A stretch of DNA of 39,270 nucleotides from the IMG/VR virus record IMGVR_UViG_3300027899_000587, positions 1 through 39,270 of that record; one strand, given 5' to 3'. This document shows, one piece after another, positions 1 through 39,270 of this stretch. The DNA is from a virus. The notes beneath the pieces are model-generated. The model did no database searches. It was not told the DNA's origin and saw nothing but the letters and a program-made list of their open reading frames with translations. The stretch's first letter is position 1; each line of letters starts with the position of its first letter. A program made the position numbers and the translations under genes.

Positions 1-233
1 AATTCATCTATTTGCTGTTGTAAATTTTGTGTATCGTTCATGATTTGTTAATATTAGTCCACGTCGTACTGCTCTTATCCTCATTATTCCATGCTGTGCT
101 TGCTTTCGTTCCGTTAGTCCATGAGGTTACAGACTTAGCGATATTTGTCCAAATTTGCCCTCCTACGACTAGATTGACTGCGTTCCCTACCATATTAAAC
201 ACTCCTGTTGCTACTTGCATTACATAGCCTTTT
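1..233. repeat. Left copy of the terminal overlap (circular genome)
   Basis: This segment recurs at 39038-39270. There are four mismatches: positions 122 (T/A), 176 (G/C), 197 (A/G) and 206 (T/A). It covers the 3' end of the LamG fibre gene and the start of the next minus-strand gene. The overlap gives a unit length of 39,037 bp. It is better explained as assembly overlap of a circular or circularly permuted genome than as a physical end, because the second copy is a gene fragment cut by the window edge. Confidence 0.9.
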
Positions 234-1576
234 GATAGGTTTACAGCGTTACCTGTTAGGGTGAAAGCACCTACTACACAAGACAAAACATAAGCACTTA
301 TACTAAACGGATATTGATTACCACTTCCACTGTTATAAAGTGCTGTTACTTCTGTGGAGGATAAGGCACGATTCCAAATACACACTTCGTCTAGTTGACC
401 GCTAAAGTATTCTGTTGTCGCACCTTGATTATCTCTACCTATTGATACCGTTTCTGTTGCTGTTTTAAGTGAACCTGTCTTTGCCACTTGCGTAGCGTCG
501 GTTGAACCGTTAAGATAAAGATTAATATTTGCACCGTCATATACTAAGGTGGCAAAATACCATACTCCACTAGATAAAGTAGTGCCACCAGTTATAGTTG
601 ATTCTGATGACGTTGTGATATGTCCTGCTAATTTATTTCCATTTGTAACACGAATCATTTGGTTATATGTTGTGTCATCTGTCTTTGAAACAATACGCTG
701 ATATGCTCCAGTTGCACCTAATTTGAACCATGCTGATATAGAACATGTTGCATAGGCATTTAGCAAAGCCGCATTTAAAGTTAAGGCTTGAGAAGAACCA
801 TTAAGAGTTAAAGCGTTTCCTATTTTTCCTGACGTAAAAGTAGCAGTACCAACGTTTGTAGCAGTATTACCGTCAATAGAATCTGCAACATCTTCTAGCT
901 TATAATAAGCAACTCCTCCATAAAGACTAGGTGTATCTGTTAGTGGATAAGCGTTACCTCTACCTGAATTATAGATTTGAGATATTTCATCGGCTGTTAA
1001 GGCTCGTGACCAGATACCTACCTCGTCAATTCTGCCATCAAACATATTAGCTGATGTAGTATCAGTATAGTAGTTACCAAACGATAGTCCACAGCCTGTA
1101 TATGTTATGGAAGCCTTAGAGGTTGGCGTACCAACTGACACACCGTTCTTATATAGAGTGGCTGTTGTACCGTCCCATGTTCCAACTAAATGAATCCATG
1201 CTCCTGTTGTAAATGTTGTACTAACACTTCCCCATGTACCATTCCCTATTCTAAAATTGATAGATGTTGTGTCCATATCAAAAACATAACCAAACGCACT
1301 ACCAGCTATTGTATCTCCACCAATAGAACAAAAAGAAACTGGAGCATTATTTATATATATCCATTTTGAAAATGTTAACGCAGATGCTGGTTGTAGACCA
1401 GCATTAGTCCCTACGACTATTTTAGACGAACTTGCACGTGCTAATGTTGCACAATTGCCAATCTTACCAGCTGTAGCATAGGAAATAGCTGTGTCTGTAC
1501 CCGAATTAGCCCCTACTGAATCGGTAGAGTTTGCATTTAGAGGATAATAGCTGATGAGATTTGTTGCGAGTGCCAT
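38..1576 (-). CDS. Tail fibre / adhesin with two LamG (concanavalin-like) domains
   Basis: A 512-residue protein predicted to sit at the tail tip and bind surface glycans. Two LamG-like domains lie at about residues 1-208 and 219-420. Each ends in the family signature DEV(G/C)IW(S/N)RAL followed by E(I/V)..(I/L)YNSG. Two copies of a G.F...GNAVNL motif follow (about 428-473), then four 10-residue repeats of the form W.N..K (476-512). LamG domains bind carbohydrate; the fibre role is inferred from the late-operon position. The stop codon overlaps the start of the next gene (ATGA), visible at 39075-39078 once the circle is closed. It is the last gene before the sequence ends. Confidence 0.85.
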   Translation of the reverse strand: MALATNLISYYPLNANSTDSVGANSGTDTAISYATAGKIGNCATLARASSSKIVVGTNAGLQPASALTFSKWIYINNAPVSFCSIGGDTIAGSAFGYVFDMDTTSINFRIGNGTWGSVSTTFTTGAWIHLVGTWDGTTATLYKNGVSVGTPTSKASITYTGCGLSFGNYYTDTTSANMFDGRIDEVGIWSRALTADEISQIYNSGRGNAYPLTDTPSLYGGVAYYKLEDVADSIDGNTATNVGTATFTSGKIGNALTLNGSSQALTLNAALLNAYATCSISAWFKLGATGAYQRIVSKTDDTTYNQMIRVTNGNKLAGHITTSSESTITGGTTLSSGVWYFATLVYDGANINLYLNGSTDATQVAKTGSLKTATETVSIGRDNQGATTEYFSGQLDEVCIWNRALSSTEVTALYNSGSGNQYPFSISAYVLSCVVGAFTLTGNAVNLSKGYVMQVATGVFNMVGNAVNLVVGGQIWTNIAKSVTSWTNGTKASTAWNNEDKSSTTWTNINKS

Positions 1577-1583
1577 AGTTTGT

Positions 1584-2009
1584 TTATGCTATCGTTAATC
1601 CGCCTGAACTAGAATCCCAGTCAATCGTAAAAGTATTTGTGTTTGCTAAAGATATTGACGACCCGTAATCGTAGAATCCAATTATCTCATCATTTGTTGC
1701 TGTGTCTGAATAAAGTACAACATATTGAAACGGACCGACTGCACCTGTTGCTGTTAGTACTAAATCAGCAAGAACTAATTTTGCTGTACCTGATGTTTGT
1801 GTGAATGAAGTTGTCGTTACATTAAAAGGTGTTGCACCTGATAAGTTAGTAGTGGATAAAGGTGCAGTTAAGTCTGAATATTGATTAACTGTTGAAGCTG
1901 TTGGAAGTGTGTTAGTCAAAGCAACCTTAAGCTGGTCTGTTGCTAGGTTAAATACTTTGCTTCCTAAGTTAAGTACAAATTTGTCTACTTTTGTAAAATT
2001 TACTGCCAT
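1584..2009 (-). CDS. Conserved phage virion-associated protein
   Basis: A 141-residue beta-rich protein. Its N-terminus (FTKVDKFVLNLGSKVFNLATD) and the later VGPFQYVVLYSDTATND stretch resemble a small protein found in many phage structural operons, from memory of that family. Its function is unknown. It lies between the adaptor and the LamG fibre with short gaps (4 and 7 bp), so a virion role is likely. No signal peptide or membrane segment is visible. Confidence 0.65.
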   Translation of the reverse strand: MAVNFTKVDKFVLNLGSKVFNLATDQLKVALTNTLPTASTVNQYSDLTAPLSTTNLSGATPFNVTTTSFTQTSGTAKLVLADLVLTATGAVGPFQYVVLYSDTATNDEIIGFYDYGSSISLANTNTFTIDWDSSSGGLTIA

Positions 2010-2013
2010 AATA

Positions 2014-2733
2014 TTATATATAATCGTTAATATCGTTTCTAATTTTCATTCTTGGTGGGAACATATCTCTAAACTTCTGTGAATAGTGACGTTTAATTCT
2101 AAGTAACCACTCTTGCCATTCTAATTTTCTATCATCTTTAACGGCAAGTGAGTTTATCGTTGCAAATTGTTGTGCCATGTAATAAGGGACAGCTTCGTGA
2201 AACATAGAGTCAAAACCTGGGGTCTTTGTTGTGTCCGTTGTTGCGAATCCTGATATATCCCCAGAGTACTCAACCATTATTCCACCTGTCAAAGAATAAT
2301 CAGAAGCTGGATATATTTTAACTGAATTACCAATAGCCCTATAATACATAGGTGTTGAGTCTGTATCTTGAAAGGCTGGCTCTGCTTCTATGCCATTTAT
2401 TTCCTCTATGGTTATGGGAATTAGCTTAGTCCAGTTATCTGTTGAGCCTTCTTGTAAAACATAAACTGCATTAAGCATGTTTGTATCTACTGGCAAAGAA
2501 TAATCTGATTGACCTGATACTAAATCACTTTTGGCGATAGGGAAGTCCGTATTATTCTTGTCGTCGTACTTCCAACCTCCGTAAGCGTTGTGAATTTCTG
2601 TTAAAATAATTTTACACGCTGTATTTGCATCCGTAACTTTTTCTGTTAGTGGATAAGTTATAACATTTTGTTTGGATAATTTGTCCGCTAGAGTACAAAT
2701 ATCCTGTCCTGTGGCATTGTTTGCGAATTGCAT
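2014..2733 (-). CDS. Head-tail adaptor (connector) protein
   Basis: A 239-residue protein that probably forms the ring between portal and tail nozzle. The stretch SDYSLPVDTNMLNAVYV, then PMYYRAIGNSVKIYPASDY and MVEYSGD, follows the layout of podovirus adaptor proteins. The C-terminal third is helical and basic (KRHYSQKF). It has its own promoter: a TGTGATATAAT element whose -10 ends 6 bp before the ATG. This is the first tail gene after the glycan cassette. Confidence 0.7.
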   Translation of the reverse strand: MQFANNATGQDICTLADKLSKQNVITYPLTEKVTDANTACKIILTEIHNAYGGWKYDDKNNTDFPIAKSDLVSGQSDYSLPVDTNMLNAVYVLQEGSTDNWTKLIPITIEEINGIEAEPAFQDTDSTPMYYRAIGNSVKIYPASDYSLTGGIMVEYSGDISGFATTDTTKTPGFDSMFHEAVPYYMAQQFATINSLAVKDDRKLEWQEWLLRIKRHYSQKFRDMFPPRMKIRNDINDYI

Positions 2734-2739
2734 GACATA

Positions 2740-2750
2740 ATTATATCACA
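2740..2750 (-). promoter_or_regulatory. Near-leaderless late promoter (extended -10 TGTGATATAAT)
   Basis: Reading the minus strand, TGTGATATAAT is an extended -10 (TGA-TATAAT). Only six bases (TATGTC) separate it from the ATG of the adaptor gene, so the transcript should begin at or next to the start codon. The same 11-mer is found at 13323-13333 and 36490-36500. Confidence 0.6.
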
Positions 2751-2751
2751 A

Positions 2752-3654
2752 TTATGCGATATTTAATATGTCAAACATCTTCTTAAATCTTATGTCGTAT
2801 GTGTTTTCGTAGCTTTCTTTATGAGCTTTTTCTACTATCGCTTTTCGTGCTTCTTCATGCTCTAAATAATAATCTCTTAACTCCAAAGCTTCCTCAAAAG
2901 TATCAAAATATACACGATTCTTAAATAACTTTTCACAATTAGGGAATCGTTTAGTCAAAGGGAATCCATACATCGCTGGAATATTCCAAAACCTGTTTGA
3001 TGTGTAGCTGTCTATGTTGGTAAAGTGACTTATATCAAGACAAATTTTAGCCGACGAATAAATCTGTGGCATTTTTTCCATTATTTTAGCCCTTAGTCTA
3101 TCTTCAAAGCTATTAATAACCATTAATCCATTTTCCTCAAAGCGATTAATCTCTAAAGCTCTATCAATAAAGTTAGCTGATGTGATTTTTCCACCTATAA
3201 ATATAAAATCAAAAGCAAAGTGTTCGTTGTACATCGGCTTATCAAGTGGTTCTGCCCCCAAAGGTAAAAAGTGACATTCTTTTACTTTCCATATCTTCTT
3301 GTACATATTATTCTGTCCGTTATTAGATACAAACATAGCGTCTAATTCAGAACAATCTGCTGTAATTTGCGAATCCATCAATCTTAAATCGCCATACCAC
3401 ATTACAATTTTAGCTTGTGGGTTTTCTTTTCTGATTCTATCTCGCCAGTCTTTGTGTTTAACCATGTCGAGTAGTCCATAAACAATTAAATCTGGCTTAA
3501 ATTCTTGTATAGTTTCAAAGTCATGGAATGTTGGGCGACACGATAGAAATAAGTGAGGATAACCAAGACGTTTAAGTCCAGCCTTAACCCCTTTAAAGTT
3601 AGGACAATGTTTTTCAAGTTCAGGGTAATCTGCTCCCACATATACTATTCTCAT
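2752..3654 (-). CDS. CgeB-like glycosyltransferase (GT-B type)
   Basis: A 300-residue protein with the two-Rossmann layout of CgeB/YkvP-type glycosyltransferases. The N-terminal half has MRIVYVGADYPELEK and DLIVYGLLD. The C-terminal half has FDFIFIGGK, a sugar-nucleotide-side segment SYTSNRFWNIPAMYGFPL, and YFDTFEEALELRDYYLEHEEAR, which is typical of this family. The donor and acceptor cannot be told. Last gene of the glycan cassette; its start overlaps the methyltransferase stop by 4 bp (ATGA). Confidence 0.75.
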   Translation of the reverse strand: MRIVYVGADYPELEKHCPNFKGVKAGLKRLGYPHLFLSCRPTFHDFETIQEFKPDLIVYGLLDMVKHKDWRDRIRKENPQAKIVMWYGDLRLMDSQITADCSELDAMFVSNNGQNNMYKKIWKVKECHFLPLGAEPLDKPMYNEHFAFDFIFIGGKITSANFIDRALEINRFEENGLMVINSFEDRLRAKIMEKMPQIYSSAKICLDISHFTNIDSYTSNRFWNIPAMYGFPLTKRFPNCEKLFKNRVYFDTFEEALELRDYYLEHEEARKAIVEKAHKESYENTYDIRFKKMFDILNIA

Positions 3655-4094
3655 TTTATTAAAGTTACGGTTAATATCCCCCTCTCATTTTCTACAACGC
3701 TTTCCATTTTCCACGCTTTGAATCCGTAAACTGAACCATACAACTGATAGTGTCTATCACCCTCTATAAAATAATTAAACGTCGGTATTGTAAATTTCCT
3801 ACAATCCATCGGGTCTTGGTGGGCTATTGCGTATTTAGCATTAGGCACAATGATAGTTAATTTACCACCATTCTCTAAGACTCTGTGGCACTCGTTCATA
3901 GCGTTAATGAGTCCACTATTTTCTAGTATCTGCTCTAAGACTCCTGAACAATATATTTCACTTGCCGAGTTATCTTCAAAAGGAAACGTATCTGTTACAC
4001 TAAAATAATAGTCTGCTTTTGTTTCATGTGAAATGTCGGTATTTACCCAGCCATCTCTGTAATCTCTACCACAACCCAAATTTATTTTATTCAT
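3651..4094 (-). CDS. SAM-dependent class I methyltransferase
   Basis: A 147-residue protein starting with the SAM-binding motif INLGCG (residues 4-9), then an acidic DIS motif and HRVLENGGKLTIIVPNA, the post-motif region of class I methyltransferases. It is short for the fold (usually about 200-250), so it is a minimal enzyme. In this context it could methylate a sugar. It overlaps both neighbours by 4-8 bp. Confidence 0.75.
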   Translation of the reverse strand: MNKINLGCGRDYRDGWVNTDISHETKADYYFSVTDTFPFEDNSASEIYCSGVLEQILENSGLINAMNECHRVLENGGKLTIIVPNAKYAIAHQDPMDCRKFTIPTFNYFIEGDRHYQLYGSVYGFKAWKMESVVENERGILTVTLIK

Positions 4095-4872
4095 ATATTT
4101 TTTTTATTCTTGGTATTTTATGACGACCATTTAAATTTAACATTGGTGCTACCTTACCCTGTGACGCCACGTCACCACTATAAATCTCTGAACCATGAAC
4201 GAGGAATCTATTAGGGAATGAAACTATCTTGTATCCCAATTCAAGTATTTGAGATTGAAATACACACTCGTTAAATGAGGGGCTTTTGCCTGTGCCTTTC
4301 CCAACATCAAACACTGTAAGTCCTCCAATTTTATCAATCTCTTTAAGAATCTTTGCCGACGTGAATGTATAAGCACCATCTAAATTATACATCATATCTC
4401 TAGTGTGTCCCATAACTTCCCATAACTGACCACTTCCATTTTCGTCTTTACTTCTGCCCTCTACCCAATTACCAACTGCCCCTATATCTTTTGATGACAT
4501 GAACTTTAAAAGTATTTCTGATAGCCAGTTATTCTTTGCTGGGGCTATGTCGTCTTCGTTGAATAGATAGAAATCATACTTGTCACCGAACTCCTCCCAA
4601 GCTTGCTTATATGCTCCAAAACTATATCCAAAGTTTTCTTTTTTAAGAGTAATGTATGGCAAATCTGGGCAATCTCCGTGGTCAACTAAAATTATGTCGT
4701 AATCTACACCTGCCTTAAACTTCTTATGTGCGTTTAAATTCATCATCAAAGTTTCTAACTTATTCTCAATAAAATAGTTATAGTCTTTTCTAACGATATA
4801 AACTGGAATAATACAAGCTATCTTGGGCTGTACATTCGGGTGTTTAGGGTCTGTGTAAAATCCTTCTATCAT
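4087..4872 (-). CDS. GT-A type glycosyltransferase
   Basis: A 261-residue protein. An N-terminal IACIIPVYIVRKDYNYF strand, YDIILVDHGD, and an acidic metal-site candidate NEDD (residues 105-108) fit a GT-A/GT2 fold. Later segments (GAYTFTSAKILKEI, NECVFQSQILELGYKI) match the acceptor side of GT2 enzymes. Substrates are unknown. Overlaps its neighbours by 4 and 8 bp. Confidence 0.7.
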   Translation of the reverse strand: MIEGFYTDPKHPNVQPKIACIIPVYIVRKDYNYFIENKLETLMMNLNAHKKFKAGVDYDIILVDHGDCPDLPYITLKKENFGYSFGAYKQAWEEFGDKYDFYLFNEDDIAPAKNNWLSEILLKFMSSKDIGAVGNWVEGRSKDENGSGQLWEVMGHTRDMMYNLDGAYTFTSAKILKEIDKIGGLTVFDVGKGTGKSPSFNECVFQSQILELGYKIVSFPNRFLVHGSEIYSGDVASQGKVAPMLNLNGRHKIPRIKKIYE

Positions 4873-5546
4873 TTTGTTAGATATTTAAATAACTCTCTAG
4901 CGTATAATTTATCTGACTCCCTAATAGGGTCTGAATTGAACGAGTACGACCCCATATGTTCTACTCTCGTATCTTTACGCATTATCGCTCCACCTATCTT
5001 CTTAGCACGATAAGCCCACTCAGAATCTTGACCGTAAATGTAAAATCGCTCATCAAATTCTCCTATCGTTTCATAAGCAGACTTCGTAAACAAGAAACAA
5101 TAGCCACTCCAAATATCTGCGTTACGTTCAAATGATGGGTATGCTTCGGCTTGCATGACATGTTGTCTAGCACCACCTCCACATGACGATACGGGAATAA
5201 CTAGACCAGTTTCATCTATACTTTCCATCATCTTAGTCAACCAACAAGGCTCGCCCTCTTTTGTAACTGGTACAAAGGCGTCGGAGTCAATCAACATCAC
5301 ATAGTCGCATGTACTTTCTTTCACTAACTTATTCCATATCTTTGAGGTGTTTGCTGTATTAAGACGATTATCAAATACAGTCAATTTAAATGGGTGATTT
5401 GTGTTGTGAATTATCCTAGTAATTGCCTTATCAATCACCTCTGGGGCTTCTTTGAATTTAAGCATGATAATCTCAACCCTCCGAGTTTCTTTATCGTCGG
5501 TTAAAGGTTTCTCGGCCATTTGTTTCATTTCTTCTATTTTATCCAT
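4869..5546 (-). CDS. Family 2 glycosyltransferase
   Basis: A 225-residue GT2-like enzyme. Residues 55-60 (LTVFDN) and the metal-binding motif IDSDA (86-90, a DxD) are present. The QDSEW segment (173-177) corresponds to the usual ED.. catalytic region, followed by a VEHMGS ending (about 195-200). Cytosolic, with no membrane segment. It overlaps the GNAT gene by 13 bp and the next glycosyltransferase by 4 bp. Confidence 0.8.
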   Translation of the reverse strand: MDKIEEMKQMAEKPLTDDKETRRVEIIMLKFKEAPEVIDKAITRIIHNTNHPFKLTVFDNRLNTANTSKIWNKLVKESTCDYVMLIDSDAFVPVTKEGEPCWLTKMMESIDETGLVIPVSSCGGGARQHVMQAEAYPSFERNADIWSGYCFLFTKSAYETIGEFDERFYIYGQDSEWAYRAKKIGGAIMRKDTRVEHMGSYSFNSDPIRESDKLYARELFKYLTK

Positions 5547-5833
5547 AATCTATATGCGTGGTTATGTCGGTCTGTAAAACCGAGCTTCTTATAAAATGTT
5601 TGCACTTTTTCGTTGTCTTCTCTGACTGTTAATTCAATACAATCTAACTTTAAGGACTTTCCTTTCTCAATAGCTCGCTCAATTAACCTAGTGGCCCTGC
5701 CTTGATTGCGATATTCCTCCTCAGTCTTAACCTCCTCAATTACGCCCAAATACCTTGATGGTAGTTTAACTGTGTAAAGTATCAGTGATGAAACTATACG
5801 CCCTTTGATTTTGTCATTAAACTTATAAATCAT
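5534..5833 (-). CDS. GNAT N-acetyltransferase
   Basis: A 99-residue GNAT-fold protein. The acetyl-CoA loop RNQGRA (42-47) matches the R/Q-x-x-G-x-G/A motif A. The C-terminal FYKKLGF is the usual motif B ending. It is short for the family (about 140-200), so the N-terminal strands are reduced. It sits directly after a sugar aminotransferase, an order also seen for the GNAT enzyme WecD with WecE. Acetylation of an amino sugar is therefore the best guess, not proven. Confidence 0.75.
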   Translation of the reverse strand: MIYKFNDKIKGRIVSSLILYTVKLPSRYLGVIEEVKTEEEYRNQGRATRLIERAIEKGKSLKLDCIELTVREDNEKVQTFYKKLGFTDRHNHAYRLWIK

Positions 5834-6797
5834 TGACGTATTTTTTAATCTTTCTTAACGGTAGTTGCGAGTACATAGGAAGTAAACGCCAACTATCTTC
5901 TAATTTATCCATCATGGGACAATCATTTTTAAACTTCTTAAAGACTGTATATTTATCGTTCCTAAAATGATGTTGTTCACCTTGTTTGCCGTACTGAATA
6001 CATAACCATATGTGACAAGTGATATTAGGAAACGAGTTATAGTATTTCATTAGCCTTTTACGCTTGGCTATGACCTTATCAATCACAGCTAGGTTTCCTC
6101 TACCAATCGCAGCCGTGATATTGTTCATGTGCCACTTATAGCCAGCTTCCAGTAAATCTGTATCACCTAACTTCTGTTTTAGCTCTCTATCATAACCAAA
6201 CCATCTTAATCTCCTTGCTTTTTCGTAATCTTCTTTTGTTTTTGTAAGGAGAATCCCACCGTCGCCACTTGTGAGGGTTTTGATAGCTTGGAGTGATATA
6301 CAAGTGTAGTCTGCTTTACCCCAGTAATCGCTTCCGATAACTTGAGCCGCATCTTCAATGAGTGTGATGTTATGTTCTTTGCAAATCTCAAGCAACTCTC
6401 TAAGTCCTCTATTGTTTCCACCGAAGTGGACAAAGACAATGGCTTTTGTTTTTTTAGTGATTTTTCTTTTGACATCTTCTATGTTTATATTTAAGTCTAT
6501 ATCTATGTCGGCAAATACTATCTTACAACCCTTTCTAATAAGTGGTAGGTTAGTTGCTGTACATGTTAAAACTGGCGTAATAACCTCATCACCCTTTCCT
6601 ATTCCTGCAAGCTCGTAGGCAAGCTCTAGGGCTGTTGTACCACTGTTTAAGGCGACGACGTTATCAACCCCAAACTTCTGTCCAAATTCTTCCTCAAACT
6701 TCTTAACTTCCTTGCCCTCGGCAAGTTGTGAACCTAGCAATACTCTAACTACATTAAAGATTGCTCTATAACTGACGTATGGTTTAAATAATCTCAT
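5823..6797 (-). CDS. DegT/DnrJ/EryC1-type sugar aminotransferase (PLP)
   Basis: A 324-residue PLP enzyme expected to convert a keto-sugar nucleotide to an amino sugar. Visible are ALNSGTTALELA (49-60), GDEVITP, the PLP ring-contact motif EDAAQ (148-152, D149), and the Schiff-base lysine in SLQAIKTLTSGDGG (K173). It is somewhat shorter than the usual 370-400 residues. It overlaps the dehydratase by 4 bp and the GNAT by 11 bp, which suggests a three-step pathway. Confidence 0.9.
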   Translation of the reverse strand: MRLFKPYVSYRAIFNVVRVLLGSQLAEGKEVKKFEEEFGQKFGVDNVVALNSGTTALELAYELAGIGKGDEVITPVLTCTATNLPLIRKGCKIVFADIDIDLNINIEDVKRKITKKTKAIVFVHFGGNNRGLRELLEICKEHNITLIEDAAQVIGSDYWGKADYTCISLQAIKTLTSGDGGILLTKTKEDYEKARRLRWFGYDRELKQKLGDTDLLEAGYKWHMNNITAAIGRGNLAVIDKVIAKRKRLMKYYNSFPNITCHIWLCIQYGKQGEQHHFRNDKYTVFKKFKNDCPMMDKLEDSWRLLPMYSQLPLRKIKKYVNDL

Positions 6798-7708
6798 TGT
6801 AAATAATCGGTTAAAGATTCCTCAAATGAATAACGTGGAGTCCAACCTAACTCCCTTAGTCTTGAAGAATCCATTTGATAAATTGAGTCCATTCCCTCTC
6901 GATGTGAATCGTGTACGGTACATTTCTTCTTAGTAATACTCTGTGCCTTGCCTATCAACTCATTTACGCTGTACAAATCATTGTTAGTGACGTTGTAAGT
7001 TCTATGACCTTTTTCCAACACTAACTTAATCATTGGAGGGACATTTTTAACGTATAAATACTCTCTATAACCTACTCCACCGTTATGAAGTGGTATTGAA
7101 TAGTTACCCTCTAGGCTTTCCTTAATAGCTGGCATGATTTTACGCTTATCTTGACGCTCTCCAAAGATATTGCACATGCGAATCTCAGTGGTTTTGTCTT
7201 TTAACTCTGGGAATGAGTTATCAAATGCCAATCTCATCAAAGAACCAACTGCCTTTGAACATGAGTATGGATTTTTAGGAAAAATTATATCAGTTTCGTT
7301 TTTCTTAATCTCACACTCTCCATAAATTTCATCAGTTGATACATATAAAAGCTTTTTAAGACTAGGTAAGTCCCTGCACGCTTCAAATACGTTCAGATTT
7401 GCCAAAATATTGGCTTCTAAGACGTGATAAGGGTATTTTATGGAATAATCTACATCTGAATACGCACCTGCGTGTACAACGTACTGTGGGGCTTCTGAGC
7501 GTATGACCTCAATTACCTCTCTACTTGATAAATCCATCTCATAAAACTTAAAATTGTCATACTTCTTCCATTCTTCTAATAGTTCAGGGTGCGAACCTGC
7601 TGAAAGGTTATCAATTCCAACTACTTGCCAACCTAACTCTAAAAAGTAGTCTGTGACGTGTGAGAAAATGAACCCACAATTTCCCGTTAAAAGTAGTTTA
7701 TTTTTCAT
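6794..7708 (-). CDS. NAD-dependent sugar-nucleotide 4,6-dehydratase-like SDR
   Basis: A 304-residue extended SDR. The NAD-binding motif is TGNCGFIFSH (8-17), where the third glycine of the usual GxxGFIG is replaced by F. The catalytic STDEIYG (124-130) carries the Thr-Asp-Glu of 4,6-dehydratases rather than epimerases. The YxxxK pair is Y148/K152. It probably supplies the 4-keto-6-deoxy sugar for the neighbouring aminotransferase. No sugar nucleotidyltransferase is present, so the host would provide the substrate. Confidence 0.8.
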   Translation of the reverse strand: MKNKLLLTGNCGFIFSHVTDYFLELGWQVVGIDNLSAGSHPELLEEWKKYDNFKFYEMDLSSREVIEVIRSEAPQYVVHAGAYSDVDYSIKYPYHVLEANILANLNVFEACRDLPSLKKLLYVSTDEIYGECEIKKNETDIIFPKNPYSCSKAVGSLMRLAFDNSFPELKDKTTEIRMCNIFGERQDKRKIMPAIKESLEGNYSIPLHNGGVGYREYLYVKNVPPMIKLVLEKGHRTYNVTNNDLYSVNELIGKAQSITKKKCTVHDSHREGMDSIYQMDSSRLRELGWTPRYSFEESLTDYLQ

Positions 7709-8615
7709 TTTTTAAATTTGGTTGTGGTATTGGGTCAACCTTTGGTTTGTCACCGAATAATTCCTCCATTTTAGCTTTGTTGTCATCTTCATATCCTATA
7801 AATGTGAATCCTTTTCTTTTAAGTGTTTCTGCCATGTCCTTCTCGGGTATATCGTAAATATATCCTGATGGATTCCTGACATAAACAAATCTTTTCTTTA
7901 TAGCTGGCATAAATTTTTTAATCATTGGATTACTTTCTTTTTTAATTGCATTTCTAATAAATTCCTCATCAATCGGCTCGCAAGTATCAGACTTTAAGGC
8001 TTCATAATAGCTTCTATCACGATACTTTGCCTTTGGGTCATACTTCTCATACCTCTCAACTTTCCTTTGGCGTGCGTCTTTATCTTTTAACCCATAGTGC
8101 CAAAGCAGTATTGGCACATAAGAGCCATAATTATACGCCCACTCTGGGGCAAGCCCACAATGAAGCGGTCTATTGATAAACTTGCAATTACCATTCCACT
8201 TCCAAGCTCTTATATTCCAAAAGCTCCACGCCTTTTTCCAACCATCATTCCATAGATTGGCAATATAAACATACATTGAGTCTGTTTTATCCATTAAAAG
8301 CTCTAAATCTTCTCTTGAAACGTCTAAGACCTCATCCATATCAAGACAAACAAGCCACTCTGGTCTATAAGCTTCTAAAGATTCCACAAAATCTTGTTTA
8401 ATTTTGTTCTGATTTAATCCCCATTCTCGATTATCCTTTCGTAACTCAAACCCATAGCTTGCTATCAAGTCCTCACTTGCCCTATCTATGTTGTTACCCA
8501 TTATAACTACTCTATCGCACAACTTTTTAAAGCAATCTAAAGTGCCTTTGAGGTAACGTTCGTTAGCCCCACATATTCCGTAACCAATGATATTATAGCG
8601 ATTTGAGGTACTCAT
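7698..8615 (-). CDS. Glycosyltransferase with an added C-terminal phage-type domain
   Basis: A 305-residue protein. The N-terminal part is GT2-like: YNIIGYGICGANERYL, RVVIMGNNIDRASEDLI and the DxD motif LDMDE (91-95). The C-terminal part (about 242-305) is different. It contains FVYVRNPSGYIYDIP and AETLKRKGFTFIGYEDD, resembling small virion-associated proteins, then a proline-rich tail. Its start lies 22 bp inside the preceding head-region gene, so it is translated with virion genes. Substrate unknown. Confidence 0.7.
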   Translation of the reverse strand: MSTSNRYNIIGYGICGANERYLKGTLDCFKKLCDRVVIMGNNIDRASEDLIASYGFELRKDNREWGLNQNKIKQDFVESLEAYRPEWLVCLDMDEVLDVSREDLELLMDKTDSMYVYIANLWNDGWKKAWSFWNIRAWKWNGNCKFINRPLHCGLAPEWAYNYGSYVPILLWHYGLKDKDARQRKVERYEKYDPKAKYRDRSYYEALKSDTCEPIDEEFIRNAIKKESNPMIKKFMPAIKKRFVYVRNPSGYIYDIPEKDMAETLKRKGFTFIGYEDDNKAKMEELFGDKPKVDPIPQPNLKNEK

Positions 8616-8793
8616 TAAATTCTTGATTAAATGTCAACGCACTTTTAAGCTGTTCAACCTTTAGAAGGGTTTTAGCAGACTCTTCTGACTCTTGTTTCTT
8701 GGCTCTCTCCTCGTAAAAGGCAATCATTAATTCTCCTTGTATAATTTCCTTTTCAGTTACCTCTAACAGTTTAGTTATTACTTCCTTTTTCAT
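8593..8793 (-). CDS. Small coiled-coil protein of the head module
   Basis: A 66-residue, highly charged helical protein (KLLEVTEKEIIQGELMI, then an E/K-rich stretch). I do not recognise a family. It overlaps the upstream gene by 23 bp and the first glycosyltransferase gene by 23 bp, linking the head genes to the glycan cassette. Confidence 0.55.
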   Translation of the reverse strand: MKKEVITKLLEVTEKEIIQGELMIAFYEERAKKQESEESAKTLLKVEQLKSALTFNQEFNEYLKSL

Positions 8794-9163
8794 ATTTTTG
8801 TTTTAATTTATTATGTCTTTTTAATGCTACCTCATAATTCTTTTTCTTTTTAAGAGGTGGCAATCTTTTTAACATTACGGCTTTGATAATCTCCAACTCC
8901 ACATAAGAATCAATCAACTCGGCAATATCTTGTTGTTCAACATCAATCTGTTGATTGAGTATTCCAGTCTGCAATACAAGCCTAGCTTCCTTTTTAAATT
9001 GCTCATTTACCTCTGGGTCTATGATTGCTCGTTCCAGTATCTCTTTAGTAGCTGGGGCAATATCCTCACGCTTAGTCACTTTATCAGTCCACTCTTTAGG
9101 CACAGACTGTTGAATATCCTTTAGTACTTGCCTTTGTTCATCTGTTAGTGTTTCTAGTTTCAT
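8771..9163 (-). CDS. Unknown head-module protein
   Basis: A 130-residue soluble, helical protein, acidic in the middle (PATKEILERAIIDPEVNEQF) and strongly basic at the C-terminus (KRLPPLKKKKNYEVALKR). No family recognised. It overlaps genes on both sides (4 and 23 bp), so a structural or assembly role within the late operon is inferred. Confidence 0.6.
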   Translation of the reverse strand: MKLETLTDEQRQVLKDIQQSVPKEWTDKVTKREDIAPATKEILERAIIDPEVNEQFKKEARLVLQTGILNQQIDVEQQDIAELIDSYVELEIIKAVMLKRLPPLKKKKNYEVALKRHNKLKQKYEKGSNN

Positions 9164-9693
9164 ATCTTTAAATTACTTAATACCCCTGCTCTATCGCTAG
9201 GGTTTGGTGTTAATACGTCTTGGTTAGATGGCATTACCATGTTACCTCTAGCTTTCTCAAGTTCTGCATTAAAAGCTTTTGTAACGATTGTCTTATTAAT
9301 ATTTGATAATTGCGAGTCAACCTCTTGAAGCTTTACAGAAAGGTCTTTTAATATACCCTTAACTTTAATAACCATCTCATCATTGTCATCTCTTAATTCT
9401 GTAAACTTTAACCTTTCCTGTGTCTTTAAATAGTTTTGGTAATCAAAATCAATATCGTTTCTTTTTTGCTGTATGTCTACTACTTCTTTTTTGGCGTTCT
9501 TAATAATATCGTAATATGTTTTTCCGTCTGACATTCCTAGCATTTTAAAATCTTTTCTCATCCAGTTTCCACGATTACGCAGTATTCCCCATGCTTCTGT
9601 TTCATCTGCGGCAAATACTAATCCATCGCCACGCTCAAAAAACCAAGTATTTCTAGGTTGTGAAGCTTTTACGTTTTCTTGTTCATTTTCCAT
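9160..9693 (-). CDS. Unknown coiled-coil protein next to the coat gene
   Basis: A 177-residue protein. The N-terminal part (NTWFFERGDGLVFAADETEAWGIL) may be a small folded domain that names a 'missing value'-like W/G pattern seen in phage head proteins. Residues about 70-150 form a long charged coiled coil. Translation starts 2 bases beyond a long inverted repeat (9696-9750) that lies after the coat gene. Function unknown. Confidence 0.6.
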   Translation of the reverse strand: MENEQENVKASQPRNTWFFERGDGLVFAADETEAWGILRNRGNWMRKDFKMLGMSDGKTYYDIIKNAKKEVVDIQQKRNDIDFDYQNYLKTQERLKFTELRDDNDEMVIKVKGILKDLSVKLQEVDSQLSNINKTIVTKAFNAELEKARGNMVMPSNQDVLTPNPSDRAGVLSNLKI

Positions 9694-9695
9694 AT

Positions 9696-9750
9696 AATTG
9701 TTGGCTCATTGCTCGGGTATTTTGATGAGCTAGATACCCGAGCAACAATT
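9696..9750 (-). other. Long inverted repeat between coat gene and next gene
   Basis: A 12-bp perfect stem, TTGCTCGGGTAT (9709-9720) with ATACCCGAGCAA (9734-9745), has a 13-nt loop. An outer 8-bp pair AATTGTTG (9696-9703) / CAACAATT (9743-9750) can also form. No T-tract follows on the minus strand, so a simple terminator is unlikely. It could stabilise the coat mRNA 3' end, attenuate downstream expression or mask the next start. Confidence 0.7.
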
Positions 9751-9769
9751 ATTTATTTAATAATTAATA

Positions 9770-10681
9770 CTATGAAGTCACAGCTGTTTCGTTTGCGTTT
9801 ACAAGTACTGCTGCTGGCTCTCTTAGAACTGCAACACCGTAGATAATATCTACAACTGTTAGAATTCCTAAGTTTTGTAGCAAGTACTGTGCGTCAACAC
9901 TGATTCCACTTTGAATAGCGAAACCAAATGCTGATGGGTGGGCGAATAGGTTTCTGTATGTAGACAAACCTTTTACAACTCTTGAAGATGTGTAAATTGG
10001 TTGACCGTATACTTGTCCTCTAAGTCCTCTTGACCTGTCCATACTTCCAAAGTTTCCATCTCTAATCACTGGGATTTGAGAAGTGTTCCATGTGTAGTAC
10101 TTTGAGATAGTTGAAACTTGTCTCCAATATACAAATGGGTGGAAGAAGAACGCTGTCTGGTCCATATCGTAATCAAGTGTATCAAGTTTTTCGATAGCTG
10201 ATACGATTTCTGCGTCTGAAAGAACTGTTGCGGTGTCACCTACTGTGTTTGTCGAAAGTGATGACCATAGAGCGAAGAGTGAATCTTCTAAAGCTACTGT
10301 CAAAACATTCTTTGCTTCTCTAGCATACTTCTCGTTAAGAGCGTATTTAGTAGATAGTTGCTTCATGTCCTTTTTACCGATTATCCAAGCTACATACTTA
10401 TGTGTATCTACATCTAGGTAAGTATCTACTTGTGCTGGTGACTGGTCTACAACTGCATTTCCTTGAGTAGTTTGAGTACTTGCTGTGAAAATGTTTGTGT
10501 AAATGTTTGGAACGTGAAATCTATCTCCTCCTTCTGCTGCGTACGGTGAAAGGTCTGTAAAGAAGTTAGAAGCAACTGCCTTTGGAAAATTTGGCTCGTT
10601 TACGATTGGTGTCCAAATTTCTGGAATCATTGCTGCTAAGTCTGCTGCGGTATATGCCGCTGTTGGGTCTGAAAAAACCAT
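9770..10681 (-). CDS. Major capsid (coat) protein, HK97-fold type
   Basis: A 303-residue protein directly after the scaffold gene. It has a helical N-arm, FPKAVASNFFTDLS, a VPNIYTNIFTAST strand, a central EDSLFALWSSLSTNT helix and C-terminal APEPAAVLV-like coat ending (VAVLREPAAVLVNANE). Size and order (portal, small protein, scaffold, coat) fit coat proteins of small podoviruses and siphoviruses. Probably the most expressed virion protein. Confidence 0.85.
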   Translation of the reverse strand: MVFSDPTAAYTAADLAAMIPEIWTPIVNEPNFPKAVASNFFTDLSPYAAEGGDRFHVPNIYTNIFTASTQTTQGNAVVDQSPAQVDTYLDVDTHKYVAWIIGKKDMKQLSTKYALNEKYAREAKNVLTVALEDSLFALWSSLSTNTVGDTATVLSDAEIVSAIEKLDTLDYDMDQTAFFFHPFVYWRQVSTISKYYTWNTSQIPVIRDGNFGSMDRSRGLRGQVYGQPIYTSSRVVKGLSTYRNLFAHPSAFGFAIQSGISVDAQYLLQNLGILTVVDIIYGVAVLREPAAVLVNANETAVTS

Positions 10682-10705
10682 TGTTTGTTTAAGTTATCCC
10701 CTGTT

Positions 10706-11260
10706 CTACTTTCTTTTTAGATTAGACATATAATCATCAAAATGTTTTTGTTTATCTTCTGGTGACATGTCTTTTCCTTTAGGGATTTCAAATCTAGGAG
10801 AGCGAGGATTAATGGCGACAGAGTTTGCGTCTACCTTTCTACTTGCTCTTAATGCTTCCAAAGCACCTTTTACAGCTGTTTGGTTTAACACCTCCTTTGT
10901 AGGTTTAGAGTCAAGCTTAAAAATAAAATCAGTTTCATCTGGTGATAAGTTATTCTCATAACCAAATTGTCTTTTCTCTTCTGCAAGAGCAAGACGCTCC
11001 ACTGTTTGCTTAATTCCGTCGTCACGTTTCTCGACTGGTTTTATAATTTTGTTGTCAACGTGCTTATTTGCTTCGGCTGATTTAGCTCTAGCAGTAAGTT
11101 GTCTGATGATTTGGTCTTTACGTTGTAGTTCGGCTTGGACTTTAGCAGGGTCTAACTCGTTTGAGTTGTCTTCTGTGTCTTCGGCGACTAAAGCGTCTAT
11201 CTCCTCATCAGTGATTTCAAGATTTATGCCATCTTGTGAGCTATTGTCTTGTTCGGACAT
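10706..11260 (-). CDS. Capsid scaffolding protein
   Basis: A 184-residue protein with a strongly acidic N-terminus (EITDEEIDALVAEDTEDN), a central coiled coil (AELQRKDQIIRQLTARAKSA) and a basic C-terminus (DDYMSNLKRK). This charge pattern and its place just before the coat gene are classic for scaffolds that guide procapsid assembly. It is too unlike proteases to be a maturation protease. Confidence 0.8.
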   Translation of the reverse strand: MSEQDNSSQDGINLEITDEEIDALVAEDTEDNSNELDPAKVQAELQRKDQIIRQLTARAKSAEANKHVDNKIIKPVEKRDDGIKQTVERLALAEEKRQFGYENNLSPDETDFIFKLDSKPTKEVLNQTAVKGALEALRASRKVDANSVAINPRSPRFEIPKGKDMSPEDKQKHFDDYMSNLKRK

Positions 11261-11277
11261 TATTTGTAGTGGGACAT

Positions 11278-11323
11278 GCTTACCACCAAGCGTTTATTTG
11301 ATAGAATATGCTTACTATCAAGC
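11278..11323. repeat. Paired operator-like repeats upstream of the scaffold gene
   Basis: GCTTACCACCAAGC (11278-11291) and GCTTACTATCAAGC (11310-11323) match at 12 of 14 positions, are 32 bp apart (about three helical turns), and each has GCTT...AAGC symmetry. A hairpin TTGATAG (11298-11304) / CTATCAA (11315-11321) overlaps. They lie in the 101-bp gap before the scaffold gene. A second small inverted repeat, TTGTG/CACAA, spans 11331-11351. I see no strong promoter here. Confidence 0.5.
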
Positions 11324-11361
11324 TAATAATTTGTGTTTATAGGATACACAACCCCCTTGTA

Positions 11362-11625
11362 TTAAATCATTTCTGAAAAGTACTTGTCTTCCTTTGGTTT
11401 TTCAGGCTTATTTAATATCTGACGTAGTATATTATACAACTTTTCGTCAATACTAGCAATCGCACACTTGCGAGCTTCAACGGAATAGTCACCATTACGA
11501 GCGTCTGCAATATAATTTTTAACTTCATCTAACACTTCAAGGAGTCTTTCACCTTGTGAGTCTGCTAGAATCTCTAATTTTTCTCTATATGTTGTTTGCA
11601 TTTGGTGTTGGGGCTGTCGCTCCAT
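11362..11625 (-). CDS. Small helical protein after the portal
   Basis: An 87-residue charged helical protein (REKLEILADSQGERLLEVLDEV). Family not recognised. Its start lies 41 bp inside the portal gene, so it is probably translationally coupled to it. A role in head assembly is inferred from position only. Confidence 0.55.
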   Translation of the reverse strand: MERQPQHQMQTTYREKLEILADSQGERLLEVLDEVKNYIADARNGDYSVEARKCAIASIDEKLYNILRQILNKPEKPKEDKYFSEMI

Positions 11626-13315
11626 TTACGTCTATCTTTTTAATAAGTTGCTGTGCGTCAGCTGGTGCTGTTGCCTTTGGCATACGCTCTCCTGTTAGTG
11701 AAATGATGTTTGCTAGTATTTTATCAGCTCTAGGGTCGCCCTTAGTTGCCATGGCTGTGTATAGGTTTGTTAGAGTTTCAATCTTCTTGTTAAGGTCTAC
11801 TGACTCACCATCAACGATAATGTCTACCGAGTACTTTAAGTCTTTCATTTCATCCCTTAAAATCTGAATATCAAATCTACCTCTCTCAATGAATGCTTGC
11901 TCATAAGTATCAAGCTCTTGTTGTGTAGGATATGGCTTACCAGCAAGCAAGGTCTTTTTAACAAACTCAAACTTCTTTACTTCTTTAACCATGTCAATCA
12001 ACTCATCAAAGGCTTCCTCGTTATCTGTGATGTGTTCAATACTTTCCTTTCTTAGTTCATTTTCAAAGTCTGGGAATATAAAGTCATATAGAAACTCCTT
12101 AAACATTAAAACTAATTTCTCTCTTTTAAGTCCATAGTGTGATTCAACTGAATTTGATAGAAGAACTGCAAGTCTAAATGGTGTACCAGATTGTAGTTGT
12201 TCACCTGACGCTACCTCATAAGTAAATGACTTTTGGTCTGCATTCCTTTCAATCATCTCTTCTGTTGAGTTGTAGTCTGCTAGTGCCTTATTGGCTGTAT
12301 TTACCTGACTAATCAATCCCCCTTGAGTAACAGTCATAACATCACCATCTCTAACCTCTGACACTAGGTTTTTAGCTACTGTTTCATCTGATGATTGAAA
12401 TATGTTTTTAGAACTCCAAAGAGTTGAACGCATACGCATGTTAAACACTGCGTTTCTAGCCTTTTGGTTTTCAAAGTTATTTTCAATCTCTCCAACTCCC
12501 AACCAACGACCTTCTCGCTTCTTCCAGTGAACTTCTTTAAAAGGTCTTGACGTAATCTTCTCTACAAATAGAACACAAGCATTTTCTTTCTTAGTCTTTG
12601 AATCCTTACCAACTGCGATATATGAAACTGTATCAACTGAAATATCATCTTCTGCTGTCTTATCAAAGAATCTTAAAGGTACACGACCATATCTCTCATA
12701 AACTGTAAAGTCATCATTCCATTCAAACTCTAAACCACTCAAGTCCCAATCAGGCTTTGCTTGAGCTTCCCATGCCTTCATAGTGTGTTCAATGATAACG
12801 TACGACGCACTATTCAAGTCTTTAGCGTCTTGTTGGTTTCTTAACATTCCAAGTGGAACTATATCAAACTCTTTGCCACGCTTCTTTAGTACAAGAGAAC
12901 CATAAAAAGGATACTTCTCTACCATGTCATTTAATTGGATTCCTAGTCCGTATTCCTTTGCCCATCTCTTGAATTTCTTACGAGTTAATATACAACCAAC
13001 ATGTGATGAGTCCTCATCTGGGATAAATACAAAGTTACTAACATCAACGTCAACTTGTTTTGACGCTATGTCTGCTCTAAATACCGAGTTATTTAAATAT
13101 ATCTTATCCTTACCCTCTGAGTCCTTATCGCCTTTCTCAAACTTAGAAGCTCCAACATACTCAACAAGATTTAAAGTTTTGAACTGATTAAATTGATAGC
13201 CTTTTTTAGTTTTATATTTTGTGCCACCAATTGTAATGCTTTCATCAAAGAAGTCTGCTAGCTCTTTATCTAGCTGTCCTTTAATATCAAATAAATTGTG
13301 ATTATATTCTGTCAT
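11585..13315 (-). CDS. Portal protein
   Basis: A 576-residue protein placed between large terminase and scaffold, as expected for the dodecameric DNA-entry portal. It has a mixed N-terminal half, then a long helical crown/stem region: ENQKARNAVFNMRMRSTLWSSKN, a glutamate/lysine-rich YGLKREKLVLMFKEFLYDF segment and a Pro/Ala/Asn-rich tail. It starts 7 bp after a TGTGATATAAT -10 element, so its mRNA may be leaderless. Confidence 0.85.
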   Translation of the reverse strand: MTEYNHNLFDIKGQLDKELADFFDESITIGGTKYKTKKGYQFNQFKTLNLVEYVGASKFEKGDKDSEGKDKIYLNNSVFRADIASKQVDVDVSNFVFIPDEDSSHVGCILTRKKFKRWAKEYGLGIQLNDMVEKYPFYGSLVLKKRGKEFDIVPLGMLRNQQDAKDLNSASYVIIEHTMKAWEAQAKPDWDLSGLEFEWNDDFTVYERYGRVPLRFFDKTAEDDISVDTVSYIAVGKDSKTKKENACVLFVEKITSRPFKEVHWKKREGRWLGVGEIENNFENQKARNAVFNMRMRSTLWSSKNIFQSSDETVAKNLVSEVRDGDVMTVTQGGLISQVNTANKALADYNSTEEMIERNADQKSFTYEVASGEQLQSGTPFRLAVLLSNSVESHYGLKREKLVLMFKEFLYDFIFPDFENELRKESIEHITDNEEAFDELIDMVKEVKKFEFVKKTLLAGKPYPTQQELDTYEQAFIERGRFDIQILRDEMKDLKYSVDIIVDGESVDLNKKIETLTNLYTAMATKGDPRADKILANIISLTGERMPKATAPADAQQLIKKIDVNGATAPTPNANNI

Positions 13316-13322
13316 TACTAAT

Positions 13323-13333
13323 ATTATATCACA
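13323..13333 (-). promoter_or_regulatory. Near-leaderless late promoter before the portal gene
   Basis: TGTGATATAAT on the minus strand, with 7 bases (ATTAGTA) between the -10 and the portal ATG. This places the expected transcription start at the A of the ATG. It lies in the 21-bp gap after the large terminase gene. Confidence 0.6.
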
Positions 13334-13336
13334 GAT

Positions 13337-14743
13337 TTATAAGTAAGTATTGTCAATTTGTTGGTTACTACCGTTTAATCGCCGTCTAGCAAGTAAAATT
13401 GATATAGGGTCTTGAATTGTTGTGTTGATAGTTGGTTGTTCTAGCTCAAAATACATTCTCATCATCAAAGAATCGGCAACGTCTGGACTTCTGCCTAGTA
13501 ATTCCTTAATCTTATCTTTTGACTCAATTGCAAGCTTGCCCTCAATTACTTCATCTTTAGCTTTTATCTGTTCAAACTCCTCAATAATTTGCTGTTTGAT
13601 AGTTTCGTCTTGAATCCTGATAGCAAGTTTATGTGAGTTCACAAAGTCTGCTAAGGTAAACGAACATTGTGATTTTAAGTTATTGAAGTTATCGGGCTTT
13701 CCAGTAAAACGGTTAGGAAAAGGTACACGGTTACCCATAAACCCCTTAGCACCTCGTATATGGTCAAGTACACCACCTCCTACTCCATCCTCATCAATAA
13801 TACACTTACTAAAAGGAATATGACGCTCTTGTAAAATACGTTTAATCTCCTCTGCTAGGAAATCAAGACCAGTTTTCTGATATGTAAATATGTCCGTACA
13901 AACAAAGTCATCCCAGATAGACATAACACTCTTATCGTTTCCGTAACGTGCCACGTCAACTGTGACATACTTTTCATTCTTAGTTGGCTGAACTGTGTTA
14001 GTGAATAAGTCTAGGATATTATCATATGACATCAAAGCTCTAGGGTCATTCTCATACTCCCAGTTACCAAACATTAAACGCTCTTTCATTGTCTTGTCTA
14101 TGATTGAGGATAGCTGGTCGCCATATGAATCTGCTGTGTGAGGGTTATCGTTATACAACGCTTGAATGAATGAATAATCTTTGCTTAGTGTTCCTTCTCT
14201 ACTTGGTTTATAAATATTATGATATAGCCAGTTCTTCTTAGGGTTACAAGTGATTAATATCTTAGGTTTGATATTGTATTCCTTATTTAAGTGTCTACCT
14301 ACACGAGATTTTAAAACATCAAAAGCAGTAAAGTCTATTTCCCCTGCTTCTTCCAACGCCCCACCTGTGTACTCAGTTGAACCTAGACGCTCATAGAAAG
14401 GGTCTGACGGATTCTTCTTAGCGTCAATCAAGTCTATTCGAGAACCATTAGCAAATTCTATGTAGTGATACTGTCCGTTTAAAGACCAGCCTTTTACTTT
14501 GTGATGATTAGCAACCTTTGTAAAAGTAATATAGGTCGATGACATTAAACGTGTTAATTCATTTCTAGCAATAAACCAGCGTGAATTAGGATAGGCAATA
14601 CAATTAACTAGTAACCATTCACAAATAAGCCATGACTTACCCCCTCCAGCTCCTCCCCCAAAGATAATAAACTTAGATGTATCATCTTTTAAAGCTTCAT
14701 ATGCTTCATGTTGCTTAAGCGTTGGTGTCAGTGTTATGTCCAT
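13337..14743 (-). CDS. terL: Terminase large subunit (packaging ATPase/nuclease)
   Basis: A 468-residue DNA-packaging motor. The ATPase has Walker A GGGAGGGKS (29-37), Walker B ending in EEAGE (131-135) and coupling motif LITCNPK (164-170). The RNase-H-like nuclease has VDVARYGND (D263), IIDEDGVGGG (D317/D319) and the terminal PDVADS aspartates (421, 424). All key acidic residues are present. It starts 29 bp inside the small-terminase gene. Confidence 0.96.
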   Translation of the reverse strand: MDITLTPTLKQHEAYEALKDDTSKFIIFGGGAGGGKSWLICEWLLVNCIAYPNSRWFIARNELTRLMSSTYITFTKVANHHKVKGWSLNGQYHYIEFANGSRIDLIDAKKNPSDPFYERLGSTEYTGGALEEAGEIDFTAFDVLKSRVGRHLNKEYNIKPKILITCNPKKNWLYHNIYKPSREGTLSKDYSFIQALYNDNPHTADSYGDQLSSIIDKTMKERLMFGNWEYENDPRALMSYDNILDLFTNTVQPTKNEKYVTVDVARYGNDKSVMSIWDDFVCTDIFTYQKTGLDFLAEEIKRILQERHIPFSKCIIDEDGVGGGVLDHIRGAKGFMGNRVPFPNRFTGKPDNFNNLKSQCSFTLADFVNSHKLAIRIQDETIKQQIIEEFEQIKAKDEVIEGKLAIESKDKIKELLGRSPDVADSLMMRMYFELEQPTINTTIQDPISILLARRRLNGSNQQIDNTYL

Positions 14744-15053
14744 TAGGGATTATATATTTAATTTCTTTAACTTCTAGCGTACCTGTGATGTTTGCTTCTA
14801 CATCCTGTTTAGCTTTTCCTTCTGCCATTTCCCAAACATCTTTTTTATTCATTCCCTCTAAAAAGTCTAATCGTTCCTCATCTGTCAGTGTTTGAATATA
14901 ATTCTTAGCCCATTCCTTTAAAGATACAGAACCTTTGGGTCTACCAGAAGGATTACCTGACTGTCCTTTCTTAAACATCCAAGGTTTTATCCTATCAGCT
15001 GGACTATGCTTGTTATTTGGCTGTTCCTCAAGCTCGTCAAACTCATCTTCCAT
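14715..15053 (-). CDS. terS: Terminase small subunit
   Basis: A 112-residue protein. Residues 22-40 carry MFKKGQSGNPSGRPKG, a signature of many small-terminase-like phage proteins, followed by an EWAKNYIQTLTDEERLDFL helical region. It recognises viral DNA and hands it to the large subunit, with which it overlaps by 29 bp. An AT-rich stretch with TATATAAT lies just upstream. Confidence 0.75.
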   Translation of the reverse strand: MEDEFDELEEQPNNKHSPADRIKPWMFKKGQSGNPSGRPKGSVSLKEWAKNYIQTLTDEERLDFLEGMNKKDVWEMAEGKAKQDVEANITGTLEVKEIKYIIPNGHNTDTNA

Positions 15054-15058
15054 ATAGT

Positions 15059-15193
15059 TTATTTATTATATACATCGTACATCTGTGCGTCATTTCTAAA
15101 ATAAGGCACATCTGATGTTGATGGTTTAAAAGCCATGTAACCTATTGAATAGGATATTGCGAATACGATAGCTATTGTTATTAAATATTTCAT
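15059..15193 (-). CDS. Small membrane or exported peptide
   Basis: A 44-residue ORF. The first 22 residues form a hydrophobic segment (MKYLITIAIVFAISYSIGYM), then a short polar tail. Function unknown. Its ATG lies 6 bp after a TGTGGTATCAT element (15200-15210) similar to the phage's TGTGATATAAT promoters. It ends 5 bp before the small terminase start. Confidence 0.55.
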   Translation of the reverse strand: MKYLITIAIVFAISYSIGYMAFKPSTSDVPYFRNDAQMYDVYNK

Positions 15194-15197
15194 AGTT

Positions 15198-15344
15198 TTA
15201 TGATACCACATTAACTTCTACTTGTACAATTTTTTCTCCTTTCATTAACCTAACATTTCCTTTATCCTTTAAAGGGATTAGATTTTTAAATAATATCTGT
15301 GGCTTTACTTTACTTATTACGCACGCCAGTTTTAAAGTTTTCAT
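15198..15344 (-). CDS. Small basic protein, first gene of the late arm
   Basis: A 48-residue ORF (starts MKTLKLACVISKVKPQ), basic and beta-prone, no family recognised. It lies just after a TTGAAA-N16-TATAAT promoter on the minus strand and is followed by the next small ORF after 4 bases. This would be the first late-arm gene if real. Confidence 0.45.
   Translation of the reverse strand: MKTLKLACVISKVKPQILFKNLIPLKDKGNVRLMKGEKIVQVEVNVVS
15200..15210 (-). promoter_or_regulatory. Weak TGTGGTATCAT -10 element
   Basis: A variant of the phage's TGTGATATAAT motif with two changes, 6 bases before the ATG of the small membrane gene at 15193. It lies over the 3' end of the upstream ORF. Confidence 0.4.
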
Positions 15345-15354
15345 TTACATATTA

Positions 15355-15382
15355 ATTATATACTAAATTACGTTAATTTCAA
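15355..15382 (-). promoter_or_regulatory. Leftward promoter TTGAAA-N16-TATAAT
   Basis: On the minus strand, TTGAAA (15377-15382) and TATAAT (15355-15360) are 16 bp apart. It faces the packaging and head genes and stands back to back with the rightward promoter at 15484. Together they form the divergent control region of the genome. Confidence 0.65.
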
Positions 15383-15445
15383 ATGTCATTTTTAACTCAT
15401 TTTTTTACTACCTATTTTATATGGCTTAAATAAAGGCTCAGAAAA

Positions 15446-15455
15446 GTTTTCCACA
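15446..15455 (+). promoter_or_regulatory. GTTTTCCACA box (DnaA-box-like)
   Basis: TTTTCCACA fits the bacterial DnaA-box consensus TTWTNCACA. It lies 28 bp upstream of the first early promoter. Three more copies precede other early promoters (16105, 17534 and 20328). Confidence 0.5.
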
Positions 15456-15483
15456 TTTAATTTTTATATACCATGTATTTTAC

Positions 15484-15512
15484 TTGACTATGCATAGCGA
15501 TAGGCATATACT
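15484..15512 (+). promoter_or_regulatory. Early promoter 1 with operator-like palindrome
   Basis: TTGACT (15484-15489), 17-bp spacer, TATACT (15507-15512). An imperfect palindrome (15489-15508, TATGC...GCATA, 8 of 10 pairs) fills the spacer, where a repressor could block polymerase. Confidence 0.75.
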
Positions 15513-15555
15513 ATAAGAGTAAGGATAACAACTAAGACACCTTATACAAACTAAA

Positions 15556-15936
15556 ATGCAAACAATAAATAGAACAAAGAAAGTACAAACACTCCACCCA
15601 GCAACAGTTAGAAGTATCTTAAAAAAGAATGGAATTAAGATAGGCTCATGGGGAGCAAATGGAAGAATCAAAGGTATGAGTAATTTTTATGGAGGTAATG
15701 TTGAAGTTAAAGAAAATTGGATAACTTCCGATTTTGAAACAAAGAAGTCAGAATACAGTGATAATTTAAGAATCAATATTTTAACTAATTTTGTAAGTGT
15801 TGAAGTTTCATTGTGGAATAGCAACAAGGTCGGATATAATACAAACAAAATACAAGATATTGCTAAAATATTAAAAGACAATGGTTTGACTGTTTCAAAG
15901 ATTAACAAAGACTCATTAATAGTTGATAATAAGTAA
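15556..15936 (+). CDS. Unknown early protein
   Basis: A 126-residue protein, first gene of the early arm. It is basic at the N-terminus (VRSILKKNGIKIGSWGANGRIKG), which could be a small DNA-binding region, then beta-rich (NLRINILTNFVSVEVSLW). No family recognised. Expressed from promoter 1, with a leader of about 40 nt lacking a Shine-Dalgarno. Confidence 0.65.
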   Translation: MQTINRTKKVQTLHPATVRSILKKNGIKIGSWGANGRIKGMSNFYGGNVEVKENWITSDFETKKSEYSDNLRINILTNFVSVEVSLWNSNKVGYNTNKIQDIAKILKDNGLTVSKINKDSLIVDNK

Positions 15937-15937
15937 T

Positions 15938-16090
15938 ATGAAAAATAAAAACGCACAGGCTCTAGGCTCACTCGGTGGAAAAGCTAAATCACTTAAAATG
16001 ACAGCAGAAGAACGTAAAGAAATGGCAAGTAGAATAGCAAAGATTAGATGGGAGAAGTACAGAGCATTAAAAGCAATCAAGTCCGAATAG
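15938..16090 (+). CDS. Small basic GGKA-motif protein
   Basis: A 50-residue very basic protein with ALGSLGGKAKSLKMTAEERKEM, resembling short 'GGKA..' proteins common in phages and plasmids whose role is unknown (perhaps DNA binding). It starts 1 bp after the previous stop, and its own stop codon lies in the hairpin of the terminator at 16079. Confidence 0.6.
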   Translation: MKNKNAQALGSLGGKAKSLKMTAEERKEMASRIAKIRWEKYRALKAIKSE

Positions 16091-16099
16091 GACTTTTTT
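16079..16099 (+). terminator. Rho-independent terminator
   Basis: AAGTCC-GAATA-GGACTT stem-loop (16079-16095) followed by a run of T to 16099. It closes the two-gene unit of promoter 1 just before the promoter of the replication gene. Confidence 0.7.
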
Positions 16100-16104
16100 G
16101 TTTA

Positions 16105-16114
16105 TGTGGAAAAC
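16105..16114 (-). promoter_or_regulatory. TTTTCCACA box, inverted
   Basis: TGTGGAAAAC on the plus strand is the reverse complement of GTTTTCCACA. It lies 4 bp upstream of the -35 of the replication-gene promoter, the only copy in reverse orientation. Confidence 0.5.
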
Positions 16115-16118
16115 TTAT

Positions 16119-16146
16119 TTGCAGTTACTTATGGAAGTGATAAAAT
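16119..16146 (+). promoter_or_regulatory. Promoter of the replication initiator gene
   Basis: TTGCAG (16119-16124), 16-bp spacer, TAAAAT (16141-16146) with a TGA extended -10. A short palindrome ACTT-ATGG-AAGT (16127-16138) lies in the spacer. Transcription should start near 16153, just ahead of the pseudoknot. Confidence 0.65.
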
Positions 16147-16171
16147 AGAGATGTCGGAATTATTAAGATAA

Positions 16172-16233
16172 CTTTTGCGTCTTATGTTCTGCTAATTTAC
16201 TTACTCGCAAAAGGGGTAGGTTAGTGGAACATA
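16172..16233 (+). promoter_or_regulatory. Predicted H-type pseudoknot in the initiator leader
   Basis: CTTTTGCG (16172-16179) pairs with CGCAAAAG (16206-16213); TATGTTC (16183-16189) pairs with GAACATA (16227-16233). The order A-B-A'-B' makes a pseudoknot with perfect stems of 8 and 7 bp and loops of 3, 16 and 13 nt. The last loop holds the GGGTAGG ribosome-site candidate and GTG start at 16224. A six-codon ORF (16151-16171) ends right against the first stem, but its ATG may lie upstream of the transcription start. Confidence 0.55.
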
Positions 16234-16973
16234 GGGCAATTAAAAATATGAAATGGTTTAAATTTTACGGTCAGGATTTCTTGACGGACTCTAAAATGAG
16301 AATTTTAACTGTTGAGGAAAAGATGTGTTGGGTAGTACTAATGTGTCTAGCCAACTCTGAGGACAAAGACGGGAAGATTTTATTCTTGAATGAAGATGAG
16401 GTAATGAAACAAGCAGGCATAGAATACGACACTCCAATGTGGTCTGCTACAAAGGGTTTCTTAGATAAATTTGTAGAATTAAGAATGATAGAGATAGACG
16501 TAACAAACGTAACACAGGGCGTAACGCAGAGTAACAAAGCTGTACGTTACGATGTAACATTAACTAATTTTGATAGGCGACAAACAGAGAATTTAAGCAA
16601 CGCTGAACGCCAAAAAAGACATAGAGAAAAGTTAAAGGAAGGGCTAAGTATAAAGACAAAAGTACGTAACGATAGTAACGTAACACAACGTAACGATAGT
16701 AACGCTAGAATAGATAAGAATAGAATAGAAAAGAATATACATAACATACAGTACGGCGAACTAAAAAAAGTAAGTTTAGCTAGTGAAGAGTATGAAAGAC
16801 TTGTAGACTTATTCGGACAAACTGGAGTAGATGTTTTAATTTTTGAGTTAGATACCTACATCGCTTCAAGTGGTAAAAAATACAAATCTCACTATGCAAC
16901 ACTTCTTAACTGGGCTAAAAGAAAATTTGACCAAAAACAATTACAAACTAAAGGGCGAGGACTCGCACAATAA
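16224..16973 (+). CDS. DnaD-type replication initiator / replisome organiser
   Basis: A 249-residue protein (from GTG 16224). MKWFKFYGQDFLTDSKM (from 9) through DEVMKQAGIEYD and WSATKGFLDKFVELRMIEI is the winged-helix N-terminal domain of phage replisome organisers. A charged, Asn/Arg-rich linker follows, then KKYKSHYATLLNWAKRK. It would load host replication proteins at the phage origin. GTG 16224 has the better ribosome site (AAGGGG) and lies in the pseudoknot; ATG 16248 is the family's usual start. Confidence 0.8.
   Translation: MEHRAIKNMKWFKFYGQDFLTDSKMRILTVEEKMCWVVLMCLANSEDKDGKILFLNEDEVMKQAGIEYDTPMWSATKGFLDKFVELRMIEIDVTNVTQGVTQSNKAVRYDVTLTNFDRRQTENLSNAERQKRHREKLKEGLSIKTKVRNDSNVTQRNDSNARIDKNRIEKNIHNIQYGELKKVSLASEEYERLVDLFGQTGVDVLIFELDTYIASSGKKYKSHYATLLNWAKRKFDQKQLQTKGRGLAQ
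16499..16704 (+). repeat. CGTAAC iteron cluster inside the initiator gene (origin candidate)
   Basis: CGTAAC occurs at 16499, 16508, 16520, 16665, 16679 and 16689 and inverted at 16546. A perfect 17-bp direct repeat, ACGTAACGATAGTAACG, lies at 16664-16680 and 16688-16704 (24 bp apart). Iterons in the initiator's own linker coding region are known from lambda gene O. The repeats might instead reflect low-complexity coding. Confidence 0.45.
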
Positions 16974-16975
16974 CT

Positions 16976-17347
16976 ATGAAATATTTTAAAGTAAAAATTG
17001 GATTCGGAAATGATGATTTTATCTCAATAGATGAAACTGAATTAAAGTCGGCTTTGGTTGCACAAGTAACTGGTAAAGTAGCAGTCTTCAAAGAAGGCTC
17101 AATTGCTGGTAACTCAATCATCTCAGTGCTTCCAGACTACAATCGGGAAATGGGATACAACCGTGATTATAAATTAACTGGCGAGGATTACGATTACATC
17201 GGCTCTAAGCGAGTAGATGAGAGTCGCAACATGATTGAACTTGCAACAAGAGAAGCTAAAGGACTTCCTATTCCAAGTAGCGAAGTAAATAAACAAGTTG
17301 AGGATATGGCAAATGAATTAGGTAACTTCTTTAAAAGATTAAATTAA
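16976..17347 (+). CDS. Conserved unknown early protein
   Basis: A 123-residue soluble protein (MKYFKVKIGFGNDDFISIDETEL...) with an N-terminal beta region and C-terminal helices (VEDMANELGNFFKRL). I recall similar proteins only as unknowns. It starts 2 bp after the initiator gene stop, so it is probably co-transcribed and may assist replication. Confidence 0.65.
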   Translation: MKYFKVKIGFGNDDFISIDETELKSALVAQVTGKVAVFKEGSIAGNSIISVLPDYNREMGYNRDYKLTGEDYDYIGSKRVDESRNMIELATREAKGLPIPSSEVNKQVEDMANELGNFFKRLN

Positions 17348-17351
17348 AACA

Positions 17352-17531
17352 ATGAGCGTACAAATATTAATGGCTAACACCCTAGACGGTTTAGAAAATA
17401 AAATAGGACATGCACTAAATGAAGGTTGGGATTTAGCAGGGCATATAACAAGCTATACTGTTAATACACTTACAAAATCTGGTATGACCGAACATAGGAA
17501 TATGTTTTATATATTGGTAATGAAGGCTTAA
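17352..17531 (+). CDS. Small unknown early protein
   Basis: A 59-residue ORF with TLDGLENKIGHALNEGWDLAGH in the N-terminal half, like small 'W-x-x-x-G' (DUF1737-type) proteins, and a hydrophobic end. It starts 4 bp after the previous gene and ends just before the TTTTCCACA box of promoter 2. Confidence 0.6.
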   Translation: MSVQILMANTLDGLENKIGHALNEGWDLAGHITSYTVNTLTKSGMTEHRNMFYILVMKA

Positions 17532-17533
17532 AA

Positions 17534-17543
17534 GTTTTCCACA
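17534..17543 (+). promoter_or_regulatory. GTTTTCCACA box before promoter 2
   Basis: Identical 10-mer to those at 15446 and 20328, located 18 bp upstream of the -35 of early promoter 2. Confidence 0.5.
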
Positions 17544-17561
17544 GGTTTATTTAAAGTATGC

Positions 17562-17590
17562 TTGACTTGTCTATCGGACAAGTATAGAAT
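17562..17590 (+). promoter_or_regulatory. Early promoter 2 with CTTGTC-N5-GACAAG operator
   Basis: TTGACT (17562-17567), 17 bp, TAGAAT (17585-17590). A perfect palindrome ACTTGTC-tatcg-GACAAGT (17565-17583) fills the -35 edge and spacer. The same arms with a different centre occur in promoter 3 (20358-20376), so one protein probably controls both. Confidence 0.75.
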
Positions 17591-17618
17591 ATAGATATTA
17601 GCAATTAATAATAAATAT

Positions 17619-17882
17619 ATGAACGCACAAGAAATACAAGAGGATAGTATCAAGCCAAAATGTAACAAATGTGATGAAGACGGATACATCAAAGACACCG
17701 AGTATTCACGTCACAGTTGCGAGTGTGGTTGGGCGATAGAACAAACTGCTCTAAAGTTCAACAAGATGTTTCCAACAATAGAAAGTTTGTTTGCTTATGG
17801 ACACAAGAGAATCCAAGAGAAAAGTAAATTAGAAATAGAAACACCGTTTGAAGTTATCAATTTATTAACCGAACAAAATTAA
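17619..17882 (+). CDS. Small zinc-ribbon-like protein
   Basis: An 87-residue protein with CNKCDEDGY near residues 10-20 and SCECGW further on: two cysteine pairs likely to bind zinc, as in DnaJ-type or zinc-ribbon proteins. The C-terminal half is helical. First gene of the promoter 2 unit and directly abutting the SSB-like gene. Confidence 0.6.
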   Translation: MNAQEIQEDSIKPKCNKCDEDGYIKDTEYSRHSCECGWAIEQTALKFNKMFPTIESLFAYGHKRIQEKSKLEIETPFEVINLLTEQN

Positions 17883-18251
17883 ATGAAAACAATTAATATT
17901 AAGGGTCGTGAGTATGTTCCAGTAGTTGAGAGAGTAAAAGAAGCACACAACCTTGATAAAGATGTTTCAATCACCACAGAGGTTGTAGAGTTTGGCGATA
18001 GAGTTTCAGTAAAAGCCACAGTAACTTTTAAAGGAAAAACATTTACAGGTCATTCACAATCAGAATATGGAAAAGGAATGATGGGAGGTGTAGCTTTAGA
18101 GGTTGCTGAAACTTCTGCTGTTGGTAGAGCATTAGGATTTGCAAACATTGGATTACTAGACGGAATTGCAAGTGCGGACGAAATGAGAAAAGTAAAAACA
18201 ATTAAACAAACTAATACAGAATCATCTGATGACGATGATTTACCATTTTAA
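17883..18251 (+). CDS. SSB/annealase-like ssDNA-binding protein
   Basis: A 122-residue protein. EYVPVVERVKEAH, a beta-region VEFGDRVSVKATVTF and ALEVAETSAVGRALGFANIG resemble phage single-strand DNA-binding/annealing proteins. The C-terminus ends in DDDDLPF, the acidic tip by which SSB recruits partner proteins. A role in phage replication or recombination is likely; the exact class is uncertain. Confidence 0.6.
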   Translation: MKTINIKGREYVPVVERVKEAHNLDKDVSITTEVVEFGDRVSVKATVTFKGKTFTGHSQSEYGKGMMGGVALEVAETSAVGRALGFANIGLLDGIASADEMRKVKTIKQTNTESSDDDDLPF

Positions 18252-18253
18252 CT

Positions 18254-18571
18254 ATGAAAACAATAATAACAATCAACGTATTAAAAATACCAAAAGATAA
18301 ACTAGTAGAAAGAACTTATGAAAATAAGCTAGGTCAAACAATTATAGAAAAAAACTTTACTTTTGAATTACAGGATTTAAAAGAAAAAACATTTATCAAG
18401 GAAGGTGAAAACTGGAGAATGCTAAAAACTCACTTTGCTAGTTTGCCTAAAGAAAATAAAGATGACCAAACTATTTACATTGGTAGCGGTATTCAATTTG
18501 AACAAAAAGATACAACAAGTGGCGGATTCAATGGAGAAAAGGCTATTGCTGTGGATTCTATTCCCTTCTAA
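18254..18571 (+). CDS. Possible OB-fold partner with SSB-like IPF tail
   Basis: A 105-residue beta-rich protein (MKTIITINVLKIPKDKL ... FTFELQDLKEKTFIK) ending in VDSIPF, another SSB-style tip. It starts 2 bp after the SSB-like gene. It may be a second ssDNA-binding subunit; I cannot name its family. Confidence 0.55.
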   Translation: MKTIITINVLKIPKDKLVERTYENKLGQTIIEKNFTFELQDLKEKTFIKEGENWRMLKTHFASLPKENKDDQTIYIGSGIQFEQKDTTSGGFNGEKAIAVDSIPF

Positions 18572-18601
18572 TTGCCACCTATTTGCCCCGTACAGCGTAC
18601 T

Positions 18602-18630
18602 TTGCCATATCAGACGACTCATTGTATATT
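18602..18630 (+). promoter_or_regulatory. Early promoter TTGCCA-N17-TATATT
   Basis: TTGCCA (18602-18607) and TATATT (18625-18630) are 17 bp apart in the 95-bp gap before the next gene. It lacks the TTTTCCACA box of the other early promoters. Confidence 0.5.
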
Positions 18631-18666
18631 TAGGGCTAAATTAACCTTATAAAACAACAAACTAAA

Positions 18667-18900
18667 ATGACAACAAAAAAAGATAAAATATACACAATGG
18701 ACAAAGCCTTTACCTTTGAAAGGCAAAAAGGATATTTACCAATGGGATATATTACAGTTGAAGATGAAATAAAGGCACTTTGTAAGAAAAATAGAATTGT
18801 TGTTCAAAGTATTGTTAAATTTGATGGTTATAGGGTTTATGGAACTAAGACGAGAAGTCATAAAGAATGTTTGGATTTACAAAAAATTATAAACAAATAA
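18667..18900 (+). CDS. Unknown early protein
   Basis: A 77-residue basic protein (YTMDKAFTFERQKGYLPMGYI). No family recognised. It follows a promoter with a 36-nt leader lacking a ribosome site. One base separates it from the next gene. Confidence 0.55.
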   Translation: MTTKKDKIYTMDKAFTFERQKGYLPMGYITVEDEIKALCKKNRIVVQSIVKFDGYRVYGTKTRSHKECLDLQKIINK

Positions 18901-18901
18901 A

Positions 18902-19105
18902 ATGAAAACACAACAAGATATAGTCCTAGAAAAGCTAATAAGAGAGGGTGAAGTTTCAAACAAGTGGGCGATATTTAATGGAATATGGCGACTTGGGGCG
19001 GTTATACACTCAATCCGAGAACAAGGATTCAATATAATCGGGGATTATGAGGTAGTAAATGGTCGTAAGAGTAAGAATTTTATTTATAAATATATACAAC
19101 AATAA
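18902..19105 (+). CDS. Helix-turn-helix protein (HTH_39-like)
   Basis: A 67-residue protein. VLEKLIREGEVSNKWAI and RLGAVIHSIREQGFNI follow the layout of small helix-turn-helix proteins in phages (RL..RI..LR..G pattern), which may regulate transcription. It is a candidate ligand for the palindromic operators in the early promoters. Confidence 0.6.
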   Translation: MKTQQDIVLEKLIREGEVSNKWAIFNGIWRLGAVIHSIREQGFNIIGDYEVVNGRKSKNFIYKYIQQ

Positions 19106-19106
19106 T

Positions 19107-19475
19107 ATGCGTGAAATTAAATTTAGAGCGTGGGATAAAAAAAGAAAATATATAGGGTATTTTGATTTAGAATCTCATAGTGAAGATGGTATAGATTTAT
19201 GTGGAATAGACGGCTTTTATAAATATTCAACACCTTTGTGTGATTTAGAAATTATGCAATACACAGGACTCAAAGATAAAAATGGTGTAGAGATTTATGA
19301 GGGGGATATAGTAAAGTATAATAGTAGAACATATGGAGATGTATGTAATTCAGAACCAAAAATAATAATATGGAATGAAGCAGAAGCTAAATTTGATTTC
19401 AAGGAAAGTTTTATGGGATTACATTATAGAACTTATGAAGTAATTGGAAATATTTATGAAACCACTAACTCCTAA
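19107..19475 (+). CDS. YopX family protein
   Basis: A 122-residue protein. MREIKFRAWDKKRKYI at the start, then LEIMQYTGLKDKNGVEIYEGDIV and a C-terminal YEVIGNIYE are the YopX signature found in many phages and prophages. The function is unknown. The ATG at 19107 is chosen because the family always starts MREIKFRAW; earlier in-frame codons overlap the upstream gene. Confidence 0.85.
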   Translation: MREIKFRAWDKKRKYIGYFDLESHSEDGIDLCGIDGFYKYSTPLCDLEIMQYTGLKDKNGVEIYEGDIVKYNSRTYGDVCNSEPKIIIWNEAEAKFDFKESFMGLHYRTYEVIGNIYETTNS

Positions 19476-19800
19476 ACAAAGAACACTTCAACAAAACAAG
19501 GCTTGCCATATTTACTTTTTAGAGGTTGCTCGTGAACTTAACAATGCAGGTATTGGAATGTCTAACTTCTTAAAAGATTTTGAAATAGATGTAACCCAAC
19601 AAAGTGTTAAAGATGTTTTCAGAGCAATAGGTAAAGCAAAGTATGGCAAGGTAAGTACAGCAGATTTAACCACAACAGAACTACAAGGTTGTTGGGAGGA
19701 GTTTAACAGAGCTTTGGGAAGTCGTGGCGTAGATATTCCATTTCCTAACGCTTCAGGCTTCACAGATGAGATTATTAATAACGGTGGATATATAAAATGA
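19456..19800 (+). CDS. Conserved phage protein, possibly NinB/Orf-like
   Basis: A 114-residue protein. LTPKQRTLQQNKACHIYFLEVARELNNAG and FNRALGSRGVDIPFP resemble a small early phage protein often placed beside NinG. A role in recombination is possible (NinB-like), not proven. Start 19456 (MKPLTPK) is preferred to 19444. It overlaps the YopX gene by 20 bp and the NinG gene by 4 bp. Confidence 0.55.
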   Translation: MKPLTPKQRTLQQNKACHIYFLEVARELNNAGIGMSNFLKDFEIDVTQQSVKDVFRAIGKAKYGKVSTADLTTTELQGCWEEFNRALGSRGVDIPFPNASGFTDEIINNGGYIK

Positions 19801-20198
19801 AACTTAAAACAAAAGTTAAAAGTTTAGCCAAATGGAAAAAAGAACTCGACCAGATTTTCAGTAGGTTTATACGGTACAGAGATAATGGGCAATGTTTTAC
19901 TTGCCCCAACAAGAATGACCCCAAGCATATGCAAAACGGACACTTCAACCCTCGTCAGTATTTATCAACAAGATATGACGAACGAAATAATAATTGTCAG
20001 TGCTACGCTTGCAACATGCTATACGGCGGACAGCCAGCAACATACGCAGTTAGACTAGAATTAAAATACGGCAAAGGAATTGTACAAGAACTAGAAAAGG
20101 AAAGATGGAGACCAGTTAAGTTAGACGCAATTTGGTATCAAGAAAAGATTAACTATTATAAATTAAAAGTAGAAGAATATGAAAAAACTAACAGATAA
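19797..20198 (+). CDS. ninG: NinG/Rap-type recombination nuclease
   Basis: A 133-residue protein. A helical leader (LDQIFSRFIRYRDNG), zinc pair CFTCPNK, MQNGHFNPR, then NNNCQCYACNMLYGG and YAVRLELKYG match the NinG (lambda Rap) family, which cuts branched DNA in recombination. The C-x2-C, His and later C-x2-C residues are all present. It overlaps the previous gene by 4 bp and the HTH gene by 20 bp. Confidence 0.85.
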   Translation: MKLKTKVKSLAKWKKELDQIFSRFIRYRDNGQCFTCPNKNDPKHMQNGHFNPRQYLSTRYDERNNNCQCYACNMLYGGQPATYAVRLELKYGKGIVQELEKERWRPVKLDAIWYQEKINYYKLKVEEYEKTNR

Positions 20199-20343
20199 AC
20201 AGAAGTTAATACTAAAGACAAGAAAGAAACACCCACGTTATAATACGGTACAAATTGCACAAGATGTAGGGTGTTCAAAGCAATATGTCTTACTAGTATT
20301 AAAGGCTAAGATTAAAGATAAAATTGAGTTTTCCACATGTTAG
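20179..20343 (+). CDS. Small helix-turn-helix protein
   Basis: A 54-residue basic protein. TVQIAQDVGCSKQYVLLVLK is a clear helix-turn-helix. It could regulate the promoters or act in replication. Its last codons contain the GTTTTCCACA box of promoter 3, so box and gene end overlap. Confidence 0.6.
   Translation: MKKLTDKQKLILKTRKKHPRYNTVQIAQDVGCSKQYVLLVLKAKIKDKIEFSTC
20328..20337 (+). promoter_or_regulatory. GTTTTCCACA box before promoter 3
   Basis: The fourth copy of the box, 17 bp before the -35 of early promoter 3 and inside the 3' end of the HTH gene. Confidence 0.5.
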
Positions 20344-20354
20344 TTTATAGGCAG

Positions 20355-20383
20355 TTGACTTGTCTGTTAGACAAGTATATACT
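20355..20383 (+). promoter_or_regulatory. Early promoter 3 with CTTGTC-N5-GACAAG operator
   Basis: TTGACT (20355-20360), 17 bp, TATACT (20378-20383). The palindrome ACTTGTC-tgtta-GACAAGT (20358-20376) has the same arms and position as in promoter 2. Confidence 0.75.
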
Positions 20384-20412
20384 AAGTATATTAATCAATT
20401 AATATTAAATAT

Positions 20413-20559
20413 ATGAACAAAAACAACGTAGGCGAAATAAACAATTTAGCATTTAGAAAGGAAAAGTCAGATTATAACTTCGGGACTTGGTTAGCAGGAT
20501 TTGCAATAGTATTAGCTATAATCTCATATGCAACATTATTAGCACTAGCATTTAACTAA
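20413..20559 (+). CDS. Small membrane protein
   Basis: A 48-residue ORF with one hydrophobic segment (WLAGFAIVLAIISYATLLAL) after a polar N-terminus. Function unknown; possibly acts on the host membrane. Expressed from promoter 3. Confidence 0.55.
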   Translation: MNKNNVGEINNLAFRKEKSDYNFGTWLAGFAIVLAIISYATLLALAFN

Positions 20560-20565
20560 ACCAAT

Positions 20566-20856
20566 ATGACATTTCAAGATTACCTATACAAACAATTTGA
20601 GAATCAAACAGACGGAGTATTGAATGATGACGCAAAAGAAAACTTTGAGGATTGGCTAGATAATAATTTAATGAGAGAAGAATATATTGCTATGGCAAAT
20701 GACTATGCAAAGATTCAATGGAAAAAAGGTCGTGACGAATTACTACTACTTCAAAAGCTACAAAGAGAATCACAAGAAGAAGGAGATGAATCAAGTGGAG
20801 ATGTAGGAGATTTTAGTGGTGCTAGTGATACTTTAACAGACTTTAATAATCGCTAG
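20566..20856 (+). CDS. Acidic early protein
   Basis: A 96-residue acidic protein: helical N-terminal two thirds (DDAKENFEDWLDNNLM, IQWKKGRDELLLLQKLQ) and a Gly/Ser/Asp-rich tail. No family recognised. Six bases after the membrane protein. Confidence 0.55.
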   Translation: MTFQDYLYKQFENQTDGVLNDDAKENFEDWLDNNLMREEYIAMANDYAKIQWKKGRDELLLLQKLQRESQEEGDESSGDVGDFSGASDTLTDFNNR

Positions 20857-20863
20857 AAAAGAT

Positions 20864-21592
20864 ATGGCGACAAAAGGCGTAAAACAATCAGAAGAACATA
20901 TAAAGAAAAGGTGTTTAGCACTAAAAGGAAAATTTGTTTCTGAAAAGATAAAGTTAAAGATTAGTAGAACACTTAAAGGCAGAAAGATGTCAGATGAACA
21001 AAAGGCGAAACTAAGACTTTACTGGAATAATAAACCAAGAATGTCCGAAGAAACTAAGGACAAGATAAGGAAAGCAAATTTTGGTAAATTAATGACTCCA
21101 GAACAAATCCAAAAATTAAGAGATTCACATACTGGTAAAAAACTTACTGAAAAGACAAAAGAAAAACTTAGACTTTATTGGACTGGTAGAAAGAGAGGTC
21201 CTGCATCAGAAAAAGAAAGAGCTAGATTATTAAGTTATGTGAAAGGAAAAGTAACTTCAATAGAAACTAGAAAAAAGTTAAGTGAAATTGGAAAGAAACG
21301 AGTATCTGATGGATTACATAATAACTACAAAGGAGGAATTACTAAAGATAATATAAGAATAAGAGTAAGTTTAGAATATAGACTATGGAGAGAATCGGTT
21401 TTTAAAAGAGATAACTTTACTTGTATATGGTGTGGGCAAGTTGGAGGTAAAATACAGGCAGACCATATAAAACCATTTGCATATTATCCAGAATTACGAT
21501 TTGCGATAGATAACGGTAGAACATTATGTAAACCATGTCACTTAAAAACAGATACTTGGGGTAATAGACATTATAAAATCAACCATAAATAA
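20864..21592 (+). CDS. NUMOD3-HNH (homing-type) endonuclease
   Basis: A 242-residue protein. Four or more short basic repeats of the type EETK(D/E)KIR.A..GK (about 20-160) are NUMOD3 DNA-binding modules. The C-terminus is an HNH nuclease: FKRDNFTCIWCG, QADHIKPF (catalytic H), FAIDNGRTLCKPCH. Such genes are usually selfish and spread by cutting unoccupied phage alleles. It forms a cluster with small early genes. Confidence 0.85.
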   Translation: MATKGVKQSEEHIKKRCLALKGKFVSEKIKLKISRTLKGRKMSDEQKAKLRLYWNNKPRMSEETKDKIRKANFGKLMTPEQIQKLRDSHTGKKLTEKTKEKLRLYWTGRKRGPASEKERARLLSYVKGKVTSIETRKKLSEIGKKRVSDGLHNNYKGGITKDNIRIRVSLEYRLWRESVFKRDNFTCIWCGQVGGKIQADHIKPFAYYPELRFAIDNGRTLCKPCHLKTDTWGNRHYKINHK

Positions 21593-21594
21593 AC

Positions 21595-21771
21595 ATGAAA
21601 AACACAAACATATCACAACTCGGTTGCTCTACATTAGGCGAGCAAATAGAGAAGAATAGAAAGCTAGCAAGAGAAGATAAGGCGTGGAACTTTCTAACAG
21701 CCTTTGTAGTATTTATCGGACTAGTAATGATTATTAGCTTTTTACTACAACAATATGAATCAATTTACTGA
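21595..21771 (+). CDS. Small membrane protein
   Basis: A 58-residue ORF with a charged N-terminal half and a hydrophobic segment FLTAFVVFIGLVMIISFLL. Overlaps the next membrane gene by 17 bp. Unknown function. Confidence 0.5.
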   Translation: MKNTNISQLGCSTLGEQIEKNRKLAREDKAWNFLTAFVVFIGLVMIISFLLQQYESIY

Positions 21772-21868
21772 AAGACTTATAGCCACAATATTAGGAAGTT
21801 TCGTAGGTTCTTTTATAGGAATCCTATTAGGGGAACTGCTTATTAGCTTTTTAACAATACCAAGATAA
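21755..21868 (+). CDS. Small glycine-rich membrane peptide
   Basis: A 37-residue hydrophobic ORF (ATILGSFVGSFIGILLGELL). The end overlaps the next start (TAATG at 21866-21870). Unknown; may insert in the inner membrane. Confidence 0.45.
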   Translation: MNQFTERLIATILGSFVGSFIGILLGELLISFLTIPR

Positions 21869-22035
21869 TGAAAATAGTTAAAAGTTTTTACGCTTGTGGA
21901 GAATGGGTGAACTCTGAAAAAGAAGGAGATATTGAATTCTTTTTTATCAACGGAGAAATGGCAAATGTTTTTTGGCTAAGAAAGGGAAAAACAGAATGGA
22001 ACGGAAAATTTATTGAAATAATACAATACTATTAA
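21868..22035 (+). CDS. Small unknown early protein
   Basis: A 55-residue soluble ORF (MKIVKSFYACGEWVNSEKEG...), beta-prone. It overlaps the previous stop by one base and lies 1 bp from the next gene. No family recognised. Confidence 0.55.
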   Translation: MKIVKSFYACGEWVNSEKEGDIEFFFINGEMANVFWLRKGKTEWNGKFIEIIQYY

Positions 22036-22036
22036 C

Positions 22037-22495
22037 ATGACACCAAAAGAATATAAAAACAAAGTGATGGTTAAGGTGGTGGGGAGCTCGTATATTGAAG
22101 ATACAGAAACTGTAAAGAAGCTAATGGGTAAAATATACGAAGTCACGGCAATTAATTATGAAGAAAAAGTATTAATTGTAAATGGCTATACTTTCAACCT
22201 CTCCGATGTTCAAATAGCTACACCAGTGATGTATGAGGGAGTTAATGTGTGCTTACAAGACAAAATTCAATTTGAAGAATATTGGTATGAAGTATATGAC
22301 TATATTTGGTATGACGGAAGATACCAATTATTTGTAAAAAATACTCAAGTTGAATGGAAAATAGATAAATCTCAAATCCAAGCCCTAGACCCCCTCTACA
22401 AAGAAGTTAAAGAAGAACTAGCAGTAGGTAGTGAAGTGGAAATTACAACAAAAGAAGGTAAGATTTATCAAGCGACAATAAATAATATAAAATAA
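22037..22495 (+). CDS. Unknown early protein
   Basis: A 152-residue beta-rich acidic protein with a tyrosine/tryptophan-rich middle (EEYWYEVYDYIWYDGRYQLF). Two halves look similar (VKKLMGKIYEVTAINYEEK / EITTKEGKIYQATINNI). No family recognised. Confidence 0.55.
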   Translation: MTPKEYKNKVMVKVVGSSYIEDTETVKKLMGKIYEVTAINYEEKVLIVNGYTFNLSDVQIATPVMYEGVNVCLQDKIQFEEYWYEVYDYIWYDGRYQLFVKNTQVEWKIDKSQIQALDPLYKEVKEELAVGSEVEITTKEGKIYQATINNIK

Positions 22496-22498
22496 TAT

Positions 22499-22903
22499 AT
22501 GAAAAAAATAGGATTAAATTTAAAAGACATAGCAGACACAGTTGAGATTTCAGATGGCTACCATACTTTTGATGAATTATATGAGCATAGAATTGCTTTA
22601 TATATTGCTCTATGTAAATCAATTCAAAGAAATAGATATTACGGTGATGAAAGAAATCATGTACCAGAAAAAATAGCAGGGGATATGTTAGTGTGGCGTT
22701 CTCAACTTCACAGTGATGGTTCTAATTATGATGGTTGGTTTATTTTAGGAATAGACGATAGAAAAGGAAAACAAATCACATATCATCTTCCAAATGAAAA
22801 GTGGGAAGAAACAGAATTTGCACAGACTCTTAAAAAAGCACCAAAGTTTGACGGACATACATCAGAAGATGTTTTAAAAAGACTATCAGATTTACTCAAC
22901 TAA
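22499..22903 (+). CDS. Conserved phage early protein
   Basis: A 134-residue protein. ISDGYHTFDELYEHRIALYIAL, RSQLHSDGSNYDGWFI, QITYHLPNEKW and APKFDGHTSEDVLKRL match a protein seen in many phages (annotated only as hypothetical, as I recall). Function unknown. The strong family match supports the start at 22499. Confidence 0.7.
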   Translation: MKKIGLNLKDIADTVEISDGYHTFDELYEHRIALYIALCKSIQRNRYYGDERNHVPEKIAGDMLVWRSQLHSDGSNYDGWFILGIDDRKGKQITYHLPNEKWEETEFAQTLKKAPKFDGHTSEDVLKRLSDLLN

Positions 22904-22904
22904 C

Positions 22905-22958
22905 ATGTCCCCAACACTTAAAGTAGGTCGCATTATTAAGGTTAAGGTAATTGAATAG
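22905..22958 (+). CDS. Possible 17-residue peptide
   Basis: ATG at 22905, MSPTLKVGRIIKVKVIE, in the 60-bp gap between two genes. Basic; may be a chance ORF. Confidence 0.2.
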   Translation: MSPTLKVGRIIKVKVIE

Positions 22959-22963
22959 AGTAT

Positions 22964-23251
22964 ATGAAAGAAATAAAAATAAACATAGATATTGAGGATA
23001 ATTGGGTAGTCGCATTTACAAACCAATTACAAAAATGTATTGATGAGTACGGGATACCAACTTTCTTTGTTGATAAAAATGGTGACGTTGAGAACGTCGT
23101 GTTTGGTAAAAGCTCACATGTTTTTAACAGAGAGTTATTGGAGATAGTGCAAGGTCTATCAGAAGAAGAATTGAAAAACTTAACCATAACTACACAGATT
23201 AGAAAGCATGAAGCGATTATTGAGAACTTAAAAAAAGATTTAACTAAATAA
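22964..23251 (+). CDS. Unknown early protein
   Basis: A 95-residue protein; N-terminal beta (KINIDIEDNWVVAF), C-terminal coiled coil (IRKHEAIIENLKKDL). No family recognised. One base separates it from the next gene. Confidence 0.55.
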   Translation: MKEIKINIDIEDNWVVAFTNQLQKCIDEYGIPTFFVDKNGDVENVVFGKSSHVFNRELLEIVQGLSEEELKNLTITTQIRKHEAIIENLKKDLTK

Positions 23252-23252
23252 T

Positions 23253-23429
23253 ATGGAAAAACATATATTTAAAAAACAATATCAGTTATGGATATTTAAT
23301 GGTGAAGGAGGATACTCATTTACAGGATACGATACTCTAGCAGAATGTTTATCAGCTGAAAAATACACAACTGACTGGTACATAACAAAGCGAGTTGACT
23401 TTTATATTGAAGAAATTAATGAAAAATAA
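23253..23429 (+). CDS. Small unknown early protein
   Basis: A 58-residue ORF rich in aromatic residues (QLWIFNGEGGYSFTGYDTL). Starts 1 bp after the previous stop and 1 bp before the next start; tight packing is its main support. Confidence 0.5.
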   Translation: MEKHIFKKQYQLWIFNGEGGYSFTGYDTLAECLSAEKYTTDWYITKRVDFYIEEINEK

Positions 23430-23430
23430 T

Positions 23431-23703
23431 ATGAACGATTTAATCCAAAAACAACAGGAGCGAGTAGACAAATTATATGGAAATGACCCAACTTTTGACA
23501 CACTAAAACAGGAATTAAAATCCCTCATGCTCCAAAACGCTAGAGAGATAGTGGAGAATCTAAAAGAGCAAATAGAGTTTGAACGAGTTTGCTTTTGGTC
23601 GCCAAATGACGGAGGAGTACTAGAAAACTTCACTAAGGGTAACAATGCCGTAGTAGATAATCTACTCTCCAAGCTTAACAATGACTTATTAACCTTAAAA
23701 TAA
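23431..23703 (+). CDS. Unknown coiled-coil early protein
   Basis: A 90-residue protein, largely helical (KQQERVDKLYG..TLKQELKSLML). The start at 23431 is chosen because it follows the preceding gene by one base. Function unknown. Confidence 0.55.
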   Translation: MNDLIQKQQERVDKLYGNDPTFDTLKQELKSLMLQNAREIVENLKEQIEFERVCFWSPNDGGVLENFTKGNNAVVDNLLSKLNNDLLTLK

Positions 23704-23707
23704 ATAT

Positions 23708-23917
23708 ATGAAAAAAATAGAAATAAATGTTACAAGATACCCAGAAGATTGCAGAAAAATACAACAAGTATTAAAAGCCTATGACTATGAAGCTTCTTTG
23801 GGTGACTGCGAGGTATTATGGCAAAAATATTCTGATTCAATGTGTGCTGGATGGATGCATTTGCCTGATACTGATGATGAGATATTTTACTGTATTAATA
23901 GCTATATTGAAAACTAA
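23708..23917 (+). CDS. Small unknown early protein
   Basis: A 69-residue ORF (MKKIEINVTRYPEDCRKIQ...) with several cysteines (C14, about C33, C48) that are not spaced as a zinc site. Unknown. Confidence 0.5.
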   Translation: MKKIEINVTRYPEDCRKIQQVLKAYDYEASLGDCEVLWQKYSDSMCAGWMHLPDTDDEIFYCINSYIEN

Positions 23918-23918
23918 C

Positions 23919-24251
23919 ATGTCTAACACACCAAATAGTTTGACAGACATGAGAGATGTTGACGGAGCAATAATGGACTTCCAAATACATGTTAGGACAA
24001 TAACAGGAGGAGATGATTATACTTACGTTGATTCTACAAATCTAAAAATAGCGATATTAAAAGCAATTCAAGAAACAAAGAGGGAAGCATATGAAGAAAT
24101 TGAGAGGGAGATAAGAGAAAAAATAAAGCTATTTACTGGTAAAAAACTTACCTATATTGAGATAGGCATAGACGAGGGTTTAAATCAGGTATTACAAATA
24201 ATAAAAACTAAAAAAGATGGCAATACTAATATCACAAGCACCAATAAATAA
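23919..24251 (+). CDS. Unknown early protein
   Basis: A 110-residue soluble, helical protein with charged segments (KREAYEEIEREIREKIKLF). Start 23919 follows the previous gene by one base. Unknown function. Confidence 0.55.
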   Translation: MSNTPNSLTDMRDVDGAIMDFQIHVRTITGGDDYTYVDSTNLKIAILKAIQETKREAYEEIEREIREKIKLFTGKKLTYIEIGIDEGLNQVLQIIKTKKDGNTNITSTNK

Positions 24252-24378
24252 GGATGTTAAACGAAAAGAAATAGTGGTTAAGATTCCAAAAGGATACACA
24301 TTAGAGTATATCCGCTTAGAGGATAACAACACAACCGTCGTATTAGAATTAATAAAAACTAAAAAATATGGAAACTGA
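24217..24378 (+). CDS. Small unknown early protein
   Basis: A 53-residue ORF (starts MAILISQAPINKDVK), beta-prone, overlapping its neighbours by 35 and 11 bp. Moderately supported by the overlapping-gene pattern of the region. Confidence 0.4.
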   Translation: MAILISQAPINKDVKRKEIVVKIPKGYTLEYIRLEDNNTTVVLELIKTKKYGN

Positions 24379-24478
24379 AAAACTAAAAAAAATACTAGAA
24401 ACCCTAGCTATACTGATGCCAAACATATCAGGCGAGATTTTAAGAGAACTATTACAAGACATTAAGAATCTTGAATAA
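24368..24478 (+). CDS. Short helical peptide
   Basis: A 36-residue amphipathic ORF (METEKLKKILETLAILM...). Low complexity; weak support from tight spacing (1 bp) to the next gene. Confidence 0.35.
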   Translation: METEKLKKILETLAILMPNISGEILRELLQDIKNLE

Positions 24479-24479
24479 C

Positions 24480-24638
24480 ATGAAAAAACTAACTAAACAC
24501 CCCGAATATCAAACATGGGAATACGCAGAATGGATGGATGACTACTTCGGAGAGCATAACTATGGCGTGATATTCCCCTCACATCCTAATGTGGTATTTG
24601 ACCCACGAGAGGTAATTCTTGAAACAAAAGAAATATGA
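24480..24638 (+). CDS. Small unknown early protein
   Basis: A 52-residue aromatic, acidic ORF (HPEYQTWEYAEWMDDYFGEH). Its stop overlaps the next start (ATGA). Confidence 0.5.
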   Translation: MKKLTKHPEYQTWEYAEWMDDYFGEHNYGVIFPSHPNVVFDPREVILETKEI

Positions 24639-24970
24639 ACGAAACAGAATTATACAAAAAGATAGGCTCGTACATCTGCGACGGATGCTGGACTATTAAT
24701 CTAAGCTGCTTCCATGTCTGTCAGAACTGTTATATGGCTAAAGAAGTGATACTAAAGTCAAGGACATTAAGACGAGGACAGCGTAGGTTATCACTACAAA
24801 ATTATAGTAGATTGCAGCGTGGTTCTGTACTTGTAAAAGGGTACGATGTACTAACATTATTAAGTAAAAACAAGGGTGTACTAACTATGGAGGATAAATT
24901 CTTCAGCGTTAGAAAGTATAAATATATAGATGTTTATGACTACACTTGGAAACCTAAAGGAAAAAAATGA
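24635..24970 (+). CDS. Cysteine-rich early protein
   Basis: A 111-residue protein with CDGC (15-18) and, after CFHV, CQNC, a likely zinc-binding pattern, then a basic region (KSRTLRRGQRRLSL). It may bind nucleic acid. Overlaps its neighbours by 4 bp. Confidence 0.55.
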   Translation: MNETELYKKIGSYICDGCWTINLSCFHVCQNCYMAKEVILKSRTLRRGQRRLSLQNYSRLQRGSVLVKGYDVLTLLSKNKGVLTMEDKFFSVRKYKYIDVYDYTWKPKGKK

Positions 24971-25284
24971 ACAAAAAACTAGCAAAACAATTAAAGGATA
25001 TGGACTTTTGGAGTAAACATTATTCAACGATTGAAGAATATCCAGATAAAGATGGGTTTGTACCACCTATCTTATCAGAACTTATTGAAGCATGCGGCGA
25101 AAAGTTTAGAGCTTTAGTCTTACATCACAACTGTGTTGAAGACCCTAAGAATATTAAAAAGAGAGGTGAGGGTATGAAGTGGCAAGCAAAACCAAATCAA
25201 CATTATTCAAAAGTAAAAAGCCAATGGGCTAGAACACAAGAAGAAGCAGTTGCATTGTTGTGGCTTGAATTAAATAAGAAATAG
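24967..25284 (+). CDS. Conserved unknown protein, last early gene
   Basis: A 105-residue protein (MNKKLAKQLKDMDFWSKHYS, PPILSELIEACGEKFRAL, QEEAVALLWLELN). Looks like a conserved phage protein of unknown function. The promoter for the following small RNA lies over its 3' end. Confidence 0.6.
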   Translation: MNKKLAKQLKDMDFWSKHYSTIEEYPDKDGFVPPILSELIEACGEKFRALVLHHNCVEDPKNIKKRGEGMKWQAKPNQHYSKVKSQWARTQEEAVALLWLELNKK

Positions 25285-25293
25285 ATTTATAAT
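25265..25293 (+). promoter_or_regulatory. Promoter TTGAAT-N17-TATAAT
   Basis: TTGAAT (25265-25270), 17 bp, TATAAT (25288-25293). It overlaps the end of the last early gene and faces a 120-nt stretch ending in a terminator, with no coding gene between. Confidence 0.65.
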
Positions 25294-25299
25294 ATAATT

Positions 25300-25424
25300 A
25301 CCTCGGTTATGCGTAAATTCAAAACCAAATAAAAGGGAACATTTAATTTTTTTATATTACAGCCGTTTTTATTGAAGACTTCAACGATAACCTTGCAAGA
25401 AAGACCCTAACGGGTTTTTTCTTT
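25300..25424 (+). ncRNA. Candidate small RNA between promoter and terminator
   Basis: The region 25300-25424 has a consensus promoter in front and a rho-independent terminator at its end, but only a 7-codon ORF (25310-25333). A partly paired hairpin surrounds TTGAAGACTTCAA. The natural reading is a phage-encoded small RNA of about 120 nt. A leader of a very small peptide is the alternative. Confidence 0.4.
25404..25424 (+). terminator. Early-arm terminator
   Basis: ACCC-TAAC-GGGT hairpin (25404-25415) and a T-rich tail (TTTTTCTTTT). It closes the early arm and the candidate small RNA where the two arms converge. Confidence 0.75.
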
Positions 25425-25466
25425 TGGGATAAATTGCCCCCACCATATTTCAGATGAGGGACTTGG

Positions 25467-25541
25467 TTAGATGTGAAGGATGATAAGGCAAATTGAAGCC
25501 CATATAATCATCCATGTTATTGTTATGATGAAGCCCGTCAT
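25467..25541 (-). CDS. Possible tiny membrane peptide
   Basis: A 24-residue hydrophobic ORF (MTGFIITITWMIIWASICLI). Its ATG overlaps the HNH-like stop (ATGA), and a good AGGAG ribosome site sits 7 bp upstream. The last gene of the late arm, if real. Confidence 0.4.
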   Translation of the reverse strand: MTGFIITITWMIIWASICLIILHI

Positions 25542-25786
25542 GGTGTTCTCCTTTTAAAGACTGCGACAATCTCATATTCTGGGTCACACCAATATTGGTT
25601 CAATTCACGAGCGATTGCTTTGGGGTGTGTGTCCTGAAACAAGCAGTGAAATGCTTGATGACGTTTGTAATCCACAAGTTGTACGTTTGGGACTCCGTTA
25701 ATCTCGCCGTTGAATTTTACTCCACCTGTGCGAGAACGACTCTTTCTGTGGTGTAGGTTTGTCCTACGGATTCTTACTCGGCTCAT
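25538..25786 (-). CDS. Small HNH-like protein
   Basis: An 82-residue basic protein. RRTNLHHRKSRSRTGGVKF, NVQLVDYKRHQAFHCLF and a helical C-terminus resemble small HNH-related proteins (His pair plus RS..GG), without cysteine zinc sites. Nuclease activity is uncertain. It overlaps the membrane peptides on both sides by 4 bp (ATGA). Confidence 0.55.
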   Translation of the reverse strand: MSRVRIRRTNLHHRKSRSRTGGVKFNGEINGVPNVQLVDYKRHQAFHCLFQDTHPKAIARELNQYWCDPEYEIVAVFKRRTP

Positions 25787-25887
25787 GTCTTGTGTTTCCT
25801 TTCTGTGGGTATGGTGTTTCTAAATAGAACAAATGCTAGCAGTACAATGACTGATAGTTCCAATGATACTCTGATTTTGGTTTTCAT
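25783..25887 (-). CDS. Small membrane peptide
   Basis: A 34-residue ORF: a hydrophobic stretch (LELSVIVLLAFVLF) between basic ends. A TGT-TAAAAT extended -10 lies 11 bp upstream. Its stop overlaps the next start. Confidence 0.5.
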   Translation of the reverse strand: MKTKIRVSLELSVIVLLAFVLFRNTIPTERKHKT

Positions 25888-25928
25888 CTCCGTACTCTAT
25901 TTTAACATTTTTTCAACTTTTAATAAAC

Positions 25929-25951
25929 AAAAAACCCCGCTAGGAGGTCTT
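25929..25951 (-). terminator. Terminator of the lytic transglycosylase gene
   Basis: Minus-strand hairpin ACCTC-CTAGC-GGGGT followed by TTTTTTG. It overlaps the stop codon of the lysozyme-like gene. A new promoter serves the genes beyond it. Confidence 0.65.
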
Positions 25952-26365
25952 TGTAATTTTACGATAGCAGACCCATGCCCGCTTGCCTTGCCGTTTTAAT
26001 ATTTCACGAGCAACTTCAAAAGATTGTGGGACGGTTAGAGTGTCATAATCATACCCCATTTCTGTTATCATCTTACGGTGTGTACTATTTATTTGGAAAA
26101 TAGTTTTATCCGTAGACTTTTTCTTATCTTTGTTTATATTGACTGCTTTGACGTTATATCCGCTTTCGCAATCGACGATTCTCGCCATCTCAGTACCAAA
26201 CTCCTCGATGACAGCTTCTTTGAGTTCGGCTTTCGAAGATGTAAAACTAAGGACTTGGTATTTTGGGACTGGTGGCGGTACATATTGACTTGGTGCTGTT
26301 TCTCTTGGTGCTACTATTATTAAAAGTAGAAGTAAATTAACAGCGATTTGTGTTAAGTATTTTAT
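25940..26365 (-). CDS. Membrane-anchored lytic transglycosylase with no normal start codon
   Basis: An open frame of 141 codons. Residues from MARIVDCESGYNVKAVN (ATG at 26188) carry the catalytic Glu of CES and FQINSTHR of SLT/lysozyme-like enzymes. Upstream, the same frame encodes a signal anchor (KYLTQIAVNLLLLLIIVAP), a Pro-rich linker and the helix KAELKEAVIEEFGTEM that normally precedes the catalytic Glu. No ATG, GTG or TTG exists before 26188; the first usable codon is ATA at 26363-26365. The start is either ATA or lost. Confidence 0.6.
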   Translation of the reverse strand: MKYLTQIAVNLLLLLIIVAPRETAPSQYVPPPVPKYQVLSFTSSKAELKEAVIEEFGTEMARIVDCESGYNVKAVNINKDKKKSTDKTIFQINSTHRKMITEMGYDYDTLTVPQSFEVAREILKRQGKRAWVCYRKITKTS

Positions 26366-26417
26366 AAGCCTTTAATGTGGAGTACTGCGTGCTTGCCTGT
26401 TTATGATTAAGGATAGG

Positions 26418-26504
26418 TGGTGGTAAATAACAGAGTCGAACTGTCAGTCTATCTTGTTCCCCTTTCGGGTACAGAAGAGTGTTTTCCCGTTAAACTAATT
26501 TACC
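26418..26504 (-). tRNA. tRNA-like gene with a 19-nt anticodon loop
   Basis: On the minus strand, acceptor arms GGTAAAT (26498-26504) and ATTTACC (26422-26428) pair perfectly, followed by A-CCA. The D-arm is GTTT/AAAC with G18G19; the T-arm is GACAG-TTCGACT-CTGTT. The anticodon stem CTCTT/AAGAT holds a 19-nt loop with an internal CCC-GAAA-GGG hairpin. Removing 12 nt gives CTGTAAC (anticodon GTA, Tyr) or CTGGAAC (GGA, Ser). The variable loop is only 5 nt, unlike bacterial tRNA-Tyr and tRNA-Ser. Confidence 0.6.
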
Positions 26505-26581
26505 ATCATCTATTCTCAATCACATTACTTTGGACTAGAAAGCCAAACAAGGATAAGTATTGCGGTTGAAAGTCTGATACT

Positions 26582-26610
26582 ATTTTACACTAAAATAAAC
26601 TTTTTTTCAA
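26582..26610 (-). promoter_or_regulatory. Promoter TTGAAA-N17-TAAAAT before the tRNA-like gene
   Basis: Minus strand: TTGAAA (26605-26610) and TAAAAT (26582-26587). The leader (about 70 nt) can fold two hairpins (AGTAT/ATACT and TTTGG/CCAAA) ahead of the tRNA, then reads into the lysozyme-like gene. Confidence 0.55.
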
Positions 26611-26784
26611 TTAAAATATCTTCTCTATAACCCAAGATATAAAATAAAAGAATCCAAAAGCTGATAGAAAAAGAGCAAGTAATAACATGCCAATTACTAA
26701 AGACCAAAACCAACCCTCTATCTCCATCTTTGGTACAGTAGTTTCGTATTCTTTGTTTTTTAGATTTTTATCGTATTCATTCAT
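26611..26784 (-). CDS. Small membrane protein of the lysis module
   Basis: A 57-residue protein: a polar N-terminus, then one long hydrophobic segment (WSLVIGMLLLALFLSAFGFF) and a short basic end. Overlaps the peptidase gene by 8 bp. Likely a holin, antiholin or spanin-like helper; not identifiable by sequence alone. Confidence 0.6.
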   Translation of the reverse strand: MNEYDKNLKNKEYETTVPKMEIEGWFWSLVIGMLLLALFLSAFGFFYFISWVIEKIF

Positions 26785-27757
26785 ATTTTTTGTTTAATAT
26801 TGCTCTAGTCTTTTCAAATACATTTCCAGTATGAAAGCCTAGATATTTGTCTTGATAATCACAGACAGCCTTAAAGGTTACATCACCAAAATATCCTGTT
26901 GGAGTTTGGTTAAAAAACCCTTCTAATTTAAGAGCCTTTTGAAGTGCTTTGACATCAGTATTTGAGTCGCCTTTTTTAAGATTCTTATTCCACTTATATT
27001 TAAACTCTGGCACGATTACATTTTCCTTTTCAGTTACAGTCCACACGCACCAAATGTTGCCTGATGTAAAGAAGTTCTCATCTATCCACTGTAAACCCTC
27101 AAATCCAGTGTAATATCCCCATGAGTTCATAAATCTAATAGCCTTTCTACCTCGGTACATTCCTGCTTCAACACCGCAGACCCAGTGAGCAAATTTATCT
27201 GTGTCAGTAGACAAAGGCGGTAAGACATATTCACTTCTCCAAGTTCCGTTATTCTTTCCATAAATTCCTAGTATACAACCGTCATTATCACGAATTGCAC
27301 AAGCAACTGCGTCTATATCCTTAAAGGTCTTTAATTGGGCGTATGCGAGTGATAAGTCTTTCAAGCCATCATTTATCATTTCCTCTGTTATATCACTGCT
27401 ACGAGTCAAATTCGGCTCTGTGGCAGGCTCTGACGGACAGATTGATTCACTGCAAGCACCCTTTTTAATTAAGTGGTTTCCTAGAGCATAAACTGATGTA
27501 CCACCACCTAAGGCATGAGTTTGTGAGTAAATAAACTTAGGGGACTTTACCTCATGTTTTTGGTCTTTGATTTCTTTTAAAGTTGAGCAAGCATAACCCC
27601 CACAAGCTGATGAGATTTTCTGGTCTTTAGCCTTTGGAATGTACGAACATTTAAATCCTTTCTCCCAATCAAAAGGTTGTGTTGCAGAGCCTAGTATGTA
27701 GTCCATACTTGGTTCTATTCTTGATACAATTGCTCCTGTGCGTTTTGATAAGTCCAT
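26777..27757 (-). CDS. Papain-like (C1) peptidase lysin with a peptidoglycan-binding domain
   Basis: A 326-residue protein. The catalytic domain has the C1 spacing Q46 and C52 (DQKISSAC), H191 (FAHWVCGVEAG) and N211 (FMNSWG). A C-terminal PG_binding_1-like domain (about 255-320) has DVKALQKALKLEGFF and FGDVTFKAVCDYQ. It probably cuts peptide bonds in or near the cell wall during lysis. C1-fold lysins are uncommon. Overlaps the next gene by 8 bp. Confidence 0.8.
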   Translation of the reverse strand: MDLSKRTGAIVSRIEPSMDYILGSATQPFDWEKGFKCSYIPKAKDQKISSACGGYACSTLKEIKDQKHEVKSPKFIYSQTHALGGGTSVYALGNHLIKKGACSESICPSEPATEPNLTRSSDITEEMINDGLKDLSLAYAQLKTFKDIDAVACAIRDNDGCILGIYGKNNGTWRSEYVLPPLSTDTDKFAHWVCGVEAGMYRGRKAIRFMNSWGYYTGFEGLQWIDENFFTSGNIWCVWTVTEKENVIVPEFKYKWNKNLKKGDSNTDVKALQKALKLEGFFNQTPTGYFGDVTFKAVCDYQDKYLGFHTGNVFEKTRAILNKKYE

Positions 27758-27773
27758 ATTATTTATTGGTTAA

Positions 27774-27838
27774 GGTGATGATGTGAGGTCGCATTATAAG
27801 ATTCAAAATTATAATACTCACACCATCGCCCCAGTCAA
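27774..27838 (-). promoter_or_regulatory. Lysin promoter within a large inverted repeat
   Basis: Minus strand TTGACT (27833-27838), 16 bp, TATTAT (27811-27816). Arms GGTGATG-ATGTGAG (27774-27787) and CTCACAC-CATCGCC (27817-27830) pair over 14 bp with one mismatch and one wobble; an inner ATTATAA/TTATAAT stem forms too. The repeat flanks the -10, so it could be an operator or a 5' mRNA hairpin. Confidence 0.5.
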
Positions 27839-27851
27839 CAAATCTCTTATT

Positions 27852-27962
27852 GCTAAGTGTTGGTCTGTTGGGTCATAACAAGCATTTCACTTGAGTGTCG
27901 CTAGGATATTGACCAATCCCCCTAGCCAAAGCCTTAGTCCCTTTCTCGAGTGGAAACTTAGC
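27852..27962 (-). ncRNA. Candidate structured RNA in the lysis region
   Basis: A 7-bp closing stem, GCTAAGT/ACTTAGC (27852-27858 and 27956-27962), encloses a second stem (TTCACT 27886-27891 with AGTGGAA 27949-27955, one bulge), a CTAGG/CCTAG hairpin (27901-27925) and a TGTT/AACA hairpin. The hairpin loop GACCAA (27911-27916) is complementary to TTGGTC (27860-27865), a possible pseudoknot. It lies between the membrane gene and the lysin promoter. The RNA class is not recognised. Confidence 0.4.
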
Positions 27963-28309
27963 TATTTTGTTTTCAATTCGTGGTAGCCAAGCATAATTGC
28001 CATGCCAGTTATCAGAACCCACTGTACTACTGAAAAAAAAAGACGTTTAAGATTCTTCTTAGTGTCTAACGTGCTATCCTTTCTGTACATAAAATCGTCC
28101 CACATAGGCTCTACTTTCTTTTTTAACTCCTCTTTGGTTGCTATATACTGTAAATAGTCCTGATTGTGTTTACTATCTATGGTTACTAGAGTGTCTTTAA
28201 TATCTTTGAAGATTCTGTCGTGTTCGTTTATGGTAGTCTTAATACTACTCACGTCTTCACCGATTTTAATTACTTTGTCTAAAAGCATAGATGGTAAATC
28301 CTTGTTCAT
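27962..28309 (-). CDS. Coiled-coil protein with a C-terminal membrane segment
   Basis: A 115-residue protein: coiled coil (IKIGEDVSSIKTTINEHDRIFKD..) then one hydrophobic segment near the end (LFFSVVQWVLITGMAIML), like XhlA-type lysis proteins. Start 28309 is chosen over 28336 because AGGAG lies 6 bp upstream, right at the holin gene's stop, leaving one base between the genes. Confidence 0.65.
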   Translation of the reverse strand: MNKDLPSMLLDKVIKIGEDVSSIKTTINEHDRIFKDIKDTLVTIDSKHNQDYLQYIATKEELKKKVEPMWDDFMYRKDSTLDTKKNLKRLFFSVVQWVLITGMAIMLGYHELKTK

Positions 28310-28310
28310 A

Positions 28311-28511
28311 TTACTCTCCTTTAAAGAACTTAACACCTGCGTTTAATAATATAGACATAACTGACACTACAACTGCTGTGTATTGTCCGAAATCCACGTT
28401 TGGTATTTCTGATAATAGATAAGTACATAAAGCACCTCCTAGGGCATATCCTGCTCCTTTTAGAATCTTTAGACCGTCTTGCTTATTTAGCTGGTACTTC
28501 GGGCTTTGCAT
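28311..28511 (-). CDS. Holin-like protein
   Basis: A 66-residue protein with two hydrophobic segments (LKGAGYALGGALCTYLL and YTAVVVSVMSILLNAG) joined by a short loop, size and layout of class II phage holins. Its start lies inside the upstream small gene (28483-28656), and it precedes the coiled-coil lysis protein. Confidence 0.65.
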   Translation of the reverse strand: MQSPKYQLNKQDGLKILKGAGYALGGALCTYLLSEIPNVDFGQYTAVVVSVMSILLNAGVKFFKGE

Positions 28512-28656
28512 TTTGAGTTGGGGTTATTGGTGCTTCAATAAAAACTTTTAGTTTATTTTTTAGATAAGCTACTGACTCCACTTCTTGTCCATTCACCGAT
28601 ACTCGGTTTATTAACATAAGTATTCCCTGTGCTTCTTCTTTTGTTATATCTAACAT
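28483..28656 (-). CDS. Small protein before the holin
   Basis: A 57-residue ORF (MLDITKEEAQGILMLINRVSVNG...) with a Pro-rich end, overlapping the holin start by 29 bp. No family recognised. Preceded by a TGG-TATAAT extended -10 at 28685-28693. Confidence 0.5.
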   Translation of the reverse strand: MLDITKEEAQGILMLINRVSVNGQEVESVAYLKNKLKVFIEAPITPTQNAKPEVPAK

Positions 28657-28684
28657 ATATTTTAAATTAACTGATAATAGATGT

Positions 28685-28693
28685 ATTATACCA
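28685..28693 (-). promoter_or_regulatory. Extended -10 TGGTATAAT before the lysis genes
   Basis: Minus strand TGGTATAAT, with no clear -35, about 29 bp upstream of the small gene's ATG. It could add expression of the holin genes. Confidence 0.4.
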
Positions 28694-28943
28694 ATTTTTC
28701 ATCTACTTGCATAGGCTCTTCAATTACTATTTTTTGAACTTCTACTAATGTTTTTGCACCCAATCTCCTAGCTTCAACAATCTTTATGTTTAGCTCCTCT
28801 ATTTTTTCATTGATTGCATCTCTTTGATGTACGAGTGAATCTTTCTCAACCTTAAGCCAATCTAATGTAGTCCTTTCAACCTTGTCAGGTTGAGGTGTTA
28901 CAATTTCTATTGTTGTGTCGTCTATTTTTGTTATTGTATTCAT
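28686..28943 (-). CDS. Coiled-coil protein after the tail fibre
   Basis: An 85-residue protein (MNTITKIDDTTIEIVTPQPDK then a helical region DSLVHQRDAINEKIEELNIK). Start 28943 is preferred because it lies just past the fibre stop. Perhaps a fibre chaperone or virion protein; unknown. Confidence 0.55.
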   Translation of the reverse strand: MNTITKIDDTTIEIVTPQPDKVERTTLDWLKVEKDSLVHQRDAINEKIEELNIKIVEARRLGAKTLVEVQKIVIEEPMQVDEKLV

Positions 28944-28953
28944 ATTTTTATTG

Positions 28954-31900
28954 TTATAAGTGTGATAATTCTCTCCATCTAGCCGTTGTAGCGTCATAAA
29001 TAAGCTGAATACTATGGGCTGGTGGAATTTCAACAGTACCTGCTACTGTTGTCATAATTCTGTTTGCTGCCGTACTTGAAGCACTTTCATTTGCAAATGA
29101 TATTTTGTTAGTTGTACCAATGTTTGTAATAAACAAAACATGTCCATCAGTTTGTGCAACAATTCCAGTAACAATTCTATCGGCTGCACCCCCACTTAAC
29201 CTTATAAATGATTTGTTTCCTAAATCATAATTATTAACATCTCCTGACATTATTGTTGGAGTGCTGGAAGTAAGTTTAATAGCTGGGCTTGTAACTGACA
29301 CACTGTTAGTCATAGCCTGACTAAACGTAAACGTTGGAGTTGTTCCAGTTAATGCAAATGTTGTGCTTCCTGTTGAACCGACCGTGGTTGAGAAGTAGTT
29401 TGTAGTGTTATAACCTAGTCGTAATTGTTCTGTTGTCTTTATAGCGTGAATACTTGCCGAAGGTGTTGTGTGTCCAACAGCAAAGTCTTGAGGAGTATAT
29501 GTTTTTGTACTATCTAAGTAGAATAATTCTGGATAGCCTTGTGAGCCAGAGAATATCATCGGAGCTACTTCTCCACCACCTGCACCAGTCAATCCTGATT
29601 GAATGTAGTTTTTTCCTGAAAAGTTAAGGAATAAAACACAACTACTTGCATTACTTACTGCAAAAGAATTACCAACGTTTAATTGTAATGTTGTTAAATT
29701 TGGAGCACCAATAACTGCTTTACCTGAGAAGTAAGATTCACCATATAGGAAAGACACCTTACGCCCAGGAGCACCACCTCCTCCTGATAGTGAAAAATCC
29801 TGATTGGTTGACTGAAAATACAAAACATCTTGTCCACTAAGAGTCCATGGCACAATTCTAAGACCACCAGCATCCGTCTTAAAGTTCATTCCTACAACTG
29901 AACCAGGGGCATAAAAATCAAATTCCTCATAAGACGTAGTACCATAATATCGGAGTTGCATTTTACTTACCCCACCAGTCTTTAAATCTAACCAAGTAGT
30001 TGCTCCACCTGCTACATAATCAATATTCAATCTACCTGTTTCTGTTGTTGCCCCTCCGAGTAGCATATTACCATTTGCGGTTAACTTCATTGCTAATCCT
30101 GTATTTGAACCACCAGTTAAACGAGTGTAGAATCCTAAATCAAAACTCCAATTACCAGCCGTTGCATTTGACTTTAATAATTTAATACCTCCTCCAACTG
30201 TTGAAGAAGTGCCTGTGTAATTACCAAAGAAAGATATACCTCCACCAACTCCTGCTGCTGATGATGTTGTGTCATATAATTGGATATTTGCTGTTGAGTC
30301 TGGTGTACTTACACCTACGGCTTTACTAAAAGTAGTAGCCCCATTGGCTGTTAATACTTGATTAATTACTTGGACACCCGCCGAGTATGTAACAAGATAC
30401 ATTGTACCAGTATTATCTGCACCAGCCCGTACAACCTGAATATTTCCTATTGTATTCTCTACACCAGCATTATCTTGAATTATATAACTTTGTGCTACTC
30501 CAAAACCGTCACCCATATCTCCACTGTGAGTTGCTTTTATTTTTTGAGTTCCGTAAGCTCCATTTGTCGGTGTTGCTGGAGTTCTGTTTACCGTCATTAC
30601 TCCACCCGCTCTATCGCCACTGATATCTAAAAGTCCAAATGTTCCACTCAAAATATTATTAATACTATAAGCGGAAGCACCATCTAGGTGTGTACCCATA
30701 ACCATTTTTGTAGGGTCTGACCAATTTAAAGAATCTACAGCTACTCCATCCATTGACTTTAAAATTCTGTTGTCAATATCAACCGATGTATATGTTGATA
30801 GGTCATTTAAATAGCTTGTTGTTATTGAAGAACCAAAGTATACGGGACTTGGGGTGTTGAATCCATAAGGCGCTCCAGCAGAAGCGTAAAACTCATAAGC
30901 TTCAACCTGACCTTGCATACTCCACCAGTTTGTTGTTTCATCAATTGTAGCTACTACCGTATCGGTAGTGTCGTTAATAATATATAGATTATATCCATCA
31001 CCAAAGTGAAGTTCTTGCCCTATCTTTATTCCTGTACTAAAAAATGGAACTCCAGTAACTGTTTGTGGTGTTGTTTGGTCTAGTTTTACAAGTCCTGACA
31101 CATCAGTAACTCCCACAGGCGATGGAACATCTAAACGAGAGAAAGTATCATCATCAACTGAAAGAGTAACAGTTGGATTAACTCCACCTGCTTGTTTAAT
31201 GGCAATTACCTTAAACATCACTCTAGTTGTAGTTGAATCTATAATCAAAGAACCGCCATAAACAGATGTTGAATATTCTGCGTCAACTAAGGTTAATGGA
31301 ATAGTTAAAGTGGAAGACCTTAAAAGAATCTGATTACCTCCTGCTAAGTCTGTTGTATAAACCTCACCTCTTAATTGAACATCCTTTGCTACATTTGATA
31401 CTTTTGCTGTGAAGTAAAAGAATCTTGAACCCTCTGTAACTCTATATGTTGGAGTTGCAAGCGGTGTTATAAACTCTGCGACAGTTGATTCGCCGTCGGT
31501 TGCTGTGTGGATTATAGTTTGTACTGGGTTCGTAGGAAGTGTTGTTGTTGCAACGTACATTCCACCTACATCAGAAGCGTCTTTAGTAAAGAACCAAGAC
31601 TTAACTCCTCCCGAGGGTGAATTATTTAATTGATTATCTGCGTCAACTCGTACACCATTTGCTGTGTTTGTGACAGTTAAATTTGTGCCAAAATCAATAG
31701 TTGATACACCTTGCTTACTATTAACACGTTCTAGTCCTGAACTTCCACCACCCTCATGTATTATATTCGTAATTGGTTGACGTTCTTTTAACTCTTTAAT
31801 GTCTTTAGCTAGCCCATCAATCTTTTCAACTTTAATAAGAGATGTTTTATCTTCGTTAATCTTAGTTATGATTTGCTCTCCTGTATCTTTGTTCTCAATC

Positions 31901-32088
31901 TCTTTTGTAATTTCAGTTACAATAGGTTGTTCAACCATGACTTCTGTTTTTTCTATTATCTTTTCAACAATAGGTACTTTAATAGTTTTTGCAATTTCCT
32001 TTTTGTCATTTTCAGTCAAAATATAATCACTACCATTTTTGGATATTTCAACCCATTCTTTTCCGTTATATTGATATAGATTAGGCAT
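28954..32088 (-). CDS. Tail fibre, downstream part of a split gene
   Basis: A 1044-residue protein. It begins LYQYNGKEWVEIS, a fragment of a GDLWY...Y.G..W motif, then a charged coiled coil (about 20-110), then about 900 residues of beta-rich repeats low in charge. Its N-terminus lacks an anchoring domain. The matching front part, NPQIGDLWYKN, is the end of the gene at 32545-32808, in the same frame, with an HNH gene between. It is presumably the main receptor-binding fibre. Confidence 0.75.
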   Translation of the reverse strand: MPNLYQYNGKEWVEISKNGSDYILTENDKKEIAKTIKVPIVEKIIEKTEVMVEQPIVTEITKEIENKDTGEQIITKINEDKTSLIKVEKIDGLAKDIKELKERQPITNIIHEGGGSSGLERVNSKQGVSTIDFGTNLTVTNTANGVRVDADNQLNNSPSGGVKSWFFTKDASDVGGMYVATTTLPTNPVQTIIHTATDGESTVAEFITPLATPTYRVTEGSRFFYFTAKVSNVAKDVQLRGEVYTTDLAGGNQILLRSSTLTIPLTLVDAEYSTSVYGGSLIIDSTTTRVMFKVIAIKQAGGVNPTVTLSVDDDTFSRLDVPSPVGVTDVSGLVKLDQTTPQTVTGVPFFSTGIKIGQELHFGDGYNLYIINDTTDTVVATIDETTNWWSMQGQVEAYEFYASAGAPYGFNTPSPVYFGSSITTSYLNDLSTYTSVDIDNRILKSMDGVAVDSLNWSDPTKMVMGTHLDGASAYSINNILSGTFGLLDISGDRAGGVMTVNRTPATPTNGAYGTQKIKATHSGDMGDGFGVAQSYIIQDNAGVENTIGNIQVVRAGADNTGTMYLVTYSAGVQVINQVLTANGATTFSKAVGVSTPDSTANIQLYDTTSSAAGVGGGISFFGNYTGTSSTVGGGIKLLKSNATAGNWSFDLGFYTRLTGGSNTGLAMKLTANGNMLLGGATTETGRLNIDYVAGGATTWLDLKTGGVSKMQLRYYGTTSYEEFDFYAPGSVVGMNFKTDAGGLRIVPWTLSGQDVLYFQSTNQDFSLSGGGGAPGRKVSFLYGESYFSGKAVIGAPNLTTLQLNVGNSFAVSNASSCVLFLNFSGKNYIQSGLTGAGGGEVAPMIFSGSQGYPELFYLDSTKTYTPQDFAVGHTTPSASIHAIKTTEQLRLGYNTTNYFSTTVGSTGSTTFALTGTTPTFTFSQAMTNSVSVTSPAIKLTSSTPTIMSGDVNNYDLGNKSFIRLSGGAADRIVTGIVAQTDGHVLFITNIGTTNKISFANESASSTAANRIMTTVAGTVEIPPAHSIQLIYDATTARWRELSHL

Positions 32089-32091
32089 ATG

Positions 32092-32102
32092 TTTGTGTTA
32101 AT
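32092..32102 (+). repeat. Direct repeat flanking the HNH gene (left copy)
   Basis: TTTGTGTTAAT at 32092-32102, perfect copy at 32539-32549. The distance is 447 bp (149 codons). It contains the -35 (TTGTGT) of the HNH promoter. Confidence 0.6.
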
Positions 32103-32121
32103 GTTCTTAATGGTGTATAAT
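32093..32121 (+). promoter_or_regulatory. Near-leaderless promoter of the HNH gene
   Basis: TTGTGT (32093-32098), 17 bp, TATAAT (32116-32121). The ATG at 32129 follows 7 bases later, so its mRNA would begin at about the start codon. Confidence 0.6.
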
Positions 32122-32128
32122 GAATAGC

Positions 32129-32548
32129 ATGGAAAAACAAAGATTTGAAAGTTTTTATAAAATAATTGATGGCTGTTTTAAATGGATAGGCTATCTTGAT
32201 AAAGATGGTTATGGCACATTTTACTTTAGAAAAAAGAATAGAAAGGCACATAGAGTTAGTTATTTTCTTGAACATGGAGATATTCCTAAAGATTTGGTAG
32301 TAGACCATATATGTCGGAATAGAGACTGTGTTAATCCTAAACATCTTAGATTGGTTACAAAAACAGAAAATACTATGAGTAATTCTTTGTCTGTTGGGGC
32401 AATTAATAGGGCAAAAACTCATTGCAAATATGGACACCCTCTTGATAAAAGATATGGCAAACAAAGATATTGTTCTATATGTAGCAACGAAAAAAGTAAA
32501 AGGCTTCGTAAAAAGTGGTTGGAAGAAGCTAATTCTGTTTTGTGTTAA
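32129..32548 (+). CDS. HNH homing endonuclease inserted in the fibre gene
   Basis: A 139-residue protein. GCFKWIGYLDKDGYGTFYF and KAHRVSYFLEHG lead to VVDHICRNRDCVNPKHLRLVT, the HNH_3 core of phage homing endonucleases; a C-terminal CKYGH...YCSICSNEKSKR may bind zinc. It runs opposite to the fibre genes. ATG 32129 is chosen over 32120 because of the promoter. Its end overlaps the fibre front part by 4 bp. Confidence 0.85.
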   Translation: MEKQRFESFYKIIDGCFKWIGYLDKDGYGTFYFRKKNRKAHRVSYFLEHGDIPKDLVVDHICRNRDCVNPKHLRLVTKTENTMSNSLSVGAINRAKTHCKYGHPLDKRYGKQRYCSICSNEKSKRLRKKWLEEANSVLC

Positions 32549-32549
32549 T
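32539..32549 (+). repeat. Direct repeat flanking the HNH gene (right copy)
   Basis: Second copy of TTTGTGTTAAT. It overlaps the stop codon of the HNH gene and the stop codon of the fibre front part. Confidence 0.6.
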
Positions 32550-32808
32550 TTTTGTACCATAAATCTCCTATTTGTGGGTTAATTGGCTCTGTTTTGCTAA
32601 CTGTGAGAGGATTCCGACCTGACTCTCCTTTTTCTCCTTCCTCGCCTTTTTCCTTTTTAGTAGTTTCTGCAATATCTTTAATCTCTTTTATCTTAGATTC
32701 TAAACCATCTTCTAAATCAAGTATAAGTTCTGTTATACCCTCGCTTCCTTGTTCTACTTTATCAAGGATTTTTGCTACTCGTTTTAGTTTAGATAGTTTT
32801 TCTTCCAT
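32545..32808 (-). CDS. Tail fibre, N-terminal part of the split gene
   Basis: An 87-residue protein. A helical N-terminus (SKLKRVAKILDKVEQGSEGI) is followed by a short collagen-like GEEGEKGESG, then EPINPQIGDLWYKN and stop. The end continues naturally into the start of the next gene (LYQYNGKEWVEIS) after removal of the HNH insert. It probably anchors the fibre. Confidence 0.65.
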   Translation of the reverse strand: MEEKLSKLKRVAKILDKVEQGSEGITELILDLEDGLESKIKEIKDIAETTKKEKGEEGEKGESGRNPLTVSKTEPINPQIGDLWYKN

Positions 32809-32814
32809 TTAGTG

Positions 32815-32820
32815 TATAAT
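32815..32820 (+). promoter_or_regulatory. Antisense TATAAT before a tiny ORF
   Basis: Plus-strand TATAAT ends 6 bp before the ATG at 32827; the -35 is weak. It lies in the gap between two minus-strand genes. Confidence 0.4.
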
Positions 32821-32826
32821 ATTGGT

Positions 32827-32892
32827 ATGTTTATAATATTGTTCGTAATTGTTATACTGTTTTTATTATTCTGTATTGGTTGGACAGCATAA
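32827..32892 (+). CDS. Antisense 21-residue membrane peptide
   Basis: A hydrophobic peptide (MFIILFVIVILFLLFCIG..) exactly filling the gap between minus-strand genes and ending against the stop codon of the 583-residue gene (32893). It resembles small toxin or membrane peptides. It may be a chance ORF. Confidence 0.35.
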   Translation: MFIILFVIVILFLLFCIGWTA

Positions 32893-34644
32893 TTACTTCA
32901 AAGCTTCCATTAAAGCGTCTTCAATCGCCTTGCGTTTTACAGCGTCTGTTCTACCTGCAAGCTCTCCAACTGTCTGCGATATAAAATCCTTTACTCCACT
33001 AACTTTTTCAATTGCCGCTGTGGTTTGTCCTTGAAAACTAGTTTTGCCAGCTATATCATAATATTTATCTAGTATATTATAGAAATCTTGTAGATTTTCT
33101 ATATTCAATCTAGTTTTTCCTTTTATAGCTGTTGCCTTATCCATGGATTGTAGGGTGGCTCTAATTTCAGGATTTGATTTAGCAAGACTTGTTAATCTTC
33201 TAGCGAGTAGCCCAGCTTGCATATCCAAAATATCCTCTGTTGCGTCTGGTATATTCTTCATATACTTTCTAATGTCTGCTAGAGGTTGTGATACGGTAGC
33301 ATATTGTTTATTTAATTTTTTATAATCTGCATTTTTAGTATCAAGTACATTAGATAATCCTTTTCTAATAGCTTCATATGCCTTCTCTTGGGTATCGGTT
33401 AGTTGGGTTAAAGACTTCTTTTTTCCACCTAGAGATTCAAACAGTTCTTGCCTTAATAAGTGTTTTTGTTTTCCTGTACCGTTTTTAACCGCAGAGTTAA
33501 ATATACTTTGTATTGCTTTTCTATCTGCCTTTGTTTCTGCTGTCGTCAACACTGTATCAGAAAAATCTAATATACCCTTATTGTTTACTTTCAAGCCATT
33601 TAGCCCATTAACTTTTTGAAGTTCGCCGAACACGCTTGGATATACTTCTTTTGTTGACACACTACCTAAAGTATCTGCAATCTGTCCAAGCTTCTGTCCA
33701 ATTGTACCTCTAGCACTTTCCAGTTCCTTAATTCTATTTGTTATTGGCTTTCCAACAATTTCAATTGGATTAGTTTTACTTGCTCCACTTTCAAATTCTT
33801 GCGTTACTTTAAGTAGTTTTCTTAACGGAGCTTTTTGGTCTTTTGGTATTTGATATAGATATTTAACATCTGGCAAATCAATACCATCTTGAACAGCACG
33901 TTGAGCAATCTTAGTTGGTAGTTTAGCAATAGTTTCTCGTGTAGCTTGTTTCTCTGCAATGTTTGTAGAAATTCTTGATGGTATTCTTGATAACCCTTCG
34001 GCTGTTGAGCCTACTACATTTCCAACCCCTTTTGTTAAATTTCTAATACCTGTTCCTGCACCTCCTATACCAGTTGCAATTTTCTTACCAACATCGACGG
34101 TAGTATTTCCAACTACTTTTGCACCTGCACCAATCGGAATCAAAGAAGCTATATTTAATACATCTTCCAAAGCGTTTGCTGTATCAGGATTAGCTTGTTT
34201 AAATGCGTTGTAAGACTCTACGCCACCTTTTACAGCTTCTAAACCTGCCTTGCCAAGTGATGTATCAAGTAGAGCCAAACCTACTGGCTTGAGGGCTTGT
34301 GTGACTCCTGTTGTATCAGCTACACTTTTAACAGCTTCACCTGCAATATCTGTGACCGTACCTGCTACTGCACCAGCTGTCCTTAATCCAAGTCTACCAA
34401 GTCCAAGCGGTGTAGCCGTTGATGTTACCTCTTTTTTAAAGCTATTTACAATATCACCTGCTCTTTTCTTTAAATCAGTATTAACCCTAGAAAGGAAAGA
34501 CGGCTTTGTTTCGGAAGTCTGACCTTTAATAGAATTAAAAGTATTTTCAACTATTGCGTCTGTTGCTTGAGTATCTGATACAGAAGAATTATTGTTTCCG
34601 TACTTTGAAAGAATCTGTTGTTTTTGTTGTTCTGTTAATGCCAT
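32893..34644 (-). CDS. Internal virion (ejection) protein
   Basis: A 583-residue protein. A short start LTEQQKQQILSKYGN, a long Ala/Gly/Val-rich middle (GRLGLRTAGAVAGTVTDIAGEAV; GAGAKVVGNTTVDVGKKIATGIG) and a helical C-terminal half. Such proteins are stored in the capsid and ejected to build the channel across the envelope; class by position between the transglycosylase protein and the fibre. Confidence 0.7.
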   Translation of the reverse strand: MALTEQQKQQILSKYGNNNSSVSDTQATDAIVENTFNSIKGQTSETKPSFLSRVNTDLKKRAGDIVNSFKKEVTSTATPLGLGRLGLRTAGAVAGTVTDIAGEAVKSVADTTGVTQALKPVGLALLDTSLGKAGLEAVKGGVESYNAFKQANPDTANALEDVLNIASLIPIGAGAKVVGNTTVDVGKKIATGIGGAGTGIRNLTKGVGNVVGSTAEGLSRIPSRISTNIAEKQATRETIAKLPTKIAQRAVQDGIDLPDVKYLYQIPKDQKAPLRKLLKVTQEFESGASKTNPIEIVGKPITNRIKELESARGTIGQKLGQIADTLGSVSTKEVYPSVFGELQKVNGLNGLKVNNKGILDFSDTVLTTAETKADRKAIQSIFNSAVKNGTGKQKHLLRQELFESLGGKKKSLTQLTDTQEKAYEAIRKGLSNVLDTKNADYKKLNKQYATVSQPLADIRKYMKNIPDATEDILDMQAGLLARRLTSLAKSNPEIRATLQSMDKATAIKGKTRLNIENLQDFYNILDKYYDIAGKTSFQGQTTAAIEKVSGVKDFISQTVGELAGRTDAVKRKAIEDALMEALK

Positions 34645-34645
34645 A

Positions 34646-36475
34646 TTATGCGGTTAAATTATTCATTACTTTTCTAACGTATTCTGGTACTGATGTGCCT
34701 GTAACATCTTTTGCGTTATTTTTGGCTAAAGGTCTACCACTAAACCAAATTGACGCTACGTCTTCTGGGGAGTATTGTTTTAATAGATTTTCAAATCTTG
34801 ATTTTACAATCTGGTCTTGAAGACTTGGATTACTTAAAAATTCTTGTTCAGATACAGAACGTCCTAGTGCTTCTTTTGACCATGACGGCAAGTTCGACGG
34901 CATTACTTGATAAGCTCCCAATGCACGCTCTCCTTTATAAGCTCCTGATGTGACTACTGGACCACGAGCGTTATAATTTCCCTGACTCTCTACTGTCTTT
35001 ATAGCGTCTGCTATATTGGAAGCTGTGGCGTTTCCAGCCTTGTTAAAAGATTGTTTGGTATATGTTGGAAGTGCCAGATTAACCGCACTTTTTACATCAT
35101 CTAGTGAGAAACTTGGATTATCTCTTGAGATTTGCTTGGTTAGGATTTCTACTTTCTTTTCTACTGGAATTATATCGGCTCTTAGTAAAGCTTTGTCAGC
35201 TAGACTTTGTATTTTTATTAGTTCATCTTTAAAGTCTTTCTCTGCTACATTGTAACCTGTAACTTTTCCATTTGAATCTTTCATCTCCCAATTTCCAATC
35301 TTTGTTGCTGCCTGTTGCAATGCAATTCTTTCTGGGTCTGACAATGCTCCAAGTGTTCCACCTCCTTTCTTTAAGTTTAATATAGTGTCAAGAGTTTCCT
35401 TTTGAACTAATTGGCTCACACTAGCAATAAAGTTTTGTTGGTTTCCTGTAAACTTATCTAAACCAAAACCTCCCATTCTCGCAAATGGATTAGTTCCTAC
35501 CGAACCTTTTAATGCTGGATTATTTAACACTGAATCAATCAAATTAGATTTATCTAGAATAGGTTGGATTGTTTCTTCTGTATATTTTTGTTTAGCTACT
35601 GGGGACATATAGGCGATGTATTCATTTGGTACATCTTTAATATCCATTGTACCTGCGTCAACAAATTTCTGATATGTTTCTGCACCTTTAGCCAAAGTAG
35701 CGTTTTTTACACCTGCATTATATTTATCTGTATCTTTCTTCATCTGATTTTCAAGTGTAATTCTTTCGCTTGTAGACAAATCATCATTGTATAGCTGAAA
35801 CCAATCTCTCTTTGCTGCAATTTGGTTTTTTAATGGTTCAAATTCTGCGTCAACTTGCATTTTTATAGTATCTTTGGCGGCGTTGACATTTCCAAGAGCA
35901 ACTGCCTGTTCTAAGGCAATAGCAGACACGGCTTGATTTCTTTCACGTCTTAAATTATTTAGACTTTGGGTTAATCCACCTCCAAATTGTCCTTGAGCAT
36001 TTTGCATTAATTGCTGTTCTTGTCTATCAAAATCTTGACTAGTTCTCAAAGCACGAGCGTTAGCGTCCGCAAGTATCTGATTCTTTTGAGCAAACTGATT
36101 TTGTTCCTGTATTGCTAAAGTTCTTTCTGTTTGTGTCCCTAGTTTATCAATTAAAGCAGAGTATGACGACATCTCTTTTTGTCTAGCGGAAGGTTCTGGG
36201 GTTACTGTGACCTGATTCATTGACTGTGTACCCAAGTTGTTACTAGCTTGCATATTGTCAACAACCCCAACTACTGGTTGTTGACTACCAACTACTGAAT
36301 TATAAGCAACTGGTGAAGTGTCTACTGCTGGCTTTAGCGGTGTAGGTATTGGTGTAAACACTGGTGCTGATGTCGGAACTTTACTTGAGCCAGCTGGTGT
36401 CATATTTGCAAAAACAGATGATATGTTATCTGTGTTTTTATTTGCTGTATTTGAATCAAAATTGAATATTGCCAT
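34646..36475 (-). CDS. Internal virion protein with C-terminal lytic transglycosylase
   Basis: A 609-residue protein. A Pro/Ser-rich N-terminus, long helical middle, then SLT-like domain (about 495-600): IADAIKTVESQGNYNARG with catalytic Glu, ALGAYQVMPSNLPSW, FLSNPSLQDQIV and ASIWFSG. It degrades peptidoglycan during DNA entry and is typical of podovirus ejection proteins. Its promoter is TGTGATATAAT at 36490. Confidence 0.85.
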   Translation of the reverse strand: MAIFNFDSNTANKNTDNISSVFANMTPAGSSKVPTSAPVFTPIPTPLKPAVDTSPVAYNSVVGSQQPVVGVVDNMQASNNLGTQSMNQVTVTPEPSARQKEMSSYSALIDKLGTQTERTLAIQEQNQFAQKNQILADANARALRTSQDFDRQEQQLMQNAQGQFGGGLTQSLNNLRRERNQAVSAIALEQAVALGNVNAAKDTIKMQVDAEFEPLKNQIAAKRDWFQLYNDDLSTSERITLENQMKKDTDKYNAGVKNATLAKGAETYQKFVDAGTMDIKDVPNEYIAYMSPVAKQKYTEETIQPILDKSNLIDSVLNNPALKGSVGTNPFARMGGFGLDKFTGNQQNFIASVSQLVQKETLDTILNLKKGGGTLGALSDPERIALQQAATKIGNWEMKDSNGKVTGYNVAEKDFKDELIKIQSLADKALLRADIIPVEKKVEILTKQISRDNPSFSLDDVKSAVNLALPTYTKQSFNKAGNATASNIADAIKTVESQGNYNARGPVVTSGAYKGERALGAYQVMPSNLPSWSKEALGRSVSEQEFLSNPSLQDQIVKSRFENLLKQYSPEDVASIWFSGRPLAKNNAKDVTGTSVPEYVRKVMNNLTA

Positions 36476-36489
36476 AATTTTATATTATA

Positions 36490-36500
36490 ATTATATCACA
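36490..36500 (-). promoter_or_regulatory. Late promoter before the internal virion genes
   Basis: TGTGATATAAT on the minus strand, directly followed by a second TATAAT that ends 8 bp before the ATG. Third copy of the 11-mer. Confidence 0.6.
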
Positions 36501-36503
36501 CTT

Positions 36504-38597
36504 CTAAGCACTTGGCTTAAAAGTTTCTTGTATTAATTGGAACTCCTCGACGACTATATCGATTCCTCGTAACTCAATTTTAAATTGAATCCACTTTGAT
36601 TGTTTCATAACTGGAATCTCTGAAACTCCGTCTAATCCTTCTCCTGTTGCTGTGATTTCTTTTAACTTAATCCAGTTATCTACTGTAAAAGAGAAGGTAT
36701 CACTTGTTGCGATGTTCTGTACCGTTTCATCAATCGTCACTGTATAAGTTCCAGTAGCAAGCACAATGTTTGTAATGTGTGCTAAGTAACCTGCACCTGC
36801 ACCTCTAACAATTTCCAATTCATCACCTACTTGAACCTCGCTGAATCTAGGCTCTGTTGTCGTAAATGACGTACTATTAACCCAAGTACCGCCAACGGAG
36901 TTACTATATATCTTTCTAAGTAGTCTTTTAGGCTTTGTAGTACGATATTTAATTATAATCTTATCATCTTCGTTTACTAGAGGATTAAACTTTAAATACA
37001 CTTTCTGCCATACGTCCTTAATATTATGTGATTGTATTCTAGGTGTTATTTCATATCCTCTGTTCTCTTGTTTGTCTGCCACCGAGCCAATAGCGACATA
37101 TACAGTGTTATTGTTTTTATATACATTACCACCCACCAAGAGTCTACCAGCAAATGAATCTGGCATACCTCTGTAATATGCAGACTTCCTAAGGGTATTT
37201 ACACCTCTAGCTTTTTCGTATGCTCCACCAAATCCTCTGTTGTCTGCAAAGATTAATGTTTGGGCGTTATTACCTGTTGCTGTTAGGTCAATAGCTGTTC
37301 CAGCGATAGCGTTTGAATAGGTTGTAGCAAGTTTCAAAGTCGTTCCTGAAAGTTTAATTACAAAGTATCTTGTGTTTATTTCAAGTGGAGTCGCACGAGT
37401 CCCTGTGCCAGTTGCACTGTCATCATAAAATACTGGCGTTCCAGTATCGGGGCATATTGAACTAGGAATAGTTATTATGTTCGTAGTTGTATTAATGTTC
37501 GCAGTTGTGATTGCACCAGTTCTTATTGAACTAGCACCGTCCACTGAATACTTATGATACAAACCAACTTTAGGGTCATAACACCACACACCACTAGGAA
37601 AGTTATTTTCAAACACATCAGATGTTCCGTCATTGTACTCAGGTACATAACTGCTATCAACTCCCATGTAAATATTATCACCATCAACTACCATTCCGCC
37701 TTGTAAAACTGGGGCAAACATTAATCCAATATTTGTTTCATCTATCCATTGCTTCTCATCTGTAAAAATAGGGAATTGTTCTAACCTTTTTGTACCGCCA
37801 TTTACATATAGAAGCTCCCCACTTGATGTAACACACACACAACCGTCTTTGTATCTTATCAGTGATGATATCATGTGTGCGTTTATTTTATAGCCAGGAT
37901 TTGCTTCTGCTGATGAGCCGTCCCACTCAAAGATAAATGCTTCATTTAGACTCTGTGCTATTGTTCCTATATATAACCTATTATTGTTCCATGCCATTGA
38001 TGTGATTGTATAATCTGCTGGTAGGGTCAATGAAGCTACACTGGGAACATTAAAGCTATCATCAATTAATACAATTTTATTCTGTCCTGCAATTGCTAGG
38101 CTTCTTTTGTTTTCAAATACACAAACAAATTCAATAAACGGTGCAGCATTCACAGTCTTATTAGCCCACACTGTACCATTGTAATAATACAAAGCACTGG
38201 CGGCGGTGACTACACAAAAATAATCAGTTCCGTCTGCTCCTTTAAACATACAACCGTCAAATTTATTTGTAGCCGATGTTGGAGTACCAGATGTCACATC
38301 TTTTGTTAGAGTCATTCCATAAGGTGCTACGGATTCAAACTTAATATGATACAGAGAATCGTCACCCATTACCCAGTACTTTTGTGAGTTACCAACTTTG
38401 ACAAATTTATGTACTGGATATGCTGTTGAAGTTACCAAATCAGTGTAAGTATCTGAATCAAAGATGTTTCTAATTCTTTTTTCAAGTTTAATCACACCCT
38501 CTGTATCAAAGGATATATTTTTGGTCTGATAGACGTTACCTGATAATTCACCAGTATTTGTTTGTGAGAATTTATTGTTTTGAGGGATTTTAATCAT
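36504..38597 (-). CDS. Tail nozzle / stabilising protein
   Basis: A 697-residue beta-rich protein with repeated blade-like segments (KYWVMGDDSLYHI, GTDYFCVVTAASALYYYNG, NNRLYIGTIAQ), as in podovirus nozzle (P22 gp10-like) proteins that form a beta-propeller-bearing hexamer below the adaptor. Its position after the small virion protein and before the internal proteins fits. Confidence 0.75.
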   Translation of the reverse strand: MIKIPQNNKFSQTNTGELSGNVYQTKNISFDTEGVIKLEKRIRNIFDSDTYTDLVTSTAYPVHKFVKVGNSQKYWVMGDDSLYHIKFESVAPYGMTLTKDVTSGTPTSATNKFDGCMFKGADGTDYFCVVTAASALYYYNGTVWANKTVNAAPFIEFVCVFENKRSLAIAGQNKIVLIDDSFNVPSVASLTLPADYTITSMAWNNNRLYIGTIAQSLNEAFIFEWDGSSAEANPGYKINAHMISSLIRYKDGCVCVTSSGELLYVNGGTKRLEQFPIFTDEKQWIDETNIGLMFAPVLQGGMVVDGDNIYMGVDSSYVPEYNDGTSDVFENNFPSGVWCYDPKVGLYHKYSVDGASSIRTGAITTANINTTTNIITIPSSICPDTGTPVFYDDSATGTGTRATPLEINTRYFVIKLSGTTLKLATTYSNAIAGTAIDLTATGNNAQTLIFADNRGFGGAYEKARGVNTLRKSAYYRGMPDSFAGRLLVGGNVYKNNNTVYVAIGSVADKQENRGYEITPRIQSHNIKDVWQKVYLKFNPLVNEDDKIIIKYRTTKPKRLLRKIYSNSVGGTWVNSTSFTTTEPRFSEVQVGDELEIVRGAGAGYLAHITNIVLATGTYTVTIDETVQNIATSDTFSFTVDNWIKLKEITATGEGLDGVSEIPVMKQSKWIQFKIELRGIDIVVEEFQLIQETFKPSA

Positions 38598-38601
38598 ATA
38601 T

Positions 38602-39078
38602 TTATATTTGTATTACATAATGTGTGCCTTCTCCAACTGTTGTAATATTTACATTTGTAGCTCCACCATCTATTGATGTCTTAAATGTGCCATCTGTCGC
38701 ATTAGTGACTTCGTATGTTGCACCAGTGTTATCTAATCCAGCTGGCAAATCCTTTGTAGTGTAAAACGAGATAATATCACCATTTGAAAAAACATGAGCT
38801 GGGCAAGTAATTACATCGGTTGCTGTGTTTACTGTAAATGTCTTTGGTACGCTTGTTATACTAATTACAGATGTCTTGTCATTATAATTTACTATGATAT
38901 TTGCAAATAAATTTCCGCCCGCTCCGCCCTCATAAAATAGGTCTTCTCTATACTTTAGGAATCCCTGCTTGATTAATGCGTTCTTAAATTCCAAAGGAAA
39001 ATCAACAGGTGAAAGTAATCTCTCTACTTGTTGCTTTAATTCATCTATTTGCTGTTGTAAATTTTGTGTATCGTTCAT
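38602..39078 (-). CDS. Small virion-associated protein
   Basis: A 158-residue protein. A coiled-coil N-terminus (LQQQIDELKQQVERLLSP) leads to a FYEGGAGGNLFANI segment and a beta-rich domain (NTATDVITCPAHVFSNGDII). Widespread in phage tail operons as a hypothetical. Its ATG overlaps the LamG stop (ATGA), and it ends 4 bp before the nozzle gene start. Confidence 0.65.
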   Translation of the reverse strand: MNDTQNLQQQIDELKQQVERLLSPVDFPLEFKNALIKQGFLKYREDLFYEGGAGGNLFANIIVNYNDKTSVISITSVPKTFTVNTATDVITCPAHVFSNGDIISFYTTKDLPAGLDNTGATYEVTNATDGTFKTSIDGGATNVNITTVGEGTHYVIQI

Positions 39079-39270
39079 GATTTGTTAATATTAGTCCACG
39101 TCGTACTGCTCTTATCCTCATTATTCCATGCTGTGCTTGCTTTCGTTCCGTTAGTCCAAGAGGTTACAGACTTAGCGATATTTGTCCAAATTTGCCCTCC
39201 TACGACTAGATTCACTGCGTTCCCTACCATATTGAACACTCCAGTTGCTACTTGCATTACATAGCCTTTT
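39038..39270. repeat. Right copy of the terminal overlap
   Basis: This copies bases 1-233 with four substitutions. All four fall on third codon positions of the LamG gene and are synonymous. It shows that the window closes into a circle and that two related variants contributed to the sequence. Confidence 0.9.
39075..39270 (-). CDS. Partial second copy of the LamG fibre C-terminus (continues at the left end)
   Basis: These bases encode the last residues of the LamG fibre, identical in protein sequence to the full gene at 38-1576 but with four synonymous base differences. It is an artefact of the overlapping ends, not a second gene. The TGA stop overlaps the ATG at 39076-39078, fixing the true neighbour of the LamG gene. 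Confidence 0.85.
   Translation of the reverse strand, partial: KGYVMQVATGVFNMVGNAVNLVVGGQIWTNIAKSVTSWTNGTKASTAWNNEDKSSTTWTNINKS

What the first reader, a model, noticed from the sequence alone, without database searches (positions are those of the whole stretch)
16172..16233. H-type pseudoknot over the replication initiator start
Two perfect stems (8 and 7 bp) interleave as A-B-A'-B' inside 62 nt, with loops of feasible length. The third loop contains the ribosome-site candidate and GTG 16224. A six-codon ORF ends against the first stem. Similar leader-peptide/pseudoknot control is known for IncB/IncI plasmid RepZ. It could make initiator synthesis depend on translation or a ligand.
Basis: partly seen in the sequence, partly recalled or inferred. 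Interest (0 to 1): 0.65.

Follow-up and report, generated by a model that had tools for sequence, protein, structure and literature searches.

The report
Two-hairpin switch before phage replication gene
The message for this phage's replication-starting protein begins with an RNA stretch that can fold in two competing ways, and many other uncultured phages carry the same design with unrelated letters, which suggests a common switch that decides how much of that protein is made.

Summary
The two stems exist at the stated coordinates. As described (8 bp and 7 bp) they are not improbable: 0.35 expected per shuffled window. The real feature is larger. With G-U pairs, stem B is a 24-pair hairpin (16179-16202/16214-16237) ending 10 nt before the conserved start ATG 16248. 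Its loop holds A', complementary to A just upstream. Full A:A' and full B:B' cannot coexist, so they are alternatives.

The topology A-B-A'-B' recurs with unrelated sequence before replication initiators of several families. In 54 initiator leaders collected without regard to it, 19 beat all 60 shuffles. Related pairs show compensatory changes in both stems. In 16 of 28 cases a leader ORF spans the element and stops beside the initiator start (2.95 expected). Simulated growth forms A:A' first, then B:B'.

Best reading: a co-transcriptional folding gate, coupled to leader translation, that limits initiator synthesis. Logic resembles IncI RepY/RepZ and the MS2 maturation leader, but no antisense promoter was found (0 of 24) and no Rfam family matched. 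The window's own leader ORF has only six codons; GTG 16224 is unsupported.

The parts
16079..16095 (+). terminator-like hairpin plus T-run that ends the upstream transcription unit
   Evidence: sequence
16118..16146 (+). sigma-70-like promoter, TTTGCA-17-TAAAAT with TG before the second hexamer; predicted start of transcription about 16153
   Evidence: 9 of 12 matches; p=0.07 against shuffles; start site inferred
16151..16171 (+). six-codon ORF MSELLR*, ending directly before stem A; looks like the truncated counterpart of the 29-45 codon leader ORFs of relatives
16153..16224 (+). frame open through the element, stop TAG 16222-16224, 13 nt before the end of B'; no ATG, GTG or TTG start; out of frame with ATG 16151
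   Evidence: sequence, read by eye
16172..16179 (+). segment A (CTTTTGCG)
   Evidence: same 8 nt in L107-L110
16179..16202 (+). segment B, 5' arm of the 24-pair hairpin (16179 shared with A)
16206..16213 (+). segment A' (CGCAAAAG) in the hairpin loop
16214..16237 (+). segment B', 3' arm of the hairpin, ending 10 nt before ATG 16248
16248..16973 (+). replication initiator (replisome organizer), MKWFKFYGQDFLTD..., 241 aa
   Evidence: PHROG 13246 E 3.6e-13; start conserved in L002, L084, L085, L086

Best explanation
The segment 16151-16247 is the 5' leader of the replication initiator mRNA and carries an RNA folding switch made of two mutually exclusive helices. Shown by computation: A, B, A', B' occur in that order; A:A' forms first as the RNA grows; B:B' (24 pairs) replaces it and ends 10 nt before the initiator AUG; the topology is kept in many phages by compensatory change while the letters drift. 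Inferred: B:B' is the closed state, blocking ribosome entry at the initiator AUG in a host that mostly lacks Shine-Dalgarno sites. A:A' is a short-lived early hairpin that covers the leader start and keeps B from pairing. Ribosomes that enter the leader ORF in time melt B:B' and finish next to the initiator AUG, opening it by coupling. Initiator output per transcript is thereby limited to an early, translation-dependent window. In this window's version the leader ORF is reduced to six codons ending against A, so its terminating ribosome would cover A rather than run through B. Here the gate may work through A occupancy and delayed folding only, or may be partly decayed.
For: Architecture scan: 1 hit in the window, both strands. 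In 16 contigs 16 hits, 13 of them with B>=18 pairs; shuffles give 1.0 expected, all with B=15. Of those 13, 7 lie directly before an initiator and 2 before a 70-72 aa ORF followed by an initiator. Of 811 ORF starts in these contigs, 13 have A<=-10, B<=-22 kcal/mol and 0 of 60 shuffles as good; 11 are initiators. Independent set: 19 of 54 O-type initiator leaders at 0 of 60 shuffles. Given B, A is better than shuffles at p<=0.05 in 16 of 28, mirror topology 2 of 28. Compensatory changes (both sides): L184/L192 A 2, B 4, none broken; L164/L198 A 1, B 3; window/L108 B 5 with A unchanged. Leader ORF spanning the element and stopping beside the start: 16 of 28 versus 2.95. A:A' present when A' is just made in 20 of 22, replaced by B:B' at full length in 21 of 22. 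Forward promoters enriched, 10 of 24.
Against: No expression, probing or mutational data. The window lacks a leader ORF through the element. A:A' given B is individually weak in 12 of 28 cases (p>0.05). The folding run uses nested equilibrium folds of growing prefixes, not true kinetics, and cannot score the pseudoknot. The compensatory comparison has single broken pairs in L164/L198 (A 1, B 1) and window/L108 (B 1). 12 of 24 elements carry a U-run at the end of or after B', which fits terminators as well. 4 of 13 strong elements are not at an initiator operon. L085 and L086, relatives of the same initiator, lack a convincing A:A' or the whole element.
Confidence: 0.58

Rival explanations
1. 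Transcription attenuator: B:B' is an intrinsic terminator just before the initiator and A:A' is the antiterminator; leader translation sets the balance.
For: Mutually exclusive helices and a leader ORF are the classic layout; 12 of 24 strong elements have a U-run at the end of or after B'.
Against: Shuffles of the same AT-rich stretch give 7.7 of 24. The window and its relatives L108 and L084 have no U-run after B', and L002 only a broken one.
Confidence: 0.18
2. A stable H-type pseudoknot (8+7 bp), with or without a ligand, sequesters the start.
For: The order A-B-A'-B' with 3, 16 and 13 nt loops is sterically feasible; crossing helices are conserved.
Against: B extends to 24 pairs and full B:B' excludes A:A'; the closed hairpin is far more stable than nested folds with A:A'; in L108 the loops around A' are 3 and 0 nt. 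No conserved sequence pocket was seen, so a ligand is unlikely.
Confidence: 0.1
3. Antisense-controlled replicon like IncI/IncB or R1: a countertranscript pairs with the hairpin and blocks leader and initiator translation.
For: Same overall logic of leader ORF, loop complementarity and initiator gene.
Against: Antisense promoter-like sites are not enriched, 0 of 24 at p<=0.05, window p=0.67. G-U pairs (72, against 4 A-C in B arms) make the antisense strand fold poorly.
Confidence: 0.05
4. RNase III processing site: the long duplex is cut to mature or destabilise the initiator mRNA; A:A' is secondary.
For: B duplexes of 18-26 pairs are of RNase III size (general knowledge).
Against: Does not explain the loop-to-flank complementarity or the leader ORF.
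Confidence: 0.05
5. DNA-level element (protein-binding inverted repeats or origin hairpin).
For: It lies at a replication initiator with DnaA-box-like sites and iterons nearby.
Against: Stems rely on G-U pairs of the coding strand (72 versus 4 A-C, with the caveat that the search scores G-U as pairs); the sequence is not conserved between elements.
Confidence: 0.03

Closest known systems
IncI-alpha/IncB (I-complex) plasmid leader: RepY/RepB leader peptide, pseudoknot and RepZ/RepA initiator
   Same: 5' leader of a replication initiator; a leader ORF spans the structure and stops next to the initiator start (most relatives); crossing helices between a loop and another leader segment. PMC10286972 (passages seen) says leader translation is necessary for initiator expression; PMC10724649 (reference titles seen) lists the pseudoknot as molecular switch.
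   Different: No sign of an antisense RNA; helices are much longer and mutually exclusive; phage O/DnaD-type initiators, not RepA/RepZ; the window's leader ORF is only six codons.
Phage MS2 maturation-gene leader (delayed folding; PMC6582335, passage seen)
   Same: A transient early hairpin delays a stable closing structure upstream of a start codon.
   Different: MS2 is an RNA phage with another closing structure; here the early hairpin encloses the 5' arm of the late hairpin, and leader ORFs span the element.
Amino-acid or ribosome-mediated attenuators
   Same: Leader peptide plus mutually exclusive hairpins.
   Different: Only two crossing helices, not a 1:2/2:3/3:4 series (recalled); no control codons seen; a terminator-like tail in only half, none in the window.

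Membership tests
IncI/IncB RepY-RepZ type leader | leader ORF through the structure, ending at the initiator start | tested here: not met
   Window: six codons ending before A. Relatives: met in 16 of 28 versus 2.95 expected.
IncI/IncB RepY-RepZ type leader | pseudoknot-forming complementarity between a hairpin loop and another leader segment | tested here: met
   A:A' crossing B:B' in the window; p<=0.05 in 16 of 28 leaders.
IncI/IncB RepY-RepZ type leader | cis-encoded antisense RNA against the leader | tested here: not met
   No enriched antisense promoter, 0 of 24; window p=0.67. Absence of the RNA itself is not testable here.
IncI/IncB RepY-RepZ type leader | RepZ/RepA-family initiator | tested here: not met
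   Window initiator matches PHROG 13246 replisome organizer; no RepA family in Pfam.
MS2-like delayed-folding leader | early hairpin replaced by a more stable late structure | tested here: met
   In silico only: early A:A' in 20 of 22, late B:B' in 21 of 22 chosen elements.
MS2-like delayed-folding leader | delay creates a translation window | not testable with these tools
   Needs kinetics in vitro or in vivo.
Transcription attenuator | intrinsic terminator with U-run before the gene | tested here: not met
   Window none; 12 of 24 in the set versus 7.7 in shuffles.
Any Rfam 15 RNA family | score above the curated gathering threshold | tested here: not met
   Window and 28 related loci: tRNAs only.

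The most novel reading that the evidence does not exclude
A widespread class of phage regulatory RNA defined by topology rather than sequence (crossing helices A-B-A'-B', usually inside a leader ORF that starts near the transcript's 5' end and stops at the initiator start) acts as a co-transcriptional folding timer that meters replication initiator synthesis, and has been acquired or evolved independently by at least three initiator families and occasionally by other phage genes.
Probability: 0.5. Interest if true: 0.85.

Novelty: new variant of a known kind. Interest (0 to 1): 0.74.

Why it matters
How lytic phages of uncultured bacteria set the dose of their replication initiator is, to my knowledge, largely unknown. 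A recurring leader with conserved topology and free sequence would be missed by covariance-model libraries, since there is little sequence to align. If the mechanism holds, it brings plasmid copy-number logic (leader peptide plus pseudoknot) into phages and offers compact natural examples of co-transcriptional RNA switches that can be tested with simple reporter fusions.

Tried and rejected
GTG 16224 as the start: rejected, ATG 16248 is the aligned start in L002, L084, L085, L086. Rfam families: none, including the E-value search of 16050-16300, whose four weak hits were eukaryotic miRNA or lncRNA and one sRNA far below threshold. Antisense RNA control: no promoter enrichment. Element in gut-phage relatives of the initiator's C-terminal part (L156, L157) and in L158: none convincing. 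The pattern of conserved A/A' flanks finds only the four contigs of L107-L110 in viral contigs. The one genome-contig hit (L086) lies in a MAG labelled archaeal, probably a misbinned contig (inference), and lacks the element. An early notebook count of 17 hits for one search was a miscount; it is 16. Literature: searches found no paper in the held library that describes such a leader for phage initiators; subscription papers and preprints are not held.

Full report
What was claimed and what is there. Stem A (16172-16179/16206-16213) and stem B (16183-16189/16227-16233) exist and interleave. Stated like that, the finding is not remarkable: shuffled windows give 0.35 such places per strand. A' sits in the loop of this hairpin.

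The gene. Downstream is a replisome organizer (PHROG 13246, E 3.6e-13). Four relatives (L002, L084, L085, L086) start exactly at the codon aligned with ATG 16248 with the shared peptide MKWFKFYGQD, so GTG 16224 is unlikely to be the start. Most gene starts of the contig lack a Shine-Dalgarno sequence. A terminator-like hairpin (16079-16095) and an extended -10 promoter-like site (16118-16146) lie upstream, which puts the start of transcription near 16153 and the element at the very 5' end of the initiator mRNA (inference). The contig is an IMG/VR virus record of 39,270 bases.

Relatives show the same topology with other letters. L002 (39% identical initiator) and L084 (68% in the N-terminal part) have a 25- and a 23-pair hairpin ending 4 nt before the ATG, with a loop complementary to the sequence just 5' of the hairpin. 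A scan for this architecture gives one hit in the window on both strands, against 0.1 per strand in shuffles. In the window plus 15 related phage contigs (582 kb) there are 16 hits where shuffles predict 1.0; 13 have B of 18 pairs or more, a size never reached in three-fold shuffles. Seven of the 13 lie directly before a replication initiator of three different types (MKWFKFYGQD, MASPQKENG, MQNNGWIKLHRK), two before a 70-72 aa ORF that is followed by an initiator, and four elsewhere. These contigs were partly chosen because I had seen the element, so they show placement, not prevalence. Placement is specific: of 811 ORF starts tested, 13 have strong crossing helices (A <= -10, B <= -22 kcal/mol, 0 of 60 shuffles as good), and 11 of those 13 are initiators.

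Prevalence in a set gathered without regard to the element. A search for O-type initiators returned 63 loci; 54 distinct ones had 130 nt of leader (9 dropped: duplicates, no start codon, too short). The crossing-helix score is bimodal: 19 of 54 beat all 60 shuffles, the rest mostly lie at shuffle level. Some of the 19 (for instance L195, L196) are hairpins with an unconvincing A. So A was tested with B held fixed: among 28 leaders with B <= -18 kcal/mol (27 of the 61 leaders plus L108), A is better than shuffled flank and loop at p<=0.05 in 16 (one of them about 0.050) and p<=0.01 in 8, while the mirror topology reaches these levels in 2 and 0. The window has p=0.020. In another test, 14 of 85 long hairpins have a 7-nt or longer match between loop and 5' flank, against about 2.8 with permuted flanks; the 3' flank gave 7.

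Compensatory change. L184 and L192 are alignable: stem A has 2 two-sided changes and 1 one-sided, none broken; stem B has 4 two-sided and 2 one-sided, none broken. L164 and L198: A 1 two-sided and 1 broken at its end; B 3 two-sided, 4 one-sided, 1 broken, 1 unpaired in both, of 29. The window and L108 share A and A' exactly with their flanks, while B differs: 5 two-sided, 4 one-sided and 1 broken of 19 compared (arms aligned by me).

Leader ORF. In 16 of 28 leaders an ATG 19-52 nt before B opens an ORF of 29-45 codons that runs through the whole element and stops between 26 nt before and 8 nt after the initiator start; shuffles give 2.95. In L002 and L094 the ATG lies 6 nt after a TATAAT hexamer, so the leader may be leaderless (reading). 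L108 has the same layout with a GTG (read by eye). The window has only MSELLR*, ending against A; a frame open through its element exists (16153-16224) but has no start codon and is out of frame with ATG 16151. Whether this is a functional short form, decay, or a sequence error cannot be told.

Folding path. For 22 elements that I chose as clear, A:A' is in the minimum-energy fold when A' has just been made in 20, and B:B' has replaced it at full length in 21 (L197 keeps A; L162 reaches exactly half of B); 9-43 further nucleotides are needed before B passes 50%. For the window the closed hairpin is -30.1 and the best nested fold keeping A:A' is -10.6 kcal/mol. This is an equilibrium picture without pseudoknots.

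Mechanism. The common denominator is an early hairpin over the leader start, a late hairpin that closes the approach to the initiator AUG, and a leader ORF whose translation would open the late hairpin and end beside that AUG. I take it as a translation-coupled folding gate for initiator dose. Transcription attenuation is the main rival: 12 of 24 elements have a U-run at the end of B', but shuffles of the same stretch give 7.7 and the window has none. Antisense control as in I-complex plasmids lacks support: forward promoters are enriched (10 of 24 at p<=0.05), antisense ones are not (0 of 24). The 24 are the 28 without L195, L196, L085 and L169, which I left out as doubtful elements.

Known or new. 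No Rfam family matches the window or 28 related loci. The nearest logic is the I-complex leader, where translation of a leader peptide is necessary for initiator expression (PMC10286972, passages seen) and a pseudoknot acts as switch (title in the reference list of PMC10724649), and the MS2 maturation leader with its transient hairpin (PMC6582335, passage seen). Nine searches of the held library showed no description for phage initiators. I rate it a new variant of a known kind, with the bolder reading that it is a topology-defined RNA class shared by many phages of uncultured bacteria.

Noticed in passing
window 16498-16745: Origin-like array inside the initiator gene: CGTAACG-type iterons (4 of the window's 6 copies, 1.16 expected in the window) followed by AGAATAG repeats; the DNA string ACGCTAGAATAGATAAGA is shared by the L084 and L002 contigs.
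   Followed up: partly
window 15447, 16105, 17535, 20329: Four TTTTCCACA sites (1.07 expected, 0 of 100 shuffles reach 4), three of them beside promoter-like sites of the early region; DnaA-box-like (name recalled).
   Followed up: partly
L099 1170-1264 and 1776-1862: Two different elements about 600 nt apart in one phage, each with its own A and B and leader ORF.
   Followed up: partly
L020 1910-1970; L027 16828-16887; contig G005 (L134/L135) minus strand 2752-2807: Strong elements not at an initiator: start of an early operon, upstream of a scaffold-like gene, and before a 73-aa ORF plus glycosyltransferase-like gene.
   Followed up: no
window 26418-26504 (-): tRNA gene for which ARAGORN gives a four-base anticodon (gtac); also Rfam tRNA 47.9 bits.
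   Followed up: no
window 2752-8615 (-): Cluster of sugar-modifying genes (glycosyltransferase-, aminotransferase- and epimerase-like by eye from the translations) within the structural gene strand.
   Followed up: no
L086: Phage-type initiator on a contig binned as a Nitrososphaeraceae archaeon; probably a misbinned phage contig (inference).
   Followed up: no

Follow-up and report, generated by a model that had tools for sequence, protein, structure and literature searches.

The DNA analysed here, called the window below, is an IMG/VR virus record of 39,270 bp in which the late genes lie on the minus strand. The record is taken to be close to a whole phage genome because about 230 bp at one end recur at the other with 98% identity (positions 1-230 and 39037-39270, with 4 mismatches in 230 bp; a circular assembly would match exactly). 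On the late strand, a tail fibre is encoded in two pieces, ORF1 and ORF2, and a gene for an HNH endonuclease lies antisense at their joint (Table 1). The preliminary description had placed such a gene between two fibre pieces that share a reading frame, and both points hold: the gene is recovered in the ORF list and by Pfam and phrog matches, and the distances from the ORF1 start to the ORF2 start (720 nt) and from where the ORF1 stop codon begins to the ORF2 ATG (459 nt) are both multiples of three. ORF1 has a helical-looking start, continues with a short EKGEEGEKGESG stretch and closes on the first half of a GDLWY motif, its C-terminus being ...INPQIGDLWYKN with GDLWYKN last; residues 19-86 give a weak match to a virion structural family (phrog_12329, 1.9e-4). 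The N-terminus of ORF2 is MPNLYQYNGKEWVEIS, its 1044 codons contain no internal stop, and its C-terminal 97 residues resemble tail fibre proteins of Manatee Spring phages. On the far side of ORF1, between it and its upstream gene, the segment 32812-32895 (+) carries GTGTATAAT and, 6 nt on, an ATG that opens an antisense hydrophobic ORF of 21 codons (MFIILFVIVILFLLFCIGWTA).

Table 1. Features at the fibre joint, in coordinates of the window
Feature	Position	Strand	Description	Basis
ORF1	32545..32808	-	87 aa, N-terminal fibre piece	ORF list
Direct repeat copy 1 (TTTGTGTTAAT)	32539..32549	.	on +, end of the HNH ORF (final codons with the stop); on -, ORF1 stop	
HNH homing-type endonuclease gene	32120..32548	+	142 aa, 429 bp, antisense to the fibre	ORF list, Pfam, phrog
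Candidate -10 of the HNH gene (TGTATAAT)	32114..32121	+	just upstream of the ATG at 32129	sequence inspection, motif scan
ORFx	32081..32560	-	159-codon open frame over the whole insert, on the fibre strand	ORF list
Direct repeat copy 2 (TTTGTGTTAAT)	32092..32102	.	on -, leader just upstream of the ORF2 ATG, with the in-frame TAA again	
ORF2	28954..32088	-	1044 aa, remainder of the fibre, starting on the latter motif half (LYQYNGKEW)	ORF list

The host is likely to belong to the Patescibacteria, judging from related genes. Among genomes, a Candidatus Paceibacterota MAG has the best relative of the terminase (52%). For the neighbouring tail gene, a homologue (7.5e-24) is found in a genome of the same phylum, where the adjoining genes resemble, by eye, other structural genes of the phage; Bacteroidota genomes also carry relatives of the terminase. 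A contig from a genome in the phylum of the Paceibacterota MAG has genes like the phage's portal, tail and LamG-like genes, with no GDLWY fibre adjacent to them. Elsewhere in the window, a sugar cassette (2752-8615, -) sits amid the structural genes and is large for a 39-kb phage: it comprises a glycosyltransferase, a methyltransferase, a DegT aminotransferase (1.7e-67), a GDP-mannose 4,6-dehydratase-like epimerase (2.7e-42) and three unmatched proteins. A tRNA gene at 26418-26504 (-), scoring 47.9 bits with the Rfam tRNA model and given a four-base anticodon (gtac) by ARAGORN, may be an unusual tRNA-Tyr, or its anticodon loop may be expanded. Finally, GTGATATAAT recurs 6 to 15 nt before the starts at 2733, 13315 and 36475 on the minus strand; it resembles an extended -10 promoter, which would make the leaders very short.

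The inserted gene encodes an HNH catalytic domain (Pfam HNH_3, PF13392, 1.3e-16, residues 41-85) and matches phrog_826 (7e-38). More than 1200 phage records hold a similar gene, even the closest relatives reaching just about 45% identity across most of their length; none of 380 Patescibacteria genomes does. The gene is free-standing, lying outside any self-splicing intron or intein. An intein was rejected on the stops that the fibre frame contains through the insert, and a group I intron with its own endonuclease on the opposite orientation of the endonuclease and on the Rfam search, which at gathering scores returned no intron family in the window. Transposon insertion was also rejected: the ends of the insert bear a direct repeat only, with no inverted repeats, and the HNH gene is the sole gene inside. 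A second ATG, at 32129, offers an alternative start; the candidate -10 in front of it is a weak one, not listed by the sigma-70 scan. Since the likeness of the protein to its family stops near residue 132, its last codons, including the LC-stop that falls in repeat copy 1, may derive from the target sequence. The phage has a second homing-type gene (20864-21592, +), with NUMOD3 and HNH domains, located in the early region in sense orientation and normal in its codon usage.

That the GDLWY...Y.G..W residues on either side of the insert form a single motif, cut at the joint, had been proposed from the letters of this phage, and other fibres support it. A scan for GDLWYKN found L159, in which VNPVIGDLWYKNDTDVLYQYVNDG lies within one intact frame of 2439 aa and corresponds to INPQIGDLWYKN on one side of the joint and to LYQYNG on the other; among the continuous motifs of other phages this one, VNPVIGDLWYKN-DTDV-LYQY, is the best. 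A query made by fusing ORF1 and ORF2 also aligns across the joint to genes annotated as fibre or structural in unrelated phages (those of Synechococcus, Bacillus, Weissella, Vibrio and Roseobacter), although each match is weak (best E 0.02). Continuous motifs in these annotated fibres include GDLWYDLDSARLYVYNGSAW, GTMWYNMTDGKLYVYMDGKW and GDAWFKSLPNGETEIYVYNGTIW, and 6 to 9 linker residues separate the WY from the next aromatic pair in intact fibres. Because L159 and the annotated fibres carry the motif continuously, the two halves very probably belong to one motif. An orthologue of the whole fibre was found neither in viral_contigs, genome_contigs and the phage records, nor in about 400 genomes of Patescibacteria and 48 virus records chosen for a terminase or tail gene related to that of the phage, and the same collections yielded no insert-free relative of the locus.

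The insert is flanked by direct repeats of TTTGTGTTAAT, as first described; they start at 32092 and 32539, 447 nt apart, and no other copy occurs in the window. Two 40-nt stretches drawn at random from this genome have an 11-mer or longer in common in about 0.1% of draws, and the repeat is thus more than chance provides, but it is short. On the fibre strand it reads ATTAACACAAA, with a TAA in frame in both copies. Removing the insert and one copy gives the joint WYKN-TAA-CAC-AAA-CAT-ATG-CCT-AAT-CTA-TAT. As the preliminary description expected, a single TAA remains; six further codons follow before LYQY. Removal of the insertion therefore does not restore an open frame, as it would for a gene broken up by the entry of an endonuclease (the Aeh1 nrdA type), and for the same reason we rejected an on/off switch of the fibre by excision through the repeat, the product of which keeps the stop. 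The linker from WY to LY in this one-copy joint is 9 positions long, stop included, within the range of intact fibres. A search of viral_contigs for exactly this one-copy joint found no occurrence. RNA hairpins at both joints are no better than those of shuffled sequences. In and beside the repeat, the leader of ORF2 is A-rich and devoid of a Shine-Dalgarno (SD) sequence, the way most genes of this phage start, and CATTAACACAAACAT-ATG resembles the leader of the capsid gene, TAACTTAAACAAACA-ATG.

The question is then which came first, the split or the insertion. If the 11 bp are a duplication, the HNH gene entered a pre-existing stop/start junction, because the TAA is present in both copies. 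The simplest history, which we consider rather probable on an order of events read from the repeat of one genome, is hence that the gene entered a fibre gene that was already split. A stop would first have broken the fibre inside the linker of the GDLWY...LYxYNGxxW motif, and the ATG 9 nt past the TAA would have become a new start for ORF2; this junction would next have taken up the HNH gene, with duplication of 11 bp. The insertion would be tolerated if both fibre pieces were translated separately and assembled in the virion, and the endonuclease would spread by homing. This reading as a whole is favoured by the HNH_3 domain, by the frequency of relatives in phages, by the window being free of intron families, by the continuous motif elsewhere with a linker range that the one-copy joint fits, by the TAA in both copies and the phage-like leader of ORF2, by the 1044 unbroken codons of ORF2 and by the precedents named below. 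For the assembly of the two pieces into a working fibre, we put the chances barely above even. Taken overall, a free-standing antisense HNH gene at the joint of an already two-piece fibre, the pieces of which assemble together, seems to us the best explanation, with somewhat better than an even chance of being right. Some caution is in order. With a probability of about 1e-3 an 11-bp repeat can be a chance occurrence, and target duplications are not a product of homing by break repair as such; if the repeat is no duplication, the stop could postdate the insertion.

Alternatively, the HNH gene may itself have split a continuous fibre gene, as the preliminary description supposed and as mobE is taken to have done in the nrdA gene of phage Aeh1, the stops having arisen with or after the insertion. 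The continuity of the motif in other fibres and the conserved frame of the two halves would agree with this, and gene-splitting HNH insertions are documented (PMC2988022). However, the two repeat copies have their TAA at an identical position, the single-copy allele is not open, and the leader of ORF2 already looks native. We therefore regard splitting by the insertion as possible, though on the unlikely side, and it is not borne out by the joint.

A distinct feature of the insert, absent from the preliminary description, is that the strand opposite the HNH gene is open throughout (ORFx). This frame shares 16 nt with ORF1 and 8 nt with ORF2. Its start, an AGGAG followed after 4 nt (ATTT) by ATG, is the GDLW coding sequence of ORF1 in another frame, and its stop, a TAA inside ATGCCTAA, overlaps the ATG of ORF2. 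It is probably not a functional protein, as it matches no family and contains no D or E residues. Codon-aligned antisense stops come from TTA, CTA and TCA codons, and ORFx crosses the insert because the HNH gene uses none of them: 0 of its 20 Leu and Ser codons (10 of each) are of this kind, where about 10 are expected (P about 3e-7), and in the 32 other genes of the phage they make up 35 to 71% of Leu and Ser codons. This is no general dislike of A. Other purine-ending codons of the gene end in A 32 times and in G 5 times, yet there are 0 TTA and 5 TTG (Fisher 3e-4), and 10 four-fold codons end in A for 12 expected. When the HNH protein was recoded 20,000 times with the codon usage of the phage, the longest antisense run in any frame was at most 121 codons, compared with the 142 observed. 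Avoidance throughout the family was rejected as an explanation: the AT-rich HNH_3 (PF13392)/phrog_826 endonucleases of phages that were compared, members of the same sequence family, use TTA, CTA and TCA in the usual number, as does the second HNH gene of the phage.

Could selection on the late operon, acting once the gene was in place, have cleared the stops from the antisense frame? This proposal, which can be added to either history of the split, would have ribosomes enter within ORF1 at AGGAG-ATTT-ATG and cross the insert by translating ORFx. They would thereby guard the mRNA against polarity of the Rho type and pass translation on to the overlapping start of ORF2. C-rich, G-poor RNA favours Rho when it is untranslated, and on the late mRNA strand the insert is of this type (20% C, 11% G). 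The overlaps at both ends fit as well, and so do the missing stop-making codons in a gene that otherwise ends its codons in A, the shorter runs of the recoded versions and the AT-rich relatives, in which this pattern is missing. Nevertheless, a donor preferring TTG, CTT, TCT and AGT would yield the same pattern, the pattern was spotted post hoc in a single copy, the phage makes little use of SD sequences, and ORFx may never be translated. Such a ribosome bridge is thus doubtful in our estimation, and unusual donor codon usage is the sober reading of the open antisense frame.

It might also be that ORF1 and ORF2 are two ordinary neighbouring genes that never formed one fibre, the HNH gene being simply intergenic and the split motif a coincidence. 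The one-copy allele would indeed give a stop/start junction of normal form, two genes have one chance in three of being placed in frame, and two relatives of the tail cassette (L001 and L002) differ at the position of the joint. Against this, the motif of L159 and similar continuous motifs of other fibres agree with both halves and have roughly the expected spacing, and we hold the coincidence to be improbable. An assembly artefact, or a minority allele in a population where most genomes have no insert, could be invoked for a metagenomic record whose ends overlap at less than 100% identity, but is highly improbable given the intact HNH gene, the precise 11-bp flanks and the phage-like composition.

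Gene-splitting homing endonuclease genes of phages are known mainly from enzyme genes and in sense orientation. In the nrdA gene of Aeromonas phage Aeh1, mobE, a free-standing gene of HNH type, likewise sits between two pieces of one protein (Friedrich et al. 2007, as described in PMC2988022); there, however, the protein is an enzyme and the insertion is taken as the splitter, whereas here a fibre is concerned, the gene is antisense and both repeat copies contain the stop. Closer to the history we favour, that of entry into an already split gene, is seg43(25) in the split gene 43 of Aeromonas phage 25, since the same account allows that the seg gene arrived after the split; it differs in being of seg type and in a polymerase gene, and gene 43 of the related phage 44RR is split by an untranslated spacer (PMC2988022). 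The free-standing endonuclease genes of T4 are described as intergenic, and one of them, segD, is antisense between capsid genes 23 and 24 (PMC2988022), just as F-LimVIII of LIMEstone1 is antisense to the virion genes flanking it (PMC3296691). Both share with our case the antisense position between virion genes, but they separate distinct genes, not the parts of one, and the passages describing them do not mention an open antisense frame.

A two-piece fibre with an antisense insert raises the question of how a virion protein would assemble from halves that are broken inside one motif. If true, translation of ORFx across the insert would spare the invaded operon any harm from an antisense selfish gene and, if the antisense frame was indeed selected, a selfish gene can fit its synonymous codons to its host operon.
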